The position numbers and the translations under genes were made by a program. The notes beneath the pieces were generated by a model. It had not been told where the DNA came from. It did no database searches and saw nothing but the letters and a program-made list of their open reading frames with translations. This document shows, piece by piece, positions 1 to 64,000 of a stretch of 64,000 nt of DNA. Every line of letters starts with the position of its first letter. Within the stretch, counting starts at the first letter, position 1. Origin of the DNA: Labrys monachus (GTDB lineage Bacteria > Pseudomonadota > Alphaproteobacteria > Rhizobiales > Labraceae); NCBI RefSeq assembly GCF_030814655.1, contig NZ_JAUSVK010000001.1:2313501-2377500 (forward strand), in the 5' to 3' direction.

Positions 1-378
1 GCCCATATCGGCGAAGATCGTGGTGATCTCGTCGATGACCTGGCTGATCGGATGCAGGCGGCCGATCTCGGTGCCGGTCTCGCGGACGGGAAGCGTCACG
101 TCGACGGCTTCCGCCTGCAGGCGCTGGTCGAGCGCCGCCGCCTTGAGCACGGCGCGCCGGCTCGCCAGCGCGGCGGTGACGCGGTCCTTGACGGCGTTGA
201 TGGCGGCGCCGGCGGCCCGGCGCTCGTCCGGCGCCATGCGGCCGAGAGCCGCCAGCCTTTCGGATAGCGAACCCTTCTTGCCGAGCGCGCCGACGCGCAC
301 CGCTTCCAGCGCCGCCTCGTCGGCGGCGGCATCGATATCGGACAGAAGGGCGCTTTCCAGCGCGGCGAGATCGGTCAT
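1..378 (-). CDS. pheS: Phenylalanyl-tRNA synthetase alpha subunit, N-terminal part (cut by window edge)
   Basis: The visible 126 residues are the N-terminal part of PheS, which with PheT forms the cytoplasmic (alphabeta)2 enzyme that charges tRNA-Phe. They show the helical coiled-coil arm of the alpha subunit (rich in Ala, Glu and Arg, containing LGKKGSLSE), followed by [20 protein letters not shown]. That last segment is the conserved entry into the catalytic core. The rest lies beyond position 1. The start is the ATG at 378, the first in frame before the conserved arm. In most bacteria rpmI-rplT precedes pheST directly. Here a gene on the other strand and a terminator lie between, so pheS probably has its own promoter in 379-553. 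The family call is secure from the N-terminus. Confidence 0.93.
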
Positions 379-553
379 CGTGCCATTCCTCAAATCGAGG
401 CGCCTTCTAGCGCATATCCGGCCGGGATGGGAACCGGCTTGACCGCAAATTCCGCCGCCGGCCCGCGGAAACCGGAGGGACCCCGGGCGCCGGACCTTGC
501 GGCGCGCCGTTCAAGAGCCCAGATCGGGCCCACCGACCTCCGCAAGGCTCTCA

Positions 554-1381
554 ATGTCCACCACCGATACGTCCTCGCCGACCACGATGGTCTCCACCAG
601 GCAAACCCTGGCCCCGCAGACGAAGGAGAAGATCGAGGAACTCCGCCAGACCGAAGCGCCCGCCTATCGGCTTGCCGCGGTCGACCCCGACTTCCTCCTC
701 GGCGATTCCACGCGCGGGGTCCGCTTCCAGCTCGAATATATGAAGGTGCAGGAAGGCCTCAGGGCCGCCCGTATCCGCTCGACCATCGTGGTGTTCGGCT
801 CGGCGCGCATCCGCGAGGATGCGCCGGGCCGGCACGGCCGCTGGTATGCCGAGGCGCGGACCTTCGGCCGCATCGCTTCCGAACGCGGGGGCGCCTGCAA
901 CGAGGACGGGGGCGGGCGCTTCAACGTCATCGCCACCGGCGGCGGCCCGGGCATCATGGAAGCGGCCAATCGCGGCGCCAGGGATGCGGGCGCGCCGACG
1001 ATCGGCTTCAACATCACGCTGCCGCACGAGCAGCGCCCCAATGTCTACACGACGCCGGACCTCACCTTCCGCTTCCATTATTTCGCGATGCGCAAGATGC
1101 ACCTGGCCATGCATGCGGCGGCGCTGGTGGCGTTTCCCGGCGGCTTCGGCACCTTCGACGAATTGTTCGAGATCATTACCCTGCGCCAGACCGGCAAGAT
1201 GCCCTTCTGCCCCATCGTGCTGATGGACGAGGCCTTCTGGCGTCGGACGGTCAATTTCGAGGCGCTGGCCGAGGAGGGCTTCATCCGGGCCGAGGATCTC
1301 GGCCTGTTCCATTTCGCCGAGGATGCCGAGGCCTGCTGGGCCATCCTCGACCGCGAGGGCCTCAACGAGCCTGCGCCCTGA
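554..1381 (+). CDS. LOG-family (TIGR00730-type) Rossmann-fold nucleotide hydrolase-like protein
   Basis: This protein of about 275 residues carries the two LOG-family signatures: GGGPGIMEAANRGA from about residue 129 and PGGFGTFDELFE from about residue 195. Characterised members (plant LOG, bacterial PpnN/YgdH-like proteins) release a base from nucleoside 5'-monophosphates. Older annotations call them lysine decarboxylases. The substrate here cannot be told from sequence. The ATG at 554 is preferred because the upstream in-frame extension (TTG at 497) looks like non-coding translation; an ATG at 587 is a second possibility. The gene stands alone on the plus strand, between minus-strand pheS and rplT, and interrupts the usual rplT-pheS linkage. 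Confidence 0.85.
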   Translation: MSTTDTSSPTTMVSTRQTLAPQTKEKIEELRQTEAPAYRLAAVDPDFLLGDSTRGVRFQLEYMKVQEGLRAARIRSTIVVFGSARIREDAPGRHGRWYAEARTFGRIASERGGACNEDGGGRFNVIATGGGPGIMEAANRGARDAGAPTIGFNITLPHEQRPNVYTTPDLTFRFHYFAMRKMHLAMHAAALVAFPGGFGTFDELFEIITLRQTGKMPFCPIVLMDEAFWRRTVNFEALAEEGFIRAEDLGLFHFAEDAEACWAILDREGLNEPAP

Positions 1382-1410
1382 ACCCGCTGGCCGGCCGGGC
1401 GCAGTCAAGC

Positions 1411-1439
1411 AAAAACCCGCCGCGACGAGGCAGCGGGTT
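1411..1439 (-). terminator. Rho-independent terminator after rplT
   Basis: Read on the minus strand, AACCCGC (1439-1433) pairs with GCGGGTT (1420-1414), and the T-run continues to 1411. It sits about 35 bases past the rplT stop, so it probably ends the rpmI-rplT transcript. It also lies just after the convergent LOG-family gene, whose transcript would cross the same hairpin without a T-tract. Confidence 0.75.
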
Positions 1440-1472
1440 CTGCAGGACCTGTCGTCTCGCAGGGAAGGCGGC

Positions 1473-1823
1473 TCAGGCCGCCTTGGCCTTCTCGACGAGG
1501 GCCTTGAACGCTTCCGGCTCGCGGATGGCGAGGTCGGAGAGCACCTTGCGGTCGATCTCGACCCCGGCGCGGGTGAGACCTGCGATGAACTTGGAATAGG
1601 TCAGGCCCAGTTCGCGGACAGCCGCGTTGAGGCGCTGGATCCACAAGGCGCGGAACGTGCGCTTCTTGAGCTTGCGGCCGACATATTCATATTGAAGCGA
1701 ACGCTCCACCGACTGCTTGGCAGTGCGGATGGTGTTCTTGCGGCGGCCGTAATAGCCCTTCGCCTGCTTCAGGACCTTCTTGTGCTTTGCATGGGCGGTG
1801 ACGCCCCGTTTGACGCGAGCCAT
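1473..1823 (-). CDS. rplT: 50S ribosomal protein L20
   Basis: This 116-residue basic protein matches L20 over its full length. It has the typical N-terminus [19 protein letters not shown], the [11 protein letters not shown] segment and the LWIQRLNAA motif. L20 binds 23S rRNA early in assembly of the large subunit and in some bacteria represses its own operon. The start is the ATG at 1823. It lies 37 bases downstream of rpmI in the same direction, the usual rpmI-rplT pair. infC is not found upstream of rpmI here. Confidence 0.98.
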
Positions 1824-1860
1824 GGCTGATCTCCTCGAGGTTGCGCGTTTGCCGTGGCGA

Positions 1861-2061
1861 TCAGCCGTTCGGCAGGAAGTACTTCTTCACGTTTTCGCCG
1901 TCCGTCTTGAACAGGACGCGCGTGCCGCGAAGCTTGCGGATCTGCTTGTTGGTGCGCTTGATCATGCCGTGCCGCTTGCCCTGCTGGGCATGCATCACCT
2001 TGCCGGACCCGGTGATCTTGAAGCGCTTCTTGGCGCCCGACTTGGTCTTCATCTTGGGCAT
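1861..2061 (-). CDS. rpmI: 50S ribosomal protein L35
   Basis: This 66-residue protein starts [20 protein letters not shown] and ends with the conserved KYFLPNG-type tail, the full normal length of L35. The ATG at 2061 gives the canonical N-terminus. An upstream in-frame extension to 2163 has no family support. It is the first gene of the rpmI-rplT transcript, so its promoter must lie in 2062-2379. Confidence 0.97.
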
Positions 2062-2379
2062 TTTGCTCGTCTCCGAATATGAAAAGGCACCGGAACCCGT
2101 CGGTTCCGCCACCGGTAAGCCGCGATGCTTTTTTGAAAGCGTCCGAGCCAACAGCATCGCCACGGCAGCCCTGATCAGCCGGTCGATGCGGGGAAGCGGC
2201 GTCTATAGTCGCAGATGGGCCCGAATGCAACAGCGCAGCGAGGAATTCGCAGTCCTTCCAATCCGGCGCGCCGGATGCGCTGCGTTTGCGGGTTGGAAGA
2301 GCGAACGGGACGTCCTCGCACCCGGCTGAATGCGGATTGCGCTCAGCCGGGCGGGGGAAGGCCCCGGCTCGGCCGGGCA
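2062..2379. other. Intergenic region between efp and rpmI
   Basis: No supported gene lies in these 318 bases. The segment must contain the promoter and leader of rpmI-rplT, but no leader structure was recognised with confidence. The part next to efp holds a degenerate REP copy, listed separately. The 12 bases GCTGAATGCGGA and following GC-rich palindromic bases (2326-2360) resemble the remains of the second REP arm. Confidence 0.5.
2299..2325 (+). repeat. Degenerate REP half-site
   Basis: The core GCGAACGGGACGTCCTCGC followed by ACCCGG differs at few positions from GCGGACGGGACGTCCGCGCACCCGG, the arm of the REP element upstream of the RAYT pseudogene at 26.6 kb. The stem-forming bases are partly lost. 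This is the furthest copy from the RAYT in this window. Confidence 0.6.
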
Positions 2380-2946
2380 TCAATCCTTGGAGCGCTCGAC
2401 GTAGGAACCGTCTTCCGTCATCACCACCACCTTCGTGCCGGCGGCGATGTGGGGGGGCACGGTGGTGCGCACGCCGTTGGAGAGCGTGGCCGGCTTGTAG
2501 GAGGAGGAGGCCGTCTGGCCCTTGGTCACCGGCTCGGTCTCGATCACTTCCAGCACGACGCGGGCCGGCAGTTCGATCGCCACCGGCACGCCGTTGTAGA
2601 GGCTGATCTGGCAGGGCATGTTTTCGGCCAGATACACCGCCTGGTCGCCGATCACGTCGGCGGGCACCGTCACCTGCTCGTAGTTCTCATTGCTCATGAA
2701 GGCGTAGCCATGCGCGTCTTCATAGAGATAGTTGTGCTCCTTCGTCTCGATGAAGGCGCGTTCGACCTGCTCCGTGGTCCGGTACCGCTGCACCGTCTTG
2801 ACGCCGTCCGAAAGGCGCCGCATGTCGATCTGCGTCGTCGGGGTGCCCTTGCCCGGAAAGAAGCTCTCCGCCTTGAGCACGACATACAGCTGATCGTTGA
2901 CTTCGACGACGTTGCCCTTGCGAATCTGGCTGGCGATGACCTTCAC
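2380..2946 (-). CDS. efp: Translation elongation factor P
   Basis: This is a three-domain EF-P of 188 residues. EF-P enters the ribosomal E site and rescues ribosomes stalled at polyproline stretches. The GTG at 2946 is chosen as start. It gives the standard N-terminus [15 protein letters not shown] and normal length, and an AGGA lies seven bases upstream. A longer reading to 2988 would add 14 residues not seen in the family. The domain I loop reads FFPGKGTP, with Lys33 at the tip where EF-P proteins are modified. The C-terminal OB domain carries the conserved TASSSYKPA and VPPHI segments. The sequence type matches Bradyrhizobium/Methylobacterium-like EF-P rather than the Rhizobium type. It stands alone, with the DUF4166 gene upstream on the same strand. 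Confidence 0.95.
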
Positions 2947-3033
2947 GATATTGTCCTGAACCTTGAGAATGTGTGGCGCCTCATACACCGCGCCGCGTTC
3001 GAGCGAAAGCGCATCCTGCCAAAATAGCGCGGC

Positions 3034-4734
3034 CTAGGCGCCGTTTCCGGGCACCAGCCAGCCACGATAGCGCACGATCAGTCCGAGGAGCGGGTGGGCG
3101 ATCTCGACATGGAAGTTGAAGCGCCCGTCCGCTCCGCTCTCATGGCTGTCGCCATAGGGGGCGAGGAAGCGGGGGAGGGGAATTCCGAAGACGCGCCAGT
3201 TCCGGACTACCAAGCGAAGTCTCCCGGGTGTCGCGACCAGAGCGAGGCCGAAGACGAACGGGCCGAAACGCTCCTCGACGAGATGGCGGTTGCGGCCCGT
3301 GCCGGCCGACTGCACCGAGCGGAAACGCCGGCCGGCAAAATCGCGATGCCAGATTTCGGTTCCATCCGCGATTTCGAAACGGACGGCCACGGGCACATCC
3401 TTCGCCTGCGCGGGAAAGCCGAAGCAGGCGGCGACGAGCCTCGCCAACATGCCCGTACCACGGTCGATATCCGCTCTGCCGCGCATCGGCGTGCCGCTTT
3501 CGTGCCGGTGAAGGGCTTGGATGGGCGCCGGAAGCGCCTCGTAGGCCGCGCCGAGCACGGCGGGATAGAGCGCCAGCCCCGCCTGTACGCCGTCTTCCCG
3601 GATCCCGGTGACGATGTTTCGCGCGGCGAGCAGCGGCCGCAAATCCTCAAGGGCGAGTTCGTGCAGGGCCGGCCGAGCGCCCTGTGCCGGCGCACGCCCG
3701 TCGAGCGTGCGCAGGATGATTGCCGCCGCCGGCATCGCCGGTATGAACGGCCCGTCGTCGCCTTCGGCGATCAGATGCCAGGAGCGGTCTCGCCTTTTGC
3801 CTGCAGCATCGCGGCCTTCGACGGACACGAACATGCCGCCGCGATTCTCGCCCCACCGCAGGACGCCGTTCGCCCGATGCAGGAGCGGCGCCAGGGCCAG
3901 CAGTGACGGCAGGAGCCGCCATCGAACCAGGAAGGCCATGGCGATCAGGGATCGGTACAGGATTTCCGGGGCGGGCGCGGCGCCGAACCAGACGCTCGTC
4001 GACGCCGGCCACAGGCGCGGCAGGAGCGTCAGGTCCGGAACGTCCACCAGAGCGAAAAGCCGGTCGCGCAGCGGCAGGGCGCCGGGCGGCGCGATGGTGC
4101 GGCGCAGCGTCTCGACGATCGCGTAGCCCGTGGCGGGCCGTCCGTTGCGAAGGAGGGCGATGGGTTTGCCGGCATAGGAGGTGATCGCCGCGAGGACGCT
4201 GAGGCCAATGCGAACCCGGGGCGAGGGGGCGATGCCGCCACTGATGCGGTCGATGCGGTCCAGTCCCTCGGCGAGCCGACGGACGGCCGCCGCCGTGATC
4301 GCGGGGCAGGTACTGAGACCCGAAAGGGCGAACACACCCGCCCGTCCCGCATCCGCGTCGAAAGCCTCGATGCCGGCGACGAAGCCTGCGCCGTCGGCGA
4401 GGTCGAGATAGGACGCGCCTTGCGCGATCGCGGCCTCGACGATGCGGTAGGGCGCCTCGCCATAGGATTGGAACGGGCCGCTGGCGTCGACGACGATGTC
4501 GGGAGCCAGCGCCCGCATCTGCGCAGCGGCGGGGCCGGCGCGGTCGAAGGCGGCCGGCTGCAACTGCGCCCGCGCCTCGATGCCGGCACAGAAGGCGGCC
4601 GCCTTCTGTGCCGAGCGGCCGGCCACGATCAGCGTCAGTCTCTCCTCGCCGGCGAGAAGGCGGACGAGACGGCCGCCGAAGGTGCCGTACCCCCCGAGGA
4701 TGAGGATGCGGAGGGAAGACGGAGACAGGCTCAC
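3034..4734 (-). CDS. Saccharopine dehydrogenase-like oxidoreductase with C-terminal DUF4166
   Basis: This protein of about 566 residues has two parts. The N-terminal part is a Rossmann domain with the NAD(P)-binding glycine motif ILGGYGTFGGR near the start, followed by VDASGPFQ and related segments typical of saccharopine dehydrogenase-like proteins. The last 150 or so residues match DUF4166, including RDFAGRRFRS, VRNWRVFGIPLP and a closing GWLVP. The substrate is unknown. The GTG at 4734 is preferred because it lies just before the first beta strand. Everything upstream in frame is translated repeat sequence (the inverted-repeat element at 4825-4890). It lies 87 bases upstream of efp on the same strand and may be cotranscribed with it. 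Confidence 0.8.
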   Translation of the reverse strand: MSLSPSSLRILILGGYGTFGGRLVRLLAGEERLTLIVAGRSAQKAAAFCAGIEARAQLQPAAFDRAGPAAAQMRALAPDIVVDASGPFQSYGEAPYRIVEAAIAQGASYLDLADGAGFVAGIEAFDADAGRAGVFALSGLSTCPAITAAAVRRLAEGLDRIDRISGGIAPSPRVRIGLSVLAAITSYAGKPIALLRNGRPATGYAIVETLRRTIAPPGALPLRDRLFALVDVPDLTLLPRLWPASTSVWFGAAPAPEILYRSLIAMAFLVRWRLLPSLLALAPLLHRANGVLRWGENRGGMFVSVEGRDAAGKRRDRSWHLIAEGDDGPFIPAMPAAAIILRTLDGRAPAQGARPALHELALEDLRPLLAARNIVTGIREDGVQAGLALYPAVLGAAYEALPAPIQALHRHESGTPMRGRADIDRGTGMLARLVAACFGFPAQAKDVPVAVRFEIADGTEIWHRDFAGRRFRSVQSAGTGRNRHLVEERFGPFVFGLALVATPGRLRLVVRNWRVFGIPLPRFLAPYGDSHESGADGRFNFHVEIAHPLLGLIVRYRGWLVPGNGA

Positions 4735-4824
4735 GGGCTGAGTTCCGCGCGGTTCCTCTTCTGGGTAAAGGCTGGCGCCCGGCGGGGCAAGGGGCGTTGC
4801 CCCGAGAGCCTTCGGCCCTGGCGT

Positions 4825-4890
4825 GTCGATCCCCGATCGACATCTTCCCCCTCCGGCGAACGCGGGCTTCCACGTCGATCGGGGATCGAC
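4825..4890. repeat. Inverted-repeat element, GTCGATC family, copy 1
   Basis: Two perfect 17-base arms, GTCGATCCCCGATCGAC (4825-4841) and its reverse complement (4874-4890), flank a 32-base centre containing GGCGAACGCGG. Each arm is itself close to palindromic. It lies between the divergent DUF4166 gene and trpS. A second copy in the opposite orientation is at 46696-46759. Confidence 0.8.
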
Positions 4891-5000
4891 GCTCCAGTCC
4901 GTGCCCGAAAAGGCGGCGATTCCCCGGAGGAATTCCCCGCACTTGCGTCTTTGCCTGCTGCCCGCCATAAGCGCAGCAGCAAAAACGGAACCCTCCTGCC

Positions 5001-6041
5001 ATGACGAAGTTCGCGGAGCGCGTCTTTTCGGGCGTCCAGCCGACCGGCAACCTGCATCTGGGCAATTATCTCGGCGCGATCCAGCGCTTCGTCGAGATGC
5101 AGAAGAGCCATGACTGCATCTATTGCGTGGTGGACCAGCACGCCATCACCGTGTGGCAGGATCCCAAGGGCCTGCAGAACGCCATCCGCGAGGTGACCGC
5201 GGCGTTCCTGGCCGCCGGAATCGATCCCAAGGCCCATATCGTCTTCAACCAGAGCCAGGTCGCCGAGCATGCGGAACTGGCCTGGGTCTTCAATTGCGTC
5301 GCCCGCATGGGCTGGCTCAGCCGCATGACCCAGTTCAAGGAGAAGGCGGGCAAGGACCGGGAAGCCGCCTCCGTCGGGCTGTTCGCCTATCCCGCCCTGA
5401 TGGCCGCCGACATCCTGGTCTACCGCGCCACCCATGTGCCGGTCGGCGAGGACCAGAAGCAGCATCTCGAGCTGGCGCGCGACATCGCCACCAAGTTCAA
5501 CAACGATTTCGCCGAGTCGATCGCCTCTCATGGCCATAATGGCGGGTTCTTTCCGCTGCCGGAGCCGCTGATCCAGGGCGCGGCGACGCGGGTGATGAGC
5601 CTGCGCGACGGCACCAAGAAGATGTCGAAATCGGATCCGTCCGATCTCTCGCGCATCAACATGACCGACGATGCCGACGCCATCGCCTCCAAGATCCGCA
5701 AGGCGCGCACCGATCCCGAGCCGCTGCCGGGCGAGGAAGCGGGGCTGAAAGGGCGGCCCGAGGCGGAGAACCTCGTGGCGATCTTCGCGGCGCTGTCGGG
5801 CCGCACGGTGGCTGAGGTCCTCGCCGAGTTCGGCGGCGGCCAGTTCTCGACCTTCAAGACCGCGCTGGCGGACCTCACCGTCTCCCAGCTCGCGCCGATC
5901 GCCGGCGAAATGAAGCGCCTGATGGCCGAGCCGGCCCATATCGACGCCGTGCTCGCCGACGGATCGGAGCGGGCGAGGACCATCGCGGCGCCGATCATGG
6001 CTTCGGTGAAGGATATCGTCGGCTTTATCCGGTCCCGCTAG
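5001..6041 (+). CDS. trpS: Tryptophanyl-tRNA synthetase
   Basis: This 346-residue class I aminoacyl-tRNA synthetase charges tRNA-Trp in the cytoplasm. The first class I signature appears as NLHLGNYLG (HLGN at residues 19-22) and the second as KKMSKSDPS (KMSKS at 207-211). The segments [18 protein letters not shown] and [10 protein letters not shown] are characteristic of TrpRS. The length is normal and the ATG at 5001 gives the conserved start [16 protein letters not shown]. It stands alone, about 105 bases before dnaN on the same strand. In many Hyphomicrobiales trpS lies next to murJ or universal stress genes, so this placement next to dnaN is a local arrangement. Confidence 0.97.
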
Positions 6042-6146
6042 GCGCAGGCGCTTGCCTTTCCGCGCGCGGGGCGGCATGGTCTTCGCCCTTTTGACCGCAC
6101 GCGGCCCCGACGGCCGCGTGCGGTTCGCTACGCCAGGACGCATTCC

Positions 6147-7265
6147 ATGAAGGTTACGCTCGAACGGACCGCCCTTCTCAGATCGCTGGGCCATGTTCAT
6201 CGCGTCGTCGAGCGGCGCAACACCATTCCGATCCTGTCCAACGTCCTGATCGAGGCGCAGGGCGCCAGCCTCCTGCTGAAGGCGACCGACCTCGATCTCG
6301 AGGTGGTGGAATCCTCGCCCGCCGACGTCACCATGGGCGGCGCCACCACGGTGCCGGCCCATACGCTCTACGACATCGTGCGCAAACTGCCGGACGGAGC
6401 GCAGGTCTCGCTGGAAGGCGGCGGGGAGGCGACGCAGCTGATCGTGCGTTCGGGGCGGTCGCGCTTCACGCTGCAGACGCTGCCGCCGTCCGATTTCCCC
6501 GACCTCGCCGCCGGCGAGTTCCCGCATCGTTTCGAGCTCAAGGCCGCCGATCTGCGCCGCCTGATCGAGAAGACCCAGTTCGCGATCTCGACCGAGGAGA
6601 CGCGCTATTATCTCAACGGCATCTATCTGCACACCCTCGAGGTCGACGGCGACATCCGCATCCGCGCCGTGGCGACGGACGGCCATCGCCTCGCCCGGGT
6701 GGAACTGCCCGCGCCCGAGGGTTCCGCCGGCATGCCCGGCGTCATCCTGCCGCGCAAGGCGGTGGGCGAGATCCAGAAGCTGATGGAGGATGCCGAAGCG
6801 ATCGTGTCGGTGGAATTGTCCGCCGCCAAGGTGCGCTTCACCGTCGGTCCGGTGGTGCTGACCTCCAAGCTGATCGACGGCACCTTCCCCGATTACGCCC
6901 GCGTCATCCCGAGCGGCAACGACAAGAGCCTCGTCGTCGAGCGGATCGACTTCACCGCCGCGGTCGACCGCGTCTCGACGATCTCCTCCGAGCGCGGCCG
7001 CGCGGTGAAGCTATCGCTGGCGGACGGCCGCCTGGTGCTGACCGTCACCAATCCGGATTCCGGCACGGCGACCGAGGAGATCGAGGTCGACTACGATGCC
7101 GCCCCGCTCGATATCGGCTTCAATTCGCGCTATCTGCTCGACATCGCCGCCCAGCTCGACGGCGATACCGCGCTGCTGAAATTCGCCGATCCCGGCTCGC
7201 CGACGCTGGTGCAGGACCGCGAGGGGGCCTCGGCCCTCTACGTGCTGATGCCGATGCGGGTTTGA
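6147..7265 (+). CDS. dnaN: DNA polymerase III beta subunit (sliding clamp)
   Basis: This is the 372-residue processivity clamp that encircles DNA and tethers Pol III and other partners. It has the three-fold repeated clamp architecture. It starts MKVTLERTALLRSLGHVHRVVERRNTIPILSNVL and closes with the conserved YVLMPMRV tail, whose residues help form the partner-binding cleft. The ATG at 6147 gives the family N-terminus. recF follows on the same strand after 259 bases that contain a palindromic repeat, so the two may not share all transcripts. dnaA is not in the window, so this does not mark a visible replication origin. Confidence 0.98.
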   Translation: MKVTLERTALLRSLGHVHRVVERRNTIPILSNVLIEAQGASLLLKATDLDLEVVESSPADVTMGGATTVPAHTLYDIVRKLPDGAQVSLEGGGEATQLIVRSGRSRFTLQTLPPSDFPDLAAGEFPHRFELKAADLRRLIEKTQFAISTEETRYYLNGIYLHTLEVDGDIRIRAVATDGHRLARVELPAPEGSAGMPGVILPRKAVGEIQKLMEDAEAIVSVELSAAKVRFTVGPVVLTSKLIDGTFPDYARVIPSGNDKSLVVERIDFTAAVDRVSTISSERGRAVKLSLADGRLVLTVTNPDSGTATEEIEVDYDAAPLDIGFNSRYLLDIAAQLDGDTALLKFADPGSPTLVQDREGASALYVLMPMRV

Positions 7266-7323
7266 GCGGGAAGTGCGGACAGCCTGTCGGTTGGCGTCAG
7301 GTCTGCAGAAACAGCGCGAGTTT

Positions 7324-7474
7324 CCTTCTCCCGAATGGGAGAAGGTGGCGCAAGGCGCCGGATGAGGGGTTAATCTTCGACTATTCAACCGCGATTGTCG
7401 GACCCTTGTTGTCAAAGATCAGTCCCTCATCCCCCTGCCGGGACCTTTTCCCGGCCGGGAGAAGGCGGCTGATC
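7324..7474. repeat. CCTTCTCCC-type palindromic intergenic repeat pair
   Basis: A perfect 9-base hairpin, CCTTCTCCC (7324-7332) GAAT GGGAGAAGG (7337-7345), is followed by GGCGCAAGGCGCC and GGATGAGGGG. After about 65 bases a related inverted unit reads CCCTCATCCCCCTGCC and ends CGGGAGAAGG. GGATGAGGG and CCCTCATCC can pair to form a long outer stem. This type is widespread between genes in Hyphomicrobiales, and a relative makes up the core of the 31-32 kb tandem array. It fills most of the dnaN-recF gap. Confidence 0.7.
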
Positions 7475-7524
7475 CGCTTATCCAGCGCCTCCGGACAGGA
7501 TGTCCGCGCTCCCATGTTTGTCCC

Positions 7525-8646
7525 ATGATCGCGCCCCGCATCACCCGCCTGATCCTCACCGCCTTCCGCTCCTATCGAAAGCTCGATCTCGCCATCGACG
7601 CGGCCATGGTGGTGCTGACCGGCCAGAACGGCGCCGGCAAGACCAATGTGCTGGAGGCGCTGTCGCTGTTCACCCAGGGCAAGGGCCTGCGCCGCGCCGA
7701 TCTCGCGGACATGGCGAGCGAGGAGGGCGACGGCAGCTTCGCCGTGGCGGCGGAAGCCGACGGGGCCCTCGGCCCGGTCCATCTCGGCACCGGCATCGAG
7801 GGGGAGCCCGGCCCGCGCAAATACCGCATCGACCGCGAGCCGGTCTCCTCGGCGGCGGCCTTCGCCGACCATCTGCGCCTCGTCTGGCTGACGCCCTCGA
7901 TGGACGGCCTGTTTTCCGGCCCGGCCGGCGAGCGGCGGCGCTTCCTCGACCGCCTGGTGCTGGCGGTCGATGCCGGCCACGGCACGCGGGTCAACGCCCT
8001 GGAACGGGCGCTGCGCGCCCGCAACCGCCTCCTCGAGGATCCCCAGGCCGACCAGCGCTGGCTGGAGGCGGCCGAGCATGAGATCGCCGACATCGCCATC
8101 GCCGTCGCCGCCTCGCGCGCCGACACGGTGCGCCGCCTCGCCGGCCTGATCGGCGAGGAGATCGATCCGTCCTCGCCCTTTCCGCATGCGCAGATCGCGC
8201 TGGACGGGGCGATCGAGAATGCGGTGCTCGACGAGCCCGCCGTCGCGGTGGAGGAACGCTATCGCCGCATCCTGCGCGAGGGCCGCGCCCGCGACCGGGC
8301 CGCCGGCCGCACGCTGGAGGGCCCGCATCTGACCGATCTCCTCGTCGTCCACGGTCCCAAGGGCATCGCGGCGGAGCGCGCCTCCACCGGCGAGCAGAAG
8401 GCGCTGCTGCTCGGCCTCGTCCTCGCCCATGCCGGGCTCGTCGCCCGCCTGGCCGGCATGGCGCCGATCATGCTGCTCGACGAGGTGGCGGCGCATCTCG
8501 ATCCGAGCCGGCGAGAGGCGCTCTACGGCAAATTGCTGGCTTCGGGCGCGCAGGTCTGGCTCACCGGCGCCGACCCCTCGGTGTTCGACGCCCTCGCCGG
8601 CGAGGCGGCGGTGTTCAAGGTCACGCCGGGCCATGTTGGACGATAG
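7525..8646 (+). CDS. recF: DNA replication and repair protein RecF
   Basis: This 373-residue SMC-like ATPase, with RecO and RecR, loads RecA at single-strand gaps. Walker A is GQNGAGKT (residues 33-40), preceded by the RecF-typical start ITRLILTAFRSYRKLDL. The signature and Walker B region reads STGEQKALLLGLVLAHA and then MLLDEVAAHLDPSRR. Length is normal. The ATG at 7525 is close to the first conserved strand. It follows dnaN in the same direction. gyrB, the common next gene, is absent and a ROK regulator on the other strand follows. Confidence 0.96.
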   Translation: MIAPRITRLILTAFRSYRKLDLAIDAAMVVLTGQNGAGKTNVLEALSLFTQGKGLRRADLADMASEEGDGSFAVAAEADGALGPVHLGTGIEGEPGPRKYRIDREPVSSAAAFADHLRLVWLTPSMDGLFSGPAGERRRFLDRLVLAVDAGHGTRVNALERALRARNRLLEDPQADQRWLEAAEHEIADIAIAVAASRADTVRRLAGLIGEEIDPSSPFPHAQIALDGAIENAVLDEPAVAVEERYRRILREGRARDRAAGRTLEGPHLTDLLVVHGPKGIAAERASTGEQKALLLGLVLAHAGLVARLAGMAPIMLLDEVAAHLDPSRREALYGKLLASGAQVWLTGADPSVFDALAGEAAVFKVTPGHVGR

Positions 8647-8657
8647 GGGGACGCCCC

Positions 8658-9935
8658 CTACCGCTTCAGCAGCACGTCGAACCTCGGATTGATCTCGTCG
8701 AAGATCGGCAGCGAGGCGGCGCCGAGCGCCACGGTGTGGCGGCCGACGGCGCCGGCGATGAGGCGCGGCCGATCGCGGCCCGTGCGCGAGCCGACCGACA
8801 TCGGCAGCGGCATCGCCTTTTCGATCAGCCGCGCGAGCAGGGCCGCCGGCGCGACGCCGCCGAGCAGGATCGTCTCGGGATCGAGCGTCGATTCCAGGAT
8901 GTTGACGGCGGCAGCGAGATGGGGTGCCGCCTCGTCGATCCAGCGCTCCAGGCGCTCCGGCGATGCGGCGGCGAGGTCGATCGCCGTATCGGAGGCGGGG
9001 TCGTCGGCGAGGAATTCCTGCGCGGCGCTGAGGGAGACGTAGCGCTCCAGGCAGCCGCGATTGCCGCACGGGCAGGGCCTTCCGCCGGGCACCACGATCA
9101 TATGGCCGATCTCGCCGGCATTGAGCGAGGCGCCGCGCCAGGGCTGGCCGCCGAGGAACAGGCCGGCGCCGAGGCCCTGGTCGAGGAAGAGGAAGACGAA
9201 GCTGTCGATGTCGCGGGCCGCCCCGTGCAGCCGCTCGCCGATGGCGGCGGCCATGGCGTCGTTCTCGATCAGCACGGGCTGGCCGAGGGTCCGGCTGAGA
9301 TGAAGGCGCATGTCCGGCCCGTCCCAGCCGGGCAGGGTGGTCGGCCCCGCGGTGGTGATGGCGCCGACGTCGAAGCGCACGGGAAGGGCGAGGCCGGCTC
9401 CGAGCAGGCGCGAGGGCTCGATCCGGGCCTCGGCGGCGAGTTCGTCGGCGAGGCGCCGGAGGATCGGCGCCGCATCCTGCGGGGAGGGCCGCTGCGCGGC
9501 GACTTCCCTGAGGGCGACCGGCCTGCCGGTAAGGTCGACCAGCGCGCCGGTGATCGCCCGGTGGTCGACATGGAAGCCGAGGGACCAGGCCCCCTCCGGA
9601 TTGATGCCATAGGGAATGGGCGGCTGGCCGCGCCCTTCCCGGGTCGGCACGCCCGGCAGCAGGAAGCCGGCGAGCTCCAGCTCGTCGACGATGTTGGAGA
9701 TGGTCTGGTTGGTGAGCGCGGTCTCGCGTGCGATCTCGGCCCTCGACAGCGGCCCGAGCCGCCGGACGACGTCGAGCACCACGCGCCGGTTGTGCGAGCG
9801 GGCATGTTCGAGATTGGTGCCGGCGACGCTCCGGCCCGCCGCGCTTCGGCCAGCCTGTCTCCCGGTCCTCGCGACATACCCAGACATCCGTTCCATCCCG
9901 CTCACCAGACCACCGCGCGGAGTATGACGGGACAT
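8658..9935 (-). CDS. ROK-family transcriptional repressor
   Basis: This 425-residue regulator has a winged helix-turn-helix at about residues 60-92 (LSRAEIARETALTNQTISNIVDELE) and a C-terminal ROK sugar-kinase-like domain. The ROK signature with its zinc-binding cysteines reads PCPCGNRGCLERY near residue 290, and GEIGHMIV lies just before. Relatives such as NagC, Mlc and XylR bind a sugar or sugar phosphate and release DNA. It diverges from a sugar ABC importer operon across a 137-base AT-rich gap, so it most likely represses that operon and itself. The ATG at 9935 gives a long basic N-terminus. In-frame ATGs at residues 14 and 17 could be the real start. Confidence 0.88.
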   Translation of the reverse strand: MSRHTPRGGLVSGMERMSGYVARTGRQAGRSAAGRSVAGTNLEHARSHNRRVVLDVVRRLGPLSRAEIARETALTNQTISNIVDELELAGFLLPGVPTREGRGQPPIPYGINPEGAWSLGFHVDHRAITGALVDLTGRPVALREVAAQRPSPQDAAPILRRLADELAAEARIEPSRLLGAGLALPVRFDVGAITTAGPTTLPGWDGPDMRLHLSRTLGQPVLIENDAMAAAIGERLHGAARDIDSFVFLFLDQGLGAGLFLGGQPWRGASLNAGEIGHMIVVPGGRPCPCGNRGCLERYVSLSAAQEFLADDPASDTAIDLAAASPERLERWIDEAAPHLAAAVNILESTLDPETILLGGVAPAALLARLIEKAMPLPMSVGSRTGRDRPRLIAGAVGRHTVALGAASLPIFDEINPRFDVLLKR

Positions 9936-10072
9936 TTACATTCAAACAAATTGAGTTAATAATTTTTCCCTGGCTGACGCGACCAGACATATCAAAGCGG
10001 GGCGCAGCTCGAAACTTTTCATCAGCGCCGGGCCTGGGGCTTGGCGGAAATTGCAAGCGGGAGATAGTTGCA
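9936..10072. promoter_or_regulatory. Divergent promoter/operator region between ROK repressor and sugar ABC operon
   Basis: This short gap contains an AT-rich island (about 9930-9968) that contrasts with the GC-rich surroundings. At 9948-9965 lies AAATTGAGTTAATAATTT, whose ends AAATT/AATTT are inverted repeats. ROK repressors commonly bind AT-rich dyads, so this is the best operator candidate. No strong sigma-70 consensus was picked out with confidence. GGGAG about 8 bases before the ATG at 10073 is the ribosome binding site of the binding protein. Confidence 0.5.
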
Positions 10073-11350
10073 ATGTCTGGTTCCTGGTCGGATGGTTGGT
10101 TGGGTTTGCGAAGCGTTTGTACCGGCGCAGCCGCCGGTCTCGCCATGGCGGCGCTGGGCGCGATGTCCTCGGCGTCCGCCGAAACGCTCAACGCTTTGTT
10201 CATGGCGCAGGCCGCCTATAGCGACAGCGACGTCAAGGCGATGACGGCTGCCTTCGAGAAGGACAATCCGGGCGTCACCGTCAACCTCGAATTCGTGCCC
10301 TATGAGGCGCTCTACGACAAGATCGTCGCCTCCAAGGCCGCCGGCGGCGCGGGCTACGACGTCGTGCTCTACGACGTGATCTGGCCGGCCGCCTTCGCCC
10401 AGAACAACGTCCTGGTCGACGTCACCGACAGGCTCAAGGGCCTCGACCGTTCGCAGATCTTCGACGGTGCCTGGGCGACCGTGGACTATGACGGCAAGAC
10501 CTATGGCATGCCCTGGATCCTCGACACCAAATATCTGTTCTACAACACCGAGATGCTGAAGAAGGCCGGCATCGCCGCGCCGCCCAAGACCTGGGAGGAA
10601 CTGGCCAAGGACGCCAAGATCATCAAGGACAAGGGCATCGTCCAATATCCGATCGTGTGGAGCTGGTCGCAGGCCGAGGCGGTCATCTGCGACTATGTGA
10701 CGATCGCCGCGGCCTATGGCGGCAAGTTCTTCGACGACGGCAAGCCGGCCTTCGACAAGGGCGGCTCGCTCGATGCGCTGAAATACATGGTGCAGACGCT
10801 GAAGGACGGCGTCTCCAACCCCAATTCCAAGGAATATCTGGAAGAGGACGTCCGCAAGGTGTTCTCGGCGGGCGACGCCGCCTTCGCCCTGAACTGGACC
10901 TATATGTACGGCAAGGCCAATGATCCCGCCGAAAGCAAGGTGGTCGGCAAGGTCGGCGTCGAGCCGGCGCCCGGCGTCGAGGGCAAGACCGCCGCGTCGG
11001 CGGTGAACGGCTCGATGGCGCTCGGCATCACCGCCGGCTCCTCCAAGGTGGATCTCGCCTGGAAATACATCGCCTATCTCACCTCCAAGCCGGTCCAGGA
11101 CAAATACGCCCAGCTCAGCCTGCCGATCTGGAAGGCGTCCTACACCGATCCCGCCGTCACCAAGGGCCAGGAGCCGTTGGTGCAGTCCGCCGACGTCGCG
11201 ATCGGCCTGATGACGCCGCGCCCGATGGTCGCCAGCTACCAGGAACTGTCGACCATCCTGCAGACGCAGATCCAGAACGCGCTCGCCGGCAAGGCGACGC
11301 CGGAGGATGCCCTCGCCGCGGCCGCCAAGGATGCGGCGCGCATCCGCTGA
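10073..11350 (+). CDS. Sugar ABC transporter substrate-binding protein (family 1)
   Basis: This 425-residue periplasmic binding protein resembles maltose/glycerol-3-phosphate-type binding proteins. A Sec signal peptide covers about residues 1-36, ending ASA before ETLNALFM. Conserved features include the YDVVLYDVIWPAAFA region near the N-lobe cleft, the GMPWILDTKYLFYN segment and KTWEELAKDAKII. The ATG at 10073 is preceded by GGGAG. Reading upstream in frame runs into the divergent regulator region, so longer starts are rejected. It is the first gene of the importer operon. A 16-base stem hairpin follows its stop codon. The sugar is unknown; the downstream SIS and PfkB genes point to an amino or phosphorylated sugar. 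Confidence 0.9.
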   Translation: MSGSWSDGWLGLRSVCTGAAAGLAMAALGAMSSASAETLNALFMAQAAYSDSDVKAMTAAFEKDNPGVTVNLEFVPYEALYDKIVASKAAGGAGYDVVLYDVIWPAAFAQNNVLVDVTDRLKGLDRSQIFDGAWATVDYDGKTYGMPWILDTKYLFYNTEMLKKAGIAAPPKTWEELAKDAKIIKDKGIVQYPIVWSWSQAEAVICDYVTIAAAYGGKFFDDGKPAFDKGGSLDALKYMVQTLKDGVSNPNSKEYLEEDVRKVFSAGDAAFALNWTYMYGKANDPAESKVVGKVGVEPAPGVEGKTAASAVNGSMALGITAGSSKVDLAWKYIAYLTSKPVQDKYAQLSLPIWKASYTDPAVTKGQEPLVQSADVAIGLMTPRPMVASYQELSTILQTQIQNALAGKATPEDALAAAAKDAARIR

Positions 11351-11365
11351 CCCGCGCTCGCGAAC

Positions 11366-11401
11366 GTCCCCGCCTCTTCCGATACCGGAAAAGGCGGGGA
11401 C
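11366..11401 (+). other. Stable hairpin after the binding-protein gene
   Basis: GTCCCCGCCTCTTCCG (11366-11381) pairs with CGGAAAAGGCGGGGAC (11386-11401) with one mismatch around a 4-base loop. No T-run follows, so it is more likely a 3' mRNA-stabilising or attenuating hairpin than a full terminator. It lies 15 bases after the binding-protein stop and before the first permease. Confidence 0.65.
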
Positions 11402-11459
11402 CGTGCCTTCCCATCCTCCGCGACGTGTTTTCCGGCAGGCGACCCATGGATTGTTCCCG

Positions 11460-12347
11460 ATGATGAGCGGCCGCATCGGCATGCCCTCGCCATGGCTCCT
11501 GCTCGGCCCGATGCTCGTCGTCGTGCTCGCGGCCGTCGGCTATCCCGTGGTGACCACGATCTGGCTCGCCTTCACCGACACGCGGCTGATGGCGGGGCCG
11601 GGCTCGGCCCACTGGATCGGGCTCGAAAACTTCGCCTATGTCTTCACCGACGCCGACTTCCTCGCCGCGGCCGGCCGCACGGTCTATTTCACGCTCGTCT
11701 CGGTCAGCGCCGAGGCGCTGCTCGGCATCGCCGTGGCGCTGCTGCTCAACCAGGAATTCCACGGGCGAACCTTCTGCCGGGCCCTGCTGGTGCTGCCCTG
11801 GGCGCTGCCGACCATCGTCAACGCCCTGATGTGGCGGCTCGTCTACCAGCCGGACTTCGGGGTGCTCAACGCCGTGCTCAGCCAGACGGGGCTCATCGGC
11901 AGCTATCGCAGCTGGCTCGGGGTCGAGAGCAGCGCCATGAATGCGGTGATCCTCGCCGATGTCTGGAAGAACTATCCGCTTGTCGCGCTGATCGTGCTGG
12001 CGGCACTGCAATCGGCGCCGGCGGAACTCTACGGCGCTGCCACGCTCGACGGCGCCAATGCCTGGCATCGCTTCCGCGTGGTGACCTGGCCGATCATCGC
12101 GCCGCCGCTCCTCGTGGCGCTGGTGCTGCGTTCGATCGAGGCGCTCAAGGTCTTCGACATCTTCTACGTCATGACGCATGGCGGACCGGCGAGCGCCACC
12201 AAGACCATGAGCTTCTTCGTCTATGAGGAGTCCTTCCGCTTCATGCGCGTCGGCTCCGGCGCCTCCTACGCCCTGATCGTCGTGCTGATCTGCATGGTGT
12301 TCGTCGGCGTCTATGTGCGCCTGCTCAAGCGGCAGGAGGCCTCGTGA
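11460..12347 (+). CDS. Sugar ABC transporter permease (MalF/UgpA type)
   Basis: This roughly 295-residue inner-membrane permease has six predicted membrane segments. It carries the EAA-loop motif that contacts the ATPase, seen as LYGAATLDGANAWHRFRVVTWP near residues 190-212. Start choice is uncertain: consecutive ATGs at 11460 and 11463 precede the first membrane segment, and an upstream GTG at 11403 is also in frame. Its 3' end overlaps the next permease by four bases (GTGA). It forms the membrane channel with the following gene. Confidence 0.88.
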   Translation: MMSGRIGMPSPWLLLGPMLVVVLAAVGYPVVTTIWLAFTDTRLMAGPGSAHWIGLENFAYVFTDADFLAAAGRTVYFTLVSVSAEALLGIAVALLLNQEFHGRTFCRALLVLPWALPTIVNALMWRLVYQPDFGVLNAVLSQTGLIGSYRSWLGVESSAMNAVILADVWKNYPLVALIVLAALQSAPAELYGAATLDGANAWHRFRVVTWPIIAPPLLVALVLRSIEALKVFDIFYVMTHGGPASATKTMSFFVYEESFRFMRVGSGASYALIVVLICMVFVGVYVRLLKRQEAS

Positions 12348-13195
12348 TGGTGCGCCGCCCATTCGCGACGGTTCTCGTCTATCTCGGCGTCGCGCTGTTC
12401 CTGGTGACGACGCTCGCCCCGATCCTGTGGCTCGGCGTCATGAGCGTCTCGCTGCCGGCCGACCTCACCGACAAGCCGCTCTCCCTCATTCCCAAGCATA
12501 TCGATCTCTCGCACTACGCCCGGCTGTTCACCTTCAACGCCAACAGCCTGGGCGAAGCCTTCCTCATGGCTCTGCGCAACAGCCTCCTGAGTTCGGTGGG
12601 CGCGACGGTGATCGCGCTCGCGGTCTCCGTGCCGGCGGGCTGGGCCTTCTCGCGCTATCGCGACGGGCGCGTCGCGACGGTGCTCTACGTCATCCTCGCC
12701 ACCTATATGACGCCGGCCGTCGCCCTGATCCTGCCGCTCTATTTCCTGCTGTCGGCGCTGGGGCTGCTCAACAATGTGCTGGGCCTGGTGATCGTCTATT
12801 GCTCGATGCTGACGCCCTTCACCGCCTGGTTCATCAAGGCCGCCTTCGATGCGGTGCCGCGCGAACTCGAAAGCGCTGCCGCCATCGACGGCGCCTCGGT
12901 GTTCCAGACGCTGCGGCGCGTGACGCTGCCCTATGCGCGGGCCGGCGTCGCCACGGCGGCGCTGTTCGCCATCCTGCTGGCGTGGGACGACTTCTTCTAC
13001 GCCCTGCTCTTCACCTCGAATCAGAACGCCAAGACGCTGACCGTCACCATCGCGGATTTCGCCGCGGGCCGTGCGACGGATTTCGGCCTCGTCTCGGCGG
13101 CCGGCCTGCTCACCGCGCTGCCGCCGGTCCTGATCGCCTTCGTCCTGCAGAAATCTCTGGTTGCGGGGCTCACCACCGGCAGCGTCAAGGGTTGA
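12344..13195 (+). CDS. Sugar ABC transporter permease (MalG/UgpE type)
   Basis: This permease of 283 residues (GTG at 12344) or 282 (ATG at 12347) is of the MalG type. Its EAA loop reads ELESAAAIDGASVFQTLRRVTLP at about residues 173-195. Six membrane segments are evident, and the C-terminal GLTTGSVKG is typical of the family. It overlaps the previous gene, which indicates translational coupling. The operon continues four bases later with a SIS-domain enzyme, not an ATPase. The importer must therefore use an ATPase encoded elsewhere, such as a shared UgpC/MsmK-type subunit. Confidence 0.9.
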   Translation: MMVRRPFATVLVYLGVALFLVTTLAPILWLGVMSVSLPADLTDKPLSLIPKHIDLSHYARLFTFNANSLGEAFLMALRNSLLSSVGATVIALAVSVPAGWAFSRYRDGRVATVLYVILATYMTPAVALILPLYFLLSALGLLNNVLGLVIVYCSMLTPFTAWFIKAAFDAVPRELESAAAIDGASVFQTLRRVTLPYARAGVATAALFAILLAWDDFFYALLFTSNQNAKTLTVTIADFAAGRATDFGLVSAAGLLTALPPVLIAFVLQKSLVAGLTTGSVKG

Positions 13196-13199
13196 CCTC

Positions 13200-14228
13200 A
13201 TGAACACCGAAACGACCGCCTTCGTGCCCGGCACGGGGCTGGCCATGATCGAAGCGGAAATGGCGCGCCAGCACGCCGACGCCCTGGCCTCCTTCCACGG
13301 CGCCGGGGTCATGGCGGAGCGGATCGCCGACAGCATCGGGCTCACCGGCCGCCTGACCCTGGCCGCCATGGGCGGCTCCCATTGGGTGAACCGCGCCGCG
13401 GCGGTGCTCTACCGGCGCCTCGGCATCGAGGTCGAGACCGAGGTGCTCTCCGAGCTGCTGATCACGCCGCAGCCCGACCGGCCGCGCACGGTTCTCGTCA
13501 CCTCGCAGTCCGGCAATTCGGGCGAGGTCGTCGCCTTCCTCGACCGGTCGGCGGGCCGGCAGGAGCGCTTCGGCCTCACGCTCGACGCCCAAAGCGCGCT
13601 CGGCTCGCGGCTGCCCTCGCTCGTCGGCGTCGGCGGTCCGGAACGGGCCTTCGCGGCGACGCGCAGCATCCTGGTGAGCCATGCCCTGCACCTCGCGGTC
13701 CTGAAGGCGCTGGGCATGGCGGCCGAGCCCGCCCTCGCCATCCTCCAGGCGCCCGTCCTGCCGCCGCTCGAAGCGGCGCTGGCGGCCCTCGCCGCGAGCG
13801 CTGCGCTCGTCCTGTCGGGCCGCGCCGAACTGCAGGGCGTCGCCGAATCCGGCGCGCTCTGCGTGATGGAGCTCGCCCGCCTGCCGGCGCTCGGCCTGGA
13901 GGGCGGGCAATTGCGCCACGGCCCGATGGAAATGCTTTCGGCCGACACCGGCGTCGTCCTGCTGCGTGCCGCCGGCTCGTCGGCGGCGCTCGCCCCCGGC
14001 CTCGCCGCGGCCTGCCGCGCCGCCGGATCGCCGGTCGTGGTGCTCGACGTCTCCGGCGAGGCGCCGGTTGCCGACGCCGTGACCCTCGCCCTGCCGAAGG
14101 CCGAGGGCATGGCGGCGATCCTCTCCGTCCTGCCGGCGCTGCAGACGCTGCTCGTCACCTTCGCCGCCCGCCGGGTGCGCCATGTCGGAGAGCCCGTGCG
14201 GTCCACCAAGGTCACGACCGAACTATGA
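13200..14228 (+). CDS. SIS-domain sugar isomerase/deaminase (GlmS isomerase-domain-like)
   Basis: This 342-residue protein consists of two SIS (sugar isomerase) domains, about residues 45-180 and 200-330. The sugar-phosphate-binding motif SQSGNSGE falls at about 101-108, and LEGGQLRHGPMEM is the GlmS/AgaS-type segment near the second domain. It lacks the GlmS glutaminase domain. Relatives include amino-sugar-6-phosphate deaminase/isomerases and FrlB-like deglycases. Because it is coupled to a sugar importer and followed by a kinase (ATGA overlap), it probably acts on the imported, phosphorylated sugar. The exact substrate is not known. Confidence 0.85.
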   Translation: MNTETTAFVPGTGLAMIEAEMARQHADALASFHGAGVMAERIADSIGLTGRLTLAAMGGSHWVNRAAAVLYRRLGIEVETEVLSELLITPQPDRPRTVLVTSQSGNSGEVVAFLDRSAGRQERFGLTLDAQSALGSRLPSLVGVGGPERAFAATRSILVSHALHLAVLKALGMAAEPALAILQAPVLPPLEAALAALAASAALVLSGRAELQGVAESGALCVMELARLPALGLEGGQLRHGPMEMLSADTGVVLLRAAGSSAALAPGLAAACRAAGSPVVVLDVSGEAPVADAVTLALPKAEGMAAILSVLPALQTLLVTFAARRVRHVGEPVRSTKVTTEL

Positions 14229-15121
14229 CCGAAGCCCTCATCCTGATCGGCAATGTCAATGTCGACCTCGTCATGGGGCCGCTGGCGCCCTGGCCGCAGC
14301 CGGGCACCGAGGTGATCCTGCCGAACAGTGAGCTGCGCGTCGGCGGCGCGGCCGGCAACACCGCCCTCGCCCTCGAAGCGCTGGGCGTCGACTACCGGCT
14401 GGTCGCCAGCCGGGGCAACGACGTACTGGGGCATTGGCTGGCCGAGCCGTTCGGGCGGCGTGCCGCCGCCTGGGCGAGGGCCGAGGCGCCGACGACGGTC
14501 TCGGTCGGCATCGGCCACCCGGACGGCGAGCGCACCTTCCTCACCACGACCGGCCATCTCCACGCCTTCACCCTCGCCGATGTGCTCGCCCAGCTCGACG
14601 ACGAGGGCGGCGGGCGCATGGTCCTGCTGGTCGGCCCCTTCGTCACGCCGGCGCTGCTGGATGACTATGACCAGCTCATCGGCGTGTTGTGCGGCCGGGG
14701 ATACCGGATCGCCCTCGACACCGGCTGGCCCGACGGCGGCTGGACCGAGGCGGTGCGGGCGAGGGTCCGGGGCTGGATCGCCCGATGCGACCATCTGCTC
14801 ATCAACGACATCGAGGCGAAGGGCCTGTCGGGCGCCGACACGCCCGCCTGCGCGGCGTCGGCGATCCTGCCTCTGCTGCCGGCCGGCGCCACGCTGGTGG
14901 TGAAATGCGGCCCGAGGGGTGCGATGGCGTGGCGCGGCGCCGATCATGTCGACATCGCCGCGCCGGCGGTCGATGTCGTCGACACCATCGGCGCGGGCGA
15001 CACTTTCTCGGCCGGCTATTTCGCCGCCCTCGCCGAGGGGGCCGACCTTGCGGCCGCGGTGACGCGCGGCGTCACCGTCGCGTCGCTGGCGGTGTCGACC
15101 AGCCCCCGCCGCTACAAATAG
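14225..15121 (+). CDS. PfkB-family carbohydrate kinase
   Basis: This 298-residue ribokinase/PfkB-family kinase transfers phosphate from ATP to a sugar or related alcohol. The N-terminal signature includes GNVNVDLVMG and VGGAAGNTALALEALG. The C-terminal signature DTIGAGDTFSAGY at about residues 251-263 contains the catalytic Asp of GAGD. The ATG overlaps the preceding TGA, so translation is coupled to the SIS gene. It is the last gene of the operon. A convergent aminotransferase ends 13 bases away. The substrate is inferred to be the imported sugar, but this is not shown by sequence. Confidence 0.9.
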   Translation: MTEALILIGNVNVDLVMGPLAPWPQPGTEVILPNSELRVGGAAGNTALALEALGVDYRLVASRGNDVLGHWLAEPFGRRAAAWARAEAPTTVSVGIGHPDGERTFLTTTGHLHAFTLADVLAQLDDEGGGRMVLLVGPFVTPALLDDYDQLIGVLCGRGYRIALDTGWPDGGWTEAVRARVRGWIARCDHLLINDIEAKGLSGADTPACAASAILPLLPAGATLVVKCGPRGAMAWRGADHVDIAAPAVDVVDTIGAGDTFSAGYFAALAEGADLAAAVTRGVTVASLAVSTSPRRYK

Positions 15122-15133
15122 CGCCTCCGGCGG

Positions 15134-16501
15134 TCACACATAGCCGCGGCGCTTCACCTCGGTCCAGGCATCGTCGAGCGTCTTCTTGGCGCAGGCGATG
15201 AGCGCATCGACCTCGTCATGGCTGATCACCAAAGGCGGGGCGATGATCATGGTGTCGCGCGTCGCCCGCATCACCAGCCCGTTGCGGAAGGAGAAGTCGC
15301 GGGTGATGAGCCCGACCGTGCCGGTCTCGACCGGCCAGGAGGCGCGCGTCGCCTTGTTCGGCGTCAGTTCGAGCGCTCCGACGAGGCCGACCATGCGGGC
15401 TTCCCCGACCATCGGATGGTCGGCCAAGGCGAGCCAGCGCTTCTGCATATAGGGCCCGATGTCGTCACGGACGCGTTCGACGATGCCTTCGGCGCGCAGG
15501 ATGCGGATATTGGCGACAGCGGCCGCACAGGCGGCGGGATGGCCGGAATAGGTGTAGCCGTGGTGGAATTCGCCGGCATTGATGATGGTCTCGGCCACCT
15601 TGTCCGACACCATCACGCCGCCGATCGGCAGGTAGCCCGACGAGATGCCCTTGGCGATCGACAGGATGTCCGGCTCATAGCCGAAATACTGGCAGCCGAA
15701 CCACTCGCCCGTGCGCCCGAAGCCGCAGATCACCTCGTCCGAGACGAGGAGGATGTTGCGGTCCCGGCAGATGCGCTGGATCTCCGGCCAGTAGGTGGCG
15801 GGCGGGATGATGACGCCGCCGGCGCCCTGCAGGGGCTCGGCATAGAAGGCGGCGATGCTGTCGGCGCCGATCTCGTCGATCGCCCGCTCCAACTCCCGTG
15901 CCGCCCACAGGCCGAATTCGTCGGGCGACAGGTCGCCGCCCTCGCCATACCAGTAGGGCTGGGCGATGTGGACGATGCCCGGGATGGGCAGGCCGCCCTG
16001 GGCGTGCATGAGACCCATGCCGCCGAGCGAGGCGCCGCCCATGGTCGAGCCGTGATAGCCGTTGCGCCGCGCGATGATGACGGCCTTGTCAGGGCGATCG
16101 CGCGCGGCCCAGTAATGGCGCACCAAGCGGATGATGGTGTCGCTCGATTCGGAGCCCGAGCCGGTGAAGAAGACGTGGTTGAACGGGGCCGGCGTCACTT
16201 CCGCCAGCAGGCGCGAGAGCTCGATCGCCGGCAGGTGGGTGGTCTTGAAGAAGGTGTTGTAGAAGGGCAATTCGCGCATCTGCTGCGCCACCGCCTCGAC
16301 GATCTCCTCGCGGCCATAGCCGACATTGACGTTCCACAGGCCCGACATGCCGTCGATGACCTTGTTGCCGTCCGAATCCCACAGATGCACGCCCTGGGCC
16401 TTGACGATGACGCGGACGCCCTCGGCATTGAGGCCCTTCGTGTCGCTGAAGGGGTGGAGGTGGTGCGCGGCATCGAGCGCGCGCAGCTGGGCGGTCGTCA
16501 T
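15134..16501 (-). CDS. Class III (omega-)aminotransferase
   Basis: This 455-residue PLP-dependent enzyme is of the class III type that transfers omega-amino groups from compounds such as putrescine, GABA or beta-alanine to pyruvate. The PLP lysine is Lys284 in SIAKGISSGYLPIGG. Other conserved parts are NGYHGSTMGGASLGG, LLVSDEVICGFGRTG and GHPAACAAAVANI. The ATG at 16501 gives the typical N-terminus. Upstream lies an 18-base palindrome shared with the divergent amidohydrolase, so both units may answer to one regulator. Assignment to a single amine is not possible by eye; SpuC-like putrescine aminotransferase is the closest pattern I recognise. Confidence 0.87.
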   Translation of the reverse strand: MTTAQLRALDAAHHLHPFSDTKGLNAEGVRVIVKAQGVHLWDSDGNKVIDGMSGLWNVNVGYGREEIVEAVAQQMRELPFYNTFFKTTHLPAIELSRLLAEVTPAPFNHVFFTGSGSESSDTIIRLVRHYWAARDRPDKAVIIARRNGYHGSTMGGASLGGMGLMHAQGGLPIPGIVHIAQPYWYGEGGDLSPDEFGLWAARELERAIDEIGADSIAAFYAEPLQGAGGVIIPPATYWPEIQRICRDRNILLVSDEVICGFGRTGEWFGCQYFGYEPDILSIAKGISSGYLPIGGVMVSDKVAETIINAGEFHHGYTYSGHPAACAAAVANIRILRAEGIVERVRDDIGPYMQKRWLALADHPMVGEARMVGLVGALELTPNKATRASWPVETGTVGLITRDFSFRNGLVMRATRDTMIIAPPLVISHDEVDALIACAKKTLDDAWTEVKRRGYV

Positions 16502-16550
16502 GTTCGTCTGATGCAAGCTTGATGTCCATGCTCGGAGGGACGATGGCGTG

Positions 16551-16568
16551 ATTTTGTGATCACAAAAT
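16551..16568. promoter_or_regulatory. Perfect 18-base palindrome, candidate operator (GntR-like)
   Basis: ATTTTGTGATCACAAAAT is its own reverse complement. It lies in the 180-base gap between the divergent aminotransferase (start 16501) and amidohydrolase (start 16682). The inner TTGTGATCACAA fits the general shape of GntR/FadR-type operators. No regulator gene is adjacent, so the binding protein would be encoded elsewhere. Confidence 0.65.
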
Positions 16569-16681
16569 TCAGGAGTCAAGCCGAAGCTCGCCATCGCCCT
16601 GTCGGGCCGTCCGCGCGGGGAGGGGCTTGCGCATCGCGCGCTTGCCTGTTCGGATGGCGGCAATCGCCACGGAGTCGCGTC

Positions 16682-17971
16682 ATGGTCCTCGATCTCGTCG
16701 TTCGCAACGCCACGCTGCCGGATGGGCGGACGGGGCAGGACATCGCCGTTACCGGCGGCCGCATCGTCGCGGTCGAGCCGGCGATCGACGGCGAGGCCGG
16801 GGAGACGATCGATGCCGGCGGCCATCTCGTCGCGCCGCCTTTCGTCGACTGCCATTTCCACATGGACGCGACGCTCTCGCTCGGCATTCCCCGCCTGAAC
16901 CAGTCCGGCACGCTGCTCGAGGGCATCGCCCTGTGGGGCGAGCTCAAGCCGGTGCTCACCCATGAGGCGGTGATCGAGCGGGCGCTGCGCTATTGCGACC
17001 TCGCCGTCAGCCAGGGCCTGCTCGCCGTGCGCACCCATGTCGATGTCTGCGACGACCGCCTCCTCGCCGTCGAGGCGTTGCTGGAGGTGAAGGCGAAGGT
17101 GAAGCCCTATCTCGACCTCCAGCTCGTCGCCTTCCCGCAGGACGGCTATTTCCGCTCCGCCGCGGCGGCGGCCAACCTGGAGCGGGCGCTCGACCTCGGC
17201 GTCGACGTCGTCGGCGGCATCCCGCATTTCGAGCGCACGATGGAGGACGGCACCGCCTCGGTGAAGGCGCTCTGCGCCATCGCCGCAAGGCGCGGCCTGA
17301 GGATCGACCTGCATTGCGACGAGAGCGACGATCCGCTGTCGCGCCATGTCGAGACGCTGGCCGCCGAGACGCACCGCCTCGGCCTCGGCGGGCGCGCCAC
17401 CGGCTCGCATCTCACCTCGATGCATTCGATGGATTCCTACTACGTCTCCAAGCTGCTGCCGCTGATCCGGGAATCCGGGCTCTTCGCCGTCTGCAACCCG
17501 CTCATCAACATCACGCTGCAGGGCCGCCACGACACCTATCCGAAGCGGCGCGGCCTGATGCGCATTCCCGAGATGCGCGCCCTCGGCATTCCCGTCGCAC
17601 TCGGCCAGGACTGCGTCATGGATCCCTGGTACGGCCTCGGCGGCGCCGACATGCTCGACGTCGCCCATATGGCCGTCCACGCCGCGCCGATGACCAGCCG
17701 CGAGGCGATCCGCTGGTCCTTCGAGGCGGTGACCGAGGTGCCCGCGGCGGTGATGGGCCTCGAAGGCTACGGCCTCGCCAAGGGATGCAACGCCGATTTC
17801 GTCCTCCTGCAGGCGAAGGACACCATCGAGGCGGTGCGCCTGCGCGCGACGCGCCTGGCGGTGGTGCGCCGCGGCAGGATCATCGCGCGCACGCCGCCGC
17901 GCTTCGCCCGGCTCGACCTGCCGGGACGGCCGGCGACGGTCGATCCGGCGAGCTACGCACCGAAGGGCTGA
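16682..17971 (+). CDS. Cytosine deaminase-like metal-dependent amidohydrolase
   Basis: This 429-residue enzyme belongs to the CodA branch of the amidohydrolase superfamily. It has the metal ligands His58 and His60 in DCHFHMDATL, His211 in HCDESDD, His243 in GSHLTSMHS and Asp310 in GQDCVMDPWYGLGGADM. CodA-type members deaminate cytosine, isoguanine or related rings, and others cleave N-alkyl groups from triazines. The substrate is undetermined. The ATG at 16682 follows GGCGGCAATCGCC without a strong Shine-Dalgarno. It leads the BMP-type ABC importer genes in the same direction, so it probably handles the imported nucleobase. Confidence 0.85.
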   Translation: MVLDLVVRNATLPDGRTGQDIAVTGGRIVAVEPAIDGEAGETIDAGGHLVAPPFVDCHFHMDATLSLGIPRLNQSGTLLEGIALWGELKPVLTHEAVIERALRYCDLAVSQGLLAVRTHVDVCDDRLLAVEALLEVKAKVKPYLDLQLVAFPQDGYFRSAAAAANLERALDLGVDVVGGIPHFERTMEDGTASVKALCAIAARRGLRIDLHCDESDDPLSRHVETLAAETHRLGLGGRATGSHLTSMHSMDSYYVSKLLPLIRESGLFAVCNPLINITLQGRHDTYPKRRGLMRIPEMRALGIPVALGQDCVMDPWYGLGGADMLDVAHMAVHAAPMTSREAIRWSFEAVTEVPAAVMGLEGYGLAKGCNADFVLLQAKDTIEAVRLRATRLAVVRRGRIIARTPPRFARLDLPGRPATVDPASYAPKG

Positions 17972-18058
17972 GCGGGGAGCTTGCTTCTGGACAAGCGGCG
18001 AAAGCCGGACCACAGTCGGGCCGGGTGCGGCGAAGAAACAATGCAGAGGGGGCATGCG

Positions 18059-19099
18059 ATGACGAGGAACGGATCGGAAGGCATCGGGACGCAAGCGGCG
18101 AAGAGCGGCGTCTCCCGCCGTCGCTTCGTGCAGATCGGGGCGCTCGGGCTCGCGGCGGCGGGCCTCGCCCGGCCGGCCGCGGCTGCCGGCGAGAAGATCA
18201 AGGTCGCCGCCATCTTCGCCACGCCGATCGAGGAGCCCTGGGACCATCAGGTCCACGAAGCGCTGCTCAGGGCCGCCAAGGAACTCGACGTCGAGTACAA
18301 ATTCTCCGAAAAGGTCCAGGCCGCGGATTTCAGCCGCGTCATGCGCGAATATGCCCAGGGCGGCTACCAGCTCGTGCTGGGCGACGCCTTCGCCGCCGAG
18401 CGCGAGGCCCGCAGGACGGCCAAGCAGTTTCCCAAGACCGCCTTCCTGTTCGGCTCCGGCGCCGGGCCGGCCGAGCCGAATTTCGGCGTGTTCGACAATT
18501 GGATCCACGAGCCGGCCTATCTGTCGGGCCTGATCGCCGGCAAGATGACCAAGACCAACACCGTCGGCGCCGTCGCCGCCATGGGCATCCCCGAGGTCAA
18601 CCGCCTCGTCAACGCTTTCTTCGCCGGCGCCAAGGAAGCCAATCCCGCCGTGCGGAAGAAGGTGGCGTTCATCGGGTCCTTCTTCGATCCGCCCAAGGCC
18701 AAGGAGGCCGCGATCGCGCAGATCGATGCGGGCGTCGACGTCATCTATGCCGAGCGCTTCGGCGTGATCGACGCCGCCCGGGAGCGCAAGATCCTCGCCA
18801 TCTCCAACATGTCGGACCAGGCCGATCTCGGCCCGGACACCGTCATCACCGGTCCGGTCTGGGACATGTATCCGACGGTGGAGCAGGCGATCAAGCTCGT
18901 GCGAGCCGGCGTCTTCACCGCGCAGGACTATGGCGACTTCTCCCGCATGGCCAAGGGCGGCTCCTTCCTCGCGCCCTACCACAAATTCGACGGGACGCTG
19001 CCCGCCGAGGTCAAGGACCTCGTGGAGAAGCGCAAGGCGGAGATCATGGACGGCAATTTCCGCGTCGACGTCGACGAGAACACCCCGGTTTCCGACTGA
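18059..19099 (+). CDS. BMP-family ABC transporter substrate-binding protein
   Basis: This 346-residue binding protein is of the BMP/PnrA family, whose studied members bind purine nucleosides. It has a twin-arginine signal (SRRRFVQIGALGLAAAGL, Arg-Arg-Arg at 20-22), so export through Tat is likely. The body includes AAIFATPIEEPWDHQVHEAL, VFDNWIHEPAYLSGLIAG and the IDAGVDVIYAERFGVI segment. The ATG at 18059 has AGAGGGGG just upstream; an in-frame ATG at 18041 would add six residues. It sits between the CodA-like enzyme and the ATPase and permease genes, and a hairpin follows its stop codon. Confidence 0.88.
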   Translation: MTRNGSEGIGTQAAKSGVSRRRFVQIGALGLAAAGLARPAAAAGEKIKVAAIFATPIEEPWDHQVHEALLRAAKELDVEYKFSEKVQAADFSRVMREYAQGGYQLVLGDAFAAEREARRTAKQFPKTAFLFGSGAGPAEPNFGVFDNWIHEPAYLSGLIAGKMTKTNTVGAVAAMGIPEVNRLVNAFFAGAKEANPAVRKKVAFIGSFFDPPKAKEAAIAQIDAGVDVIYAERFGVIDAARERKILAISNMSDQADLGPDTVITGPVWDMYPTVEQAIKLVRAGVFTAQDYGDFSRMAKGGSFLAPYHKFDGTLPAEVKDLVEKRKAEIMDGNFRVDVDENTPVSD

Positions 19100-19138
19100 T
19101 CGGTCACGGGTTCCCCCAGGGCGTGCCGATCTTCGGTC

Positions 19139-19164
19139 GACGGGCGGGTCTGTGACCGCCCGTC
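19139..19164 (+). other. Hairpin after the BMP binding-protein gene
   Basis: GACGGGCGGGTC (19139-19150) pairs with GACCGCCCGTC (19154-19164) with one bulged base around a 3-base loop. No T-run follows. It lies 39 bases after the binding-protein stop and before the ATPase gene. This is the same position relative to the binding protein as the hairpin at 11366, which suggests transcript stabilisation or partial termination. Confidence 0.55.
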
Positions 19165-19210
19165 CGCCGGCGCGCCCGTCCTCTTCCGCCCCATTCCCGG
19201 ATCGATACCG

Positions 19211-20719
19211 ATGGCCGATCCCGTTCCCGTCGTCGAGATGCGCGGCATTTCCAAGCGCTTCGGCGCCGTGCAGGCCAATGAGGCGGTCGACCTCACGGTG
19301 CGGCCCGGCGAGATCGTCGGCCTGCTCGGCGAGAACGGGGCCGGCAAGACCACGCTGATGAACATCCTGTTCGGCGGCTATGCGCCCGATTCCGGCGAGA
19401 TCCTCATCGGCGGCAGGACGGTGCGCATCCGCAATTCCGCCGACGCGCTCGCGGCGGGCATCGGCATGGTGCACCAGCATTTCCACCTCGCGCCGCGCCT
19501 CACGGTGCTCGACAACCTCCTGGTCGGCCTGCCCGGCCGGGGCGGACGGCTCGACCGGGCCGGCGGCCTTGCCCGCCTCGACGACATCGCCGCCCGCTTC
19601 GGGCTCCGGCTCGAGCCCGACCGCCTGGTCTCCTCGCTCGCGGTCGGCGAGCAGCAGCGGCTCGAAATCGTCAAGGCCCTGTTCCGCGGCGCGCGGCTGC
19701 TCATCCTCGACGAGCCGACGGCGGTGCTGGCGCCCGACGAGGCCGAAGGCCTGTTCAAGGCTCTGCGGGCGATGGCGGCGCAGGGGCTCGGCATCATCTT
19801 CATCTCCCACAAGCTGACCGAAGTGCGCAGCCTGACCGATCGCTGTGTCGTGCTTCGCCATGGCCGCATGGTCGCCTCGATCGCAGAACCCGCCAAATCC
19901 ACCTCCGCGGAGATGGCCCGGCTGATGTGCGGCCACGAGATCGTGCCGCCGACCAAGCCGCCTTCGGCGCCCGGCGCCGTCGTGCTGCAGCTCGACAACG
20001 TCTCGACCCCGCCGCAGGGCGGCATGGCGCTGACCGACGTCGATCTCGCCGTGCGCGAGGGCGAGATCCTCGGCGTCGCCGGTGTTTCCGGCAACGGGCA
20101 GCGGGCCCTCGCCGACGTGGTCGCCGGCATGCTGGCGCCGAGCCGGGGCCGCCTCCTGATCGCCGGCGAGGCGGTCGAGCCCTACGGCCCGCGCCGCGTG
20201 CAGGCGATGGGGCTCGGACGCATCCCCGAGGACCGCATGACGCAGGGCCTCGTCACCAGCCTGCCGCTCGCCGACAGCATGGTGCTGCCCCGCATCGGCA
20301 CGCCCGCCTTCAGCGCCCGCGGCCTCCTGAAGCCCGCGGCGATCACCGCCTTCGTGGAGGCGCAGATCCGCGCCTTCGACATACGCTGCCCCGGCCCGAT
20401 GGCACGGGCCGGCTCGCTCTCCGGCGGCAATCTCCAGAAGGCGCTGCTCGCCCGCGAGCTCGCCTTCGATCCCCGGGTGCTGATCGCTGCCCAGCCGACG
20501 CGCGGGCTCGACATCGGCGCGGCGCGTTTCGTGCACGAGCGTTTCCTCGACCTGCGCGCCCGGCGCTGCGGCCTCCTCGTCATCAGCGAGGACCTCGAGG
20601 AATTGCTGATCCTGTCCGACCGCATCGCCGTGCTCTATGAGGGCCGCGTCGCCGGCATCCTCGCCGCGGGGGAAGCGAGCATCGAGCGTCTCGGCCTCCT
20701 GATGAGCGGAGCGGCGTGA
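19211..20719 (+). CDS. BMP-type ABC transporter ATP-binding protein (tandem domains)
   Basis: This 502-residue protein has two fused nucleotide-binding domains, the usual form for nucleoside and ribose-type importers (YufO, RbsA). Domain 1 has Walker A GENGAGKT (Lys46), signature LAVGEQQR and Walker B LLILDEPTAVLAPDE. Domain 2 has a degenerate Walker A (GVSGNGQRA, no Lys), signature LSGGNLQK and Walker B-like VLIAAQPTRGLDIG. The asymmetry is normal for this family. Its TGA overlaps the ATG of the first permease (TGATG), so they are translated together. Confidence 0.93.
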   Translation: MADPVPVVEMRGISKRFGAVQANEAVDLTVRPGEIVGLLGENGAGKTTLMNILFGGYAPDSGEILIGGRTVRIRNSADALAAGIGMVHQHFHLAPRLTVLDNLLVGLPGRGGRLDRAGGLARLDDIAARFGLRLEPDRLVSSLAVGEQQRLEIVKALFRGARLLILDEPTAVLAPDEAEGLFKALRAMAAQGLGIIFISHKLTEVRSLTDRCVVLRHGRMVASIAEPAKSTSAEMARLMCGHEIVPPTKPPSAPGAVVLQLDNVSTPPQGGMALTDVDLAVREGEILGVAGVSGNGQRALADVVAGMLAPSRGRLLIAGEAVEPYGPRRVQAMGLGRIPEDRMTQGLVTSLPLADSMVLPRIGTPAFSARGLLKPAAITAFVEAQIRAFDIRCPGPMARAGSLSGGNLQKALLARELAFDPRVLIAAQPTRGLDIGAARFVHERFLDLRARRCGLLVISEDLEELLILSDRIAVLYEGRVAGILAAGEASIERLGLLMSGAA

Positions 20720-21771
20720 TGAGGCTCGAAGCCCGCCAATCGACGCCCGTCTGGCTCAACCTCGCTCTGCCGCTCCTCGCCGTCGCCGCGGCGATCGTCC
20801 TGTGCAGCGGGCTGATCGCGATGGCCGGCGCGAACGTCGCCGACGCCTACGGCATCATGGCCGTCGCCGCCTTCGGCGATTTCTACGCCGTCACCGAGAC
20901 GCTGGTGAAGGCCGCGCCGATGATCTTCACCGGCCTTGCGGTCGCCGTCGCCTTCCGGGCCCGGTTCTGGAACATCGGCGCGGAGGGGCAGCTGATGGCC
21001 GGCGCGGTGGCGAGCTGCTTCGTCGGCGGCTTTCCGATGGCCGGCCCCCTCGGCATCGCCGCCATGGCCCTCGCCGGCGCCGCCGCAGGCGGGCTGACCG
21101 CGCTCGTCCCCGCGCTGCTGCGGGTCAGGCTGAAGGTCGACGACGTCGTCTCCTCGCTCCTGCTCAATTCGGTGATCTATTTCGCGGTGATGGCGCTGAT
21201 CGAAGGGCCGTGGAAGGATCCGCTCAGCGGCTATCCGATCTCGCCGCCGATCGAGGACAGCGCCAATTTCCCGGTGTTCTTCGAAGGCACCCGGCTGCAT
21301 CTCGGTGTCCTTGCGGCGCTGCTGGCCGCGGTGGCGGTGTGGTTCCTGATCACCCGCACCACGCTCGGCTTCGCCATCCGCGTCACGGGCGAGAATGCCG
21401 AGGCCGCCCGCTATGGCGGCATCCGCGTCGACCGCATCCTCGTCGCCACCGCGCTGCTGTCCGGCGGCCTGGCGGGGCTCGCCGGGGTGGGCGAGGTCGG
21501 CGGCGTGCATTACCAGGTGATGAGCGACCTATCGCCGGGCTTCGGCTACAGCGGCATCGTCATCGCCATGCTCGCCCGCCTCAACCCCCTGGGCGTCGTG
21601 CCGGCCGCCATCTTCTTCGCCGCAGCGATGACCGGGGCCGAGGCGATGTCGCGCGCCACCGGCGTGCCCGTCTTCCTCGCCGACGTCATCCAGGGCACGG
21701 CGCTGCTGACCATGCTGGCCGCCCTGCTGTTCACCACCCATCGCATACGCTTCGGCGGGAGGGCGGCATGA
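20719..21771 (+). CDS. BMP-type ABC transporter permease 1
   Basis: This roughly 350-residue permease of the branched-chain/nucleoside importer superfamily (YufP type) has about eight to ten membrane segments. Family landmarks are RARFWNIGAEGQLMAGA, VSSLLLNSVI and FGYSGIVIAMLARLNPLGV. The start is the ATG at 20719 that overlaps the ATPase stop; a GTG at 20716 would add one residue. Its end overlaps the next permease by four bases (ATGA). It forms the membrane channel with the following gene. Confidence 0.9.
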   Translation: MRLEARQSTPVWLNLALPLLAVAAAIVLCSGLIAMAGANVADAYGIMAVAAFGDFYAVTETLVKAAPMIFTGLAVAVAFRARFWNIGAEGQLMAGAVASCFVGGFPMAGPLGIAAMALAGAAAGGLTALVPALLRVRLKVDDVVSSLLLNSVIYFAVMALIEGPWKDPLSGYPISPPIEDSANFPVFFEGTRLHLGVLAALLAAVAVWFLITRTTLGFAIRVTGENAEAARYGGIRVDRILVATALLSGGLAGLAGVGEVGGVHYQVMSDLSPGFGYSGIVIAMLARLNPLGVVPAAIFFAAAMTGAEAMSRATGVPVFLADVIQGTALLTMLAALLFTTHRIRFGGRAA

Positions 21772-22712
21772 GCGTGATCCTGGAGCAGCTCCTGCAGGTC
21801 GGCTTCTTCGCCGCCGTCCTGCGCATCGCGACGCCTCTGATCTTCGCCACCCTCGGCGAGCTCGTCTCGGAACGGGCCGGCGTGCTCAATCTCGGCATCG
21901 AGGGCATCATGCTGCTCTCGGCGATGACGGGCTTCGCCGCCGCCTACGGCTCCGGCAGCCTGTGGGTCGGCGTCGCCGCGGCCGTCGCCACGGGAGCGGC
22001 GATGGCGGCTCTCCATGCCGTCTTCACCGTGGCTCTCGGGCTCAGCCAGCATGTCTCGGGCATCGGCATCACCCTGCTCTCCTCGGGCCTGGCCTATTTC
22101 CTCTATCGCCTCCTCTTCGGCCAGCAGGCGACGCCGGCGACCATCACCGCCTTCCGCACCGCGCCGATCCCCGGCCTGTCTTCGATCCCGGTGATCGGCC
22201 CGATCCTCTTCGACCAGTTCGCGCTCGTCTATCTCGCCTTGATCGCGGTGCCGCTGTCGGCCTTCGTCCTCTACCGCACGCCATGGGGGCTGGCGCTGCG
22301 CATGGTCGGCGAGAACCCGCGCGCCGCCGATTCGGCGGGCGTCGACGTGATCGCGCGGCGTTTCCAGGCCGTCATCCTCGGCGGGGCGCTGATGGGCCTC
22401 GGCGGCGCCTTCCTCACCATCGCGCAATTCAACGCCTTCACCTTCGGCGTGGTCTCCGGGCGGGGATGGGTGGCGATCGCGCTCGTCGTCTTCGGCCGCT
22501 GGGACCCGTGGCGTGTAGCCGGCGCGGCCCTGCTGTTCGCCTTCGTCGATGCCCTGCAGCTGCGCCTCCAGGCGAGCGGGCTCGGGCATATCCCCTATGA
22601 AGCCTTCCTGATGCTGCCCTTCCTCCTCACCATCGTCGCCATGGCCCTGATGTCGCGCAACGCCGTGGCGCCGGCGGCCCTGCTGCGGCCGTTCCGGAAG
22701 GAGGAGCGGTGA
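21768..22712 (+). CDS. BMP-type ABC transporter permease 2
   Basis: This 314-residue second permease (YufQ type) has conserved [22 protein letters not shown] near the N-terminus, [17 protein letters not shown] in the middle and [19 protein letters not shown] near the C-terminus. The ATG at 21768 overlaps the preceding TGA. It is the last gene of the importer unit. The convergent cobC gene ends 49 bases downstream. With the BMP binding protein and tandem ATPase, the set is complete for one importer, probably of nucleosides or bases. Confidence 0.9.
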
Positions 22713-22761
22713 GCGCGGGAACGGCAAGCCCGGGAGACCCCTTTATGGACCGCCTTCCGCG

Positions 22762-23790
22762 TCAGACCGGCCGGCCTTTCGGGCCCGCCGGGTCGCCGAG
22801 CGCGGCTTGCAGCCGGCGATAGGCTTCCTCGTTCGGCGGCAGGCCGAAGCGCAGCCAATGGGGCTGGGCGCCGAAGCGGCGCACCCAGATGCCGGCGGTG
22901 CCGAGGCGCTGGAACACCAGCGGTGCGTTCGGCGTCTCGACGAGCCGGTAGAGATCGGTGCCGCCGGCGACGGTCATGACCGGCGCCAGGCAGGCATCGA
23001 GCGCCTGGCGGGCGGTGCGCAGATAGGTGCGGGTGCCGTTCTGCCACAGGATGTCGGCGAGCGCGGCCTGCCCGATGGCGAGGGCCTCGCCGGAGACGGC
23101 CCACGGCCCCATCGCCTCGCGCAGCGTGCCGGTGAAGGCCGGCTCGGCCAGCACGAAGCCGAGGCGCAGGCCCGCGAGGCCGAAGAACTTGCCGAAGGAG
23201 CGCAGGATGACCAGGCCGGGCGTGCCGGCCATGTCGGCGAGGCTGATCTGCGGCATCACCTCGGCGAAGGACTCGTCGACGATGAGCGCGCCGCCGCGCT
23301 TGTGCTTCTCGGCGGCGAGGCGCAGCAGGATATCCCGGTCGGCGAGGCGCCCGTCGGGGTTGTTGGGATTGACGATCACGGCGATGTCGGCGGCGCCGAG
23401 CGCCTCGATATCCGCGGTCTCGCCGACCTGGTGGCCGGCCCGGCGCCAGCTGCGCAGGTGCTCGGCATAGGTCGGGCCGAGCACGGCGACCGTGCCGGCC
23501 GGAAACAGATGCGGCAGCCACTGGATCGCCGCCTGGGTCCCCGGCGTCGCGACGACGCAGGACGACGACGTCGCGCCGTAGCATCGGGCGGCGGCGTCCT
23601 CGAGGTCGCGCACCGCATCGGGCGAGGGCAGGGCCGTCCAGGCGCCGGGCGGGATCGCCGGAACCGGATAGGGCCATGGGTTGATGCCGGTCGACAGGTC
23701 GATCCACGGCATGGCCGCCTCGAGGTCGGGCGCCCGCGGAAACAGGCGGCGCGCTTCGCCGAGATTGCCGCCATGTTCCATCACGCTCAT
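22762..23790 (-). CDS. cobC: Threonine-phosphate decarboxylase (cobalamin biosynthesis)
   Basis: This 342-residue fold-type I PLP enzyme makes (R)-1-amino-2-propanol phosphate, the linker of the cobalamin lower ligand. Recognisable parts are the N-terminal [26 protein letters not shown], the NPNNPDGR loop and the PLP lysine Lys201 in [16 protein letters not shown]. Length matches CobC/CobD-type enzymes. The ATG at 23790 is used; an ATG three codons later is also possible. No other cobalamin genes are visible nearby (cobD/cbiB would be the usual partner), so it is isolated here between the importer and gcdH. Confidence 0.88.
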
Positions 23791-23868
23791 CGCCGCCACT
23801 CTTGTCTTGACGCTCGAACCCGCCGCGACCAATGTCGCCGCAGTCGAATATATATAGAGGGTATGACC

Positions 23869-25092
23869 ATGGCAGACGCCGCGATCAAGCTTCATGAAGC
23901 CGGCGAAGCGCTCAGGAAGGCGGGCGATGCCTTCGATTGGACCGATCCCCTCGACCTGGAATCGCTGCTGACCGAGGAGGAGCGCCTCGTGCGCGACACG
24001 GCGCGCGACTATGCGCAGGACCGGCTGATGCCGCGCGTGCTCAAGGCCTATCGCGAAGAGAGCTTCGACCGCGCCATCATGACCGAGATGGGCGAGCTGG
24101 GGCTCCTGGGCGCCACCGTGCCGGAGGCCTATGGCGGCGCCGGCCTCGGCCACGTCTCCTATGGCCTCGTCGCCCGCGAGGTGGAACGGGTCGATTCGGG
24201 CTACCGCTCGGCGATGTCGGTGCAGTCCTCGCTCGTCATGCATCCGATCCTCGCCTATGGCAGCGAGGACCAGCGCCGCAAATATTTGCCCAAGCTGGCG
24301 AAGGGCGAACTCATCGGCTGCTTCGGCCTGACCGAGCCGGACGCAGGCTCCGATCCCGGCTCGATGAAGACGCGCGCGGTGAAGGTCGCCGATGGCTACG
24401 AGCTCACCGGCGCCAAGATGTGGATCACCAATTCGCCGATCGCCGATATCGCCGTGGTCTGGGCCAAGCTCGACGACGTGATCCGCGGCTTCGTGGTCGA
24501 ACGCGGCACCAAGGGCTTCTCCACCCCGAAGATCGAGGGCAAGCTGTCCCTGCGCGCCTCGATCACCGGCGAGATCGTGCTTGAGGGCGCCGTGGTGCCC
24601 GAGGCCAATCTCCTTCCCGGCGTCAAGGGCCTCTCGGGGCCGTTCGGCTGCCTCAACAAGGCCCGCTACGGCATCGCCTGGGGCGCCATGGGCGCGGCCG
24701 AGTTCTGCTGGCACCGCGCCCGCCAATACACGCTCGACCGCAAGCAGTTCGGCCGTCCGCTCGCCGCCACCCAGCTCGTCCAGAAGAAGCTGGCGGACAT
24801 GCAGACCGAGATCGCGCTCGGGCTGCTCGGCGCCCTGCAGCTCGGCCGCATGCTCGACGCCCACACCGCGGCGCCGCCGGCGATCAGCCTGATGAAGCGC
24901 AACAATTGCGGCAAGGCGCTCGATATCGCCCGCGCCGCCCGCGACATGCATGGCGGCAACGGTATCGCCGACGAGTTCCACGTCATGCGCGTGGCGCAGA
25001 ACCTGGAGACCGTCAACACCTATGAGGGCACGCATGACGTGCACGCCCTCATCCTCGGCCGGGCGCAGACCGGCATCCAGGCCTTCTTCTAA
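23869..25092 (+). CDS. gcdH: Glutaryl-CoA dehydrogenase-like acyl-CoA dehydrogenase
   Basis: This 407-residue FAD flavoprotein of the acyl-CoA dehydrogenase family probably oxidises and decarboxylates glutaryl-CoA to crotonyl-CoA in lysine and tryptophan degradation. The GCDH-type features are [18 protein letters not shown] near the start, [17 protein letters not shown], and the catalytic Glu386 in [26 protein letters not shown]- and substrate-binding segments include [16 protein letters not shown] and [17 protein letters not shown]. The ATG at 23869 has AGAGG eight bases upstream; an ATG at 23863 is too close to that site. A CaiB-type CoA transferase gene, its common neighbour, is missing. 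Confidence 0.92.
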
Positions 25093-25096
25093 CCTT

Positions 25097-25180
25097 CCCC
25101 GGGCGCGCGGACGTTCCCGTCCGCTCCTCCCACCGCCTCCCAACTGTCTGAACAGCGGGCGGGACGCCCGCGCATCCGGG
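25097..25180. repeat. REP inverted-repeat pair between gcdH and the deaminase
   Basis: The left arm CCCGGGCGCGCGGACG, continuing to 25127, mirrors the right arm GCGGGCGGGACGCCCGCGC (25155-25173) with the tail ATCCGGG to 25180. Each arm also forms a small internal hairpin (GCGGGC/GCCCGC). The right arm ends only seven bases before the ATG at 25188 and supplies the only G-rich stretch in Shine-Dalgarno position. Confidence 0.75.
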
Positions 25181-25187
25181 ATGTGCC

Positions 25188-26519
25188 ATGCGCCTCTGGC
25201 TGAAGGATCCCCTCGCCATCCTCGCCGAAGGCGCCGGGCGCGGCATTGTCGTGGAAGGCTCGCGCATCGTCGAATGCGTGGCGGCGGGCCGGGAGCCGTC
25301 GGCGCCGGTCGACGCCGTCTTCGACGCCTCGCGCCATGTCGTGCTGCCCGGCCTCGTCAACACCCATCACCACTTCTACCAGACGCTGACGCGGGCCCAT
25401 CCCGATGCCTGCGACATGCCGCTCTTTCCCTGGCTGAAGACGCTCTATCCGGTCTGGGCGCGGCTCGATCCCGAAAGCTTCCGCCTCTCGGTCCGCCTCG
25501 CGCTGGTCGAACTGCTGATGTCCGGCTGCACCACCGCGGCGGACCACCATTATGTCTTCCCGAAGGGGCTGGAGGACGCCGTCGACATCGAGGTCGAGGA
25601 GGCCCGCGCCCTCGGCCTCCGCATGACGGTCTCGCGCGGTTCGATGAACCTGTCGGAGAAGGATGGCGGCCTGCCGCCCGACGCGGTGGTGCAGGACGCC
25701 GACGTCATCCTCGCCGATTGCGAGCGCGTCGCCGCCGCCTATCACGACCGCGCCCCCGGCGCGATGATCCGCATCGCCTTCTCGCCCTGCTCGCCCTTCT
25801 CGGTGACCCGGCAGCTGATGCGCGAGACCGCGGACCTCGCCGAGCGCTTCGACTGCCGGCTGCACACCCACCTCGCCGAGACCGAGGACGAGGATCGCTT
25901 CTGCGCCCAGGTCTATGGCTGCAGGCCGGTGGAACTGCTCGAGGAGGTGGGCTGGATGTCGCCGCGCACCTGGCTCGCCCACGGCGTGCATTTCAGCGCC
26001 GACGACTGCACGACGCTCGGCCGCCATGGCGTCGGCATCTGCCACTGCCCGACCTCCAACGCCGTGCTCGCCTCGGGTTTCTGCCGAACCGGGGCGCTGG
26101 AGGCGGCCGGCGCCCCCGTCGGGCTCGGCGTCGACGGCTCGGCCTCCAACGACAGCTCCAACCTGATGGAAGGGGTCCGCCACGCACTGATGATCAACCG
26201 CCTGTCGCACGGCGCCGAAGCGGTCTCCTGGCGCGACTGCCTGCGCTGGGCCACCGAAGGCTCGGCCCGCTGTCTCGGGCGCGACGATATCGGCGCCATC
26301 CGCGCCGGGCTGGAGGCGGACCTCGCTTTGTTCACGCTCGACGAACTGCGCTTCTCCGGCGCCCACCATCCCATCGCCGCGCTGGTGCATTGCGGCGCCC
26401 ATCGCGCCGACCGCGTGATGGTGGCCGGACGCTGGCGCGTGGCGGACGGCCTGCCGGTCGGCCTCGACATCGCCGCGCTGCGCGAAGCGCACGGCAAGGC
26501 GGCGCGCAAGTTCTTGTAG
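25188..26519 (+). CDS. 8-oxoguanine deaminase-like amidohydrolase
   Basis: This 443-residue amidohydrolase-superfamily deaminase is of the type that converts 8-oxoguanine to uric acid. It has the metal motif LPGLVNTHHHFYQTLTRA (His60, His62), the segment MSGCTTAADHHYVFP, HTHLAETEDED with further ligands, and GVDGSASNDSSNLM with the metal-binding Asp. Guanine- and hydroxytriazine-deaminase relatives share the fold, but the TLTRAHPDACDMPLFPWLK region fits 8-oxoguanine deaminases best. The ATG at 25188 directly follows a REP element. Together with the CodA-like enzyme and nucleoside importer upstream it suggests purine salvage or clean-up. Confidence 0.87.
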   Translation: MRLWLKDPLAILAEGAGRGIVVEGSRIVECVAAGREPSAPVDAVFDASRHVVLPGLVNTHHHFYQTLTRAHPDACDMPLFPWLKTLYPVWARLDPESFRLSVRLALVELLMSGCTTAADHHYVFPKGLEDAVDIEVEEARALGLRMTVSRGSMNLSEKDGGLPPDAVVQDADVILADCERVAAAYHDRAPGAMIRIAFSPCSPFSVTRQLMRETADLAERFDCRLHTHLAETEDEDRFCAQVYGCRPVELLEEVGWMSPRTWLAHGVHFSADDCTTLGRHGVGICHCPTSNAVLASGFCRTGALEAAGAPVGLGVDGSASNDSSNLMEGVRHALMINRLSHGAEAVSWRDCLRWATEGSARCLGRDDIGAIRAGLEADLALFTLDELRFSGAHHPIAALVHCGAHRADRVMVAGRWRVADGLPVGLDIAALREAHGKAARKFL

Positions 26520-26520
26520 A

Positions 26521-26608
26521 TTCCCGGGTACGCGGACGTCCTGTCCGCCTCTGGAATCACAACGTTTTAAGGACGAAGAGGCGGACGGGACGTCCGCGCA
26601 CCCGGGAA
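26521..26608. repeat. REP/BIME element upstream of the RAYT pseudogene
   Basis: This is the best-preserved copy. Two 31-base arms (26521-26551 and 26578-26608) are inverted repeats with two mismatches around a 26-base centre. The inner part of each arm, GCGGACGGGACGTCCGC, folds on itself, giving the two-level symmetry typical of REP pairs. It ends six bases before the RAYT start codon. Confidence 0.85.
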
Positions 26609-26614
26609 AAGGCT

Positions 26615-27218
26615 ATGACCGACGATCTGCGATCTTCACCCTTGAAGCCGGTGAAGGAATGGCATTCGCGGGGCTATCTGCCGCATTGGGAAGCAGGCGA
26701 AACGCCGCAGGCTTTGTTCTTTCGTCTGGCCGATTCATTGCCGAGGGGCTGTCCGGGAGCGTTGGGCGGCCGAACTGCGCGACACGCCTGCCGAAGTCAT
26801 GGCAAAGGAGCGCAGAAAACGCATGGAAGCCGCACTCGATGCGGGCTATGGAGAGGCCTTCCTGGCGACGGAGGCGATCGGTCCAGTCGTCGAGAGCGCC
26901 TTGTTGTATTTTGATGGCGAGCGATATCGGTTACATGCTTGGTGCGTCATGCCGAACCACGTTCATGCTCTCCTCACGCCGATGCTCGATCACTCCCTTT
27001 CGCGCATCGTCCATACTTGGAAGTCTTTCACAGCCAAACAGATCAATGCTGTTCTCAATCGAACGGGAAAAGTCTGGTTCGAGGAATATTTTGACCGCAA
27101 GATCCGCAGCGAGCGCCATTTCGAGGATGCTCGTTTCTATATCGAAGAAAACCCGGTCAAGGCGGGCTTGTCTTGCGATGCCGGAGCTTGGCGATATTCG
27201 AGTGCTTCCTGCATGTGA
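26615..27218 (+). pseudogene. REP-associated tyrosine transposase (RAYT), frameshifted
   Basis: RAYTs are single-copy HUH-type transposases (Y1_Tnp, IS200-like fold) thought to spread REP elements. Reading from the ATG at 26615 gives MTDDLRSSPLKPVKEWHSR, then GYLPHWEAGETPQALFFRLADSLPR, a typical RAYT start. After the GGGG run at 26745-26748 the reading must shift one frame to continue AVRERWAAELRDTPAEV and on to the stop at 27216-27218. The catalytic HUH pair is His-Val-His (26958-26966) in MPNHVHALLTP and the nucleophile Tyr is at 27138-27140 in FYIEENPVKAGL. Thus all catalytic parts remain and one extra G breaks the gene. An ATG at 26799 could still give a 139-residue product lacking the N-terminus. 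REP palindromes flank both ends. Confidence 0.85.
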
Positions 27219-27226
27219 TACGCCCT

Positions 27227-27299
27227 CGTCCCGCCCGCTTCTTTCCTATCCTGTTGACGATGCGTTTCAAGGGCGGGCGGGATGCCCGCGCTTCCGGGG
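27227..27299. repeat. REP element downstream of the RAYT pseudogene
   Basis: The right arm GGCGGGCGGGATGCCCGCGC with the tail TTCCGGGG (27272-27299) is complete. The left arm is shortened to CGTCCCGCCCGC near 27227-27238. The right arm ends five bases before the ATG of the D-Ala-D-Ala dipeptidase gene and provides its GGGG ribosome-binding-like sequence. Confidence 0.75.
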
Positions 27300-27304
27300 T
27301 GTCC

Positions 27305-28114
27305 ATGCCTGATCTCCTCGCTCCCGTTCCCCTTCGCGGCGCGGCTGCCGCCACGGCGTCCGGCTACGGCGCGATTCCGTTCGACCGCGCCGATCCGCGC
27401 TGGGGCGAGCCGCTCGTCGACCTCGCGGCCGAGGGGCTGCTCACCGAAAGCTGGTATGCCCGCACCGACGGCGGCAATGCGCCCTATCACCGGCCGATCG
27501 CCGGGGCGGTGGCGGTCGTCGCCGCCCGCCGCAGCGTCGCCGGGCTGCTCAGAAGGGCCGACGCGATGGTGGGCGCGCACGGCCTGCGCCTCAAGGTGCT
27601 CGACGCGTTTCGCCCGGTGGAGACGCAGGCCGGGTTGTGGGCCTTCTTCGAGGACAAGCTCGCCGCCGAGCGGCCGGAGCTTTCGAACGCCGAGCGCGAG
27701 GCGATCGTGCGCACCTTCGTGTCGGACCCACGCCGTTTCAGCCGGGACGACGAGACGAGCTGGCCGATCCACTCGACCGGCGGCTCCGTCGACGTGGTGC
27801 TGGTCGATGCCGCGAGCGGCGCCATGCTCGACCACGGCGCCGGCTTCGACGAGGCGCATGAGCGTTCCTTCACCGACCATTATGAGCGGCTGCTGGGCGG
27901 CGGTGCGATTGCCGCCGACGACCCGCGCCTCCTCAACCGCCGCATCCTCGTCAATGCGATGGTTAACGCGGGATTCACCAACTACGCGTACGAATTCTGG
28001 CATTTCGATTACGGAACGCAGCTCCATGTCCTGACTTTGCAGGATGGAGGCTCGCCCCATGCGCCCCTGGCCGCGTGGTATGGAACCACCGACCTGCCGG
28101 AAGGACCATGTTGA
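27305..28114 (+). CDS. D-alanyl-D-alanine dipeptidase (VanX/DdpX type, M15D)
   Basis: This 269-residue zinc peptidase hydrolyses free D-Ala-D-Ala. Zinc ligands and catalytic residues are visible: His156 and Asp163 in IHSTGGSVD (HxxxxxxD), and Glu230 and His233 in EFWHFDYG. The substrate-binding Arg lies in DAFRPVETQ. No signal peptide is evident, so it is probably cytoplasmic like VanX. The ATG at 27305 lies right after a REP element. Its 3' end overlaps the alpha/beta hydrolase gene by seven bases, making it the first gene of a four-gene operon with a MurF-like ligase. Roles in D-Ala-D-Ala recycling or control of precursor levels are inferred. Confidence 0.88.
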   Translation: MPDLLAPVPLRGAAAATASGYGAIPFDRADPRWGEPLVDLAAEGLLTESWYARTDGGNAPYHRPIAGAVAVVAARRSVAGLLRRADAMVGAHGLRLKVLDAFRPVETQAGLWAFFEDKLAAERPELSNAEREAIVRTFVSDPRRFSRDDETSWPIHSTGGSVDVVLVDAASGAMLDHGAGFDEAHERSFTDHYERLLGGGAIAADDPRLLNRRILVNAMVNAGFTNYAYEFWHFDYGTQLHVLTLQDGGSPHAPLAAWYGTTDLPEGPC

Positions 28115-28887
28115 CGCTTTCGACCTTCACCGCCAAGCACACGGCGCATGCCTTCGCCGCGCTCGGCAAGCCGCTCGCCGCGGACACGCCGCATGTGATC
28201 TGGGCCCATGGCTGGGGGCAGGACCACCATGCCTTCCTGGCGCTCGCCCAGTCGCTGGAACGGGCGGCCCATCACACCCTGATCGATTTTCCCGGCTTCG
28301 GCCTGAGCCCGCCGCCGGCGGAGGCCTGGGACACCGCCGACTATGCCGACGCCGTCGCCGAATGGCTGGCGACGCTGCCGCGCGGGCGGCGGATCTGGGT
28401 CGGCCATTCCTTCGGATGCCGCGTCGGCCTCAGGCTTGCGGCGCGGCATCCGGAGGCGATCGACGCCATGGTGCTGGCCGCCGCCGCCGGGCTCCAGCGT
28501 CGGCGCGGCTTCCCCGAGAAGCTCCGATTCTCAATCCGCATCCGCCTGTTCAAGGCGCTCAAGCTGCTCGAGCGCGCCGGCGTCGACGTCGCGGCCTGGA
28601 AGTCGCGTTTCGGCTCGGCCGACTATCAGAATGCCGGCGCGATGCGTCCCATCCTGGTCAAGGTGGTCAACGAGGATCAGACGGAGGTCGCCCGCCGGAT
28701 CCGCTGCAAGGTGGCGCTGTTCTATGGCGAGAAGGACGACACGACGCCGCCGGAGATCGGCGAGCGCCTGTCGCAGCTCATTCCCGGCGCGACGCTGAGC
28801 ATCCTGCCGGGGCTCGACCACCATACCATCCTCACCGACGGCGGTCCGCAGATCGCCTATGCCGTCTCGAACATGCTGGAGGGCTGA
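28108..28887 (+). CDS. Alpha/beta-fold hydrolase
   Basis: This 259-residue enzyme has the alpha/beta-hydrolase catalytic elements: nucleophile Ser101 in the elbow GHSFGC, an acid in YGEKDDTTPPE, and the histidine in GLDHHTIL near the C-terminus. An HGWGQ oxyanion segment lies early (WAHGWGQDHHAF). There is no signal peptide. It is translationally coupled to the dipeptidase gene (overlap) and lies three bases before the MurF-like gene. The natural substrate is unknown; context suggests a cell-wall-related amide or ester. Confidence 0.85.
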   Translation: MLTLSTFTAKHTAHAFAALGKPLAADTPHVIWAHGWGQDHHAFLALAQSLERAAHHTLIDFPGFGLSPPPAEAWDTADYADAVAEWLATLPRGRRIWVGHSFGCRVGLRLAARHPEAIDAMVLAAAAGLQRRRGFPEKLRFSIRIRLFKALKLLERAGVDVAAWKSRFGSADYQNAGAMRPILVKVVNEDQTEVARRIRCKVALFYGEKDDTTPPEIGERLSQLIPGATLSILPGLDHHTILTDGGPQIAYAVSNMLEG

Positions 28888-28890
28888 CGG

Positions 28891-30495
28891 ATGCTCGAAG
28901 CCACCGCCCCCTATGCCTTCCTGCTCGCCTTTGCCGGCTTCGCCCCGTTCGCCTGGAAGCGCTTGCTCACCTATCTGCACATCTTCCAGCAGGAAGAATA
29001 TGACGGCCCGCGCTTCCTGCGCTGGATGATCAAGAGCGGTTCGCTCGATACCCGCGTCAGCCTGGCCATCGTCGTGCTCGCTTTGCTGTCGAAGCTGGTG
29101 CCGGCGCCGTCCATCGTGCTCGCCTTCTTCATCGCCGTGGTCTTCCTCCTTTCCGCCTATCGCGAGGCCGATCCGCGCAAGGTCGGCAAGAAGAAGCTGG
29201 CGATGACAGAGCGCGCCACCCGCATCGCCCGGGTCGCCGCCGCCCTCCTGCTCGCCATCGGCATCCTCGGCATCGCGCTCTCGCTGCACCCGGCCTGGAT
29301 CGTCGTGCTGGTGCAGGCGATCCCCTTCGCCCCGGTGGCGGCGGTCAGGATCCTGCAGCCGCAGGAAAAACGCATCCAGCAGGGCTTCTGGCGCGAGGCG
29401 CATGAGAAGCTCAGGCGCCTCGCCCCCGTCGTCGTCGGCGTCACCGGCTCCTATGGCAAGACCTCGACCAAGCATATTCTCGGCCATCTGCTCGAAAGCG
29501 CCGGCTCGGCGCTGATCACGCCCGGCTCGGTCAACACGCCGATGGGCATCGCCCGCATCGTGCGCGAGCGGCTCGAACCCTATCACCGGCATTTCGTCGT
29601 CGAGATGGGCGCCTACGGCCCCGGCTCGATCGAGCGGCTCTGCCGCCTCGCCCCGCCGGACATCGCCGTCGTCACCGCCGTCGGTCCGGCGCATTACGAA
29701 CGTTTCAAATCGCTCGACAGCGTCGCCCGCACCAAGTTCGAGCTGCCGGCGGCGGCGATCGCCCGCAACGGCAAGGCGATCATCAACGATGCCGTCCTCG
29801 CCTTTGCCGACGCCAAGGCGTTCACCGACGACCATCGTGCCTCGATGGTGCTGGTGGGGCAGGGCGAGGGCAGCGACGCCAGGGTCCGCAGCGTCACCCA
29901 GGGCCGCGACGGGCTCACGGTGCAGCTCACTTTTCGCGGCGAGGACTACACGCTGTTCGCCCCGCTCTACGGGCTCCATCACGGCGGCAACATGGCGCTG
30001 GCCTTCGTCACCGCCTTGGCGATGGGGATCGACGCCGAGACGGCGCTGATCGCCATGAAGTCGACGCCGCAGATCAGCCATCGCCTCGAGGTCAGGCGGC
30101 AGGGCGACGGCACCACCATCATCGACGACGGCTACAATTCCAACCCGGTCGGTTTCGCCTCGGCGCTCGATCTCCTGCCGCTGCTGGCCTCCGGCGAAGG
30201 GCGGCGCATCCTGGTGACGCCCGGCATGGTCGAACTCGGCGAGGCCCATGCCGAGGAGCATCGCAAGCTCGGCACCAAGGCCGGCGAGGCGGTAGACATC
30301 CTCCTCGCCGTGGCGCCGGATCGCATCCGCGATTTCGTCGATGCCTACAAGGCGGCGAGGCCCGGCGGCGAAGTGATCGAATGCGCCGGCTTCGCGCAGG
30401 CCCAGGCCTGGATGGGCGCCAATCTGAAGCCCGGCGACGCCGTCCTGATCGAGAACGACCTGCCGGACCTCTACGAACGCAAGCTCTCGCTGTGA
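28891..30495 (+). CDS. Membrane-anchored Mur ligase (MurF-like)
   Basis: This 534-residue protein joins a membrane part (hydrophobic segments near residues 8-24, 55-90 and 113-150) to a full Mur ligase. The ATP loop VVGVTGSYGKTSTK holds Lys190. VNTPMGIARIV and VVEMGAYGPGSIERLC follow, then the TVAP-like HYERF region and a C-terminal ligase domain with IDDGYNSNP, as in MurF. MurF adds D-Ala-D-Ala to UDP-MurNAc-tripeptide, but normal MurF is soluble and has a uridine-binding N-terminal domain. Here that domain is replaced by membrane segments. A paralogue acting on a lipid-linked or other acceptor is plausible. Its TGA overlaps the GTG of the methyltransferase (GTGA). Confidence 0.82.
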   Translation: MLEATAPYAFLLAFAGFAPFAWKRLLTYLHIFQQEEYDGPRFLRWMIKSGSLDTRVSLAIVVLALLSKLVPAPSIVLAFFIAVVFLLSAYREADPRKVGKKKLAMTERATRIARVAAALLLAIGILGIALSLHPAWIVVLVQAIPFAPVAAVRILQPQEKRIQQGFWREAHEKLRRLAPVVVGVTGSYGKTSTKHILGHLLESAGSALITPGSVNTPMGIARIVRERLEPYHRHFVVEMGAYGPGSIERLCRLAPPDIAVVTAVGPAHYERFKSLDSVARTKFELPAAAIARNGKAIINDAVLAFADAKAFTDDHRASMVLVGQGEGSDARVRSVTQGRDGLTVQLTFRGEDYTLFAPLYGLHHGGNMALAFVTALAMGIDAETALIAMKSTPQISHRLEVRRQGDGTTIIDDGYNSNPVGFASALDLLPLLASGEGRRILVTPGMVELGEAHAEEHRKLGTKAGEAVDILLAVAPDRIRDFVDAYKAARPGGEVIECAGFAQAQAWMGANLKPGDAVLIENDLPDLYERKLSL

Positions 30496-31142
30496 TCGCC
30501 GATCGCAAGGCGTTCATCCGCGCCAATACGCGCCTGTTGCCGGTGCCCCACGCGCCGGAGATCAGCCTGCACGTCGCCGACGAGGTGACGCCGCTCTGGC
30601 AGAAGACCGAGGACGAATTCGGGCGCATCGGCCTGCCGCCGCCCTTCTGGGCCTTCGCCTGGGCCGGCGGCCAGGCGCTGGCGCGCTATCTCCTCGACCG
30701 TCCCGGCGCGGTGGCGGGCAAGCGCGTGCTCGATTTCGCCGCGGGTTCCGGGCTGGTCGCCATCGCGGCGGCGATGGCGGGCGCGGCCTCGGTCGATGCG
30801 GCCGACATCGACGGCTTCGCGCTCGATGCCATCGCCCTCAACGCCGCGGCCAACGGCGTCGCGGTGACCCCGGTCGCCGACAATGTGCTCGGCCGCTTCG
30901 ACATCGAGATCGACATCGTCCTCGCCGGCGACATCTTCTATGACCGCGACATCGCGGCCGAGGTGCTCGCCTGGCTCGAAGGCTGGCGCGAGCGCGGCGT
31001 GGCGGTCCTCATCGGCGATCCCGGACGGACCTATCTGCCGAAGGACAAGCTGTCTTTGCTCGCCACCTATGAGGTGCCCGTCTCCCGCGACCTGGAGGAT
31101 CTCGACATCAAGAAATCGAGCGTGTGGACGCTGAAGGGATAG
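30492..31142 (+). CDS. Class I methyltransferase, ETF-beta lysine methyltransferase-like
   Basis: This 216-residue SAM-dependent enzyme of the METTL20/nicotinamide-N-methyltransferase-like family has the following features. SAM motif I is LDFAAGSGLVAIAAAMAG from about residue 80, and the acidic strand-2 end is AADIDGFALDAI. The post-motif II region VLAGDIFYDRDIA contains the D-x-F-Y type element of the protein-lysine branch. The N-terminal LPVPHAPEISLHVADE and LPPPFWAFAWAGGQALARY are characteristic. Alphaproteobacterial homologues are known to methylate electron transfer flavoprotein beta, so this is the best guess. The start is the GTG at 30492 overlapping the previous stop. Its last 17 codons are duplicated in the downstream array. 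Confidence 0.83.
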   Translation: MIADRKAFIRANTRLLPVPHAPEISLHVADEVTPLWQKTEDEFGRIGLPPPFWAFAWAGGQALARYLLDRPGAVAGKRVLDFAAGSGLVAIAAAMAGAASVDAADIDGFALDAIALNAAANGVAVTPVADNVLGRFDIEIDIVLAGDIFYDRDIAAEVLAWLEGWRERGVAVLIGDPGRTYLPKDKLSLLATYEVPVSRDLEDLDIKKSSVWTLKG

Positions 31143-32089
31143 AGGCACTCGGCAGTGGGGGGTTGGATTATCGGACATCCGGCTGGATAGCCGGCCCGGG
31201 CGACGCTGCCCCTCAACCTTACCTTCTCCCCCGAAGTCGGGGGAGAAGGAGCGGCTGGCCTCGCGCCTTGAAAGGGACGGGCGAGATGATCGCATCACCG
31301 GAAAGGGCGCGACGTCGAGGCCCCCTCGCCCCGCTTTGCGGGGAGAGGATGAAGGTGAGGGGCGGCTGGATCGGCCACCTTTCAAGCCGGATGTGAAGCC
31401 TTTCCTCACGGCCCCGGCACGCCGACTCGAGGATCTCGACATCAAGAAATCGAGCGTTTGGACGCTGAGGGGATAGAGGCCTCGGCAGCGGGATGTTGGA
31501 TTATCGGACATCCGGCTGGATAGCCGGCCCGGGCGACGCTGCCCCTCAACCTTACCTTCTCCCCCGAAGTCGGGGGAGAAGGAGCGGCTGGCCTCGCGCC
31601 TTGAAAGGGACGGGCGAGATGATCGCATCACCGGAAAGGGCGCGACGTCGAGGCCCCCTCGCCCCGCTTTGCGGGGAGAGGATGAAGGTGAGGGGCGGCT
31701 GAATCGGCCACTTTTCAAGTCGGATGTGAAGCCTTTCCTCACGGCCCCGGCACGCCGACTCGAGGATCTCGACATCAAGAAATCGAGCGTTTGGACGCTG
31801 AGGGGATAGAGGCCTCGGCAGCGGGATGTTGGATTATCGGACATCCGGCTGGATAGCCGGCCCGGGCGACGCTGCCCCTCAACCTTACCTTCTCCCCCGA
31901 AGTCGGGGGAGAAGGAGCGGCTGGCCTCGCGCCTTGAAAGGGACGGGCGAGATGATCGCATCACCGGAAGGGCGCGACGTCGAGGCCCCCTCGCCCCGCT
32001 TTGCGGGGAGAGGATGAAGGTGAGGGGCGGCTGGATCGGCCACCTTTCAAGCCGGATGTAAACCCCGCCTCACGGCCCCGGCACGCCGA
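31092..32089. repeat. Tandem triplication, 333/334-base unit, spanning two convergent gene ends
   Basis: Three nearly identical units run 31092-31425, 31426-31758 and 31759-32089. Each starts with the last 17 codons of the methyltransferase gene (GGATCTCGACATCAAGAAAT and following). It then has an intergenic core with hairpins CCTTCTCCCCCGA/TCGGGGGAGAAGG and CCCCGC/GCGGGG. It closes with CACGGCCCCGGCACGCCGA, the last codons of the convergent DUF4105 gene. So the ancestral gene-to-gene interval was copied twice in tandem. Copies differ at only a few positions, which suggests a recent event. The short plus-strand reading frames inside the units are repeat copies, not genes. Confidence 0.92.
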
Positions 32090-33065
32090 TGCGGATCAGG
32101 CGCGAGAAATCCGGGCTGGCGTCCGCCGCGCGGGCGCGCGCCGTGATCCGCCCGCGCTCGCGCAGCTCGGCGAGGGAGACGTCGCGGTCGAGCAGGCCGT
32201 GGTCATAGGCATAGTCCGGCAGATAGCCGGTCAGCACGATGCGCCAGTCGAGCGGCAGCGACGGGGCGAGCCGGCGGGCGAGCCGGAACAGCACCGTCGT
32301 GCAGTTGGCCGTCAGCGTGTTGTAGAAGCGCGGCGTCGCGGCGAGGTCGTTGGCTTCGGCGAGCACTTCCAGGAACATCTCGCGCGCCTGCTGCGGCGTG
32401 ACCTTGACGTGGAAGAGCTGCACATCCTCGCCGCGCACATTGGAGCGGACGCGGACGATGTCACGTTCGTCGGCGCCGATGACGACGAGTTCGTTCACCT
32501 TGAAGAAGCCGGACAGCTCCGAATAGACCTCGCCGCGTTTGCGCCGCACCTCGACCGAAAACGCGATATGGCTGCCGTCGGCGAAGCCGAAGCTCACCAG
32601 CGTGTGGGCGATGGCGGGGCCCGCCCAGTAGGAATTGATCAGATCGACGGCCTCGATGGTGTCGAGATCATAGGTCCGGTCTTCCCAGCGCTCGGTGGCG
32701 TCGCTGTCCGAGCGCCAGTCGAAATTCCGGACATCGGCGAGATGCGCCACATGCCCGTCGATCCGTGCCGTCAGGGTGCGCGCGACATCCGGCGCCCAGT
32801 CCCGGTCGTTGCGGGGTTCGAGCGCCGACCACCAGGCGATGAGCGCGATGCCGGCGGCGACATAGGGCAGCAGGAGCAAAGGCCGCCGGCGGACCAGCGC
32901 CCACAGCGCGAGGGCAAAGGCCGACAGCCACAGCGCCTGCGCGATGCCGCGCAGCGGCGCGCCCGTGTCGAGCCGGTAGCCGAGGGCCAGCAATCCCCAG
33001 GCGGAGGCGGCGACCAGCAGCAGCGCCAGCACGCTCCGGCCGATGATCGAGGCGAACCGGGCCAT
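32070..33065 (-). CDS. DUF4105-domain membrane protein
   Basis: This 331-residue protein has two or three N-terminal membrane segments (about residues 5-25 and 38-75), followed by a soluble domain that matches DUF4105. The domain includes RNFDWRSDSDATERWEDRTYDLDTI and a later TLTANCTTVLF segment with a conserved Asn-Cys, reminiscent of cysteine peptidase-like folds. Function is unknown. The ATG at 33065 begins just before the first membrane segment. It is the third gene of a minus-strand group with two methyltransferases upstream. Its last codons form the end of the tandem repeat unit. Confidence 0.8.
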   Translation of the reverse strand: MARFASIIGRSVLALLLVAASAWGLLALGYRLDTGAPLRGIAQALWLSAFALALWALVRRRPLLLLPYVAAGIALIAWWSALEPRNDRDWAPDVARTLTARIDGHVAHLADVRNFDWRSDSDATERWEDRTYDLDTIEAVDLINSYWAGPAIAHTLVSFGFADGSHIAFSVEVRRKRGEVYSELSGFFKVNELVVIGADERDIVRVRSNVRGEDVQLFHVKVTPQQAREMFLEVLAEANDLAATPRFYNTLTANCTTVLFRLARRLAPSLPLDWRIVLTGYLPDYAYDHGLLDRDVSLAELRERGRITARARAADASPDFSRLIRIGVPGP

Positions 33066-33105
33066 CCTGTCTCCGTTCGGGGCGCCCGGCATCCGCGGCC
33101 GCCGT

Positions 33106-33957
33106 TCAGTCCAGTGCGAGCCGCGGCCGCGCGATCTCGAACAGCATCACCGCCGTGGCGACGGCGAGGTTGAGCGAATCCGCCTTGCCGCGCATCGGGA
33201 TCTTGACCAGCCGGCTGCAGGCCGCCGCGAGATCGTCGGGCAGGCCCTGCTGCTCATTGCCCATCAGGAGCAGGCAGGGGCCGGCATAGTCGACCTCGCG
33301 GTAGTCATGCGTGCCCGCAAGATGGGTGCCGACGACGAGGCCGCCGAAGCGCCGGCGCCAGGCGAGGAAGTCCTGCGCGCTGCCGGCCGCCAGCCTGACG
33401 TTGAAGATCGAGCCCATGGTGGCGCGCACCGCCTCGATGCCGAAGGGATCGGTGGTGTCGCCGATCAGCATGATGCCGGTGGCGCCGACCGCGTCGGCCG
33501 TGCGGACGATGGTGCCGAGATTGCCGGGGTCGCGCACTCGGTCGAGTCCGATCCAGATCTCGTCCCGGCCGATCTCGACCTCGGCGAGGCGTTCGAGCCT
33601 CTGTCCGAACACACCGATCACCGTCTGCGGATTGTCGCGCCGCGACAGTTTTTCGAGGATCTCGCCGGTGACCTCGAGCACTTCGCCGCCGGCCTGCCGG
33701 GTCGCACGGACGGCGCGCGCCAGCATCGGCTTGTCCTCGCCCGTGCGGTGGACGAGGATGCGGATCGGCCAGCCGGCCTCGATGGCGTCGGCGACGAGCT
33801 TGAGGCCCTCGGCGACGAACAAGCCCGCCTCCTGGCGGACCTTGCGCATCTCCAGCGCCCGGATGTCCTTGACGAGCGGGTTGGTCAGGCTGGTGACCAC
33901 CCGCGAGACGGGCTGGGCGGGCACCGGCGGGCGCGGGCGCTCGAAGCGGCGCTTCAT
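33106..33957 (-). CDS. SpoU/TrmH-family RNA 2'-O-methyltransferase
   Basis: This 283-residue SPOUT enzyme has an N-terminal substrate-binding part (VTSLTNPLVKDIRALEMRKVRQEAGLFVAEGLK) and the C-terminal knotted SAM domain. The three family motifs appear as LDRVRDPGNLGTIVRTADAVGA, LLMGNEQQGLPDD and IPMRGKADSLNLAVATAVMLFE. Members modify ribose in 23S rRNA or tRNA; the target here is unknown. The ATG at 33957 overlaps the TGA of the upstream methyltransferase gene (ATGA). An ATG at 33969 is also in frame. Confidence 0.92.
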   Translation of the reverse strand: MKRRFERPRPPVPAQPVSRVVTSLTNPLVKDIRALEMRKVRQEAGLFVAEGLKLVADAIEAGWPIRILVHRTGEDKPMLARAVRATRQAGGEVLEVTGEILEKLSRRDNPQTVIGVFGQRLERLAEVEIGRDEIWIGLDRVRDPGNLGTIVRTADAVGATGIMLIGDTTDPFGIEAVRATMGSIFNVRLAAGSAQDFLAWRRRFGGLVVGTHLAGTHDYREVDYAGPCLLLMGNEQQGLPDDLAAACSRLVKIPMRGKADSLNLAVATAVMLFEIARPRLALD

Positions 33958-34874
33958 GCGGTGCTCCATCGCGAATAGAGCGAGGTCGACAGCAGCCGCC
34001 CCGAGCCTTCCTCCGAGACCACGAGCTCGCCGGAGGCGATCTCGCCGCCGAGGCCTCCGAGGATTTCGCGGGTCAGTTCGTGCACCGCCACGAAGGAGGC
34101 CCGGATCGCATAGGCGGTGACGATGACGAAGGCGGGCTTGTCCGTCAGCACGCCGCGGCAGAGGTCGAGCATGGCCGGCAGGTCCCGGAAGAGGTCCCAC
34201 ACCTCGCCATTGGGGCCGCGGCCATATTTGGGCGGGTCGAGCAGGATGGCGTCATAGCGCGAATTGCGCCGCTGCTCCCGGGCCGTGAACTTCATGGCGT
34301 CGTCGACGATCCAGCGGATCGGCGCATCGGCGAGGCCGGCCAGCGCCTGGTTCTCGCGGGCGTAGCCGATCGATTTCTTGGAGGCGTCGACATGCGTGAC
34401 CTGCGCGCCGTGACGGGCGGCGAGGAGAGAGGCGACGCCCGTATAGCCGAACAGGTTCAGCACCCGCGCCGGACGGCCGAGCGCCTGCAGCCGCTCGATC
34501 ATGAAGTCCCAGTGCGGCGCCTGCTCGGGGAAGAAGCCGAGATGCCGGAAGGGCGTGAAGCGGCCATGGAAGGAGACGCCGCGATAGGACACTGGAAACG
34601 TCTCGACCGGGCGGCCGGCGAACTTCCAGCGCCCGTCCGAGCCTTCGTCCTCGGCGTTCATGCCGAGGAACACGGCGTCGGCCTTGTCCCAGGCGGCGGG
34701 CTGGCGGCGCGAGCCCATCGCCTGCGGCTCGGGTCGGTCGACCAGCAGGCGGCCGAAGCGTTCGAGCTTGCGGCCCTCGCCGCAGTCGACCAGCCGGTAG
34801 TCGGCGAAGCCGGGGGTGATCAGCAGCTGCGGCAGGGTCTGCGTGGCGGAAGGGGGCGGATGCGCGGATGACAT
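33954..34874 (-). CDS. Class I SAM-dependent methyltransferase (RlmI/RlmK-like)
   Basis: This 306-residue protein has a Rossmann methyltransferase domain: motif I VLNLFGYTGVASLLAARHGA, the acidic VTHVDASKKSIGYARENQ, and a catalytic YDAILLDPPKYGRGPNGEVW (DPPKY). This pattern is shared by 23S rRNA methyltransferases such as RlmI/RlmK. It lacks an N-terminal PUA domain, so the exact target is open. The ATG at 34874 is used; 34910 would add 12 residues. It is coupled by ATGA to the SpoU-type gene downstream, so the pair probably acts on RNA. Confidence 0.85.
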   Translation of the reverse strand: MSSAHPPPSATQTLPQLLITPGFADYRLVDCGEGRKLERFGRLLVDRPEPQAMGSRRQPAAWDKADAVFLGMNAEDEGSDGRWKFAGRPVETFPVSYRGVSFHGRFTPFRHLGFFPEQAPHWDFMIERLQALGRPARVLNLFGYTGVASLLAARHGAQVTHVDASKKSIGYARENQALAGLADAPIRWIVDDAMKFTAREQRRNSRYDAILLDPPKYGRGPNGEVWDLFRDLPAMLDLCRGVLTDKPAFVIVTAYAIRASFVAVHELTREILGGLGGEIASGELVVSEEGSGRLLSTSLYSRWSTA

Positions 34875-34953
34875 GCCGCGGACCAAACAGGAGTTTGGCC
34901 CATCCGGCAAGTGCCGACGGCGGGAGGAAAGAGCGATGCGATGGAAAGCCGCC

Positions 34954-36264
34954 TCAATTGGGCGTGGCGGCGATCGCGGCGGATGCCCGCACGGCCGTGA
35001 CGGGGACGGAGGCGGTGCGGTCGCTCACGTCGGCCGTCGCCATTCCGCTGGTGGCGGGCCCCTGCACCGTCGGCGAATCGATGCTGTAGACGTCCGGGCG
35101 GAACTGCACGCTGCCGTCGGGGCTGCCCCATCCGGTCAGATACACCCAGGCCACCGGCACGGGCTTCGGCACCTTGATGGTCTTGGGCTGGCCGGAATCG
35201 ATCTGGTCCTGGATCGCCTGGCCGGTCCATTCGGTGCCTTCGAGCACCCAGGCCGCGAGATCCTGCGCCCCGGCGACGCGCGTGCAGCCGGAGGACTGGA
35301 AGCGGACATCGTAGCGGAACAGGTCGCGATGCGGCGAGTCGTGCATGTAGACGGCGTCGGGATTGGGCATGTCGATGCGCACGAAGCCGAGCGAATTATA
35401 GACGCCCGGATCCTGCTTGACGAGGAAGTCGGTGCCCTTCGCCCCCGTCCAGTCGATGGTGGCGGGATCGATCTCCCGGCCGCCGCGATAGACGCGCATA
35501 TGGTTCTCGGCGAGGTAGTTCGGATCCCTCACCATCTTCGGCATGATGTCCGCCTTCATGATCGATTGCGGCACGTTCCAATAGGGCAGGATGTTGACGG
35601 CGGTGACCCTGGTCTGCAGTGTCGGGGAGGCGCGGTCGGGGCTGCCGACCACTGTCGTGTAGGTGCGGCTGACGACGCCGTTCTCCACCGCCTCAAGGCT
35701 GGCGGCGGGAATGTTGGAGACGATGTAGCGCTCGCCGAACTTGAACTTCAGCGCGGCGAGCCGCGTCGCCGAGGCGTCGAGCTGGTGCAGCCTTTCCTCG
35801 ACCGGGACATTGAGCGCCGCCAGCGTGAGCCGGCCGACCGAACCGGTGAGGCTGAGCCCGTGCCGGGCCTGGAAATGTTCGAGCGCCTGCCGGGCGGCAT
35901 CATCGAACTGGTCGCTGGCGGGCAAGGCGGGGTCGAGGTCGCTGGTGATCGCGAGCCGCTTGCGGAGCGCGAGCACCACCTTGCCTCGGGCGCCCAGCCT
36001 GAGGCCCTGGGCGCTGGGCGGAAGCGACACCCAGCCGCCATTGCCGGCGATCTCCTCGTAATCGGAGATCGCCCTCAGCGTCAGATCGTAGGTCCGGGGC
36101 GAATAGTTCGGCTGGTCGTCCGCCCATGCTGGCGATCCGATCGCCAAGGCGGCCAGCAGGCCCAGGAAGACGGCGAGGCGCCCGCGCCCTTCTTCCGCAC
36201 GGACGGATGGCGGCTGCCCGAATGCCGGCCCCCGGAACAAACGCGAAAGCTGGGGAAAATCCAT
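34954..36264 (-). CDS. L,D-transpeptidase with peptidoglycan-binding domain (YcbB-like)
   Basis: This 436-residue periplasmic enzyme has an N-terminal membrane/signal segment (about residues 30-48, ending SPAWA), then a peptidoglycan-binding domain (FDDAARQALEHFQARHGLSLTG) and a YkuD catalytic domain. The catalytic motif is YMHDSPHRDLF followed by FQSSGCTRV, with nucleophile Cys327 and a nearby His. It forms 3-3 cross-links in peptidoglycan or attaches proteins. The C-terminal tail is Thr/Ala/Val-rich. It lies alone on the minus strand, divergent from the cytochrome c' gene. Confidence 0.9.
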   Translation of the reverse strand: MDFPQLSRLFRGPAFGQPPSVRAEEGRGRLAVFLGLLAALAIGSPAWADDQPNYSPRTYDLTLRAISDYEEIAGNGGWVSLPPSAQGLRLGARGKVVLALRKRLAITSDLDPALPASDQFDDAARQALEHFQARHGLSLTGSVGRLTLAALNVPVEERLHQLDASATRLAALKFKFGERYIVSNIPAASLEAVENGVVSRTYTTVVGSPDRASPTLQTRVTAVNILPYWNVPQSIMKADIMPKMVRDPNYLAENHMRVYRGGREIDPATIDWTGAKGTDFLVKQDPGVYNSLGFVRIDMPNPDAVYMHDSPHRDLFRYDVRFQSSGCTRVAGAQDLAAWVLEGTEWTGQAIQDQIDSGQPKTIKVPKPVPVAWVYLTGWGSPDGSVQFRPDVYSIDSPTVQGPATSGMATADVSDRTASVPVTAVRASAAIAATPN

Positions 36265-36495
36265 GAAGACACTCGAACGCCGCGAACTATCGTCTGGCGG
36301 TCACCCTACGGCACAGACCGTGAACCTTTTCTTACCTCCGCGGCGATACCGTGAAGCTGTCGTGAAAGCCGGGAAGGTCAAGTTCAAAATCGGGGATTTC
36401 ATTGGAATAATTCAAGGCTACCCACTTGCGATCGGTCCGAAAACACGATGCTATTCGGCGCCGCGTCGTTCTGTAGGGATCACGGAGATATTCTC
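36265..36495. promoter_or_regulatory. Divergent promoter region, L,D-transpeptidase / cytochrome c'
   Basis: This 231-base gap has an AT-richer centre (about 36370-36470) and no supported gene. TTGCGA near 36426 followed about 17 bases later by GCTATT is a possible promoter for the cytochrome c' gene, but the match is weak. No clear operator palindrome was seen. Confidence 0.35.
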
Positions 36496-36930
36496 ATGAA
36501 ACGTTTCGCCATCGCTGCCGCGCTGGTTTCCTTCGGCGTCAGCGTCGCCTTTGCCGGACCGATCGAGGACCGGCAGGCGCTGATGAAGGGCATTGCCGGC
36601 GCCACCAAGGAAGCGGCGGGCTACGCCAAGGGGACGACGCCCTTCGATGCGGCCAAGGTCAAGGCTCTCCTGCAGGTCTATGTCGACGGCGCGGCGAAGC
36701 TGCCGACGCTCTTCCCCGAGGATTCGAAGACCGGCGGCACCGATCCGACCACGGCCTCGCCGAAGATCTGGGAAGACATGGCCGGTTTCAAGGCCCATGC
36801 CGACAAGCTCGGCGCCGACGCGACGGCGGCGATGGCCGCGACCGACCAGGCCAGCTTCGCCAAGGCCTTCGGCGTGATCGCGTCCAATTGCAACGCCTGC
36901 CATGGCGTCTATCGCGTCAAGAAGGGCTGA
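36496..36930 (+). CDS. Cytochrome c' (class II c-type cytochrome)
   Basis: This 144-residue periplasmic haem protein has a Sec signal peptide MKRFAIAAALVSFGVSVAFA. The haem-binding motif CNACH (Cys132, Cys135, His136) is at the very C-terminus, the hallmark of class II (four-helix bundle) cytochromes such as c' and c-556. Such proteins bind NO or act in electron transfer. The absence of an early Met or other clear axial ligand is not decisive by eye. The ATG at 36496 gives the signal peptide. It is the first of a run of haem and caspase-like genes in one direction, separated from the next gene by REP copies. Confidence 0.92.
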   Translation: MKRFAIAAALVSFGVSVAFAGPIEDRQALMKGIAGATKEAAGYAKGTTPFDAAKVKALLQVYVDGAAKLPTLFPEDSKTGGTDPTTASPKIWEDMAGFKAHADKLGADATAAMAATDQASFAKAFGVIASNCNACHGVYRVKKG

Positions 36931-36937
36931 GGTTTTC

Positions 36938-37013
36938 GGGGACGCGGCATCCCGTCCGCGTCCTCTCATCCTGCGTCGGGATGTTGCCAGGAGCGGGCGG
37001 AGACGCCCCGGGA
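36938..37013. repeat. REP-like inverted repeat
   Basis: GGGGACGCGGCATCCCGTCC (from 36938) and GGAGCGGGCGGAGACGCCCC (from 36990) form an imperfect inverted repeat related to the REP family around the RAYT. It starts right after the cytochrome c' stop codon and could end or protect that transcript. Confidence 0.55.
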
Positions 37014-37117
37014 TGGTGAGAGAAGATCGTTTTCGAGGCGACGGTTTGAACTTTGTCATCGCCGGGACAAGCCCGGGCAGGACAAGATCGCAGCCTTCCC
37101 TCCGTTCCGGCATCGAT

Positions 37118-37145
37118 GGCAGGGGGCTGCCCGCGTTCCCGGGGG
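37118..37145. repeat. REP half-site
   Basis: GGCAGGGGGCTGCCCGCG followed by TTCCCGGGGG resembles the right arm of the REP elements (stem GGCAG/CTGCC, tail CGCGTTCCCGGG). It lies in the gap between the two cytochrome genes, about 85 bases before the next start codon. Nothing else was recognised in 36931-37228. Confidence 0.5.
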
Positions 37146-37228
37146 AGGCCCTTCGAATAAAAGGGCTGCAACCTGTGTTCAGGATCTGAGGCACCGGGCA
37201 CGAGCCGGGTGGAAGGGGGCTTTCCGGG

Positions 37229-38158
37229 ATGCGCATCAGAAAAATCATCGGCGGGCTCGTCGTGCTTGCTGCGGTCGGTTTCGGGGTGTTCTGGTTCGTC
37301 ACCGCGCCCTCCACCCTGCCTGCATCGGCCCTGGCAGCCGACTACAAGCCCGACCTCGCCAATGGCGAGACGATGTTCAATATCGGCGGCTGCGCGGCCT
37401 GCCACCAGTCGCCGGGCCAGGACGACAGGCTCAAGCTGGGCGGCGGCCTCGCCCTCGGCTCGCCCTTCGGCACCTTCCACGCGCCCAACATCTCGCCCGA
37501 CCCCGTCAACGGCATCGGCGGCTGGAGCGAGCTCGACTTCGTCAATGCGCTGCAGCGCGGCGTCGGCCGGCAGGGCGAGCACCTCTACCCGGCGCTACCC
37601 TACACATCCTATGCCCGTCTCAAGATCGAGGACGTGCGCGATCTCTTCGCTTACATCAAGACGCTGCCCGCCGTCGATACGCCCTCCAAGCCGCATGAGA
37701 TCGGGTTTCCCTTCGATATCCGCCGCCTGCTCGGGGGCTGGAAGTTCCTGTTCTTCGATGACAAGCCGTTCGTGCCCGATCCGAGCCGCAGCGCCGAATG
37801 GAATCGCGGCGCCTATCTGGTGGAGGGGCCCGGGCACTGTTCCGAATGTCACAGCCCTCGCAACGCCCTCGGCGCTATTGAAGCGGACAGGCGCTTCTCC
37901 GGGGCCCCGAATCCCGACGGCAAGGGTTGGGTGCCCAACATCACCCGCCACGCCGACGGCATCGCAAGCTGGTCGCAGGACGCGATTGCCGACTTCCTCA
38001 AGAGCGGCCTGACGCCGGACTTCGATTCGGCCGGGGGCAGCATGGCCGAGGTGATCCAGAACACCAGCCGCCTCGGCGATGCCGATCGCAAGGCAATGGC
38101 CGCCTATCTGGTGACGCTGCCGCCGGTTCCCGGCAAGGCGCCGCCGAAGAAATCCTGA
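37229..38158 (+). CDS. Di-haem c-type cytochrome
   Basis: This 309-residue protein has an N-terminal membrane anchor or uncleaved signal (about residues 5-25) and two c-type haem sites: CAACH at Cys55-His59 and CSECH at Cys204-His208. The spacing and the segments ISPDPVNGIGGWSELDFVNALQRGVG and NITRHADGIASWSQDAIADFL match the cytochrome subunits of membrane dehydrogenases (gluconate/alcohol type). No dehydrogenase subunit is adjacent. It instead precedes the caspase-like gene by about 70 bases in the same direction. Confidence 0.9.
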   Translation: MRIRKIIGGLVVLAAVGFGVFWFVTAPSTLPASALAADYKPDLANGETMFNIGGCAACHQSPGQDDRLKLGGGLALGSPFGTFHAPNISPDPVNGIGGWSELDFVNALQRGVGRQGEHLYPALPYTSYARLKIEDVRDLFAYIKTLPAVDTPSKPHEIGFPFDIRRLLGGWKFLFFDDKPFVPDPSRSAEWNRGAYLVEGPGHCSECHSPRNALGAIEADRRFSGAPNPDGKGWVPNITRHADGIASWSQDAIADFLKSGLTPDFDSAGGSMAEVIQNTSRLGDADRKAMAAYLVTLPPVPGKAPPKKS

Positions 38159-38229
38159 GCGCACGCCCCGCCAGCCGTGCCGCTCCTGGTCCGAAACCGG
38201 CTGGCTGCGGGCAGATGGAGGAGGAGAAG

Positions 38230-39837
38230 GTGGGATCATCGGCTGTCTCGACCGTGCTGCGGGCCGTCCTGCCGATGGCGGGACTGGCGTCGGCTGCGCT
38301 GGCCCCGGCGCCTGCGCTGGCGGCCGAGAGCTACGCCCTCGTGGTCGGCATCGACGCCTATACGGCACCGATCCCGGCGCTGCACGGCGCCGTGAACGAT
38401 GCCGAGGACATCGCGCAGGCCCTCCGCATGTCGGGCGTCCGGCAACTCGTCCTCCTCACCGACGGCCAAGCGACCAAGCCGGCCGTGGTGGCGGCCTGGG
38501 AGAGCCTTCTCGGCCAGGCGAAGGCGGGCGATACCATCTACTTCACCTATGCCGGCCACGGCTCGCAGGAGCCGGCCGCCGCCGACGATCCGGACGAGCC
38601 GGACGGGCTCGACGACAACCTGCCGCTGGTGAACTTCGCCCTGAAGGGACCGGGGCTCGCCGACCGCATCGTCGACAAGGAAATGGCGGTCTGGCTGAAG
38701 GAGGCCGAAGACAAGAAGGTCTATGCCGTCGTCGTCACCGACGCCTGCCACTCCGGCACCATGTATCGCTCGGTCTCGATGGGGCTGACCTACCGCGTCG
38801 CGCCCAAGCCGCAGATCGACAGGGCGGAACTGCTGCAATTCGCTCCTCCCGCCCCGAACGTGTCGGTGAAGGTCGACCCGAACGACCGTTTCACCTTCCT
38901 TGCCGGCGTCGCCGACGACAAGCTGGTGCCGGAGGTGACGATCGGCGGCCGGCAGCGCGGCGCGCTCTCCTTCGCCTTCGCCCGGGCGCTCGAAGGCCAG
39001 GCCGACGCCAACCATGACGGCGTGACCACCGAGAAGGAGCTCGTCTCCTTCGTCCGGGCCTCCGTCCTGCAGTCGACGCAGAGCCAGCAGGTCTCGCAAT
39101 CCTTCCCGACCGTGAGCCGGGACATTCCCGTCTTCGGCGCGAAGACGGCGACGGCAGACACGCCTTCCGCCCAGGATCTGCTCGCCGTCGCCGAGCAGGC
39201 CGTGGCCGACGCGCCGCTTCGCCTCGCTTTTCGCAACGGCGACGGGCCTTCGGCGGTGGCCGGGGCGGAGATCGTCGCCGACGAGGCCGGGGCCGACCTC
39301 GTCTACGACGTGGCGAAGCAGACCGTGGAGAAGCGGGTCGCCGGCATCGTCGCCGAGGATGTGGCGCCGTCGGGCCTGGCGGGCGTGGTCGCCAAATGGC
39401 GCGCCATCGCCTTCCTGCAGGCCTATGCCGGAGGCGCGATCCAGCCTTTCGAGGTCGCGGGCGGCTCGCGCACCTTCCTGCGCGGCGAGAGGCTGACCGT
39501 CGGCCTCGGCGCGTCGAGCCATCGCTTCATGACGCTGTTCAACCTGCCGCCCGACGGCAAGGTCGAGTTCCTCTACCCGGCATCGCCCGCCGAACATGAC
39601 GAGGATTGGAAGGGCAGGGCCTTCTCCCTGCCGCTGCAGGTCCGCGATCCCCCGTTCGGCGCCGAGCATCTGGTGGCCCTGCTTTCTGACCAGCCCCTCG
39701 ACGAGTTGCAGACGGCGCTCCAGGGCCTGAGCAGGCCGGATGCGGCGACCGTCCTGCCGGACACGCTGAAGAACGCGCTGAGCGGCAAGACCGTCACGGT
39801 CGGCATCGCCGACATCTTCACGAGCGGTGGGCCATGA
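38230..39837 (+). CDS. Caspase-like (peptidase C14) protein, exported
   Basis: This is a roughly 535-residue bacterial caspase homologue (orthocaspase/metacaspase type). The p20-like domain has both catalytic residues: His in YFTYAGHGSQ (residue 110) and Cys in VVVTDACHSGT (residue 173). ESYALVVGIDAY opens the fold. A Sec signal precedes it (LPMAGLASAALAPAPALA). The rest, about residues 310-535, is an unassigned domain. The GTG at 38230 is preferred. GGAGGAG lies four bases upstream, and starting at the ATG at 38215 would put Glu-Glu-Glu-Lys in front of the signal peptide. Its stop overlaps the next caspase-like gene (ATGA). The protease target is unknown; basic-residue cleavage is typical of the family. 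Confidence 0.85.
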   Translation: MGSSAVSTVLRAVLPMAGLASAALAPAPALAAESYALVVGIDAYTAPIPALHGAVNDAEDIAQALRMSGVRQLVLLTDGQATKPAVVAAWESLLGQAKAGDTIYFTYAGHGSQEPAAADDPDEPDGLDDNLPLVNFALKGPGLADRIVDKEMAVWLKEAEDKKVYAVVVTDACHSGTMYRSVSMGLTYRVAPKPQIDRAELLQFAPPAPNVSVKVDPNDRFTFLAGVADDKLVPEVTIGGRQRGALSFAFARALEGQADANHDGVTTEKELVSFVRASVLQSTQSQQVSQSFPTVSRDIPVFGAKTATADTPSAQDLLAVAEQAVADAPLRLAFRNGDGPSAVAGAEIVADEAGADLVYDVAKQTVEKRVAGIVAEDVAPSGLAGVVAKWRAIAFLQAYAGGAIQPFEVAGGSRTFLRGERLTVGLGASSHRFMTLFNLPPDGKVEFLYPASPAEHDEDWKGRAFSLPLQVRDPPFGAEHLVALLSDQPLDELQTALQGLSRPDAATVLPDTLKNALSGKTVTVGIADIFTSGGP

Positions 39838-41471
39838 CAGTCCGTTTGAGAACCTCCATCATCCGAACGCCCGCCATTCCCGGCGAGCCGCGCGGCGGCG
39901 ACGGAAAGGGATCCAGGGGGAGGGATGCCACCCCGCGTCACGGATCCCCATCGTTCGTCGGTGCCACGGTGCCCAAACCGCGCCTGAGAGCGCTTCTCAC
40001 CCGCTTCGGATCGGCCTGCCTCGCCGTTGTGGCGGGCTTCATCCCGCTTTCGGCAGCCTGGGCCGATCGCGCCCTCGTCATCGGCGTGGACAGCTACCGG
40101 GAAGGCTCGCTTTCACCCGATTTCAAGGGCGCCGCCCGCGCCGATGCCCTCCGCATGCGGGGATTGCTGACCGGGGCGCTGGGCTACGGGCCGGATGACG
40201 TCCGGCTGCTGCTCGACGGTCAGGCGAGCCGCGCCGCCATTGTCGACGGGCTACAGGGCTGGCTGTCGCAGGCCGGGCCGGGCGAGCGGGTGTTCTTCTA
40301 TTTCGCCGGCGAAGGCCATTTCATCGGGGACGGTCCGAACCGCGAGGATACCATCCTGCCCGTCGATGCCACGATCGAGCGCAGGGACGGTGCCGTCACC
40401 GTCGGCAACAGCCTCGGCGAGAGCCGGATCGACGCGCTGCTTGGCCGGCTGCAGGGCCGCCACGTCACGGAAGTCATCGATTCCAGCCATTCGGGCGCGG
40501 TCACCCGGTCGATCGTGGTCGAGGCGGCCGGCGGCAATCCGGCGGCCCGTTCGCCGCAGCTCGAGGCGCGGACCCGCTCGATCGTGGTCGAGCCCCAGCT
40601 CGGGCAGGAAGGCGGGCATGGGCTGCCGCCCGGGCTCGACCTCGTCAAATGGGAGGCGGTCTCGCCGTCCCAGGTCGCCCTGATCGACGAGGATGCCGCG
40701 CCCGGCTATCGCGGCGTGTTCACCACGGCCTTCGCCGACGGCATCGAAAAGGGCCTGGCCGACGCCAATCGCAACGGCGTGATCTCCAACCAGGAACTGC
40801 TCGATTATGTCCGCGGGCGATCCTCCGCCTATTGCGCCGGCCATGCCGACCGCTGCCCGATGGGGCTGACGCCGATCCTGTCGGGCGCCGGCGCCGCCCT
40901 CGACGTCGCCGCTTCCGCCACCGGCGCCGCCGGTCCGCTCAACCAGGGGCGGCCGAGCGCCGAGAAGATCCTCGACATCCTCGGCGCCAGGCTCGCCGAC
41001 GACATCCGCCTCGAGCAATTGCCCGCCTCGCCGGTCCGGCTCGGCACGCGGGACATGCATTTCCGGGTGACGTCGTCGCAGGACGGCTTCCTCGTGCTGC
41101 TCTCGGTCTCCGACGACGGCGAGGTGGTGCAGCTCTTCCCGAACGCCATCGCGGCCGCCCACGGCAAGGACGGGCGCATCCTGGCCGGGCGCCCGATCAC
41201 GGTGCCCGATTCCAGCTACGGCATCCGCTTCGATGCGACCTCTGTGACGAAAGGTACAGTGCTGGCGCTGGTTGCGATCGATCCTCTGAAACTGCCGCAA
41301 GGCTTCGTCACGCGGCGGATCGACGTGATTCCGCAGGACGAAGTGAACTCGACCGTGCTGCCCGAACTCGCCCAGAGCCTTGCCGCGCCCGCCCATGCCG
41401 ATGGCGTCGAGGCCAACGCCAAGGCGGTCGGGCGGTCGGTCGCCACGCTGCGCTACGAGATCGTCCCCTAG
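39834..41471 (+). CDS. Caspase-like protein without catalytic residues, C-terminal DUF4384-like domain
   Basis: This 545-residue paralogue has the same fold start (DRALVIGVDSYRE), but both catalytic positions are changed. The His loop reads FYFAGEGHF (Glu160 at the His position) and the Cys loop reads VIDSSHSGA (Ser218 for Cys). The C-terminal third (FRVTSSQDGFLVLLSVSDDG and after) matches the DUF4384 pattern. It is probably a regulatory or scaffold partner of the active caspase next to it. The ATG at 39834 overlaps the upstream TGA. A GTG at 39969 would remove an odd Arg/Gly-rich leader and start directly at a good signal peptide (ending PLSAAWA), so the true start may be there. Confidence 0.8.
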   Translation: MTVRLRTSIIRTPAIPGEPRGGDGKGSRGRDATPRHGSPSFVGATVPKPRLRALLTRFGSACLAVVAGFIPLSAAWADRALVIGVDSYREGSLSPDFKGAARADALRMRGLLTGALGYGPDDVRLLLDGQASRAAIVDGLQGWLSQAGPGERVFFYFAGEGHFIGDGPNREDTILPVDATIERRDGAVTVGNSLGESRIDALLGRLQGRHVTEVIDSSHSGAVTRSIVVEAAGGNPAARSPQLEARTRSIVVEPQLGQEGGHGLPPGLDLVKWEAVSPSQVALIDEDAAPGYRGVFTTAFADGIEKGLADANRNGVISNQELLDYVRGRSSAYCAGHADRCPMGLTPILSGAGAALDVAASATGAAGPLNQGRPSAEKILDILGARLADDIRLEQLPASPVRLGTRDMHFRVTSSQDGFLVLLSVSDDGEVVQLFPNAIAAAHGKDGRILAGRPITVPDSSYGIRFDATSVTKGTVLALVAIDPLKLPQGFVTRRIDVIPQDEVNSTVLPELAQSLAAPAHADGVEANAKAVGRSVATLRYEIVP

Positions 41472-41510
41472 AGCAAAGCGCGTTCAGGCAGAAGCGGCGC
41501 TTTGCTCTAG
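41468..41510 (+). terminator. Inverted repeat with T-rich tail after the second caspase gene
   Basis: CTAGAGCAAAGCGC (41468-41481, containing the stop codon) pairs perfectly with GCGCTTTGCTCTAG (41497-41510), and CTCTTTGTTTTT follows. This can terminate the caspase transcript. The rest of the gap to 41683 holds further short repeat-like motifs (AAAACGCCCTAGGGCG) and the GGGAG ribosome binding site of the next gene. Confidence 0.65.
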
Positions 41511-41683
41511 CTCTTTGTTTTTCGACGCGTCTTTGCGTTTTGCCGATCCCGTCAAAACACAAAACGCCCTAGGGCGGCCTGCGCGCCTGCGCAAACGGCC
41601 CTTTTGCTCTACCCCCTTGTTTCGACGTGTTTTTCAATTCCCGCCGCTACCGTCCTATCGCCAGACGCTCCAGGGAGACCGTC

Positions 41684-44143
41684 ATGATCCACCGCAATTC
41701 GATGCGCATCGCGGGCCTGATGGTCGCGGCGAGCCTGTTGACGGGTTCCGGCCCGCTGGCCGCCGCGGCGGTCGCCGACGGCGCCAAGCCGGCGGCTTCC
41801 GTGCCGGCTGCCGCCGATCCCGCACCGGCCGCCCCTGCCGCGCAGGCTCCCGCCGCGCCCGCAGCGGCGACGCCGGAGCCCGTGCAAGCCGCGGCACCGG
41901 CCGCCGTCGCCGTCCCGGCCGACGTGAAGGTGCCGGGGGATCCGATCGCCAAGGCCGCCTTCGACGTCCTCGAAAAGCATTGCTCGCGCTGCCACCAGGC
42001 CGGCATGCTGACGGCGCGCGAGAAGCCGGCCAAGAATTTCGGCAACATCATGAAGCTGGACGAGATCGCCGCCGATCCTCACCTGATCCAGGCCGGCAAT
42101 CCCGAGGGCTCGAAGCTGTTCCAGCAGATCATCAACAAGGAGATGCCCTACGACGTGAACTACGAGTTCGACACGACCAAGCCGGAAGTGACCGCCGCCG
42201 ACATCGACGCGCTCCGGACCTGGATCAAGTCGACGGGCGACCAGGAGGCGGCCGCCTGCTCGGGCCGCAAATTCGTCACCGCCGGGGACATCGTCGGCGA
42301 CATCGCGGCCGACCTGCAGAAGCAGCCCGACCACCGCGTGCGCGGCATGCGCTATTTCACGTTGACCAACCTCTACAACGCCTGCGCCACCGACGAGGCG
42401 ATGAAGGTCTATCGCCAGGGGCTCGTCAAGCTGCTCAACGGCTTCGACCGCCGCTCGGACGTGATCAGGCTCACCACCATCGATCCCGAGGAGACGATCG
42501 TCGCCGTCAATCTCGACGATCTCGGCTGGAGCGAGGGCGACTGGAACACCGTGCTGGCCGCCTATCCCTACGCGACCAAGCCCGACGTCAAGGCGTTTGA
42601 TTTCGTCGCGCAGCAGACCGGTACCGTCCTGCCCTATGTCCGTGCCGACTGGTTCGGCTTCACCGCCTCGCAGCCGCCGCTCTACGACACGCTGCTGCAG
42701 CTTCCGGCCGACTATCCCGGCCTGGCCGACAAGCTCGGCGTCGACATCGCCTCCGATATCGCGAAATTCGTCGCCCAGCGCGCCGGCTTCCAGAAGTCGG
42801 GCGTGTCGCAGAACAATCGGCTGATCGAGCGCCATCCGATCGCCACCGGCTATTTCTGGACGTCCTACGACTTTTCCGAATCCAAGGGCTTCCAGAGCCT
42901 GTTCCTGCATCCGCTCGGCCCCGGCGGCGACAACGGTTTCCGGCATGCCGGCGGCGAAACCATCTTCTCGCTGCCGAACGGCTTCCAGGCCTATTACCTC
43001 AACAAATCGGACGGCACCCGCCTCGACAAGGGGCCGACGCAGATCGTGCGCGATCCCTCGCGGCGCGATCTCGCGGTGACCAACGGCATTTCCTGCATGG
43101 GATGCCACGACCAGGGCCTGCGCAAGGCCAAGGACGAGGTGCGCAAGGCCGTGCTCGCCGACCATTCCTTCTCCAAGGACGATCGCGAGACCGTCGCCGC
43201 GCTCTATCCCGAGAACGACAGGATGGACGCCCTCATCGGCGAGGACTTCGATCGCTTCAACGCCGCCATGAAGCGGGCCGGTCTTGATCCCACCCTCAAG
43301 CTCGCCGGCGTCGAGATGACCAACGCGCTGTTCAAGCGCTATGAGGACGACCTCTCGCTGCGCCGCGCCGCCGCCGAATACGGCTTCCAGCCCGACGCCT
43401 TCAAGGAGCATTTCATCGAGGCCGGCCCGGAAGCCATCGCCCTGATGCGCCGCCTCGACCAGGGCATCGTGCCGCGCGACCAGTTCGAGGCGCTGTTCAT
43501 CAAATTCGTCGAGGGCGCCACCGAGGATCGGGTGATCGACGTCTCCAGCCTGGAGGGCGCCCAGAAGGTGGCCGAGCCCATCTTCAAGCCGAGCTCGGGC
43601 GGATCCTTCGACCTGCAGCTCACGGCCGACAAGAGCGTCTACCGGCAGAACGACGCCGCGGTGCTCCAGGTCGTCTCGACGCGCGACTGCAACCTCTTCG
43701 TCGTCAATGTCGACAAGAGCGGCACGGGCACGGTGATCTTCCCCAACAAGTTCCAGGCCGATAATGCCGTGAAGGCGGGGCAGGCGGTGGTGCTCGGCGG
43801 GCCTGGCTCGAAGTTCAAGTTCCGTCTGGCCGACATCGGGCAGGAGAAGGTGGTGGCGGTCTGCCGCGTCAACAATGCGACGCGCGAGATCGCCGGCACC
43901 GAGATCGATCCGCAGCACCGCAGCTTCGCCGAGATCCCGAATTTCGACCGGGGCCTGACGCGGCAGATCATCGTCGAATCGAACGAGGCGCGTGACGAGG
44001 CCTCGTCCCTCGATGCGGACGGACGCAAGGATGCGCAGTTCGCCAAGATCGCGGGCGCCGCCGGCGGCAAGGTCGCCTCCGGCGCCCCGGATGCGGCCCG
44101 CCGCTCGGTCGCCTCCACCGCGATCGTCATCCCGGTTCAGTGA
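41684..44143 (+). CDS. Large di-haem cytochrome c-like protein with DUF4384-like C-terminus
   Basis: This 819-residue exported protein begins with a signal peptide (to about residue 30), then an Ala/Pro-rich linker (about 33-80). A c-type haem motif CSRCH follows at Cys100-His104, and after a long central region comes a second, CMGCH, at Cys471-His475 (NGISCMGCHDQGL). The C-terminal part (FDLQLTADKSVYRQNDAAVL, then NLFVVNVDKSGTGTVIFPN) resembles the DUF4384 domain of the neighbouring caspase-like protein. I do not recognise an enzyme family for the middle. The ATG at 41684 follows CAGGGAGACC. Ten bases separate it from the OmpA-type gene, so the two form one unit. Confidence 0.8.
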   Translation: MIHRNSMRIAGLMVAASLLTGSGPLAAAAVADGAKPAASVPAAADPAPAAPAAQAPAAPAAATPEPVQAAAPAAVAVPADVKVPGDPIAKAAFDVLEKHCSRCHQAGMLTAREKPAKNFGNIMKLDEIAADPHLIQAGNPEGSKLFQQIINKEMPYDVNYEFDTTKPEVTAADIDALRTWIKSTGDQEAAACSGRKFVTAGDIVGDIAADLQKQPDHRVRGMRYFTLTNLYNACATDEAMKVYRQGLVKLLNGFDRRSDVIRLTTIDPEETIVAVNLDDLGWSEGDWNTVLAAYPYATKPDVKAFDFVAQQTGTVLPYVRADWFGFTASQPPLYDTLLQLPADYPGLADKLGVDIASDIAKFVAQRAGFQKSGVSQNNRLIERHPIATGYFWTSYDFSESKGFQSLFLHPLGPGGDNGFRHAGGETIFSLPNGFQAYYLNKSDGTRLDKGPTQIVRDPSRRDLAVTNGISCMGCHDQGLRKAKDEVRKAVLADHSFSKDDRETVAALYPENDRMDALIGEDFDRFNAAMKRAGLDPTLKLAGVEMTNALFKRYEDDLSLRRAAAEYGFQPDAFKEHFIEAGPEAIALMRRLDQGIVPRDQFEALFIKFVEGATEDRVIDVSSLEGAQKVAEPIFKPSSGGSFDLQLTADKSVYRQNDAAVLQVVSTRDCNLFVVNVDKSGTGTVIFPNKFQADNAVKAGQAVVLGGPGSKFKFRLADIGQEKVVAVCRVNNATREIAGTEIDPQHRSFAEIPNFDRGLTRQIIVESNEARDEASSLDADGRKDAQFAKIAGAAGGKVASGAPDAARRSVASTAIVIPVQ

Positions 44144-44153
44144 GGGCAGGACG

Positions 44154-45053
44154 ATGATGCGCGCCTTTCTCATGCCGCTGGCGGCTGCCGGCTTCTGCCT
44201 CGCGGCGGCGCTGCCGGCCCTCGCCGACTGCGCGAGCCTCGATGCGTCGGTGAAGGCCGCCATCGCCTCCGGCAATCCCTCCACCCTGCCGGCCCTCGCC
44301 GACGCCATCGCCCGGGATACCTCCTGCGACAGCGCCTATGTCGACGTCGCGCGTCGCAACATGGCGCTCGCCTATATGCTGGCGGGCGAGCAGCCCGACG
44401 GCAGCTACGGTCCGGACTATGTCGTCGGCGCCGCCAAGATCGCCCGGCCCTGGCAGGTCGCCATGGCGCTGGGCGACCTCGACTACGAGGCGAAGAACTA
44501 TCCGGCCGCGGTGGAGGCCTATGAGGCGGCGATCAACGACATCCGCGACGCGAAGCGGGTGCCGAAGGCGCCCTCGCGCCAGACCGAGGAATATCTCGCC
44601 AAGCGCGCCTACCAGGCCAAGTCGCTCGCGCCGACCTATATCGCCTCGCGCGGCTTCCGCGGCGAGCCGGAGGGCGTGATGGTGCCGACCTTCCGCAACT
44701 TCACCGCCGTCTCCGTGCCCGTGCCGATCCGCTTCGACACCGACCAGGCGACATTGACCCCGGACGGGGAGAAGGCGGTGGACGACCTCTACAACTACCT
44801 CAAGACCCAGTCGATCGGGCAGCTCGTCCTCGTCGGCCACACCGACGAACGCGGCTCGGCGCCGCACAACATGGCCCTGTCGAAGGCGCGGGCGACGACG
44901 GTGGCTATGGCCCTGCAGCGGCGCGGGCTGGCCATCGCCATCGATATCGAGGGGCATGGCGACCATGAGCCCTTCGCCGCCGACGACCGCTCGAAATACA
45001 GCCGCGACGAACTCTATGCCTTCGACCGCCGGGTGGAATTCGAGGTGCATTGA
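44154..45053 (+). CDS. OmpA-family peptidoglycan-binding protein with TPR-like region
   Basis: This 299-residue protein has a signal peptide (MMRAFLMPLAAAGFCLAAALPALA) and a helical TPR-like middle (about residues 85-150, LGDLDYEAKNYPAAVEAYEAAINDI). A C-terminal OmpA domain follows: VPVPIRFDTDQATLTPDGEKAVDDLYNYLK, with the binding motif LVGHTDERGSAPHNMALSKARA. It should sit in the periplasm bound to peptidoglycan. It follows the large cytochrome after ten bases and closes the run of genes that starts at 36.5 kb. It probably anchors partners of that module, an inference from context only. Confidence 0.88.
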   Translation: MMRAFLMPLAAAGFCLAAALPALADCASLDASVKAAIASGNPSTLPALADAIARDTSCDSAYVDVARRNMALAYMLAGEQPDGSYGPDYVVGAAKIARPWQVAMALGDLDYEAKNYPAAVEAYEAAINDIRDAKRVPKAPSRQTEEYLAKRAYQAKSLAPTYIASRGFRGEPEGVMVPTFRNFTAVSVPVPIRFDTDQATLTPDGEKAVDDLYNYLKTQSIGQLVLVGHTDERGSAPHNMALSKARATTVAMALQRRGLAIAIDIEGHGDHEPFAADDRSKYSRDELYAFDRRVEFEVH

Positions 45054-45133
45054 CGGACCGCAGACACTGTCCGCCTCTCCCATGCTTCAGACGCCACGTT
45101 TCCATGCCGGCCCGAAGGCCGGCACACCGCAGC

Positions 45134-46576
45134 TCAGTTCGAGATCTTCTCGAGCGCGAGGCCGCGCGTGCGGGGCCCCATCAGCCCGATGGCGAGGGAG
45201 ACCACGATCATCGCCGCCGCGATGAAGACGAACACCCCGGTCACGCCGGAATATTGCAGCACGAAGGCGATGATGAAGCCGGTGAAGATCGCCGAGAACC
45301 GGCTCCACGAATAGACGAAGCCGGCGGCGCGCGCCCGGATGCCGGTCGGGAACAGCTCCTGCTGATAGGCGTGGAAGGTGTAGGACATGATGTTGTTCTC
45401 CATCGTCAGGCAGGCACCGAGCAGGATGACGGCGGCCGGCGCCGTCACCTGGCTGAAGGCGAGGCCGCAGACGACGATCGCCAGGGCGACGACGACGAGC
45501 ACGCTCTTGCGCTCGAAACGATCGGCGATCACGAGGCCGAGCAGCGGCCCCAGCGGCGCGGCCAGGGCGATGATGGCGGTATAATAGAGGCTGCTGGTGA
45601 CGGTGATGCCCTGCTTGATCAGCAGCGTCGGCACCCAGTTGAGGAAGCCATAGAAGCTCACGGTCTGGCAGACGTTGAAGAGGATCATCATGAGGGTGCG
45701 GCTGCGGTAGGGCGGCACCCACATGTCGCGCATGCGGCTGTGCGGCGCCGCCGGCTCGGGCGCCCCGATCGGCGGCAGCGGCCGGCCATACTCCGCCTCC
45801 ACCCGTCTTTCGAGGTCGGTCATGATGCGGTCGGCTTCGTCGACCCTGCCCTGCTGCGCCAGCCAGCGCGGGCTTTCCGGCAGGCCGAGGCGCAGCCACC
45901 AGATGACGATGGCGCTGCTCGCGCCGGCCAGCACCACCCAGCGCCACCCGTCGAGCCCGAAGGGCGCATGGGGCACCAGCCAATAGGACAGGAAGGCGGC
46001 GACCGGCACCGCCGTGAAGCCGACGGCCTGGCAGCAGGCGAAGGCGCGGCCGCGGACCTCCCGCGGCACCAGTTCCGACAGATAGGTGCCGATGACGATC
46101 ATCTCGACGCCGAGGCCGAGGCCGGAGACGAAGCGCCAGAGATTGAGGTCGAACGCGGTGTTCTGGAAGGCCATCACCACATTCGCCGCCGTGTACCACA
46201 GTAGCGAGCCGGTGAAGACGGCGCGCCGCCCGAAGCGGTCGGCGAGGAAGCCGCAGGCGATGGTGCCGATGAACAGGCCGGCGAACAGGGCGGCGACGAA
46301 GCTCGCCACGCCGTTGTTGCCGAACAGGCCCGGCGTCGTCGGCGTGAGAATGCCGGCCCTGACCAGGCCCGGCGCGATGTTGCCGGTATAGAGCAGGTCG
46401 TAGAGCTCGAAGAAGAAGCCGAGGCTCAGCAGCATGATCAGCTTCCACACCGTGGCGGTCTGCGGCAGCCTGTCGAGCCGCGCCGAGATGGCGCCGGCCT
46501 CGACGACGGATGCTCTTGGACCCGTGCCGGGAAGCGGGACGGTCGCACCTGTCGGGCTCGTATTTGCTTTTGTCAT
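45134..46576 (-). CDS. MFS transporter (sugar/aromatic acid porter-like)
   Basis: This 480-residue, twelve-segment major facilitator has the signature between segments 2 and 3, GFLADRFGRRAVFTG, and its repeat ADRFERKSVLVV in the second half. LPESPRWLAQQGRVDEADRIM in the central loop is typical of sugar porters and aromatic-acid/H+ symporters. The substrate is unknown. The N-terminal 40 residues are cytoplasmic and poorly conserved. The ATG at 46576 is used. It lies downstream of another MFS gene on the same strand, with a GTCGATC repeat in the gap. Confidence 0.85.
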   Translation of the reverse strand: MTKANTSPTGATVPLPGTGPRASVVEAGAISARLDRLPQTATVWKLIMLLSLGFFFELYDLLYTGNIAPGLVRAGILTPTTPGLFGNNGVASFVAALFAGLFIGTIACGFLADRFGRRAVFTGSLLWYTAANVVMAFQNTAFDLNLWRFVSGLGLGVEMIVIGTYLSELVPREVRGRAFACCQAVGFTAVPVAAFLSYWLVPHAPFGLDGWRWVVLAGASSAIVIWWLRLGLPESPRWLAQQGRVDEADRIMTDLERRVEAEYGRPLPPIGAPEPAAPHSRMRDMWVPPYRSRTLMMILFNVCQTVSFYGFLNWVPTLLIKQGITVTSSLYYTAIIALAAPLGPLLGLVIADRFERKSVLVVVALAIVVCGLAFSQVTAPAAVILLGACLTMENNIMSYTFHAYQQELFPTGIRARAAGFVYSWSRFSAIFTGFIIAFVLQYSGVTGVFVFIAAAMIVVSLAIGLMGPRTRGLALEKISN

Positions 46577-46695
46577 CGAGGGCCTGCCGGTTCGGATCGA
46601 AAGAGGTGCGCGCGCCTATCCAGCAGAACGGGCGGCGTGGAGCAAGGGTCGATGCCTGGATTTTGCGCAGGAGGGTGCCAAACCGCGCTTGGAGT

Positions 46696-46759
46696 GTCGA
46701 TCACCGATCGACATGCGGCGTCGCGTTCGCAGAAGGAAAGAGGTCGATCGGTGACCGAC
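46696..46759. repeat. Inverted-repeat element, GTCGATC family, copy 2
   Basis: GTCGATCACCGATCGAC (46696-46712) and GTCGATCGGTGACCGAC (46743-46759) are inverted repeats with one mismatch. The 30-base centre, reverse-complemented, reads CTTTCCTTCTGCGAACGCG and so matches the centre of the copy at 4825-4890. The two copies are in opposite orientation, both between genes. Confidence 0.75.
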
Positions 46760-46778
46760 CCCCGGGCTCTTTCCGACG

Positions 46779-48068
46779 TCACGCCCTTCGGAGCGGGACG
46801 ACGTTCCCGGTCCCGCGCGCGGGCAGCGTCTCCCTCGCCAGGAAACCCGCGCCGATGCAGATCGCATTGGCGATCAGCAGGTAGCCGACGGGCGACATCG
46901 GGTTTCCGGTGGTGCCGATGAGCCAGGTGATGATCACCTGCGCCGTCCCGCCGAACAGCGACACGGCGACAGCGTAGACGATGGAAAAGCCGGTCGATCG
47001 CACGCGCGCCGGAAAACTCTCCACGATCAGCACGATCAGGGCCGCGCCGCTGATGCCATGCAGGGCGGAGAGGACGCCGACGGTGACGAGGAAGATGGCC
47101 GGCGTCGGCTGCGACACGATCAACTGCAGCGCTGGGAAGATCAGGACGAGCAGCAGCACGCGAGGCCAGATCAGCACGGGACGGCGGCCGAAGCGGTCGC
47201 ACAGATGGCCGCCCCAGATCGAGAACACCGCGAGCGCGGCGCCGGTCACCAGCGTCGCCAGCATGGCGGTCGAGCCGGGCATGTGCAGGTCTGTCAGGGC
47301 GAAAGTGGTCATGTAGTTGAGGAAATATTGCGTGATCGTGCTGCCCAGCAGGATCAGCAGGCCCATGATCATCGGGCGGCGATGCCGGGATTCGAGTTCC
47401 GCCAGGATCGCCGTCGTGGAGGTGGGGACATCCGTGCTGTCGATGGTGTCCGCCAGGCGGCGGCGGATATGGATGCCGATCGGCAGCACGAGCAGGCCGA
47501 ACAGGAAGGGGATGCGCCAACCCCAGGCGTCCAGGTCCGGTTCGGACAGCACTTGCGTCAGGCCATAGCCGGTCAGCCCGGCCGCCACCGCCGCGAAGCC
47601 CTGCGTCGCGACCTGCCAGCAGGCATAGGCGCCTCGCCGGTCGGCCGGCGCGGATTCGAGGATATAGGTGGTCGCCGGCCCTGCTTCGCCGCCCCAGGCG
47701 AGGCCCTGGACCAGACGCATCGCGACGAGCAGGATGGGCGCCGCGATGCCGATCGTGCCGTAGCCCGGCAGGACGGCGATGGCCCCGGTGCCCGCCGCCA
47801 TCATGACGATCGTCAGCATCATCGCCGGCTTGCGCCCGGCCCTGTCCGCATAGGCGCCGATCAGCAATGCGCCCAGCGGGCGCACGACGAAGCCGAGGCC
47901 GAACACCGAGACCGACAGGAGCAGGCTGATGAAGGCGCTTTTCGACGGGAAGAACGTGTGCCCGATCATCACCGCGAAGGTGGCGTAGGAACCGAAATCG
48001 AAGAACTCCACCGCATTGCCCAGCGCCACCGCGACGACGTTCCGGCGGGCATCGGCAGAGTTTCGCAT
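46779..48068 (-). CDS. MFS transporter, metabolite:H+ symporter (MHS) type
   Basis: This 429-residue MFS protein is of the MHS branch (ProP/KgtP/ShiA-like). Typical parts are ALGNAVEFFDFGSYATFAVMIG in the first segment, RPLGALLIGAYADRAGRKPAMM, the GLAWGGEAGPATTYILE helix, and GGHLCDRFGRRPVLI in the second half. Substrates of the branch are carboxylates or betaines; none can be assigned here. The ATG at 48068 follows GGAAGACGACGCC. It lies 110 bases downstream of lrgB on the same strand but is probably a separate unit. Confidence 0.87.
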   Translation of the reverse strand: MRNSADARRNVVAVALGNAVEFFDFGSYATFAVMIGHTFFPSKSAFISLLLSVSVFGLGFVVRPLGALLIGAYADRAGRKPAMMLTIVMMAAGTGAIAVLPGYGTIGIAAPILLVAMRLVQGLAWGGEAGPATTYILESAPADRRGAYACWQVATQGFAAVAAGLTGYGLTQVLSEPDLDAWGWRIPFLFGLLVLPIGIHIRRRLADTIDSTDVPTSTTAILAELESRHRRPMIMGLLILLGSTITQYFLNYMTTFALTDLHMPGSTAMLATLVTGAALAVFSIWGGHLCDRFGRRPVLIWPRVLLLVLIFPALQLIVSQPTPAIFLVTVGVLSALHGISGAALIVLIVESFPARVRSTGFSIVYAVAVSLFGGTAQVIITWLIGTTGNPMSPVGYLLIANAICIGAGFLARETLPARGTGNVVPLRRA

Positions 48069-48178
48069 GGCGTCGTCTTCCTGGAGAACGGTCGTGGGCG
48101 CCGCCGGTCGCGGCCGGACGGCCGATCGTCCGCAGATCGCATTTCGAGCGTCGCCGCACAAGCGCCGCGGCTGGGGGG

Positions 48179-48913
48179 CTACGGCCAGAGCAGCGGCACG
48201 AGAGGGGCGACGAGCGTGGTGATCACGCCGTTGAGAGCGATCCCGAGGGCGGCGAAGGCGGCAGCCAGGCCGTCCATGCCCGCCACATGGGCGGCTGCGA
48301 CGCCGCTCCCGGCGACGCCCGCCGCCAGGCCGTGGACCCGCCAGTCCGAAATCCGCAGGCAGCCCAGAAGGCGCTGCCCGACGATGGCGGCGACGATGCC
48401 GCCGACGATGGCGAGCGCGGCGGTGAGCGCCGGAATGCCGCCGATCTCCTGCGAGACCGCCATGGCGATCGGTGTCGTCGCCGCCTTCGGCGCCATCGAC
48501 AGGGCGACGGCGCGCGAACCCCCGAAGAGCTGGACGAGGACGATGCCGGTGGCGAGCGAGGCCACCGACCCCGCCGCGACGGCCAGGACGATGCCGCGAA
48601 GGCTGGAGCGGACATGATGCAGGTTGCGGGCGAGAGGGACGGCGAGGGCGACGGTCGCCGGCCCGAGCAGGAAGGTGATCGGCCGGGTCTGATCGAAATA
48701 GGTCGCATAGGGCGTGCCGGTGCCGAGCAGGACGGCCGCCACGATCAGGATGGCGACCAGCACGGGATTGGCGAGAGGGGAACCCCTGCACAGGCGCTGG
48801 AGACGCTGCGCGCCGAGATAGGCGGCGAGCGTCACGGCGAGCCAGAACAAGGGCGAGGCGACAGGGGAGGCCGAGGAGATGTCGGTAGAGGACGGGGCGG
48901 CGGAATGGATCAC
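48179..48913 (-). CDS. lrgB: LrgB-family membrane protein
   Basis: This 244-residue integral membrane protein is of the LrgB/CidB/YohK family. The family core is visible as PATVALAVPLARN, APKAATTPIAMAVSQEIGGIPALTA and AAHVAGMDGLAAAFAALGIALNGV. In other bacteria LrgAB affects autolysis, glycolate or pyruvate transport. The start is the GTG at 48913, which overlaps the lrgA stop (GTGA) and has GGAG just upstream, so the two are translated together. Confidence 0.9.
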   Translation of the reverse strand: MIHSAAPSSTDISSASPVASPLFWLAVTLAAYLGAQRLQRLCRGSPLANPVLVAILIVAAVLLGTGTPYATYFDQTRPITFLLGPATVALAVPLARNLHHVRSSLRGIVLAVAAGSVASLATGIVLVQLFGGSRAVALSMAPKAATTPIAMAVSQEIGGIPALTAALAIVGGIVAAIVGQRLLGCLRISDWRVHGLAAGVAGSGVAAAHVAGMDGLAAAFAALGIALNGVITTLVAPLVPLLWP

Positions 48914-49311
48914 GACGCGGCTCCTTCCGGCGTCAGCGCAGGCGGCAGGCTTTCCGCCTGCACCCGGCCGAACCTGTGCATGACCAGGGCGGTCACCGCC
49001 AGGCCGACGAGGGTCGAGCCGATGACGGCGATCGCCACCGGCCGCCATTCCCCGCGCAGCAGGTCGGCCTGGGCGAGGATGCCGGTGCCGGCCGGCACGA
49101 ACAGCAGGCCCATATTCGCCAGCAGGGCATCGGCCGTCCGGTCGAGCGGCGAAGGGGATCGGCTCGCATCCGCCTCGCCGCCGCGCAGGGCCAGGCCTGC
49201 GGCGAGCAGCAGCATGCCGAGCACGGCGCCGGGTATCGGCAGATGCAGGATGGCGCGCAGCCAGTCGCCGGCGAAGTCGCAGCCGATCAGGATGAAGATG
49301 GCCAGGATCAT
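48910..49311 (-). CDS. lrgA: LrgA/CidA-family membrane protein
   Basis: This 133-residue small membrane protein with about four segments matches the LrgA/CidA family: LPIPGAVLGMLLLAAGLAL and LLFVPAGTGILAQADLL are the conserved stretches. It is usually paired with LrgB, as here (GTGA overlap). The pair is holin-like in staphylococci and a glycolate/pyruvate exporter in plants and some bacteria. The ATG at 49311 is used. A LysR regulator diverges from it across 133 bases and probably controls it. Confidence 0.88.
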   Translation of the reverse strand: MILAIFILIGCDFAGDWLRAILHLPIPGAVLGMLLLAAGLALRGGEADASRSPSPLDRTADALLANMGLLFVPAGTGILAQADLLRGEWRPVAIAVIGSTLVGLAVTALVMHRFGRVQAESLPPALTPEGAAS

Positions 49312-49444
49312 GGTCTTTCTCGATGCGGCAGGGGAGGCGGGGGGCGCCGTCCCCCTGAAATCGCCGCGAGGATGGCATTGCGGTCTTGCCGGCGAAACGC
49401 CCCTGCGGCCAAATGATCTTTGCGGAAAAGGGCAGGATGGGCCG

Positions 49445-50404
49445 ATGGATTATCTCGCGGCGATGCGGGCCTTCGTGCGGGCCGTCGATCTCGGCAGCTT
49501 CTCGAAGGCGGCGATCGAGGAAGGCGTCAAGGTTTCGACGGTGTCGCGCTATGTCGGCGCGCTCGAGGCCGACCTCGGTGTCGCCCTGCTGAACCGCTCG
49601 ACGCGGCGGCTCCATCTGACCGAGGCGGGAACGACCTTCTACGATCACGCCATGGCGGTTCTCGCCGATGTCGAGGAGGCCCGTTCGGCGACGATGTCGC
49701 TCAACGCCGCCGTGCGCGGCCTGTTGCGCGTCAATATTCCCGGCGCGTTCGGCCGCCGGCACATCATGCCCCATCTGGCCGATTTCCGTGCCGCCTTTCC
49801 GGAACTCAGGCTCGACGTCACCCTGACCGACGTCACCGTCAACCTGATCGAGAGCGGCGCCGACATCGCGGTGCGCATCGGGGCGCTGGCCGATTCCAAT
49901 CTGGTGGCGCGGCGCCTGGCGCCGCAGCATCGCCTCCTGGTCGCCAGCCCCGCTTATGTCCGGAAGGCCGGCCCGCCCGCCGTCCCCGGCGATCTCGCGG
50001 AGCATGAAGGCCTGCTCTTCGCGCTGCAGCCCACCGATGCCTGGTATTGGCGCCGGCCCGGTGCGGCGGAGCTTGCCGAGATCGGCATCCGCGGCTCGCT
50101 GCGGGCCAATGATTCCGAGGCGCTGCTATGCGCGGCGCGCCTCGGGATGGGCATCGCGCTGCTGCCGACATGGCTTCTCGGCGAGGACATCCGCGAGGGG
50201 CGGCTGGTGCCTCTGCTCACCGGATGGGAGTGGTCGATCGCGCCGGGGCCGGAACGGGCCATCTGGGGCGTCTATCCGCCGAAGAAGACGGTCTCGCCCA
50301 AGGTCCGGGCCTTCCTCGCCTTCTTCGTCGAGCGTTTCGGCAGGCCGCCCTATTGGGACGGCGACATCGCCGGGCAGGCGGGGGAGGCCGGGCGGCACGC
50401 ATGA
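49445..50404 (+). CDS. LysR-family transcriptional regulator
   Basis: This 319-residue LysR-type regulator has the N-terminal winged HTH MDYLAAMRAFVRAVDLGSFSKAAIEEGVKVSTVSRYVGALEADLG and a C-terminal co-inducer-binding domain from about residue 90. The domain contains GRRHIMPHLADFRAAFPELRLDV. It belongs to the branch with SGADIAVRIGALADSNLVARRLAP. It diverges from lrgAB and, by the usual arrangement, should control it. No clear T-N11-A site was fixed in the 133-base gap. The ATG at 49445 gives the normal family start. Confidence 0.9.
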   Translation: MDYLAAMRAFVRAVDLGSFSKAAIEEGVKVSTVSRYVGALEADLGVALLNRSTRRLHLTEAGTTFYDHAMAVLADVEEARSATMSLNAAVRGLLRVNIPGAFGRRHIMPHLADFRAAFPELRLDVTLTDVTVNLIESGADIAVRIGALADSNLVARRLAPQHRLLVASPAYVRKAGPPAVPGDLAEHEGLLFALQPTDAWYWRRPGAAELAEIGIRGSLRANDSEALLCAARLGMGIALLPTWLLGEDIREGRLVPLLTGWEWSIAPGPERAIWGVYPPKKTVSPKVRAFLAFFVERFGRPPYWDGDIAGQAGEAGRHA

Positions 50405-50406
50405 AA

Positions 50407-50470
50407 ACGGCCGCTTCCGCGGCCGTTCCGATGGTCTTCGTGGGAGGGAAAGGGCGGCAGGCCGCCCTTT
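50407..50470. terminator. Two hairpins between convergent LysR and pit genes
   Basis: ACGGCCGC-TTCC-GCGGCCGT (50407-50426) is a perfect 8-base stem three bases after the LysR stop. AAAGGGCGGC-AG-GCCGCCCTTT (50449-50470) is a perfect 10-base stem nearer the pit stop. With its terminal A- and T-runs the second could serve both directions. Together they probably end the two convergent transcripts. Confidence 0.7.
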
Positions 50471-50480
50471 CGGAGGCGGC

Positions 50481-52079
50481 TCAGACGAACTGGCGCAGGA
50501 TCACGAAAAGGGTGAAGGACAGCGCCATCGAGACCGGCAGCGTCAGTACCCAGGCCATGATCATGTTGCGCACCGTCGACATCTGCAGCCCGGTGCCGTT
50601 GGCGGCCATCGTGCCGGCGACGCCGGAGGAGAGCACATGGGTGGTGGAGACCGGCAGGCCCATATAGTCGGCCGCGCCGATGGTCGCGGCCGCCACCAGT
50701 TCCGCCGCGGCGCCCTGGCCGTAGCTGAGATGGGTCTTGCCGATCTTTTCGCCGACGGTGACGACGATGCGCTTCCAGCCCACCATGGTGCCGAGGCCGA
50801 GAGCGAGGGCGATCGCCACCTTGACCCAGGTCGGGATGAACTTGGTCGTCTTGTCGGTGGCGGCGTGGTAGGCCTTGATCGTCTTCATGTCGCTGTCCGT
50901 CACCGGCAGCAGCTTCTTGGAGTCGATCAGCTTCAGGGCCTCGCCGATCAGGTACATGTCGTTGCGGGTGTTGGTGACGAGGCCGGCCGGCACGGCGGAG
51001 GCGGAGCCGTAGGGCGAGATCTCGGCATTGGTCTGGTCGATGAAGGTCTTCAGGGCGATCGTGGTCTGGTCTGTCCAGGTGCGATGCTTGACGGCGTCGC
51101 CGACGATGGTCTTGGCGTCGGCGGGAGCGACCGTGACACCCTGTTTGGCATAGTTGCCGAGCACCGTGCCGGCATCGGCCGCGGCCGCCTTGTAGGTGCT
51201 GAGATAGTTGATGTCCGGCGTGCGGTTCAGCGCGAAGGAGGTGGGTACCACGCCGATGAGGATCAGCATGATCAGGCCCATGCCCTTCTGGCCGTCATTG
51301 GAGCCGTGGAAGAAGCTGACGAGCGTGCAGGTCAGCACCAGCAGGCCGCGGATCCACAGCGGCGGCGGGGCGTTGGTGGTCGGCGCCTGGTAGAGCGTCT
51401 TGTTGCGGACGACCACCTTCATGACCAGCAGCAGGGCGCCGGCGAGGAAGAAGCCGAACAGCGGCGAGACCAGGAGCGACATGCCGATATTGCTCGCCTG
51501 GGACCAGTCGACGCCGCTCGTCGCCGAGCCCGAGGGGGCGAGGAACTGGTTGGCGAGGCCGACGCCGATGATCGAGCCGACCATGGTGTGCGAGCTCGAT
51601 GCCGGCAGGCCGAGATACCAGGTGCCGACGTTCCACAGGATGGCGGCGACCAGCAGCGAGAACACCATGGCCATGCCGGCGCCGGAACCGACCTGCATGA
51701 TCAGTTCGACCGGCAGCAGCGAGATGATGCCGAAGGCGACGGCGCCGCTGGCGGTGAGCACGCCGAGGAAGTTGAAGAAGCCCGACCAGATCACGGCCAC
51801 CTCGGCCGGCAGGGAATGGGTGTAGATCACCGTCGCCACCGCATTGGCGGTGTCGTGGAATCCGTTGACGAATTCGAAGCCGAGCGCGATCAGCAGAGCG
51901 AGGCCCAGCAGGATCCACGGCACGGCGACGGCCCCGGTCAGGTCCGCGGCCAGCGCGTAGCAGATATAGCCGAGGCCGCCGAGGAGAATGGCCGCCACCG
52001 CGAGATTGGGCCACTGGCCCAGCGAACTCGGTTTTTCGAGCGGATGAACTCCGCTTTGGCTGGAAGTGATGTCCGTCAT
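50481..52079 (-). CDS. pit: PiT-family inorganic phosphate transporter
   Basis: This 532-residue transporter couples phosphate (as metal phosphate) to protons. The duplicated PiT signature appears as GFEFVNGFHDTANAVATVIYT and FFHGSNDGQKGMGLIMLI, and GLPASSSHTMVGSIIG and GLPVSTTHVLSSGVAG are the paired SSHT-type motifs. A hydrophilic insertion of about 120 residues lies between the halves. The ATG at 52079 is preferred; 52094 would add five residues. There is no PhoU-like (Pit accessory) gene nearby. Confidence 0.92.
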   Translation of the reverse strand: MTDITSSQSGVHPLEKPSSLGQWPNLAVAAILLGGLGYICYALAADLTGAVAVPWILLGLALLIALGFEFVNGFHDTANAVATVIYTHSLPAEVAVIWSGFFNFLGVLTASGAVAFGIISLLPVELIMQVGSGAGMAMVFSLLVAAILWNVGTWYLGLPASSSHTMVGSIIGVGLANQFLAPSGSATSGVDWSQASNIGMSLLVSPLFGFFLAGALLLVMKVVVRNKTLYQAPTTNAPPPLWIRGLLVLTCTLVSFFHGSNDGQKGMGLIMLILIGVVPTSFALNRTPDINYLSTYKAAAADAGTVLGNYAKQGVTVAPADAKTIVGDAVKHRTWTDQTTIALKTFIDQTNAEISPYGSASAVPAGLVTNTRNDMYLIGEALKLIDSKKLLPVTDSDMKTIKAYHAATDKTTKFIPTWVKVAIALALGLGTMVGWKRIVVTVGEKIGKTHLSYGQGAAAELVAAATIGAADYMGLPVSTTHVLSSGVAGTMAANGTGLQMSTVRNMIMAWVLTLPVSMALSFTLFVILRQFV

Positions 52080-52391
52080 CGAAATGCCCCGCATGGAAAA
52101 CCCGGGGCGAGCCATAGGTGGCATCCATGAAGCTGGGATGACAACCCGGGCGTGCATCGCGCAACATTGTGGTCATGCCGGCGAGCGATCAGCGATCCTG
52201 GCTGCCGTTGCGGAAGAGGGCGGCCGGCACGCTCCGCCGGCCGTGGGTGAAAATGTCGCTGCGGGACCCTGGCGGGGCCGCCCGAACTGTCGCAGAATTC
52301 GGCCGTTCGACGATTCCGTGGCGAAGGGCGGATGGCGCCCTCTCCCACGAGCGGGGAACGACCCTCCTCCGCCCAACCCAGAGTATCTCGC
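52080..52391. other. Intergenic region, pit / acetamidase-formamidase
   Basis: These 312 bases between divergent genes contain no supported gene. They must hold both promoters. No phosphate-box match was seen. GGCCGG/CCGGCC around 52220-52242 can form a small hairpin, and GCGCAACATTGTGG near 52157 is the only AT-richer patch. Confidence 0.4.
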
Positions 52392-53318
52392 ATGGCGACC
52401 CATCGGCTTGAACCCACCCTCTGGTACAATGCGCTCGGCTCCTTCCCGCCGGTGCTGCATTGCGCCGACGGCGACACCGTGATCACGGAGACGATCGATG
52501 CCATCGGCTATGACCGGGACGGCGTCGCCCGGGCGCAGCGGCCCAACCCGACCAACGGTCCGATCCATGTCGAGGGCGCCGAGCCGGGCGATGCGCTGCG
52601 GGTCGAGATCCTGCGCATGACGCCGACGCGCGACACCGGCTGGACCTTCGACGTGCTCGCCGCCAATGTCGTCGATCCCGAGGCCGTCCGCTCCCTGCCG
52701 CCGCCCCAGCGCGTCACCTGGCTGATCGATCGGCAGGCGAGTACGGTGCGGCTGGAGAACCCGCCGGCGGGGCTCGAGCATTTCGTGTTGCCGCTCGAGC
52801 CGATGATCGGCTGCTTCGGGGTGGCGCCGCGCGGGGGCCAGGCCTTCTCCAATGCCACCAGCGCCGAGAACGGCGGCAACATGGATTATCGCGGTTTCGG
52901 CCCCGGCACGACGGTGTGGTTCCCGGTCGCCGTTCCCGGCGCGCTGTTCAGCCTCGGCGACTGCCATGCCGTGCAGGGCGACGGCGAGATCGTCGGCACC
53001 GGCATCGAGACGACGTTCGAGGTCGAGGTGAGGCTCAGCATCGAGAAGGGGCGCAAGCTGGTGTGGCCGCGCGGCGAGACGGCGACCGACATCTTCTCCG
53101 TCGGCAATGCCCGCCCGCTCGACCAGGCGCTCCAGCACGCCACCACCGACATGCTGAACTGGCTGACGAGCGATTACGGCCTGTCGGCGACGGCGGCGAG
53201 CCACCTGATGGGGCAGGTGGTGCGCTACGACGTCGGCAACGTCTTCGATCCCGCCTACACCATGGTCTGCCGCATCGCCAAGAAATGGCTGCCGGCGAGA
53301 CGGACGGCGCGGCCGTAA
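52392..53318 (+). CDS. Acetamidase/formamidase family protein
   Basis: This 308-residue enzyme of the acetamidase/formamidase (FmdA/AmdA) family hydrolyses short amides to ammonia and acid. Conserved stretches are GPIHVEGAEPGDALRVEIL near the N-terminus, GCFGVAPRGGQAFSNATSAENGGNMDYRGFGPGTTVWFPV, and LFSLGDCHAVQGDGEIVGTGIETT. The ATG at 52392 gives a normal start (MATHRLEPTLWYNALG). It stands alone; a convergent TPR gene ends 33 bases after it. The exact amide is unknown. Confidence 0.88.
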   Translation: MATHRLEPTLWYNALGSFPPVLHCADGDTVITETIDAIGYDRDGVARAQRPNPTNGPIHVEGAEPGDALRVEILRMTPTRDTGWTFDVLAANVVDPEAVRSLPPPQRVTWLIDRQASTVRLENPPAGLEHFVLPLEPMIGCFGVAPRGGQAFSNATSAENGGNMDYRGFGPGTTVWFPVAVPGALFSLGDCHAVQGDGEIVGTGIETTFEVEVRLSIEKGRKLVWPRGETATDIFSVGNARPLDQALQHATTDMLNWLTSDYGLSATAASHLMGQVVRYDVGNVFDPAYTMVCRIAKKWLPARRTARP

Positions 53319-53351
53319 AGTGCGGCGAACGCGGCGGCTTCAGGTTCATCC

Positions 53352-56300
53352 CTATGGAAGGGGCGGGACGAGCCCCTTCTTCAGGTAAGCGCGGCGGCGT
53401 GCGTCGATGGCCTCCTTGTCATGCGGGTCGAGGCGGACGGCCTCGTCGAAATCCGCGATCGCGCGGTCGAAATCCTTCTCTTCCAGATACACGGTGCCGC
53501 GACGGTAAAAGGCTTCGGGCGCGCTCGGCTTCAACCGGCAGGCCTGGGTGAAATCGGCGATCGCGCTGTCGAATTCCTTCCACCGGTCACGGACGATGCC
53601 GCGATCCAGGAAGGCCGCCGCTTCGCCCGGCTTGGTCTGGATCGCCACCTCATAGTCCCGAAGCGCGCCCGCGAGGTCGTTCTTGCCCGCATAGGCGAGG
53701 CCGCGGCCGACCAGCGCGTCGTAGTTCGTCGCATCGAGTTCGAGGGCTTTGCCGTAGCTTGCGACGGCCCGGTCGAAATCGTTCTTCTCCCTGTAGAGAA
53801 AACCCAGCTCGACGAGCGCGTCCGTATCGTAGGGCTTCAGCGCCACCGTATGCTCCAGATCGGAGAGAGCACGATCGAAATCACCTTCGCGGCGATAAGC
53901 GATGCCGCGTCCGAAGAAGGCATTTTCGTCATACGGCCACAGGCTGATCGCCTTGGTATAATCCCTGATGGCTTCGCCGTAGTCTCCCTTGTAGCGATAG
54001 GCAATGGCACGGTCCCTGTACGCCGGCTCGCTGGCGGGCTTCAGGCCGATTGCCGTCGTATAGTCGGCGATGGCCTTGTCATAGGCTCCGCTGCGACGAT
54101 AGGCGATGCCGCGGCCGATGAACATGCTCTCCAGAGCAGGATTGAGGTCTATCGCCCTGGTATAGTCGACGATGGCCAGCTCGAATTGGTTCTCTTTCAG
54201 GTGGGCCCAGGCGCGGCTGCCGAATGCCTCCATGAAGCCCGGGCGGAGATCGATGGCCGTGGTGAAGTCCTGGACGGCGGTAGTCCAATTCTCCTTGGTG
54301 AGCGAGATCAATCCGCGACTGTAGAAGGCTCGCGCATTCGCCGGATCGAGATTGATCGCCTCGTTGTAGTCGGACAGCGCCTCACGGAGTTTTTCTCTGT
54401 CGAGATAGAGATTGCCACGGTCGATGAAGGCCTCGGCATAGCCGGGGGCGATCGCGATCGCCCGATCGAAATCCGCGAGGGCGCGATAGGTGTCCCGCTG
54501 CGCGGAATGGGCGAGGCCGCGTCCGTAGTAAGCGGTCGCATTGCCCGGCTGGCGTTGCAGGATGCGGTCGTAATCGGCGACCGCGGCATCCGGCGAGCCG
54601 GTGGCCGCGAGCGCAGCGGCGCGGTCGAGGACGGTGTCGATATCGTTGGCGGCGATTGAGAGCGCCTTGTCGTAATCGGCGAGGGCGAGATCCTTTTTTC
54701 CCGAGCCCGCATAGGCGATACCGCGGTTGTGCAGGATCGATGCGTTGCGCGGAGCCGATTGCAGGGCCCGGCTGTAATCGGCGATGGCACGGGTGAATTC
54801 GCCCCGGCGGGCGAACAAAATTCCCCGTTCCGCCAAAGCCTCGACATAGTCCGGCTTCAGTTCGATCGCCTTGTCGAGGTCCTCCAGAGCGTCGGCGATG
54901 CGGCCTGCCTTTTCGGAGGACAGCGCCCGATCGAATCGCCCCACCCAATCCCCTGGATTCTGGTTGATGTAGGTTCCGTAGGTGGCGATGGACGCGTCCA
55001 GCCGGTTGGTGAAATAATAGGTCATGCCGAGATACAGCAGCGCTTCGCCCTGCGTCGGGTCCAGCGCGACGGCCTTGCGAAAGTCGGCCAGCGCGAGATC
55101 GTAATGCCGCTGCGAAAAATGGACCTTGCCGCGGTCCGTCAGACGGTCCGCATCGTCCGGGGAGACCGCCAGCGCCTGGTCGAAATCCGCCAGCGCGCGG
55201 TCGAGGTCGCCCTTGGCCACGAAGACCCGGCCGCGATTGCCGAGCACCTTGGTTTCGAGGGAGGAGACCGACAGGGCACGGCCGAAGTCGGCGATGGCCT
55301 CGTCGAACGCGTTCAGGGCGAAGCGGTCGAGGCCGCGATTGTTGAGGCTCGCCACGTCCTCCGGCCAAATCGCCACGGCCTTCGTATAATCGGCGATGGC
55401 CTTGTCGAGGTCGTGGGCGAGATCATGATCCAGCCCAAGCTGGAAATAGGGCTCCGACGCGTTCGGTTCCAGCGTCGCCGCCCTCTCGTCATCGGCAATG
55501 GCCGCGCCGGCGTCCTTCATGGCCCGCTCGACGATGCCGCGCTCGATGAACGTTGCGGCATCCTTGCCGTCGATGGCGAGCGCGTCGCGGAAGGCTGCGA
55601 GGGCGCGGTCGAAATCCTGCCTGGCACCATAGGCGGCGCCGCGGTTGCGGATGGCGGTCAGGTCGTCGGGAACGAGCTTCAGCGCCCGGTCGTAATCGGC
55701 GATGGCGCCATCGAAATCGCCCCGGGTGGCGCGGATCATGCCGCGATTGCGCCAAGCGTAGGCTTGGCGCGAGTCGAGGCGGATGGCGTGGTCATAGTCG
55801 GCGAGCGCCCTGTCGCCGTCTCCTTTCAGGTCATAGGCGAGGCCGCGCTGAAAGAAGGCGTTGGCGTCCGCGGGAGCCAGCGCGACGGCCCTGTCGTCGT
55901 CGGCGATCGCCCCGTCGAGATCATTCTTCTCCCGGCGGAGGATGCCCCGCCCCAGGTAGGCGTCGCCGTTCTGGGCGTCCAGCCCGATCGCCGTGTCGAA
56001 ATCCGCCATGGCCTTGTCGAGGTCGCCCTTGCGCTCATAGCCAGCGCCGCGTTCGTCATAGGCCGCGGCGAGGTCCGGCTCGAGCGCGACCGCCCGGTCG
56101 AAATCGGCGAAGGCGCGGCTGAAATCCCCCTCGTCGAGGAAGACGAGCGCCCGGTTGATGATGGCGTCGACGGCAGCGGGCTCGATCGCGATCGTCGCGG
56201 TGAAATCGGCGATGGCGCGCTGGCTGTCGCCGGATCGGCGATAGGTGAGGGCGCGATTGTAGAGGCTGTCGGTAAGATCGGGCTTGAGAGCCGCAGCCCT

Positions 56301-56537
56301 GTCGAAATCGGCGATGGCCCGGGTGAACCGGCCGGCCTCCCGATAGACGACGCCGCGCCGGACGAGTGCCTGGGCCAAGCGAATATCGTCCATGCCCGCG
56401 AGGTCGATGACGTCGGTGCAGGCGATGACGGCTTCGTCCGGACCGGCTTTCCGGCAGGCGTCCGGGCCGGGCGTCAAGGCCGGCGGCGCCGTGGCCGATG
56501 TCAGGAAGGCGAACAGCAGCAATACCCGTTCGATCAT
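53352..56537 (-). CDS. Exported protein of 29 TPR-like repeats
   Basis: This 1061-residue protein is almost wholly made of tetratricopeptide repeats. I count about 29 units of about 34 residues with the pattern AIADFDRAIALKP and Y-RG-AY. A short signal peptide (MIERVLLLFAFLTSATA) precedes them, so the protein is likely periplasmic. A superhelical scaffold that binds other proteins is expected; no catalytic domain is present. The repeats are diverged, so the array is old. The ATG at 56537 is used. It stands alone on the minus strand, divergent from the rhlE gene. No partner could be named. Confidence 0.88.
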   Translation of the reverse strand: MIERVLLLFAFLTSATAPPALTPGPDACRKAGPDEAVIACTDVIDLAGMDDIRLAQALVRRGVVYREAGRFTRAIADFDRAAALKPDLTDSLYNRALTYRRSGDSQRAIADFTATIAIEPAAVDAIINRALVFLDEGDFSRAFADFDRAVALEPDLAAAYDERGAGYERKGDLDKAMADFDTAIGLDAQNGDAYLGRGILRREKNDLDGAIADDDRAVALAPADANAFFQRGLAYDLKGDGDRALADYDHAIRLDSRQAYAWRNRGMIRATRGDFDGAIADYDRALKLVPDDLTAIRNRGAAYGARQDFDRALAAFRDALAIDGKDAATFIERGIVERAMKDAGAAIADDERAATLEPNASEPYFQLGLDHDLAHDLDKAIADYTKAVAIWPEDVASLNNRGLDRFALNAFDEAIADFGRALSVSSLETKVLGNRGRVFVAKGDLDRALADFDQALAVSPDDADRLTDRGKVHFSQRHYDLALADFRKAVALDPTQGEALLYLGMTYYFTNRLDASIATYGTYINQNPGDWVGRFDRALSSEKAGRIADALEDLDKAIELKPDYVEALAERGILFARRGEFTRAIADYSRALQSAPRNASILHNRGIAYAGSGKKDLALADYDKALSIAANDIDTVLDRAAALAATGSPDAAVADYDRILQRQPGNATAYYGRGLAHSAQRDTYRALADFDRAIAIAPGYAEAFIDRGNLYLDREKLREALSDYNEAINLDPANARAFYSRGLISLTKENWTTAVQDFTTAIDLRPGFMEAFGSRAWAHLKENQFELAIVDYTRAIDLNPALESMFIGRGIAYRRSGAYDKAIADYTTAIGLKPASEPAYRDRAIAYRYKGDYGEAIRDYTKAISLWPYDENAFFGRGIAYRREGDFDRALSDLEHTVALKPYDTDALVELGFLYREKNDFDRAVASYGKALELDATNYDALVGRGLAYAGKNDLAGALRDYEVAIQTKPGEAAAFLDRGIVRDRWKEFDSAIADFTQACRLKPSAPEAFYRRGTVYLEEKDFDRAIADFDEAVRLDPHDKEAIDARRRAYLKKGLVPPLP

Positions 56538-57143
56538 GTGCGGCAGTCCCCCGACAGCCCATGCAGAGGTTCTCCAATACCGCGTTTCCTGCCCCCGCGG
56601 AACACCTGTGCCGGATGCGGCAGCCGGCGGGGCCCCAGAGCGCGGCGGACAGGGGTTGCCTGCCCGGCTGGTGCCCGGCGCCCGCCTCCCGAACGGGCGA
56701 ATGCGGCGCCTCGCTTGTCAGGACGGCCGAAAGGGCTCATCTCGAATCGCCGCGGCCGGGAAGAGCCTCGTCGCAGCGCCGGCAGGCGGCCACCGCGGCC
56801 TCGACCGGCCCTGCGATCCCCCCGCCACCGCGGCGGCGAAGGCCGGATCCGCGCTGGCGGAGGCGCGATTGCCGTGCCGCTTTTCGCTTTTTCCTTGACT
56901 TCCCTCGACGAAAAGCGCAGCTAGCATCTGTATCGATCGCCCTTGGTTCGCGCGGCGCGCTGGTTTTTGCTCTCTTGAGAAGCAGTGCCTCATCCTTTGG
57001 GCGTTTCCAACCAACTCTCCGCTGCCCCCATCCGCGCGTGGGTCGCGATATCGTTGCACCGCTTGACTGCGGCTGCCGCGATCGCGGACTCCGACGGTGG
57101 CGCGCTGCCGTCTGAACGATGGGCGTGGCATGAAGGATTTGAT
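56538..57143. other. Long gap between the TPR gene and rhlE; probable long leader
   Basis: No reading frame here has convincing coding character. TTGACT at 56895-56900 is a possible -35 element with a poor -10 (CAGCTA) 17 bases on. If used, rhlE would have a leader of over 200 bases. Long leaders are common for cold-shock DEAD-box helicase genes, but no defined structure was recognised. A high-GC block, 56590-56880, may be the remains of a lost gene. Confidence 0.4.
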
Positions 57144-58406
57144 GTGACTTCCGATAATAGTTTCGCAGCGCTCGGTCTCGCCGAGCCGCTTCTGCGTGCG
57201 CTCGACGCCGCCAACTACACGACCCCGACCCCCATCCAGAGCAAGTCGATTCCCGCCCTCCTCGAAGGGCGCGACATGATGGGCCTCGCCCAGACCGGCA
57301 CCGGCAAGACGGCGGCCTTTGCCCTGCCGATCCTGCAGCGCCTCTCAGCCTCCCGCCACGGCGCCGGGCCGAAGGGCGTGCGCGCCCTCATCCTCGCGCC
57401 GACCCGCGAACTCGCCCTCCAGATCGAGGAGAGCTTCCGCACCTATGGCGCCAACCTCCGCTTCCGCACCGCCGTGGTCTTCGGCGGCGTCAGCCAGCTC
57501 CCGCAGGTCAAGGCGCTGTCGGACGGCGTCGATATCCTCGTCGCGACCCCGGGCCGCCTGCTCGACCTCATCCAGCAGCGCAAGGTGCGTCTCGACAAGG
57601 TCGAGGTCCTCGTCCTCGACGAAGCCGACCGCATGCTCGACATGGGCTTCTCGCGCGACGTGCTGAAGATCGTCGACGAGACGCCGCTCGACCGCCAGTC
57701 CCTGCTGTTCTCGGCGACCATGCCGAAGACGATCAAGAAACTCGGCGACGAGATCCTCGACAATCCCGTCCATGTCGAAGTGACGCCGGAAGTGGTGACC
57801 GTCGACAAGATCGAGCAGCACGTCTTCCATGTGCCGGCCTCGGTGAAGCGCTCGCTGCTGATCCATCTGCTCAACGATCCCGCGATGAGCCGCGTCATCG
57901 TCTTCACCCGGACCAAGCACGGCGCCAACCGCGTTTCCGATCACCTCGACCGCGCCGGCATCCCCTCCGCCGCCATCCACGGCAACAAGTCGCAGAATGC
58001 CCGCCAGAAGGCGCTGGAGGATTTCCGCAGCGGCGCGACGCGCATCCTGGTCGCCACCGACATCGCGGCGCGCGGCATCGATGTCGACGACATCAGCCAC
58101 GTCATCAATTTCGAGATGCCGGTCGAGGCCGAGAGCTATGTCCACCGCATCGGCCGTACGGCGCGGGCCGGCCGCAGCGGCATCGCCTATTCGTTCTGCG
58201 ATCCGAACGAGCGTGACGAGCTCAAGGCGATCGAGAGGCTGACCAAGAAACCCCTCCAGGTGGCCGCGCCGATCCAGGGCCTCGAGGCCGACCAGCGCAG
58301 CGAGCGCGGGCCGCGTCCCCAACCCCCGCAGGGCCAGCCGCGGGGCGCGAAATCGCGCCGTCCGGGCGGCGGTGGCGGGCGCAGCACCCAGCGCCGCGCG
58401 GCGTGA
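57144..58406 (+). CDS. rhlE: DEAD-box ATP-dependent RNA helicase (RhlE type)
   Basis: This 420-residue helicase unwinds RNA duplexes, often in ribosome assembly or mRNA turnover at low temperature. Motifs in order: Q motif (FAALGLAEPLLRAL then TPTPIQ), Walker A AQTGTGKT (residues 49-56), PTRELA, GG, TPGRLLD, DEAD (VLDEADRMLDMGF), SAT (LLFSATMPK), ARGIDVDD and HRIGRTARAG. The last 45 residues are basic and Pro/Gly-rich, for RNA binding. The GTG at 57144 has AAGGA seven bases upstream; earlier starts run into non-coding sequence. infA follows after 53 bases and shares its terminator. Confidence 0.92.
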   Translation: MTSDNSFAALGLAEPLLRALDAANYTTPTPIQSKSIPALLEGRDMMGLAQTGTGKTAAFALPILQRLSASRHGAGPKGVRALILAPTRELALQIEESFRTYGANLRFRTAVVFGGVSQLPQVKALSDGVDILVATPGRLLDLIQQRKVRLDKVEVLVLDEADRMLDMGFSRDVLKIVDETPLDRQSLLFSATMPKTIKKLGDEILDNPVHVEVTPEVVTVDKIEQHVFHVPASVKRSLLIHLLNDPAMSRVIVFTRTKHGANRVSDHLDRAGIPSAAIHGNKSQNARQKALEDFRSGATRILVATDIAARGIDVDDISHVINFEMPVEAESYVHRIGRTARAGRSGIAYSFCDPNERDELKAIERLTKKPLQVAAPIQGLEADQRSERGPRPQPPQGQPRGAKSRRPGGGGGRSTQRRAA

Positions 58407-58459
58407 TGCAAGGCCTCTCCTTCGTCTTGAACCGACAAAGAACTCAACGGGACTAAGCA

Positions 58460-58741
58460 ATGGCAAAAGAAGAATTGATGGAATTTGAGGGTTCGGTCTC
58501 CGAAGTGCTGCCGGATGCCCGTTTCCGCGTGAAGCTCGACAATGGGCACGAGATGATCGCGTACACGGCCGGCAAGATGAAGAAGAACCGCATCAAGACC
58601 ATCGAGGGCGACCGCGTTACCGTCGAGATGTCGCCCTACGACCTCGACAAGGGCCGCATCATCTTCCGCCACAAGGACGAACGCGCCTCGTCGGGACCGC
58701 GTCCGCCCCAGCGCGGCGGCGGCAATATGCGCCGCCGCTGA
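58460..58741 (+). CDS. infA: Translation initiation factor IF-1 with C-terminal extension
   Basis: This 93-residue protein has a full IF-1 S1/OB domain in residues 1-72 ([29 protein letters not shown], then [33 protein letters not shown]). A 20-residue tail rich in Pro, Gly and Arg follows ([19 protein letters not shown]). Normal IF-1 is about 72 residues. IF-1 binds the 30S A site during initiation. Many Hyphomicrobiales have a second infA next to a DEAD-box gene, thought to act in cold adaptation; this copy fits that type. A clear terminator follows. Confidence 0.93.
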
Positions 58742-58770
58742 TCGCCTCGCCGTTCGAACGGTCATGGAAG

Positions 58771-58799
58771 CCCGCCGCCAGCGATGCCGGCGGGTTTTT
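58771..58799 (+). terminator. Rho-independent terminator after infA
   Basis: CCCGCCG (58771-58777) pairs with CGGCGGG (58788-58794) and five Ts follow directly. It lies 30 bases after the infA stop and ends the rhlE-infA transcript. Confidence 0.85.
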
Positions 58800-58879
58800 G
58801 TTTGCCGGTCCCCCTCCGGCCTCTCCCACCCGCCCGGCCGGCCCCCGTGTCCGGGCGCTCTTGCCTGCCAGGAAACGCC

Positions 58880-59542
58880 ATGAAGAAAGAAGAAGTGCAG
58901 CTGCGCCGCGACATCATCGCGAAGTGCCGCTGGATGAACGACCACGGCCTCAACCAGGGCACGTCCGGCAACATCTCCGCCCGCTACCGCGACAGGATGC
59001 TGATCACGCCCACCAGCACGCCCTATGACTCGATGGAGCCCGAGATGATCGCCTCCATGCCGCTCGACGGCGACGGCGAGGTCTGGGACGGGCCGCTGAA
59101 GCCCTCGGTCGAGTGGCGCTTCCACCTGGACATCCTCAAGAGCCGTCCCGATGCCGGCGCCGTCGTGCACACGCATGCGACCTATTGCACGGTCATGGCC
59201 ATCGCACGCCGGCCGATACCCGCCGTCCACTACATGATCGCGGCCTTCGGCGGCCCCGAAATCCGCTGCGCCCCCTATGCGCGCTTCGGTACGGAGGAGT
59301 TGTCGGCCCATGCGCTGGCGGCACTCGAGGGCCGCAATGGCTGCCTGCTGGCCAATCACGGCATGATCGCCGTCGGCGCCAATCTCGACAAGGCGATGTG
59401 GCTCGCCCACGAGCTGGAGACCCTCGCCAGGCAATATTACCACACGCTGCTGATCGGCGGTCCCCAGCTGCTGCCGGACACCGAGATCGCCGAAGTGGTC
59501 GACGTCTTCGGCGGCTATGGGCTGCAGGCCGCAAAGAAGTAG
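58880..59542 (+). CDS. Class II aldolase/adducin-family protein (fuculose-phosphate aldolase-like)
   Basis: This 220-residue zinc-dependent aldolase/epimerase-family enzyme has the N-terminal LNQGTSGNISARY. The metal-binding AVVHTHATYCTV (His-Thr-His) and the CLLANHGMIAVGANL segment carry a further ligand His. Family members cleave sugar phosphates such as L-fuculose-1-phosphate or epimerise ribulose-5-phosphate; the substrate here is not determined. The ATG at 58880 follows CAGGAAACGCC. It stands alone between the infA terminator and a REP element. Confidence 0.88.
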   Translation: MKKEEVQLRRDIIAKCRWMNDHGLNQGTSGNISARYRDRMLITPTSTPYDSMEPEMIASMPLDGDGEVWDGPLKPSVEWRFHLDILKSRPDAGAVVHTHATYCTVMAIARRPIPAVHYMIAAFGGPEIRCAPYARFGTEELSAHALAALEGRNGCLLANHGMIAVGANLDKAMWLAHELETLARQYYHTLLIGGPQLLPDTEIAEVVDVFGGYGLQAAKK

Positions 59543-59548
59543 TTTTTT

Positions 59549-59631
59549 CCCCGGGACCGCAGGCTTCCAGCCTGCTCTTGGAAACGCGCGGGCTGCAGGA
59601 AGAGCAGGCTGGAAGCACGCGCTCCCGGGGG
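59549..59631. repeat. REP-like inverted repeat, GCAGGCTTCCAGCCTGC subtype
   Basis: The left arm (59549-59579) and right arm (59600-59631) are inverted repeats with few mismatches. Each has an inner hairpin (GCAGGC TTCCA GCCTGC on the left) and an outer CCCGGG. The outer tail CGCGC-CCCGGG matches the REPs near the RAYT, but the inner stem differs, so this is a separate subtype. It lies between convergent genes right after a T6 run and may also act as a terminator. Confidence 0.75.
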
Positions 59632-59651
59632 TAGAGGCCGTTCCGCGAAGG

Positions 59652-60953
59652 TTACAGGATGAAGCGGCTGAGGTCGGCGTTCCTGGCGAGGTCGCCCACC
59701 GTGCGCTGGACATAGGCGGCGTCGATCGTCACGCTCTCGCCGCCCTTGTCGGGCGCGGTGAAGGAGATGTCGTCGAGGATGCGCTCCATCACCGTCTGCA
59801 GGCGGCGGGCGCCGATATTCTCGACCGTGGAGTTCACCTGCACCGCGATCGACGCGATCGCATCGATGGCGTCCGGCGTGAAGGACAGCGTGAGGTCCTC
59901 CGTTCCCATCAGCGCGACATATTGCTTGATGAGGCTCGCTTCGGTGTCGGTGAGGATGCGGCGGAAATCGTCCTGCGTCAGCGCCTGCAGCTCGACGCGG
60001 ATCGGCAGGCGGCCCTGCAGTTCGGGCAGGAGGTCCGACGGCTTGGCGACATGGAAGGCGCCCGAGGCGATGAACAGGATATGGTCGGTCTTCACCGCGC
60101 CATGCTTGGTCGAGACGGTGGTGCCCTCGATCAGGGGCAGCAGGTCGCGCTGGACGCCCTCGCGGCTGACATCGGCGCCGGCGCGCCCGTCGCGCGCGCA
60201 GATCTTGTCGATCTCGTCGAGGAAGACGATGCCGTTGTTCTCGACCTGGCGGATCGCCTCGGACACGATGGCCTCCTGGTCGATGAGATTGTCGGCCTCC
60301 TCCTGGATCAACTGGTCGTAGCTGTCCTTGACGGTGGTGCGCTTGGTCTTGGTGCGGCCGGAAAAGGCCTTGCCGAAGATGTCGCCGATGGAAACGACGC
60401 CCATCTGGCCCTGCGGCATGCCCGGCAGTTCGAAGGTCGGGGCCGAGGTGTCCTTCATCTCGACCTCGATTTCCTTGTCGTCGAGCTCGCCGGCGCGCAG
60501 CTTCTTCTGGAAGTTGTCGCGGGTCGCCGGGCTGGCCGTGGCGCCGACCAGGGCGTTGAGCACCCGCTGCTCCGCCGCCAGATGGGCCTTGGCCTGGACT
60601 TCCTTGCGCTTTTCCACCTTCACCAGCGCGATGCCGATATCGACGAGGTCGCGCACGATCTGCTCGACGTCGCGCCCGACATAGCCGACCTCGGTGAACT
60701 TGGTCGCCTCGACCTTGAGGAAGGGCGCATTGGCGAGCTTGGCGAGGCGGCGGGAGATCTCCGTCTTGCCCACGCCCGTCGGTCCGATCATCAGGATGTT
60801 TTTGGGCATGACTTCCTCGCGCAGCGTCTCGTCGAGCTGCAGGCGCCGCCAGCGGTTGCGCAGGGCGATGGCGACCGCGCGCTTGGCGTCATGCTGACCG
60901 ACGATGTGCCGGTCGAGTTCCGAAACGATTTCACGGGGGGAGAAGTTGGACAT
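59652..60953 (-). CDS. hslU: ATP-dependent protease ATPase subunit HslU
   Basis: This 433-residue AAA+ unfoldase feeds substrates to the HslV peptidase. Walker A is GPTGVGKT (Lys63), Walker [15 protein letters not shown]. The HslU-specific start [20 protein letters not shown], the I-domain (about residues 110-240) and the C-terminal LSRFIL tail that inserts into HslV are all present. The ATG at 60953 is used; a GTG two codons earlier is less likely. hslV is normally just upstream, but here the upstream same-strand gene is an hpxZ-like gene, so hslV must lie elsewhere. Confidence 0.97.
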
Positions 60954-61188
60954 TGGCACTCGGGCAGAGAGGTAAAACTGCTACATAATGGCGGCGCGGA
61001 GAAAATCCACTCCCGGCCGGCGCCGGTCGACGATGAATCCCGACCCGAGCCCGTGGATCATCGCGGCAGCGGCAAGCGTTCGCAAGGCGCAGGTCGCTTT
61101 CGCCGCTTCCCCCCGGGGCGATGTGCCTGTCCAATCCGCGCCCGGCGCGGCCCCCCGGATCCGCGCCGGCGGCCGAACCGAAGGACGG

Positions 61189-61644
61189 CTATCCCGCCTG
61201 CCGGGGATCGGCGATCAGGCTGACATGGGCGGCGACGATCCGCCAGCCGGCTTCCGTCCGCAGCCAGGTCTGCATCTGCCGTCCGCATTGCCCCGGGGCG
61301 TCGTCGCGATAGAACAGCGTCGAGACGGTCGCCACGTCGCGGCCGAAGGTGGTGATCGCGGTCTGCGCCAGCCGGCGGTTGAGGCCGATCGACGGGCGGG
61401 TCGCCCGGAAGGCGGCGATGGCCTCCGCGCCGTAGAGATTCTCCTGTATGCCGAAGCGGATGGTGCGCTCGTCCTCCCAGAAGAGCTCGCCGAGCGTCGC
61501 GAGGTCGTTTTCGATGAGCGCCGTCTCATAGCGGGCGAAGACGGCCTCGACCTCCGCCACCACATCCGGGTCGTCGGCGGACAGGCCGGGGAGGAGCTTT
61601 TCGAACTGGCGCGCCGCTTGCTTGGCCGCTTGCTTGGAAGTCAT
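61189..61644 (-). CDS. hpxZ: Oxalurate catabolism protein HpxZ-like (SnoaL/NTF2 fold)
   Basis: This 151-residue protein is of the HpxZ family (DUF3225). It has VEAVFARYETALIENDLATLGELFWEDERTIRFGIQENLYGAEAIAAFR, and the TTFGRDVATVSTLFYRD and QMQTWLRTEAGWRIVAAHVSLI segments typical of an NTF2-like fold. HpxZ lies in oxalurate/allantoin-type catabolic operons, but its reaction is not defined. The ATG at 61644 is used; ATG 61653 adds three residues. It diverges from the allophanate hydrolase gene across 29 bases, which supports a joint role. Confidence 0.88.
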   Translation of the reverse strand: MTSKQAAKQAARQFEKLLPGLSADDPDVVAEVEAVFARYETALIENDLATLGELFWEDERTIRFGIQENLYGAEAIAAFRATRPSIGLNRRLAQTAITTFGRDVATVSTLFYRDDAPGQCGRQMQTWLRTEAGWRIVAAHVSLIADPRQAG

Positions 61645-61673
61645 GTCTCTCATTCCGATTCGTAGGTTGAACG

Positions 61674-63488
61674 ATGGTTCCCGTCTCTTTCGACATCGCC
61701 TCCTTGCATGATTCATACCGCGCCGGGCTCAGTCCCGTCGCGGTGGTCGCCGAGGTCCATGCGCGGCATCGGGCCGCCGCGGACCCGGGCATCTTCATCT
61801 GCCTGGTCGAGGAGGAAGAGGCGATGCGGGCGGCGGCGGCGCTCGGGCCGTTCGATCCCGTCGCCAGGCCGCTCTGGGGCATCCCCTTCGCGGTCAAGGA
61901 CAATATCGACGTCGCCGGCCTGCCGACCACGGCGGCCTGCCCGGCCTTCGCCTACCAGCCCCAGGAGACGGCCGCGGCGGTGGAGCGCCTGCTGCGCGCC
62001 GGCGCCATCCTGGTCGGGAAGACCAATCTCGACCAGTTCGCGACCGGGCTCGTCGGCGTGCGCACGCCCTATCCGGTGCCGCGCAACAGCTTCGATCCGG
62101 ACCTGGTGCCGGGCGGGTCGAGTTCGGGCTCCGCGGTGGCGGTGGCGCGCGGCATCGTCAGCTTCGCGCTCGGCACCGACACCGCCGGCTCGGGGCGCGT
62201 GCCCGCCGGCCTCAACAACATCGTCGGCATCAAGCCGAGCCTCGGCGCCATCCCGGTCCACGGCGTGGTGCCGGCCTGCAAGAGCCTTGACTGCGTGTCG
62301 GTTTTCGCCCTGACCGTGGAGGACGGCTGGGCCGCGTACAAGGCGATGGCGGGCCCGGACGAACGCGATCCCTGGTCGCGCCGCATCGCCCTCGGCGAGC
62401 CGGCGGTCCTGCCGCCGCGCATGGCCGTCGCGGTGCCGGACGCCCGCGGCCGCATCTTCTTCGGCGACGCCGCCGCGCAGAAGGCCTTCGACGCTTCGCT
62501 CGACCTGCTCGCCTCGATGGGCCTGCACCTCGTCGAGACCGATCTCGGCCCCTTCTTCGACGTGGCGCGGCTTCTCTATGAAGGCGCCTGGGTCGCCGAG
62601 CGCTATGCCGCCATCCGCCCCTTCATCGAGGCCTCCCCCGAGGCGCTCCTGCCGGTGACGCGGCAGATCATCGGCGGCGCCACCCGCCATTCCGCCGCCG
62701 ATGCCTTCGCCGGACTGTACCGGCTGGCCGAACTCAGGCAGGTGACCGAGAAGCTCTGGACCCGGGTGCAGGCGCTGGCGGTGCCGACGCTGCCGAGGCC
62801 CTATTCGCGGGCGGATCTCGATGCGGATCCGATCGGGCCGAACAGCAAGTCCGGCTTGTATACAAATTTCGTCAATCTGCTTAATTTATGTGCAGTTGCG
62901 AGTCCGGGGCCGTTCCGCTTCGACGGATTGCCGGCGGGCGTCACCTTCATCGCCCCGGCCGGGCGGGATGCTCTTGCGGCGGCACTCGCCGCCCGCTTCC
63001 ACCGGGCGGCCGACGTGCCGCTCGGCGCGACGGACGTGCCGCAGCCTCTGGTGATCGACCGTCCGGTGCAGACCTCGCCCGGCGAGGTCGAGCTGGTCGT
63101 CGTCGGGGCGCACCTGTCCGGCATGGCGCTCAACCACGAATTGGTGGCGGCGGGCGGGCGCTTCCTGCGGGAGGCGAGGACGGCGTGCGACTACAGGCTC
63201 TTCGCCCTGCCGGGTCCGGCGCCGAAGCGCCCGGGCCTGCTGCGCGTCGGGGAAGGGGAGGGGGCCGCCATCGCCGTCGAGGTCTGGGCCCTGCCGGTCG
63301 AGGGCTTTGGCCGCTTCGTTTCGGCCGTTCCCTCGCCGCTGTGCATCGGCACCGTCCGTCTCGCCGACGGGACCGGCGCCAAGGGCTTCCTGTGCGAGAG
63401 CCGGGCGGTCGAGGGCGCGCTCGACATCTCGCCGCTGGGCGGCTGGCGAGCCTTCATGCAGAATGGCCTCGAGCCCGCCGGGACCTGA
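61674..63488 (+). CDS. atzF: Allophanate hydrolase (AtzF type)
   Basis: This 604-residue enzyme hydrolyses allophanate to ammonia and CO2, the last step of urea-carboxylase, cyanuric acid or related pathways. The amidase-signature catalytic Lys75 lies in IPFAVKDNIDVAG, the serine stretch 149-151 in VPGGSSSGSAVAVARG, and nucleophile Ser173 in GTDTAGSGRVPAGL. The C-terminal domain from about residue 480 (VELVVVGAHLSGMALNHELV to SPLGGWRAFM) is specific to AtzF. No urea carboxylase is visible nearby. An AT-rich patch with rare codons lies at 62856-62900. It diverges from hpxZ and is followed by a GntR regulator. Confidence 0.93.
   Translation: MVPVSFDIASLHDSYRAGLSPVAVVAEVHARHRAAADPGIFICLVEEEEAMRAAAALGPFDPVARPLWGIPFAVKDNIDVAGLPTTAACPAFAYQPQETAAAVERLLRAGAILVGKTNLDQFATGLVGVRTPYPVPRNSFDPDLVPGGSSSGSAVAVARGIVSFALGTDTAGSGRVPAGLNNIVGIKPSLGAIPVHGVVPACKSLDCVSVFALTVEDGWAAYKAMAGPDERDPWSRRIALGEPAVLPPRMAVAVPDARGRIFFGDAAAQKAFDASLDLLASMGLHLVETDLGPFFDVARLLYEGAWVAERYAAIRPFIEASPEALLPVTRQIIGGATRHSAADAFAGLYRLAELRQVTEKLWTRVQALAVPTLPRPYSRADLDADPIGPNSKSGLYTNFVNLLNLCAVASPGPFRFDGLPAGVTFIAPAGRDALAAALAARFHRAADVPLGATDVPQPLVIDRPVQTSPGEVELVVVGAHLSGMALNHELVAAGGRFLREARTACDYRLFALPGPAPKRPGLLRVGEGEGAAIAVEVWALPVEGFGRFVSAVPSPLCIGTVRLADGTGAKGFLCESRAVEGALDISPLGGWRAFMQNGLEPAGT
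62856..62865. promoter_or_regulatory. TTGTATACAA palindrome inside atzF (candidate GntR site)
   Basis: This 10-base perfect palindrome resembles FadR/GntR-type operator cores. It sits inside coding sequence for the conserved segment GLYTNFVNL, so it may be chance. The neighbouring codons, including TTA, TGT and ACA, are atypically AT-rich for this genome. Confidence 0.3.
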
Positions 63489-63523
63489 TATCCTGCCGCG
63501 CTCGGCATGTGAAAGGCGTTGTC

Positions 63524-64000
63524 TTGACGAAACTGACCAAGGCCCAAACGATGGTTCAGGCCATCGCCGACGACATCGTGCACGGACGGCTCGCGCCCGG
63601 GGTCGCGCTCGACGAGACCGCGCTCGCTGCCGCCTACGGGGTGTCCCGCACGCCGACGCGCGAGGCCCTGCGCCAGCTCGAGGCGATCGGCCTCGTCGAG
63701 GCCCGGGCGCGGCGCGGCGCCGTGGTCGCCGACGTCACCGGCCGGCAGCTCGACGAGATGTTCGACGTCATGGCGGAGATCGAGGCCTGGTGCGCCCGCT
63801 GGTGCGCGGTCCGGATGACCGCCGCCGAGAGGCGGCATCTGCAGGAGATCCATGAGGCGAGCGGCGCTTTCGTCGCCGACGGCGACCGCGCCTCCTATAT
63901 CGAGGCCAACAACCAGTTCCACGAGGCCATCTACAAGGGCGCGCACAACGCGTTCCTGGCCGACATGGCCCTTTCCGTCCGCAAGCGCGTCCAGCCCTTC
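63524..64000 (+). CDS. GntR-family regulator (FCD type), cut by window end
   Basis: The visible 159 residues show the N-terminal winged HTH (IADDIVHGRLAPGVALDETALAAAYGVSRTPTREALRQLEAIGLVEAR) and the first part of an FCD ligand-binding domain (EIEAWCARWCAVRM, then NNQFHEAIYKGAHN with metal-site-like His). The 3' end lies beyond 64000. The start is uncertain: TTG at 63524 has AAAGG at a good distance, GTG 63509 and ATG 63551 are also in frame. It follows atzF in the same direction after 35 bases, so it probably regulates the hpxZ/atzF locus. Confidence 0.87.
   Translation, partial: MTKLTKAQTMVQAIADDIVHGRLAPGVALDETALAAAYGVSRTPTREALRQLEAIGLVEARARRGAVVADVTGRQLDEMFDVMAEIEAWCARWCAVRMTAAERRHLQEIHEASGAFVADGDRASYIEANNQFHEAIYKGAHNAFLADMALSVRKRVQPF

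Follow-up and report, generated by a model that had tools for sequence, protein, structure and literature searches.

A membrane-anchored MurF-like ligase, with a partner hydrolase and a divergent Ddl, appears to have replaced canonical murF and ddl in Labrys monachus and other bacteria

The locus described here raises the question of whether a MurF-like ligase bearing a membrane domain serves a pathway of its own beside the standard mur genes, as an initial annotation of this DNA had proposed, or is itself the housekeeping enzyme. The window, a stretch of 64,000 nucleotides of the Labrys monachus genome (contig NZ_JAUSVK010000001.1, positions 2,313,501 to 2,377,500), contains four open reading frames on the plus strand at 27305-31142, all of which were recovered at the positions first assigned to them. 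These encode an M15 peptidase (27305-28114; 269 aa; Pfam Peptidase_M15, 9e-19), an alpha/beta hydrolase, hereafter ABH (28108-28887; 259 aa; Abhydrolase_1, 1e-23), a MurF-like ligase, hereafter MurF* (28891-30495; 534 aa; Mur_ligase_M, 2e-30; Mur_ligase_C, 7e-12) and a methyltransferase (30492-31142; 216 aa; matches to PrmA, MTS and Methyltransf_16), the GTG start codon of which overlaps the stop codon of MurF*. Since neighbouring genes either overlap or lie 3 bases apart, translational coupling is plausible. The order of the four genes was identical in three named Labrys records (L036-L038), at 65-80% identity. MurF* was 76-79% identical in these records and 76-78% identical in four genomes of the same genus.

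Immediately upstream of the M15 gene, an IS200-like Y1_Tnp protein of 139 aa is encoded at 26799-27218 on the plus strand, flanked by the REP-like repeats GGACGTCCGC and GGGCGGGATGCCCGC; from its size and context we take it to be RAYT-like. A tandem array at 31095-32089 comprises 3.0 copies of a 333-base unit with 97% matches, each unit opening with a sequence nearly identical to the final ~45 bases of the methyltransferase gene. Downstream of the array, a gene on the minus strand (32070-33092) encodes a protein with an Lnb_N periplasmic domain (PF13387, 154.7 bits).

MurF* possesses a Mur ligase core, in which both Mur_ligase_M and Mur_ligase_C score over their cut-offs and residues T185, G186, S187, K190 and T191 of the P-loop GVTGSYGKTS (residues 183-192; 29437-29466, plus strand) are invariant in 29 sequences. 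The AF2 model had a mean pLDDT of 91.2 and its best fold match was MurF 3zl8 (Z 36.9, rmsd 4.4, 366 aligned). The top structural matches were MurF structures, and the description of the core as MurF-like is therefore correct. Against the curated model TIGR01143 the protein scored about 205.5-205.9 bits, below the cut-off of 288.6, with a match that begins at position 65 of the 418 in the profile and ends at 402. The N-terminal domain of canonical MurF binds the UDP moiety. That a membrane domain takes its place in MurF*, as originally noted, is upheld by the late start of the profile match and by residues 1-178 (28891-29424, plus strand), which are helical and hydrophobic. Modelled alone with AF2, this domain gave a pLDDT of 95.1, and Q33, Y37, T106, R108 and P157 are invariant in 29 sequences. 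A fold search with the membrane domain alone returned no match at E <= 0.001, and the best structural match (Z 4.3, rmsd 6.4, 108 aligned) does not imply a novel fold; structure prediction, which had been suggested for this domain, thus produced a confident model with no convincing structural match. Given the positive-inside rule and a cytoplasmic core, it is plausible that Q33, Y37, T106, R108 and R111 of the model lie at the cytoplasmic face and form a candidate headgroup site.

Comparison of the core in 46 MurF* and 33 canonical MurF rows, with L055 left out, identified 22 positions common to both at >=90% and eight that set MurF* consistently apart; the N at 216, M241, A417, S421, D445 and KGS at 521-523 typical of canonical MurF differ in nearly all MurF*. 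The eight consistent differences suggest that the substrate of MurF* may differ from that of canonical MurF. In a quick tree of the core, MurF* formed one group (47 sequences) apart from canonical MurF (33 sequences) with an SH-aLRT of 94. This tree included L055 and omitted L095, the P-loop of which was missed by the search pattern; the canonical copies of genomes G370, G250 and G074 are absent from it, having either not been picked or fallen under the score limit. Alignment A1 excluded L055 and L065-L069. The P-loop of the L095 protein (genome G746, 5162-6583) reads TGSFGKS in place of TGSxGKT.

The genome of L. monachus is a single contig of 6,920,400 bases and is 100% complete. A search with the Mur ligase central domain yielded five proteins: MurF*, MurE, MurD and MurC, the latter three above the cut-offs of their NCBIfam models, and a protein encoded at 6379309 that was taken as FolC. 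The MurF profile found no MurF-type match in this genome except MurF*, the remainder being MurC, MurD and MurE. The dcw cluster has the order ftsI-murE-mraY-murD-ftsW-murG-murC-murB-ftsQ-ftsA-ftsZ, in which ftsI, ftsW, murG, ftsQ and ftsZ were identified from sequence and position only. Only 93 bp separate murE from mraY and 175 bp murB from ftsQ; it follows from these adjacencies that neither murF nor ddl occupies its usual position. Canonical ddl was not found anywhere in the complete genome, and the sole Ddl-type protein is an atypical one of 400 residues, hereafter Ddl*, encoded ~306 kb from the MurF* locus and scoring 169.2 bits against the TIGR01205 cut-off of 245.65. Since a complete genome lacks both canonical murF and canonical ddl, MurF* most likely serves as the housekeeping enzyme. 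The initial annotation had itself proposed a search for a separate murF, the absence of which would point to this reading, and its preferred alternative, a further pathway that would edit the cell wall or protect the cell alongside the standard mur genes, is rejected here because the genome has no other murF or ddl for such a pathway to accompany. In favour of such a pathway are the pairing of a VanX-like dipeptidase with a ligase whose acceptor domain is unusual and the occurrence of both MurF types in a few genomes; against it, in addition to the gene content of Labrys, stands the strong mutual exclusion of the two types in two unrelated classes, and we regard it as highly improbable.

This exclusion emerged from the distribution of MurF*, which was detected in Alphaproteobacteria, Desulfovibrio, an Opitutales bin, a Rickettsiales bin and Clostridia including Christensenellaceae. 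Profile scores were bimodal, with full-length matches in 16 of 389 alphaproteobacterial genomes (E <= 5.7e-164) and the next match at 6.2e-65. Six of 199 genomes in the class of Desulfovibrio and 37 of 243 in that of Christensenella carried the gene. Among 60 sampled genomes of the order to which Labrys belongs, MurF* was restricted to the five Labrys genomes, suggesting that Labrys probably gained it by transfer. None of 72,556 plasmid records covered >=80% of MurF*, with 18 weak matches observed.

Canonical MurF was present in 3 of 16 alphaproteobacterial genomes with MurF* and in 30 of 30 without (Fisher 5.5e-9, uncorrected for relatedness), counting among the 30 a copy in G039 that is near full length and just under the cut-off, and among the three a copy in G250 that is also under it. 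In Clostridia, canonical MurF exceeded the cut-off in 1 of 37 genomes with MurF* and 31 of 32 without (Fisher 2.5e-17, likewise uncorrected). The canonical MurF of two alphaproteobacterial exceptions, G170 and G370, looks intact, and the G250 copy is without key motifs. A further genome, G120, was scored as lacking canonical MurF and keeps a decayed remnant of it, a MurE-MurF fusion (L116, 5654-8065, minus strand) in which the N-terminal domain is kept and the P-loop and C-terminal domain are lost; this is possibly a retained UDP-MurNAc-binding domain. Among 31 genomes with MurF*, many of them incomplete bins, canonical MurF was over the cut-off in G062 and G074 and partial in G070. MurF* thus occurs together with a canonical MurF that is apparently intact or over the cut-off in G170, G370, G843, G062 and G074, and may act differently in these genomes. 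G035 was rejected as a carrier of both types, its best match starting at residue 175 and not being MurF*.

The position of the genes in other genomes was also informative. In Micavibrio (L048) the dcw cluster runs murG-murC-murB, followed by MurF* and ABH in inverted orientation, Ddl* at the position of ddl, and ftsQ-ftsA-ftsZ, with ftsQ assigned from position only; by sequence, L045 has the same layout. Ddl* adjoins murB in G370, and in two clostridial genomes murE is followed directly by mraY.

A scan of named genomes yielded 34 loci. Three spirochaete matches (L065-L067), which show 26-30% identity and lack ABH, were excluded as presumably ordinary MurF-like proteins, and L068 and L069 lie at contig ends where a mere scrap of MurF* remains. 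In the loci L036-L064, ABH adjoins MurF* in 29 of 29, once on the opposite strand, and a relative of Ddl* lies within 24 of 29; the five loci without a local Ddl* comprise the three from Labrys and two truncated at contig ends. The order ABH-MurF*-Ddl* on a single strand was found in all 16 further clostridial loci analysed, from 37 available. An ABH orthologue was present in 20 of 20 genomes with MurF* and 0 of 15 without, and Ddl* in 16 of 16 alphaproteobacterial genomes with MurF* and 0 of 30 without. The catalytic triad of ABH was kept in every readable row of 46 (Ser in 46, Asp and His in 45 each, with one gap apiece). No NCBIfam model matched ABH at its cut-off, and its closest relatives in the PDB are a mixed set of esterases and hydrolases that point to no single function.

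An M15 dipeptidase gene lies next to ABH in 7 of these 29 loci, with a fragment of one in addition; the methyltransferase gene was beside MurF* in L036-L038 from Labrys and in none of the others. On these counts both were rejected as core parts. Conservation of the neighbourhood therefore extends to ABH and, outside Labrys, to Ddl*, and does not include the outer genes, and the four-gene unit initially proposed stands for the hydrolase and ligase, with a sporadic dipeptidase, a methyltransferase found only in Labrys, and a divergent Ddl that had been missed, being unlinked in Labrys. The M15 dipeptidase accompanies the module only occasionally, as an accessory, and the methyltransferase is probably outside the conserved system. 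The M15 protein aligns with VanX 1r44, has the zinc-site motifs HSxGxxxD and E-x-WH, and shows no signal peptide by eye.

Taken together, the loss of ddl with murF, the joint gain of the three module genes and their placement within dcw clusters suggest that MurF* is the housekeeping ligase which adds a terminal dipeptide of the D-Ala-D-Ala type to MurNAc-tripeptide, and that a Ddl*-ABH-MurF* module has probably replaced canonical ddl and murF. This replacement appears to span Labrys, many Alphaproteobacteria, Desulfovibrio and Clostridia; the role of MurF* is a likely one, drawn from genome content. In the proposed scheme, MurC, MurD and MurE would make UDP-MurNAc-tripeptide, Ddl* would produce D-Ala-D-Ala or a D-Ala-X dipeptide, and MurF*, its ATPase facing the cytoplasm, would join the dipeptide to the tripeptide. 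The substrate of ABH may be either the dipeptide or the product, and the M15 dipeptidase, where present, would clear free D-Ala-D-Ala.

The nature of the dipeptide depends upon Ddl*. Residues E16, H111, S199/S200, K269, Y270, R327, D329, E343 and N345 are invariant in 24 rows and make up the D-Ala-1 site and the catalytic residues of the ATP-grasp fold. In Ddl, the SLxP serine contacts the carboxylate of the second substrate. This serine is kept in 8 of 8 canonical comparators and in 0 of 39 readable Ddl*, which have an aromatic residue or His instead; the L055 row was unreadable and was not counted. Such a change might indicate a different terminal unit, whereby, by analogy with the logic of VanA and VanX, Ddl* would join D-Ala to a residue other than D-Ala, MurF* would add this unit, ABH would hydrolyse a protecting or mis-incorporated ester, and M15 would remove competing D-Ala-D-Ala. 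The conserved triad of ABH and the M15 gene beside 7 of 29 modules, plus the fragment, are consistent with this scheme; most modules are, however, without M15, and the catalytic residues and D-Ala-1 site of Ddl* are otherwise kept. Moreover, canonical MurF is paired in G170 and G370 with Ddl* as the only Ddl, suggesting an ordinary product, an argument weakened by the tolerance of MurF for D-Ala-D-Lac. On balance a different terminal unit seems fairly improbable.

For the housekeeping ligase proposed here, there are two candidate acceptors. The uridine-binding domain is gone, and Q33, Y37, T106, R108 and R111 are conserved at the membrane face together with preceding lysines, which suggests that the acceptor could be lipid I- or lipid II-tripeptide instead of the UDP form; we advance this tentatively, at somewhat below even probability. 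Alternatively, MurF* may use soluble UDP-MurNAc-tripeptide and D-Ala-D-Ala and be merely tethered near MraY, with the order of the pathway unchanged and the domain serving as an anchor. This is a version of the favoured explanation, the claim of replacement being common to both, and has close to an even chance of being correct. A comparison of MraY covered 14 sequences from genomes with MurF* and 11 from genomes without; no MraY was recovered from L119, and three genomes carrying both types of MurF were omitted. No column qualified as a diagnostic change, defined as a residue in >=90% of the group without MurF* and <=35% of the group with it. A change in MraY specificity as the mark of a reordered pathway was accordingly rejected, and the finding favours tethering. 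The same is true of G170 and G370, where an intact-looking dcw murF beside Ddl* as the only Ddl found suggests that the product of Ddl* is usable by normal MurF. Unchanged MraY and the pairing of Ddl* in three genomes with a dcw murF, decayed in G250, thus argue for ordinary chemistry. Conversely, tethering does not explain why the UDP-binding N-terminal domain is absent, with profile matches beginning at ~65, or why the invariant residues of the membrane domain exceed the needs of a plain anchor, and it leaves the constant hydrolase ABH unaccounted for.

The textbook pathway offers no step for ABH, which counts against a plain housekeeping reading. In a further scheme, an appreciable minority of bacteria would assemble their peptidoglycan precursors in another order: MraY, and perhaps MurG, would use the tripeptide, MurF* would add the D-Ala-D-Ala-type end to lipid I or lipid II at the membrane, and an obligate serine hydrolase would process or deprotect a dipeptide from a ligase whose second-substrate site is altered. 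We consider this full scheme rather unlikely.

In accounts of wall synthesis, the MurF and Ddl steps are treated as universal and essential, and as targets for drugs. Several lineages nevertheless appear to carry out the final cytoplasmic step by means of a membrane enzyme and the hydrolase ABH, and none of the curated MurF family models fits the enzyme of the MurF* carriers. Whether MurNAc-pentapeptide must be complete before transfer to the lipid carrier is a question that MurF* makes directly testable, and the replacement has a bearing on the responses of gut Clostridia and Desulfovibrio to MurF inhibitors, D-cycloserine and glycopeptides. No membrane-anchored MurF or pathway of this kind was found in searches of an open-access library without bioRxiv preprints; PMC4153887 and PMC9377095 are unrelated.

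Each component has a recognisable counterpart among known systems. The M15 protein resembles VanX and DdpX in its zinc-site motifs HxxxxxxD and ExxH, which align with 1r44, but scored 39.2 bits against the VanX cut-off of 320 and 74.9 against the DdpX-type cut-off of 176, and its gene accompanies only some modules. Ddl* belongs to the ATP-grasp fold family of canonical Ddl (TIGR01205), keeps the catalytic residues and has Ddl and VanA as its closest PDB sequences; it differs in its length of about 400 residues, in the lost SLxP serine and in the sub-cut-off score of the Labrys copy. MurT is a Mur ligase core without the UDP-binding domain that works on a lipid-linked precursor. MurF* matches the MurT fold of MurT/GatD (PDB 9sq9) with Z 25.9, rmsd 4.6 and 342 aligned, but resembles MurF more closely, carries a membrane domain and has ABH and Ddl* as constant neighbours. 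MurT with its partner GatD amidates D-Glu (PMC11915815). With canonical MurF (TIGR01143; PDB 3zl8, 4qf5, 4cvm), MurF* shares the fold of the ATPase and C-terminal core and the P-loop, and it is the only MurF in most carriers. Unlike canonical MurF, it has a membrane domain, eight core changes, a score below the cut-off and a separate group in the tree, and it lies outside the murE-murF tandem in the constant company of ABH and Ddl*.

Follow-up and report, generated by a model that had tools for sequence, protein, structure and literature searches.

Why caspase genes should lie side by side with genes for c-type cytochromes is the question raised by this locus of the soil bacterium Labrys monachus. 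Bacterial caspases are common, and the discussion of them mostly treats them as cytoplasmic proteases that serve cell death or defence; to our knowledge, few of them have a known trigger or substrate. In the window, by which we mean the whole stretch of 64,000 nucleotides that was analysed, the original prediction placed six plus-strand genes for exported proteins at 36496-45053. All six reading frames were found open at these positions:

36496..36930, plus strand: cytochrome c' (gene 1), class II, PF01322, 144 aa, with a Sec-type signal and CNACH near the C-terminus
37229..38158, plus strand: di-haem cytochrome c (gene 2) with an N-terminal membrane segment, resembling haem domains 1 and 2 of the FdhC-type subunits of periplasmic dehydrogenases
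38230..39837, plus strand: exported caspase (gene 3), Peptidase_C14, with a GTG start after GGAGGAG, intact His110/Cys173 and a weak DUF4384-like tail
39834..41471, plus strand: exported pseudo-caspase (gene 4), His to Glu and Cys to Ser, with a DUF4384 tail and an ATGA overlap with gene 3
41468..41510, no strand: inverted repeat with 14-bp perfect arms and a 15-nt spacer, covering the stop codon of gene 4
41684..44143, plus strand: 819-aa di-haem protein (gene 5) with a signal, an Ala/Pro linker, a c-haem domain (CSRCH, Met154), a central domain with a second haem (CMGCH) and an Ig-like DUF4384
44154..45053, plus strand: exported TPR-like/OmpA-C protein (gene 6) without a lipobox, peptidoglycan-binding residues intact (GHTD231, NxxLSxxR246)

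Signal peptides were assessed by eye, and the Pfam profile of the six frames included two Cytochrom_C-type domains. Since all of the genes are under purifying selection, a gene-finding artefact was ruled out. The start of gene 6 lies 10 bp past the stop of gene 5, as had been predicted, and the ATGA overlap of genes 3 and 4 (39834-39837) is real and is kept in other Labrys and in other families, with an alternative downstream GTG start for gene 4 possible at 39969 in this strain. Repeat or terminator-like structures had been proposed for two gaps. None was found at 36931-37228, and the feature at the second gap is the inverted repeat at 41468-41510, which is not a canonical terminator. No terminators were found on the plus strand of either gap, and the palindrome belongs to an interspersed family with 13 arm copies genome-wide. 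The six genes are probably transcribed as two or three units, and no Rfam elements were found in the window.

The caspase and haem genes are linked well beyond this strain. Comparison of gene neighbourhoods in Hyphomicrobiales, which had been proposed as the check on the module, revealed conserved linkage. The six-gene order was the same in three other Labrys genomes, and a contig end splits the set in a fourth. Bauldia carries the order di-haem, caspase, pseudo-caspase, di-haem/DUF4384, OmpA, with identities of 40-52%. Co-directional clusters of caspase and haem genes were detected in nine GTDB families of Hyphomicrobiales and once in a planctomycete (Pirellulaceae), and the six gene families kept the same orientation in varied gene orders across at least nine families. 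Among 397 Hyphomicrobiales genomes, 52 carried the di-haem type and 54 the caspase type; both were present in 16, as against 7.1 expected (p=4e-4), and lay no more than 12 kb apart in 12 of these 16. From the rest of the Alphaproteobacteria the di-haem protein is nearly absent (one match besides the window's own genome, 385 genomes).

The DUF4384 domain of the di-haem protein marks the loci with a caspase. A caspase was nearby for 11 of 15 di-haem relatives with DUF4384 and for 1 of 65 without it (Fisher 1.5e-9), and the association held when Labrys was left out (Fisher 1.3e-8). For the non-proteobacteria alone the counts were 2/3 and 1/64 loci (p=0.004), with caspase profiles that were derived from Hyphomicrobiales and might miss planctomycete caspases. 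A check of 12 whole genomes with PF00656 detected no further caspase adjoining a relative that lacks DUF4384, and the single PF00656 gene of the Pirellulaceae genome at E<=1e-6 was the neighbour of the module. The sole DUF4384-less relative with a caspase (L099) was not recovered in the PF00656 check and may be spurious.

Gene 1 was assigned to the class II cytochromes c' by its PF01322 match (99 bits, cut-off 26.5) and its C-terminal CNACH, and its orthologues adjoin di-haem genes in other families. Gene 2 is homologous to the c-type haem domains of FdhC (7w2j_C, E=1.3e-56): the first two haem domains of the tri-haem subunits of membrane-bound fructose, aldehyde, glucose and alcohol dehydrogenases (7w2j, 8gy3, 8hdd, 8gy2) align with it end to end. 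In contrast to the FdhC systems, the third haem sits in the DUF4384 protein, and neither the Labrys cluster nor its recurrent neighbours include a recognisable dehydrogenase catalytic subunit. In 8 genomes of 4 families, gene 2 is fused to the counterpart of gene 5, and the fused relatives align with FdhC through the third haem.

The DUF4384 of gene 5 scored above the Pfam cut-off (50 bits); this part matched Ig-like sandwiches (an alpha-2-macroglobulin MG domain and SoxY), which reflects a common fold only. The second haem domain of gene 5 may have the cytochrome P460/c'-beta fold. The top three structural matches of this central domain were cytochrome c'-beta and P460, over 103-113 residues with an rmsd of 3.4-4.1 A and with Z scores that are weak (6.2, 4.8 and 4.7, all below 8), the next match being at 3.6. 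The matched ranges agree with P460, as do a CXXCH located towards the end of the fold and an invariant Asp 8-9 residues behind it. The domain differs from the P460/c'-beta family (PF16694) in its larger insertions, and neither the genome nor the aligned relatives of gene 5 yielded a match to the PF16694 model at E<=10. A profile-profile comparison with P460 reached a probability of only 17%, and Foldseek returned no significant match for the whole protein or its central domain. Gene 5 was also considered as a fatty acid cis/trans isomerase (Cti, PF06934) and rejected as such: the profile similarity was weak and local (97 columns after the first haem, 64% probability), with none over the rest, and Cti, unlike gene 5, lacks a second haem.

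Gene 3 matched Peptidase_C14 (PF00656) with 47 bits against a cut-off of 21, and metacaspase structures matched its profile with E=1.8e-25. As predicted, its active site is intact: His110 and Cys173 are retained in all Labrys. With regard to a putative proteolytic cleavage after basic residues, the sequence shows only a conserved Asp two residues upstream of the Cys and an ND motif. Its DUF4384 stayed below the Pfam threshold (20 bits, cut-off 27), while that of gene 4 was above it (39 bits). Gene 4 had no Pfam caspase match, was matched by the PADLOC caspase model with 64 bits and scored 30 bits with the NCBIfam caspase model, far under the cut-off of 140. It can be aligned with active caspase relatives, and the alignment placed Glu (Gln in other Labrys) at the catalytic His and Ser at the Cys, in line with the catalytically dead paralogue that had been proposed. 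By sequence comparison it is a pseudo-orthocaspase, that is, a caspase p20 fold that lacks the His-Cys dyad. A dN/dS of 0.15 between two close Labrys indicates purifying selection on gene 4. The first and second caspases (casp1 and casp2) form distinct ancient clades with a conserved start-stop overlap between them, and on this evidence they represent separate, ancient orthologue groups. The catalytic activity of casp2 was lost independently in Labrys and Bauldia. Gene 6 matched PF00691 (56 bits), and its diaminopimelate-binding Asp and Arg (D231 and R246) are invariant, as expected of an OmpA-C peptidoglycan binder.

The likeness to the caspase and cytochrome c of apoptosis was not supported, because the cytochrome c' is of class II, the second haem protein is an FdhC-like cytochrome of the dehydrogenase type and the third is a haem protein with several domains, because no adaptor of the Apaf-1/STAND type was recognised in the domain contents of the six genes, and because all parts are apparently periplasmic. 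Intrinsic apoptosis pairs a cytochrome c of class I, which carries a single haem, with an NTPase adaptor of the STAND type, and neither was recognised among the domains of the six genes. The exported six-gene module of the original prediction is supported by the Labrys gene order, by subsets of the genes in the nine families and the planctomycete, and by the fusion of genes 2 and 5.

The linkage of the caspase and haem genes, often joined by a gene for a cell-wall anchor, in Labrys and no fewer than eight further families of the order suggests a protease that lies outside the cell membrane, responds to redox state or to a gas and is apparently undescribed. The genes represent a conserved exported haem-plus-protease module of Hyphomicrobiales. 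It is quite possible, if somewhat short of probable, that in this module a periplasmic haem complex is coupled to a peptidoglycan-tethered caspase pair, and the proteins would then form one physical complex. More tentatively, and with some doubt, we consider a haem-gated periplasmic caspase: a dedicated cytochrome complex would set its activity according to ligand or redox state, the pseudo-caspase would be the regulatory subunit, and the system would have arisen independently of mitochondrial apoptosis. In the mechanism proposed for the module, cytochrome c', the FdhC-like di-haem cytochrome anchored in the inner membrane and the di-haem DUF4384 protein would make up a haem chain in which the first haem domain of the DUF4384 protein replaces the third haem of FdhC. 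The second haem domain of this protein, possibly of the P460/c'-beta fold, would together with cytochrome c' bind a small molecule, for example NO, or report the quinone or redox state, and the caspase would be gated by redox or NO. The Ig-like DUF4384 domains of the di-haem protein and of both caspases would dock these proteins together on the TPR/OmpA protein, which would keep the assembly on peptidoglycan. By analogy with other enzyme/pseudo-enzyme pairs, the second caspase, inactive in Labrys, would be a regulatory partner of the first. A change in haem state would then let the active caspase cut envelope proteins after Lys or Arg. At the level of gene arrangement, the putative haem chain (via the fusion) and the putative regulatory role (via the fixed pairing) have direct genomic support.

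The direction of action may be the reverse, which we regard as unlikely: the haem proteins would be an electron-transfer or detoxification enzyme that the caspase pair processes, assembles or turns over when triggered by misfolded or damaged partners. Several genomes have the haem trio but no caspases with it (L033, L036, L131); the trio therefore has a function of its own, and caspases join it in particular lineages. However, the caspase/OmpA/DUF4384 set also occurs without haem proteins (L040, L041, Azospirillum L253, Rhizobium L254), and thus the caspases need no cytochrome substrate. Many genomes carry one half of the module only, and in one (G041) the cytochrome trio (L036) is on another contig than the caspase/OmpA/DUF4384 set (L040); therefore each half can act alone. 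This split, together with the interspersed palindrome that separates genes 4 and 5, would fit two independent envelope modules, one of cytochromes and one of caspases with OmpA, co-inherited or co-regulated without physical contact. The recurrence in varied order in nine families and a planctomycete, and the DUF4384 domain that predicts an adjoining caspase, argue against such independence and make it rather improbable. We give little credence to a role in programmed death or against phages, with a cytochrome-triggered caspase killing the cell. The caspases are among the PADLOC candidate defence proteins and the apoptosis analogy had pointed this way, but all parts are exported, synteny is stable within the genus, and the cluster has no recognisable NTPase/STAND sensor, nuclease or other effector; phage defence, for which there is only a generic PADLOC caspase match, was rejected. 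Chance adjacency, with nothing in its favour, is excluded for practical purposes because the linkage is conserved across families, and the seven other Labrys caspases that were checked have no haem, OmpA or DUF4384 neighbours.

The haem-plus-protease module would give a caspase a conserved set of partners, namely haem proteins that may detect or use NO or redox state, a pseudo-caspase paired with the active one, an adaptor-like domain that several of the proteins share and an anchor on the cell wall. DUF4384 thereby becomes a candidate docking domain, and since Labrys includes culturable species, the module is open to testing.

Among the pseudo-orthocaspases of Alphaproteobacteria, with a caspase fold that lacks the His-Cys dyad, the QC clade carries trypsin and DUF4384 domains (Klemencic et al. 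2019, PMC6426788). The second caspase at loci L200-L202 corresponds to this clade. The Labrys pseudo-caspase differs from it in having Glu/Gln and Ser, in lacking a trypsin domain and in its pairing with haem proteins and an active caspase. Operons that combine metacaspase genes with OmpA, and operons with several caspases each, have been described in Alphaproteobacteria, among them a protease/protease-inhibitor operon of Rhizobium (Asplund-Samuelsson et al. 2012, PMC3501461), and the main text of that paper does not mention cytochromes. The Labrys module resembles these operons in its caspase genes with OmpA and in having more than one caspase gene. A Rhizobium plasmid locus of DUF4384, caspase, trypsin/caspase, serpin and kinase genes (L254, L255) is probably the operon of that study; trypsin, serpin and kinase are absent from the Labrys module, which has haem proteins instead. 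The caspase of this Rhizobium locus belongs to the same orthologue group as the caspase of the Labrys module.

The six plus-strand reading frames predicted at 36496-45053 are real and all open. In Pfam, gene 1 matched cytochrome c' (99 bits), gene 2 is a c-type cytochrome with two haems, and gene 6 is OmpA. Gene 3 scored 47 bits as a caspase (cut-off 21), its DUF4384 tail falling below threshold, and gene 5 combines c-haem with DUF4384 (50 bits). Gene 4 was assigned by Pfam as a DUF4384 protein; its prediction as a caspase homologue was confirmed by PADLOC (64 bits) and by alignment with active relatives. As proposed for exported proteins, the N-termini look like Sec signals, with a membrane segment in gene 2 (by eye). 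The ATGA overlap of the caspase genes and the 10-bp gap before the OmpA gene had been described correctly, and similar start-stop overlaps of the caspase gene pair occur in other Labrys, Afifellaceae and others. Purifying selection acts on all six Labrys genes: dN/dS in the closest pair is 0.05-0.15, the pseudo-caspase being at 0.15.

Comparison of gene neighbourhoods, the check set by the original prediction, revealed that the linkage is conserved far outside Labrys. The source genome is a Labrys genome of 6.92 Mb, of which the closest named relatives in the scan were Labrys okinawensis, Labrys sp. WJW, and Labrys sp. KNU-23. The six-gene order is identical in three other Labrys genomes (G001, G003, G004), and the cluster of G002 is divided between two contig ends. 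Bauldia (L047 in G204) retains the same order of di-haem cytochrome, caspase, pseudo-caspase, di-haem/DUF4384 protein, and OmpA at 40-52% identity; the order in Afifellaceae (L051, L052) is di-haem/DUF4384, OmpA, caspase, caspase. When a cluster was defined as co-directional genes with gaps of ≤1.5 kb that combine a caspase with one or more of the three haem proteins, clusters were found in nine GTDB families of the order, in unassigned Hyphomicrobium and Hyphomicrobiaceae MAGs, and in one Pirellulaceae planctomycete. Among 397 genomes, 52 contained the di-haem type and 54 the caspase type; both were present in 16, against 7.1 expected (p=4e-4). The two types lie ≤12 kb apart in 12 of these 16 genomes, where the four Labrys represent one lineage and the remaining eight come from seven families.

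The module is composed of two halves, each of which is also found separately. The haem half (cytochrome c', the FdhC-like di-haem cytochrome, and the di-haem/DUF4384 protein) occurs free of caspases, for example at L036 and L131, and the protease half, made up of a DUF4384 protein, OmpA, and caspases 1 and 2, is likewise found free of haem proteins, for example at L040, at L041, and on an Azospirillum plasmid. In G041 each half has its own contig (L036, L040); in G089 (L048) both share one contig, with the caspase genes ~9 kb apart. A variant on Rhizobium plasmids combines DUF4384, the caspase pair, a trypsin-like protease, a serpin, and a Ser/Thr kinase:

L254, 6918-16767: Rhizobium plasmid variant
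L255, 6907-16692: Rhizobium plasmid variant

Eight loci of the DUF4384/caspase or di-haem kind (L033 1-1719, L040 3081-5833, L185, L186, L188, L196, L197, L199) have a gene for a CHASE2-type adenylate cyclase nearby, and six loci of these kinds have a Crp-like regulator nearby; both may serve the wider family as a signalling arm.

Among relatives of gene 5, a caspase neighbour is predicted by DUF4384. The sample consisted of 80 named loci, 15 with DUF4384 and 65 without. A caspase lies ≤6 kb away in 11 of the 15. For two of the four exceptions, the flank in question is truncated by a contig end, and another is on a 5.8-kb contig. A caspase was nearby in 1 of the 65 DUF4384-less relatives, which are mostly from Planctomycetes and Poribacteria (Fisher p=1.5e-9; 1.3e-8 excluding Labrys). 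At the planctomycete locus L064, the sole caspase detected genome-wide by the Pfam model adjoins the DUF4384 di-haem gene. No gene for a haem, OmpA, or DUF4384 protein lies within ~7 kb of any of the seven other Labrys caspases that Pfam detected.

Caspases 1 and 2 belong to two orthologue groups (casp1 and casp2) that are old and separate and occur as a pair. The dyad is intact nearly always in casp1 and in most families in casp2. It is replaced in casp2 of Labrys by Glu/Gln and Ser, and in Bauldia, unlike in Labrys, by Leu and Gly; casp2 has QC at three of the four DUF4384-plus-OmpA-type loci examined (L200-L202, not L206). The retention of a catalytically dead member in a fixed pair suggests that dead casp2 may be a regulatory partner of casp1. 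Three casp1-type genes (L205, L215, L218) also lack the dyad, through Cys to Gly or His to Lys with Cys to Ser; thus loss of catalysis affects the first caspase too in some families. One Labrys genome (G004) has a second casp1-type gene without module neighbours (L221 7011-8687).

For gene 2, the nearest counterparts are the cytochrome subunits of dehydrogenases for fructose, aldehyde, glucose, and alcohol. Eight genomes from four families encode genes 2 and 5 as a single fused protein, which extends along the same alignment as far as the third haem. Gene 5 therefore most likely provides, with its first haem, the counterpart of the third haem of FdhC. A di-haem/DUF4384 paralogue without haem motifs (L034 8105-10216, G040) is still downstream of a di-haem cytochrome gene. 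The AlphaFold2 model of gene 5 was good (pLDDT 82; central domain alone 92.8), and the DUF4384 is modelled as an Ig-like sandwich, consistent with a docking domain. Foldseek gave no significant match for the central domain. In a second structural comparison, its best match was Thermus cytochrome c'-beta (Z 6.2, 103 residues, 3.4 Å), followed by two cytochrome P460 structures (Z 4.8 and 4.7), with all others ≤3.6. As in the P460/c'-beta family, the matched stretch stops just past the invariant CXXCH, and a conserved Asp follows the haem His by 8-9 residues in both. Sequence-profile comparisons with P460/c'-beta gave no confirmation for the central domain, and the P460/c'-beta fold can be taken as a lead but does not amount to an assignment. 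Should it be right, two haem proteins of the module would be NO-binding types.

On the best-supported reading, the module would couple a haem complex in the periplasm to a caspase pair tethered to peptidoglycan, with DUF4384 as the docking domain common to both. Control of the protease by the state of the haem and servicing of the haem proteins by the protease are both possible directions, and the sequence fits either. The suggested analogy with apoptosis is not supported: the cytochromes belong to different classes, the compartment is another one, and a STAND adaptor was not recognised. A 2012 paper described fourteen caspase operons with OmpA and a Rhizobium protease/inhibitor operon, and its main text does not mention cytochromes (PMC3501461); alphaproteobacterial pseudo-orthocaspases, including one clade with trypsin and DUF4384, were described in 2019 (PMC6426788). 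A search of open-access literature for periplasmic or exported caspases found none. Within that scope, the haem-bearing variant and its conservation therefore seem to be new.

Repeat or terminator-like structures had been proposed in the gaps at 36931-37228 (genes 1 and 2) and 41472-41683 (genes 4 and 5). A terminator search found none in either gap; the repeat stood, as an inverted repeat at the second gap. It belongs to an interspersed palindromic family with arms CTAGAGCAAAGCGC, represented in the Labrys genome by three complete copies and 13 arms:

Window 41468-41510: palindromic repeat
G000 (the source genome) 2236240-2236282: palindromic repeat
G000 6765305-6765347: palindromic repeat

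Upstream of the cluster, a divergent L,D-transpeptidase gene (window 34954-36264) is retained at two other Labrys loci, and such a gene is also near an OmpA-caspase locus in G140 (L212).
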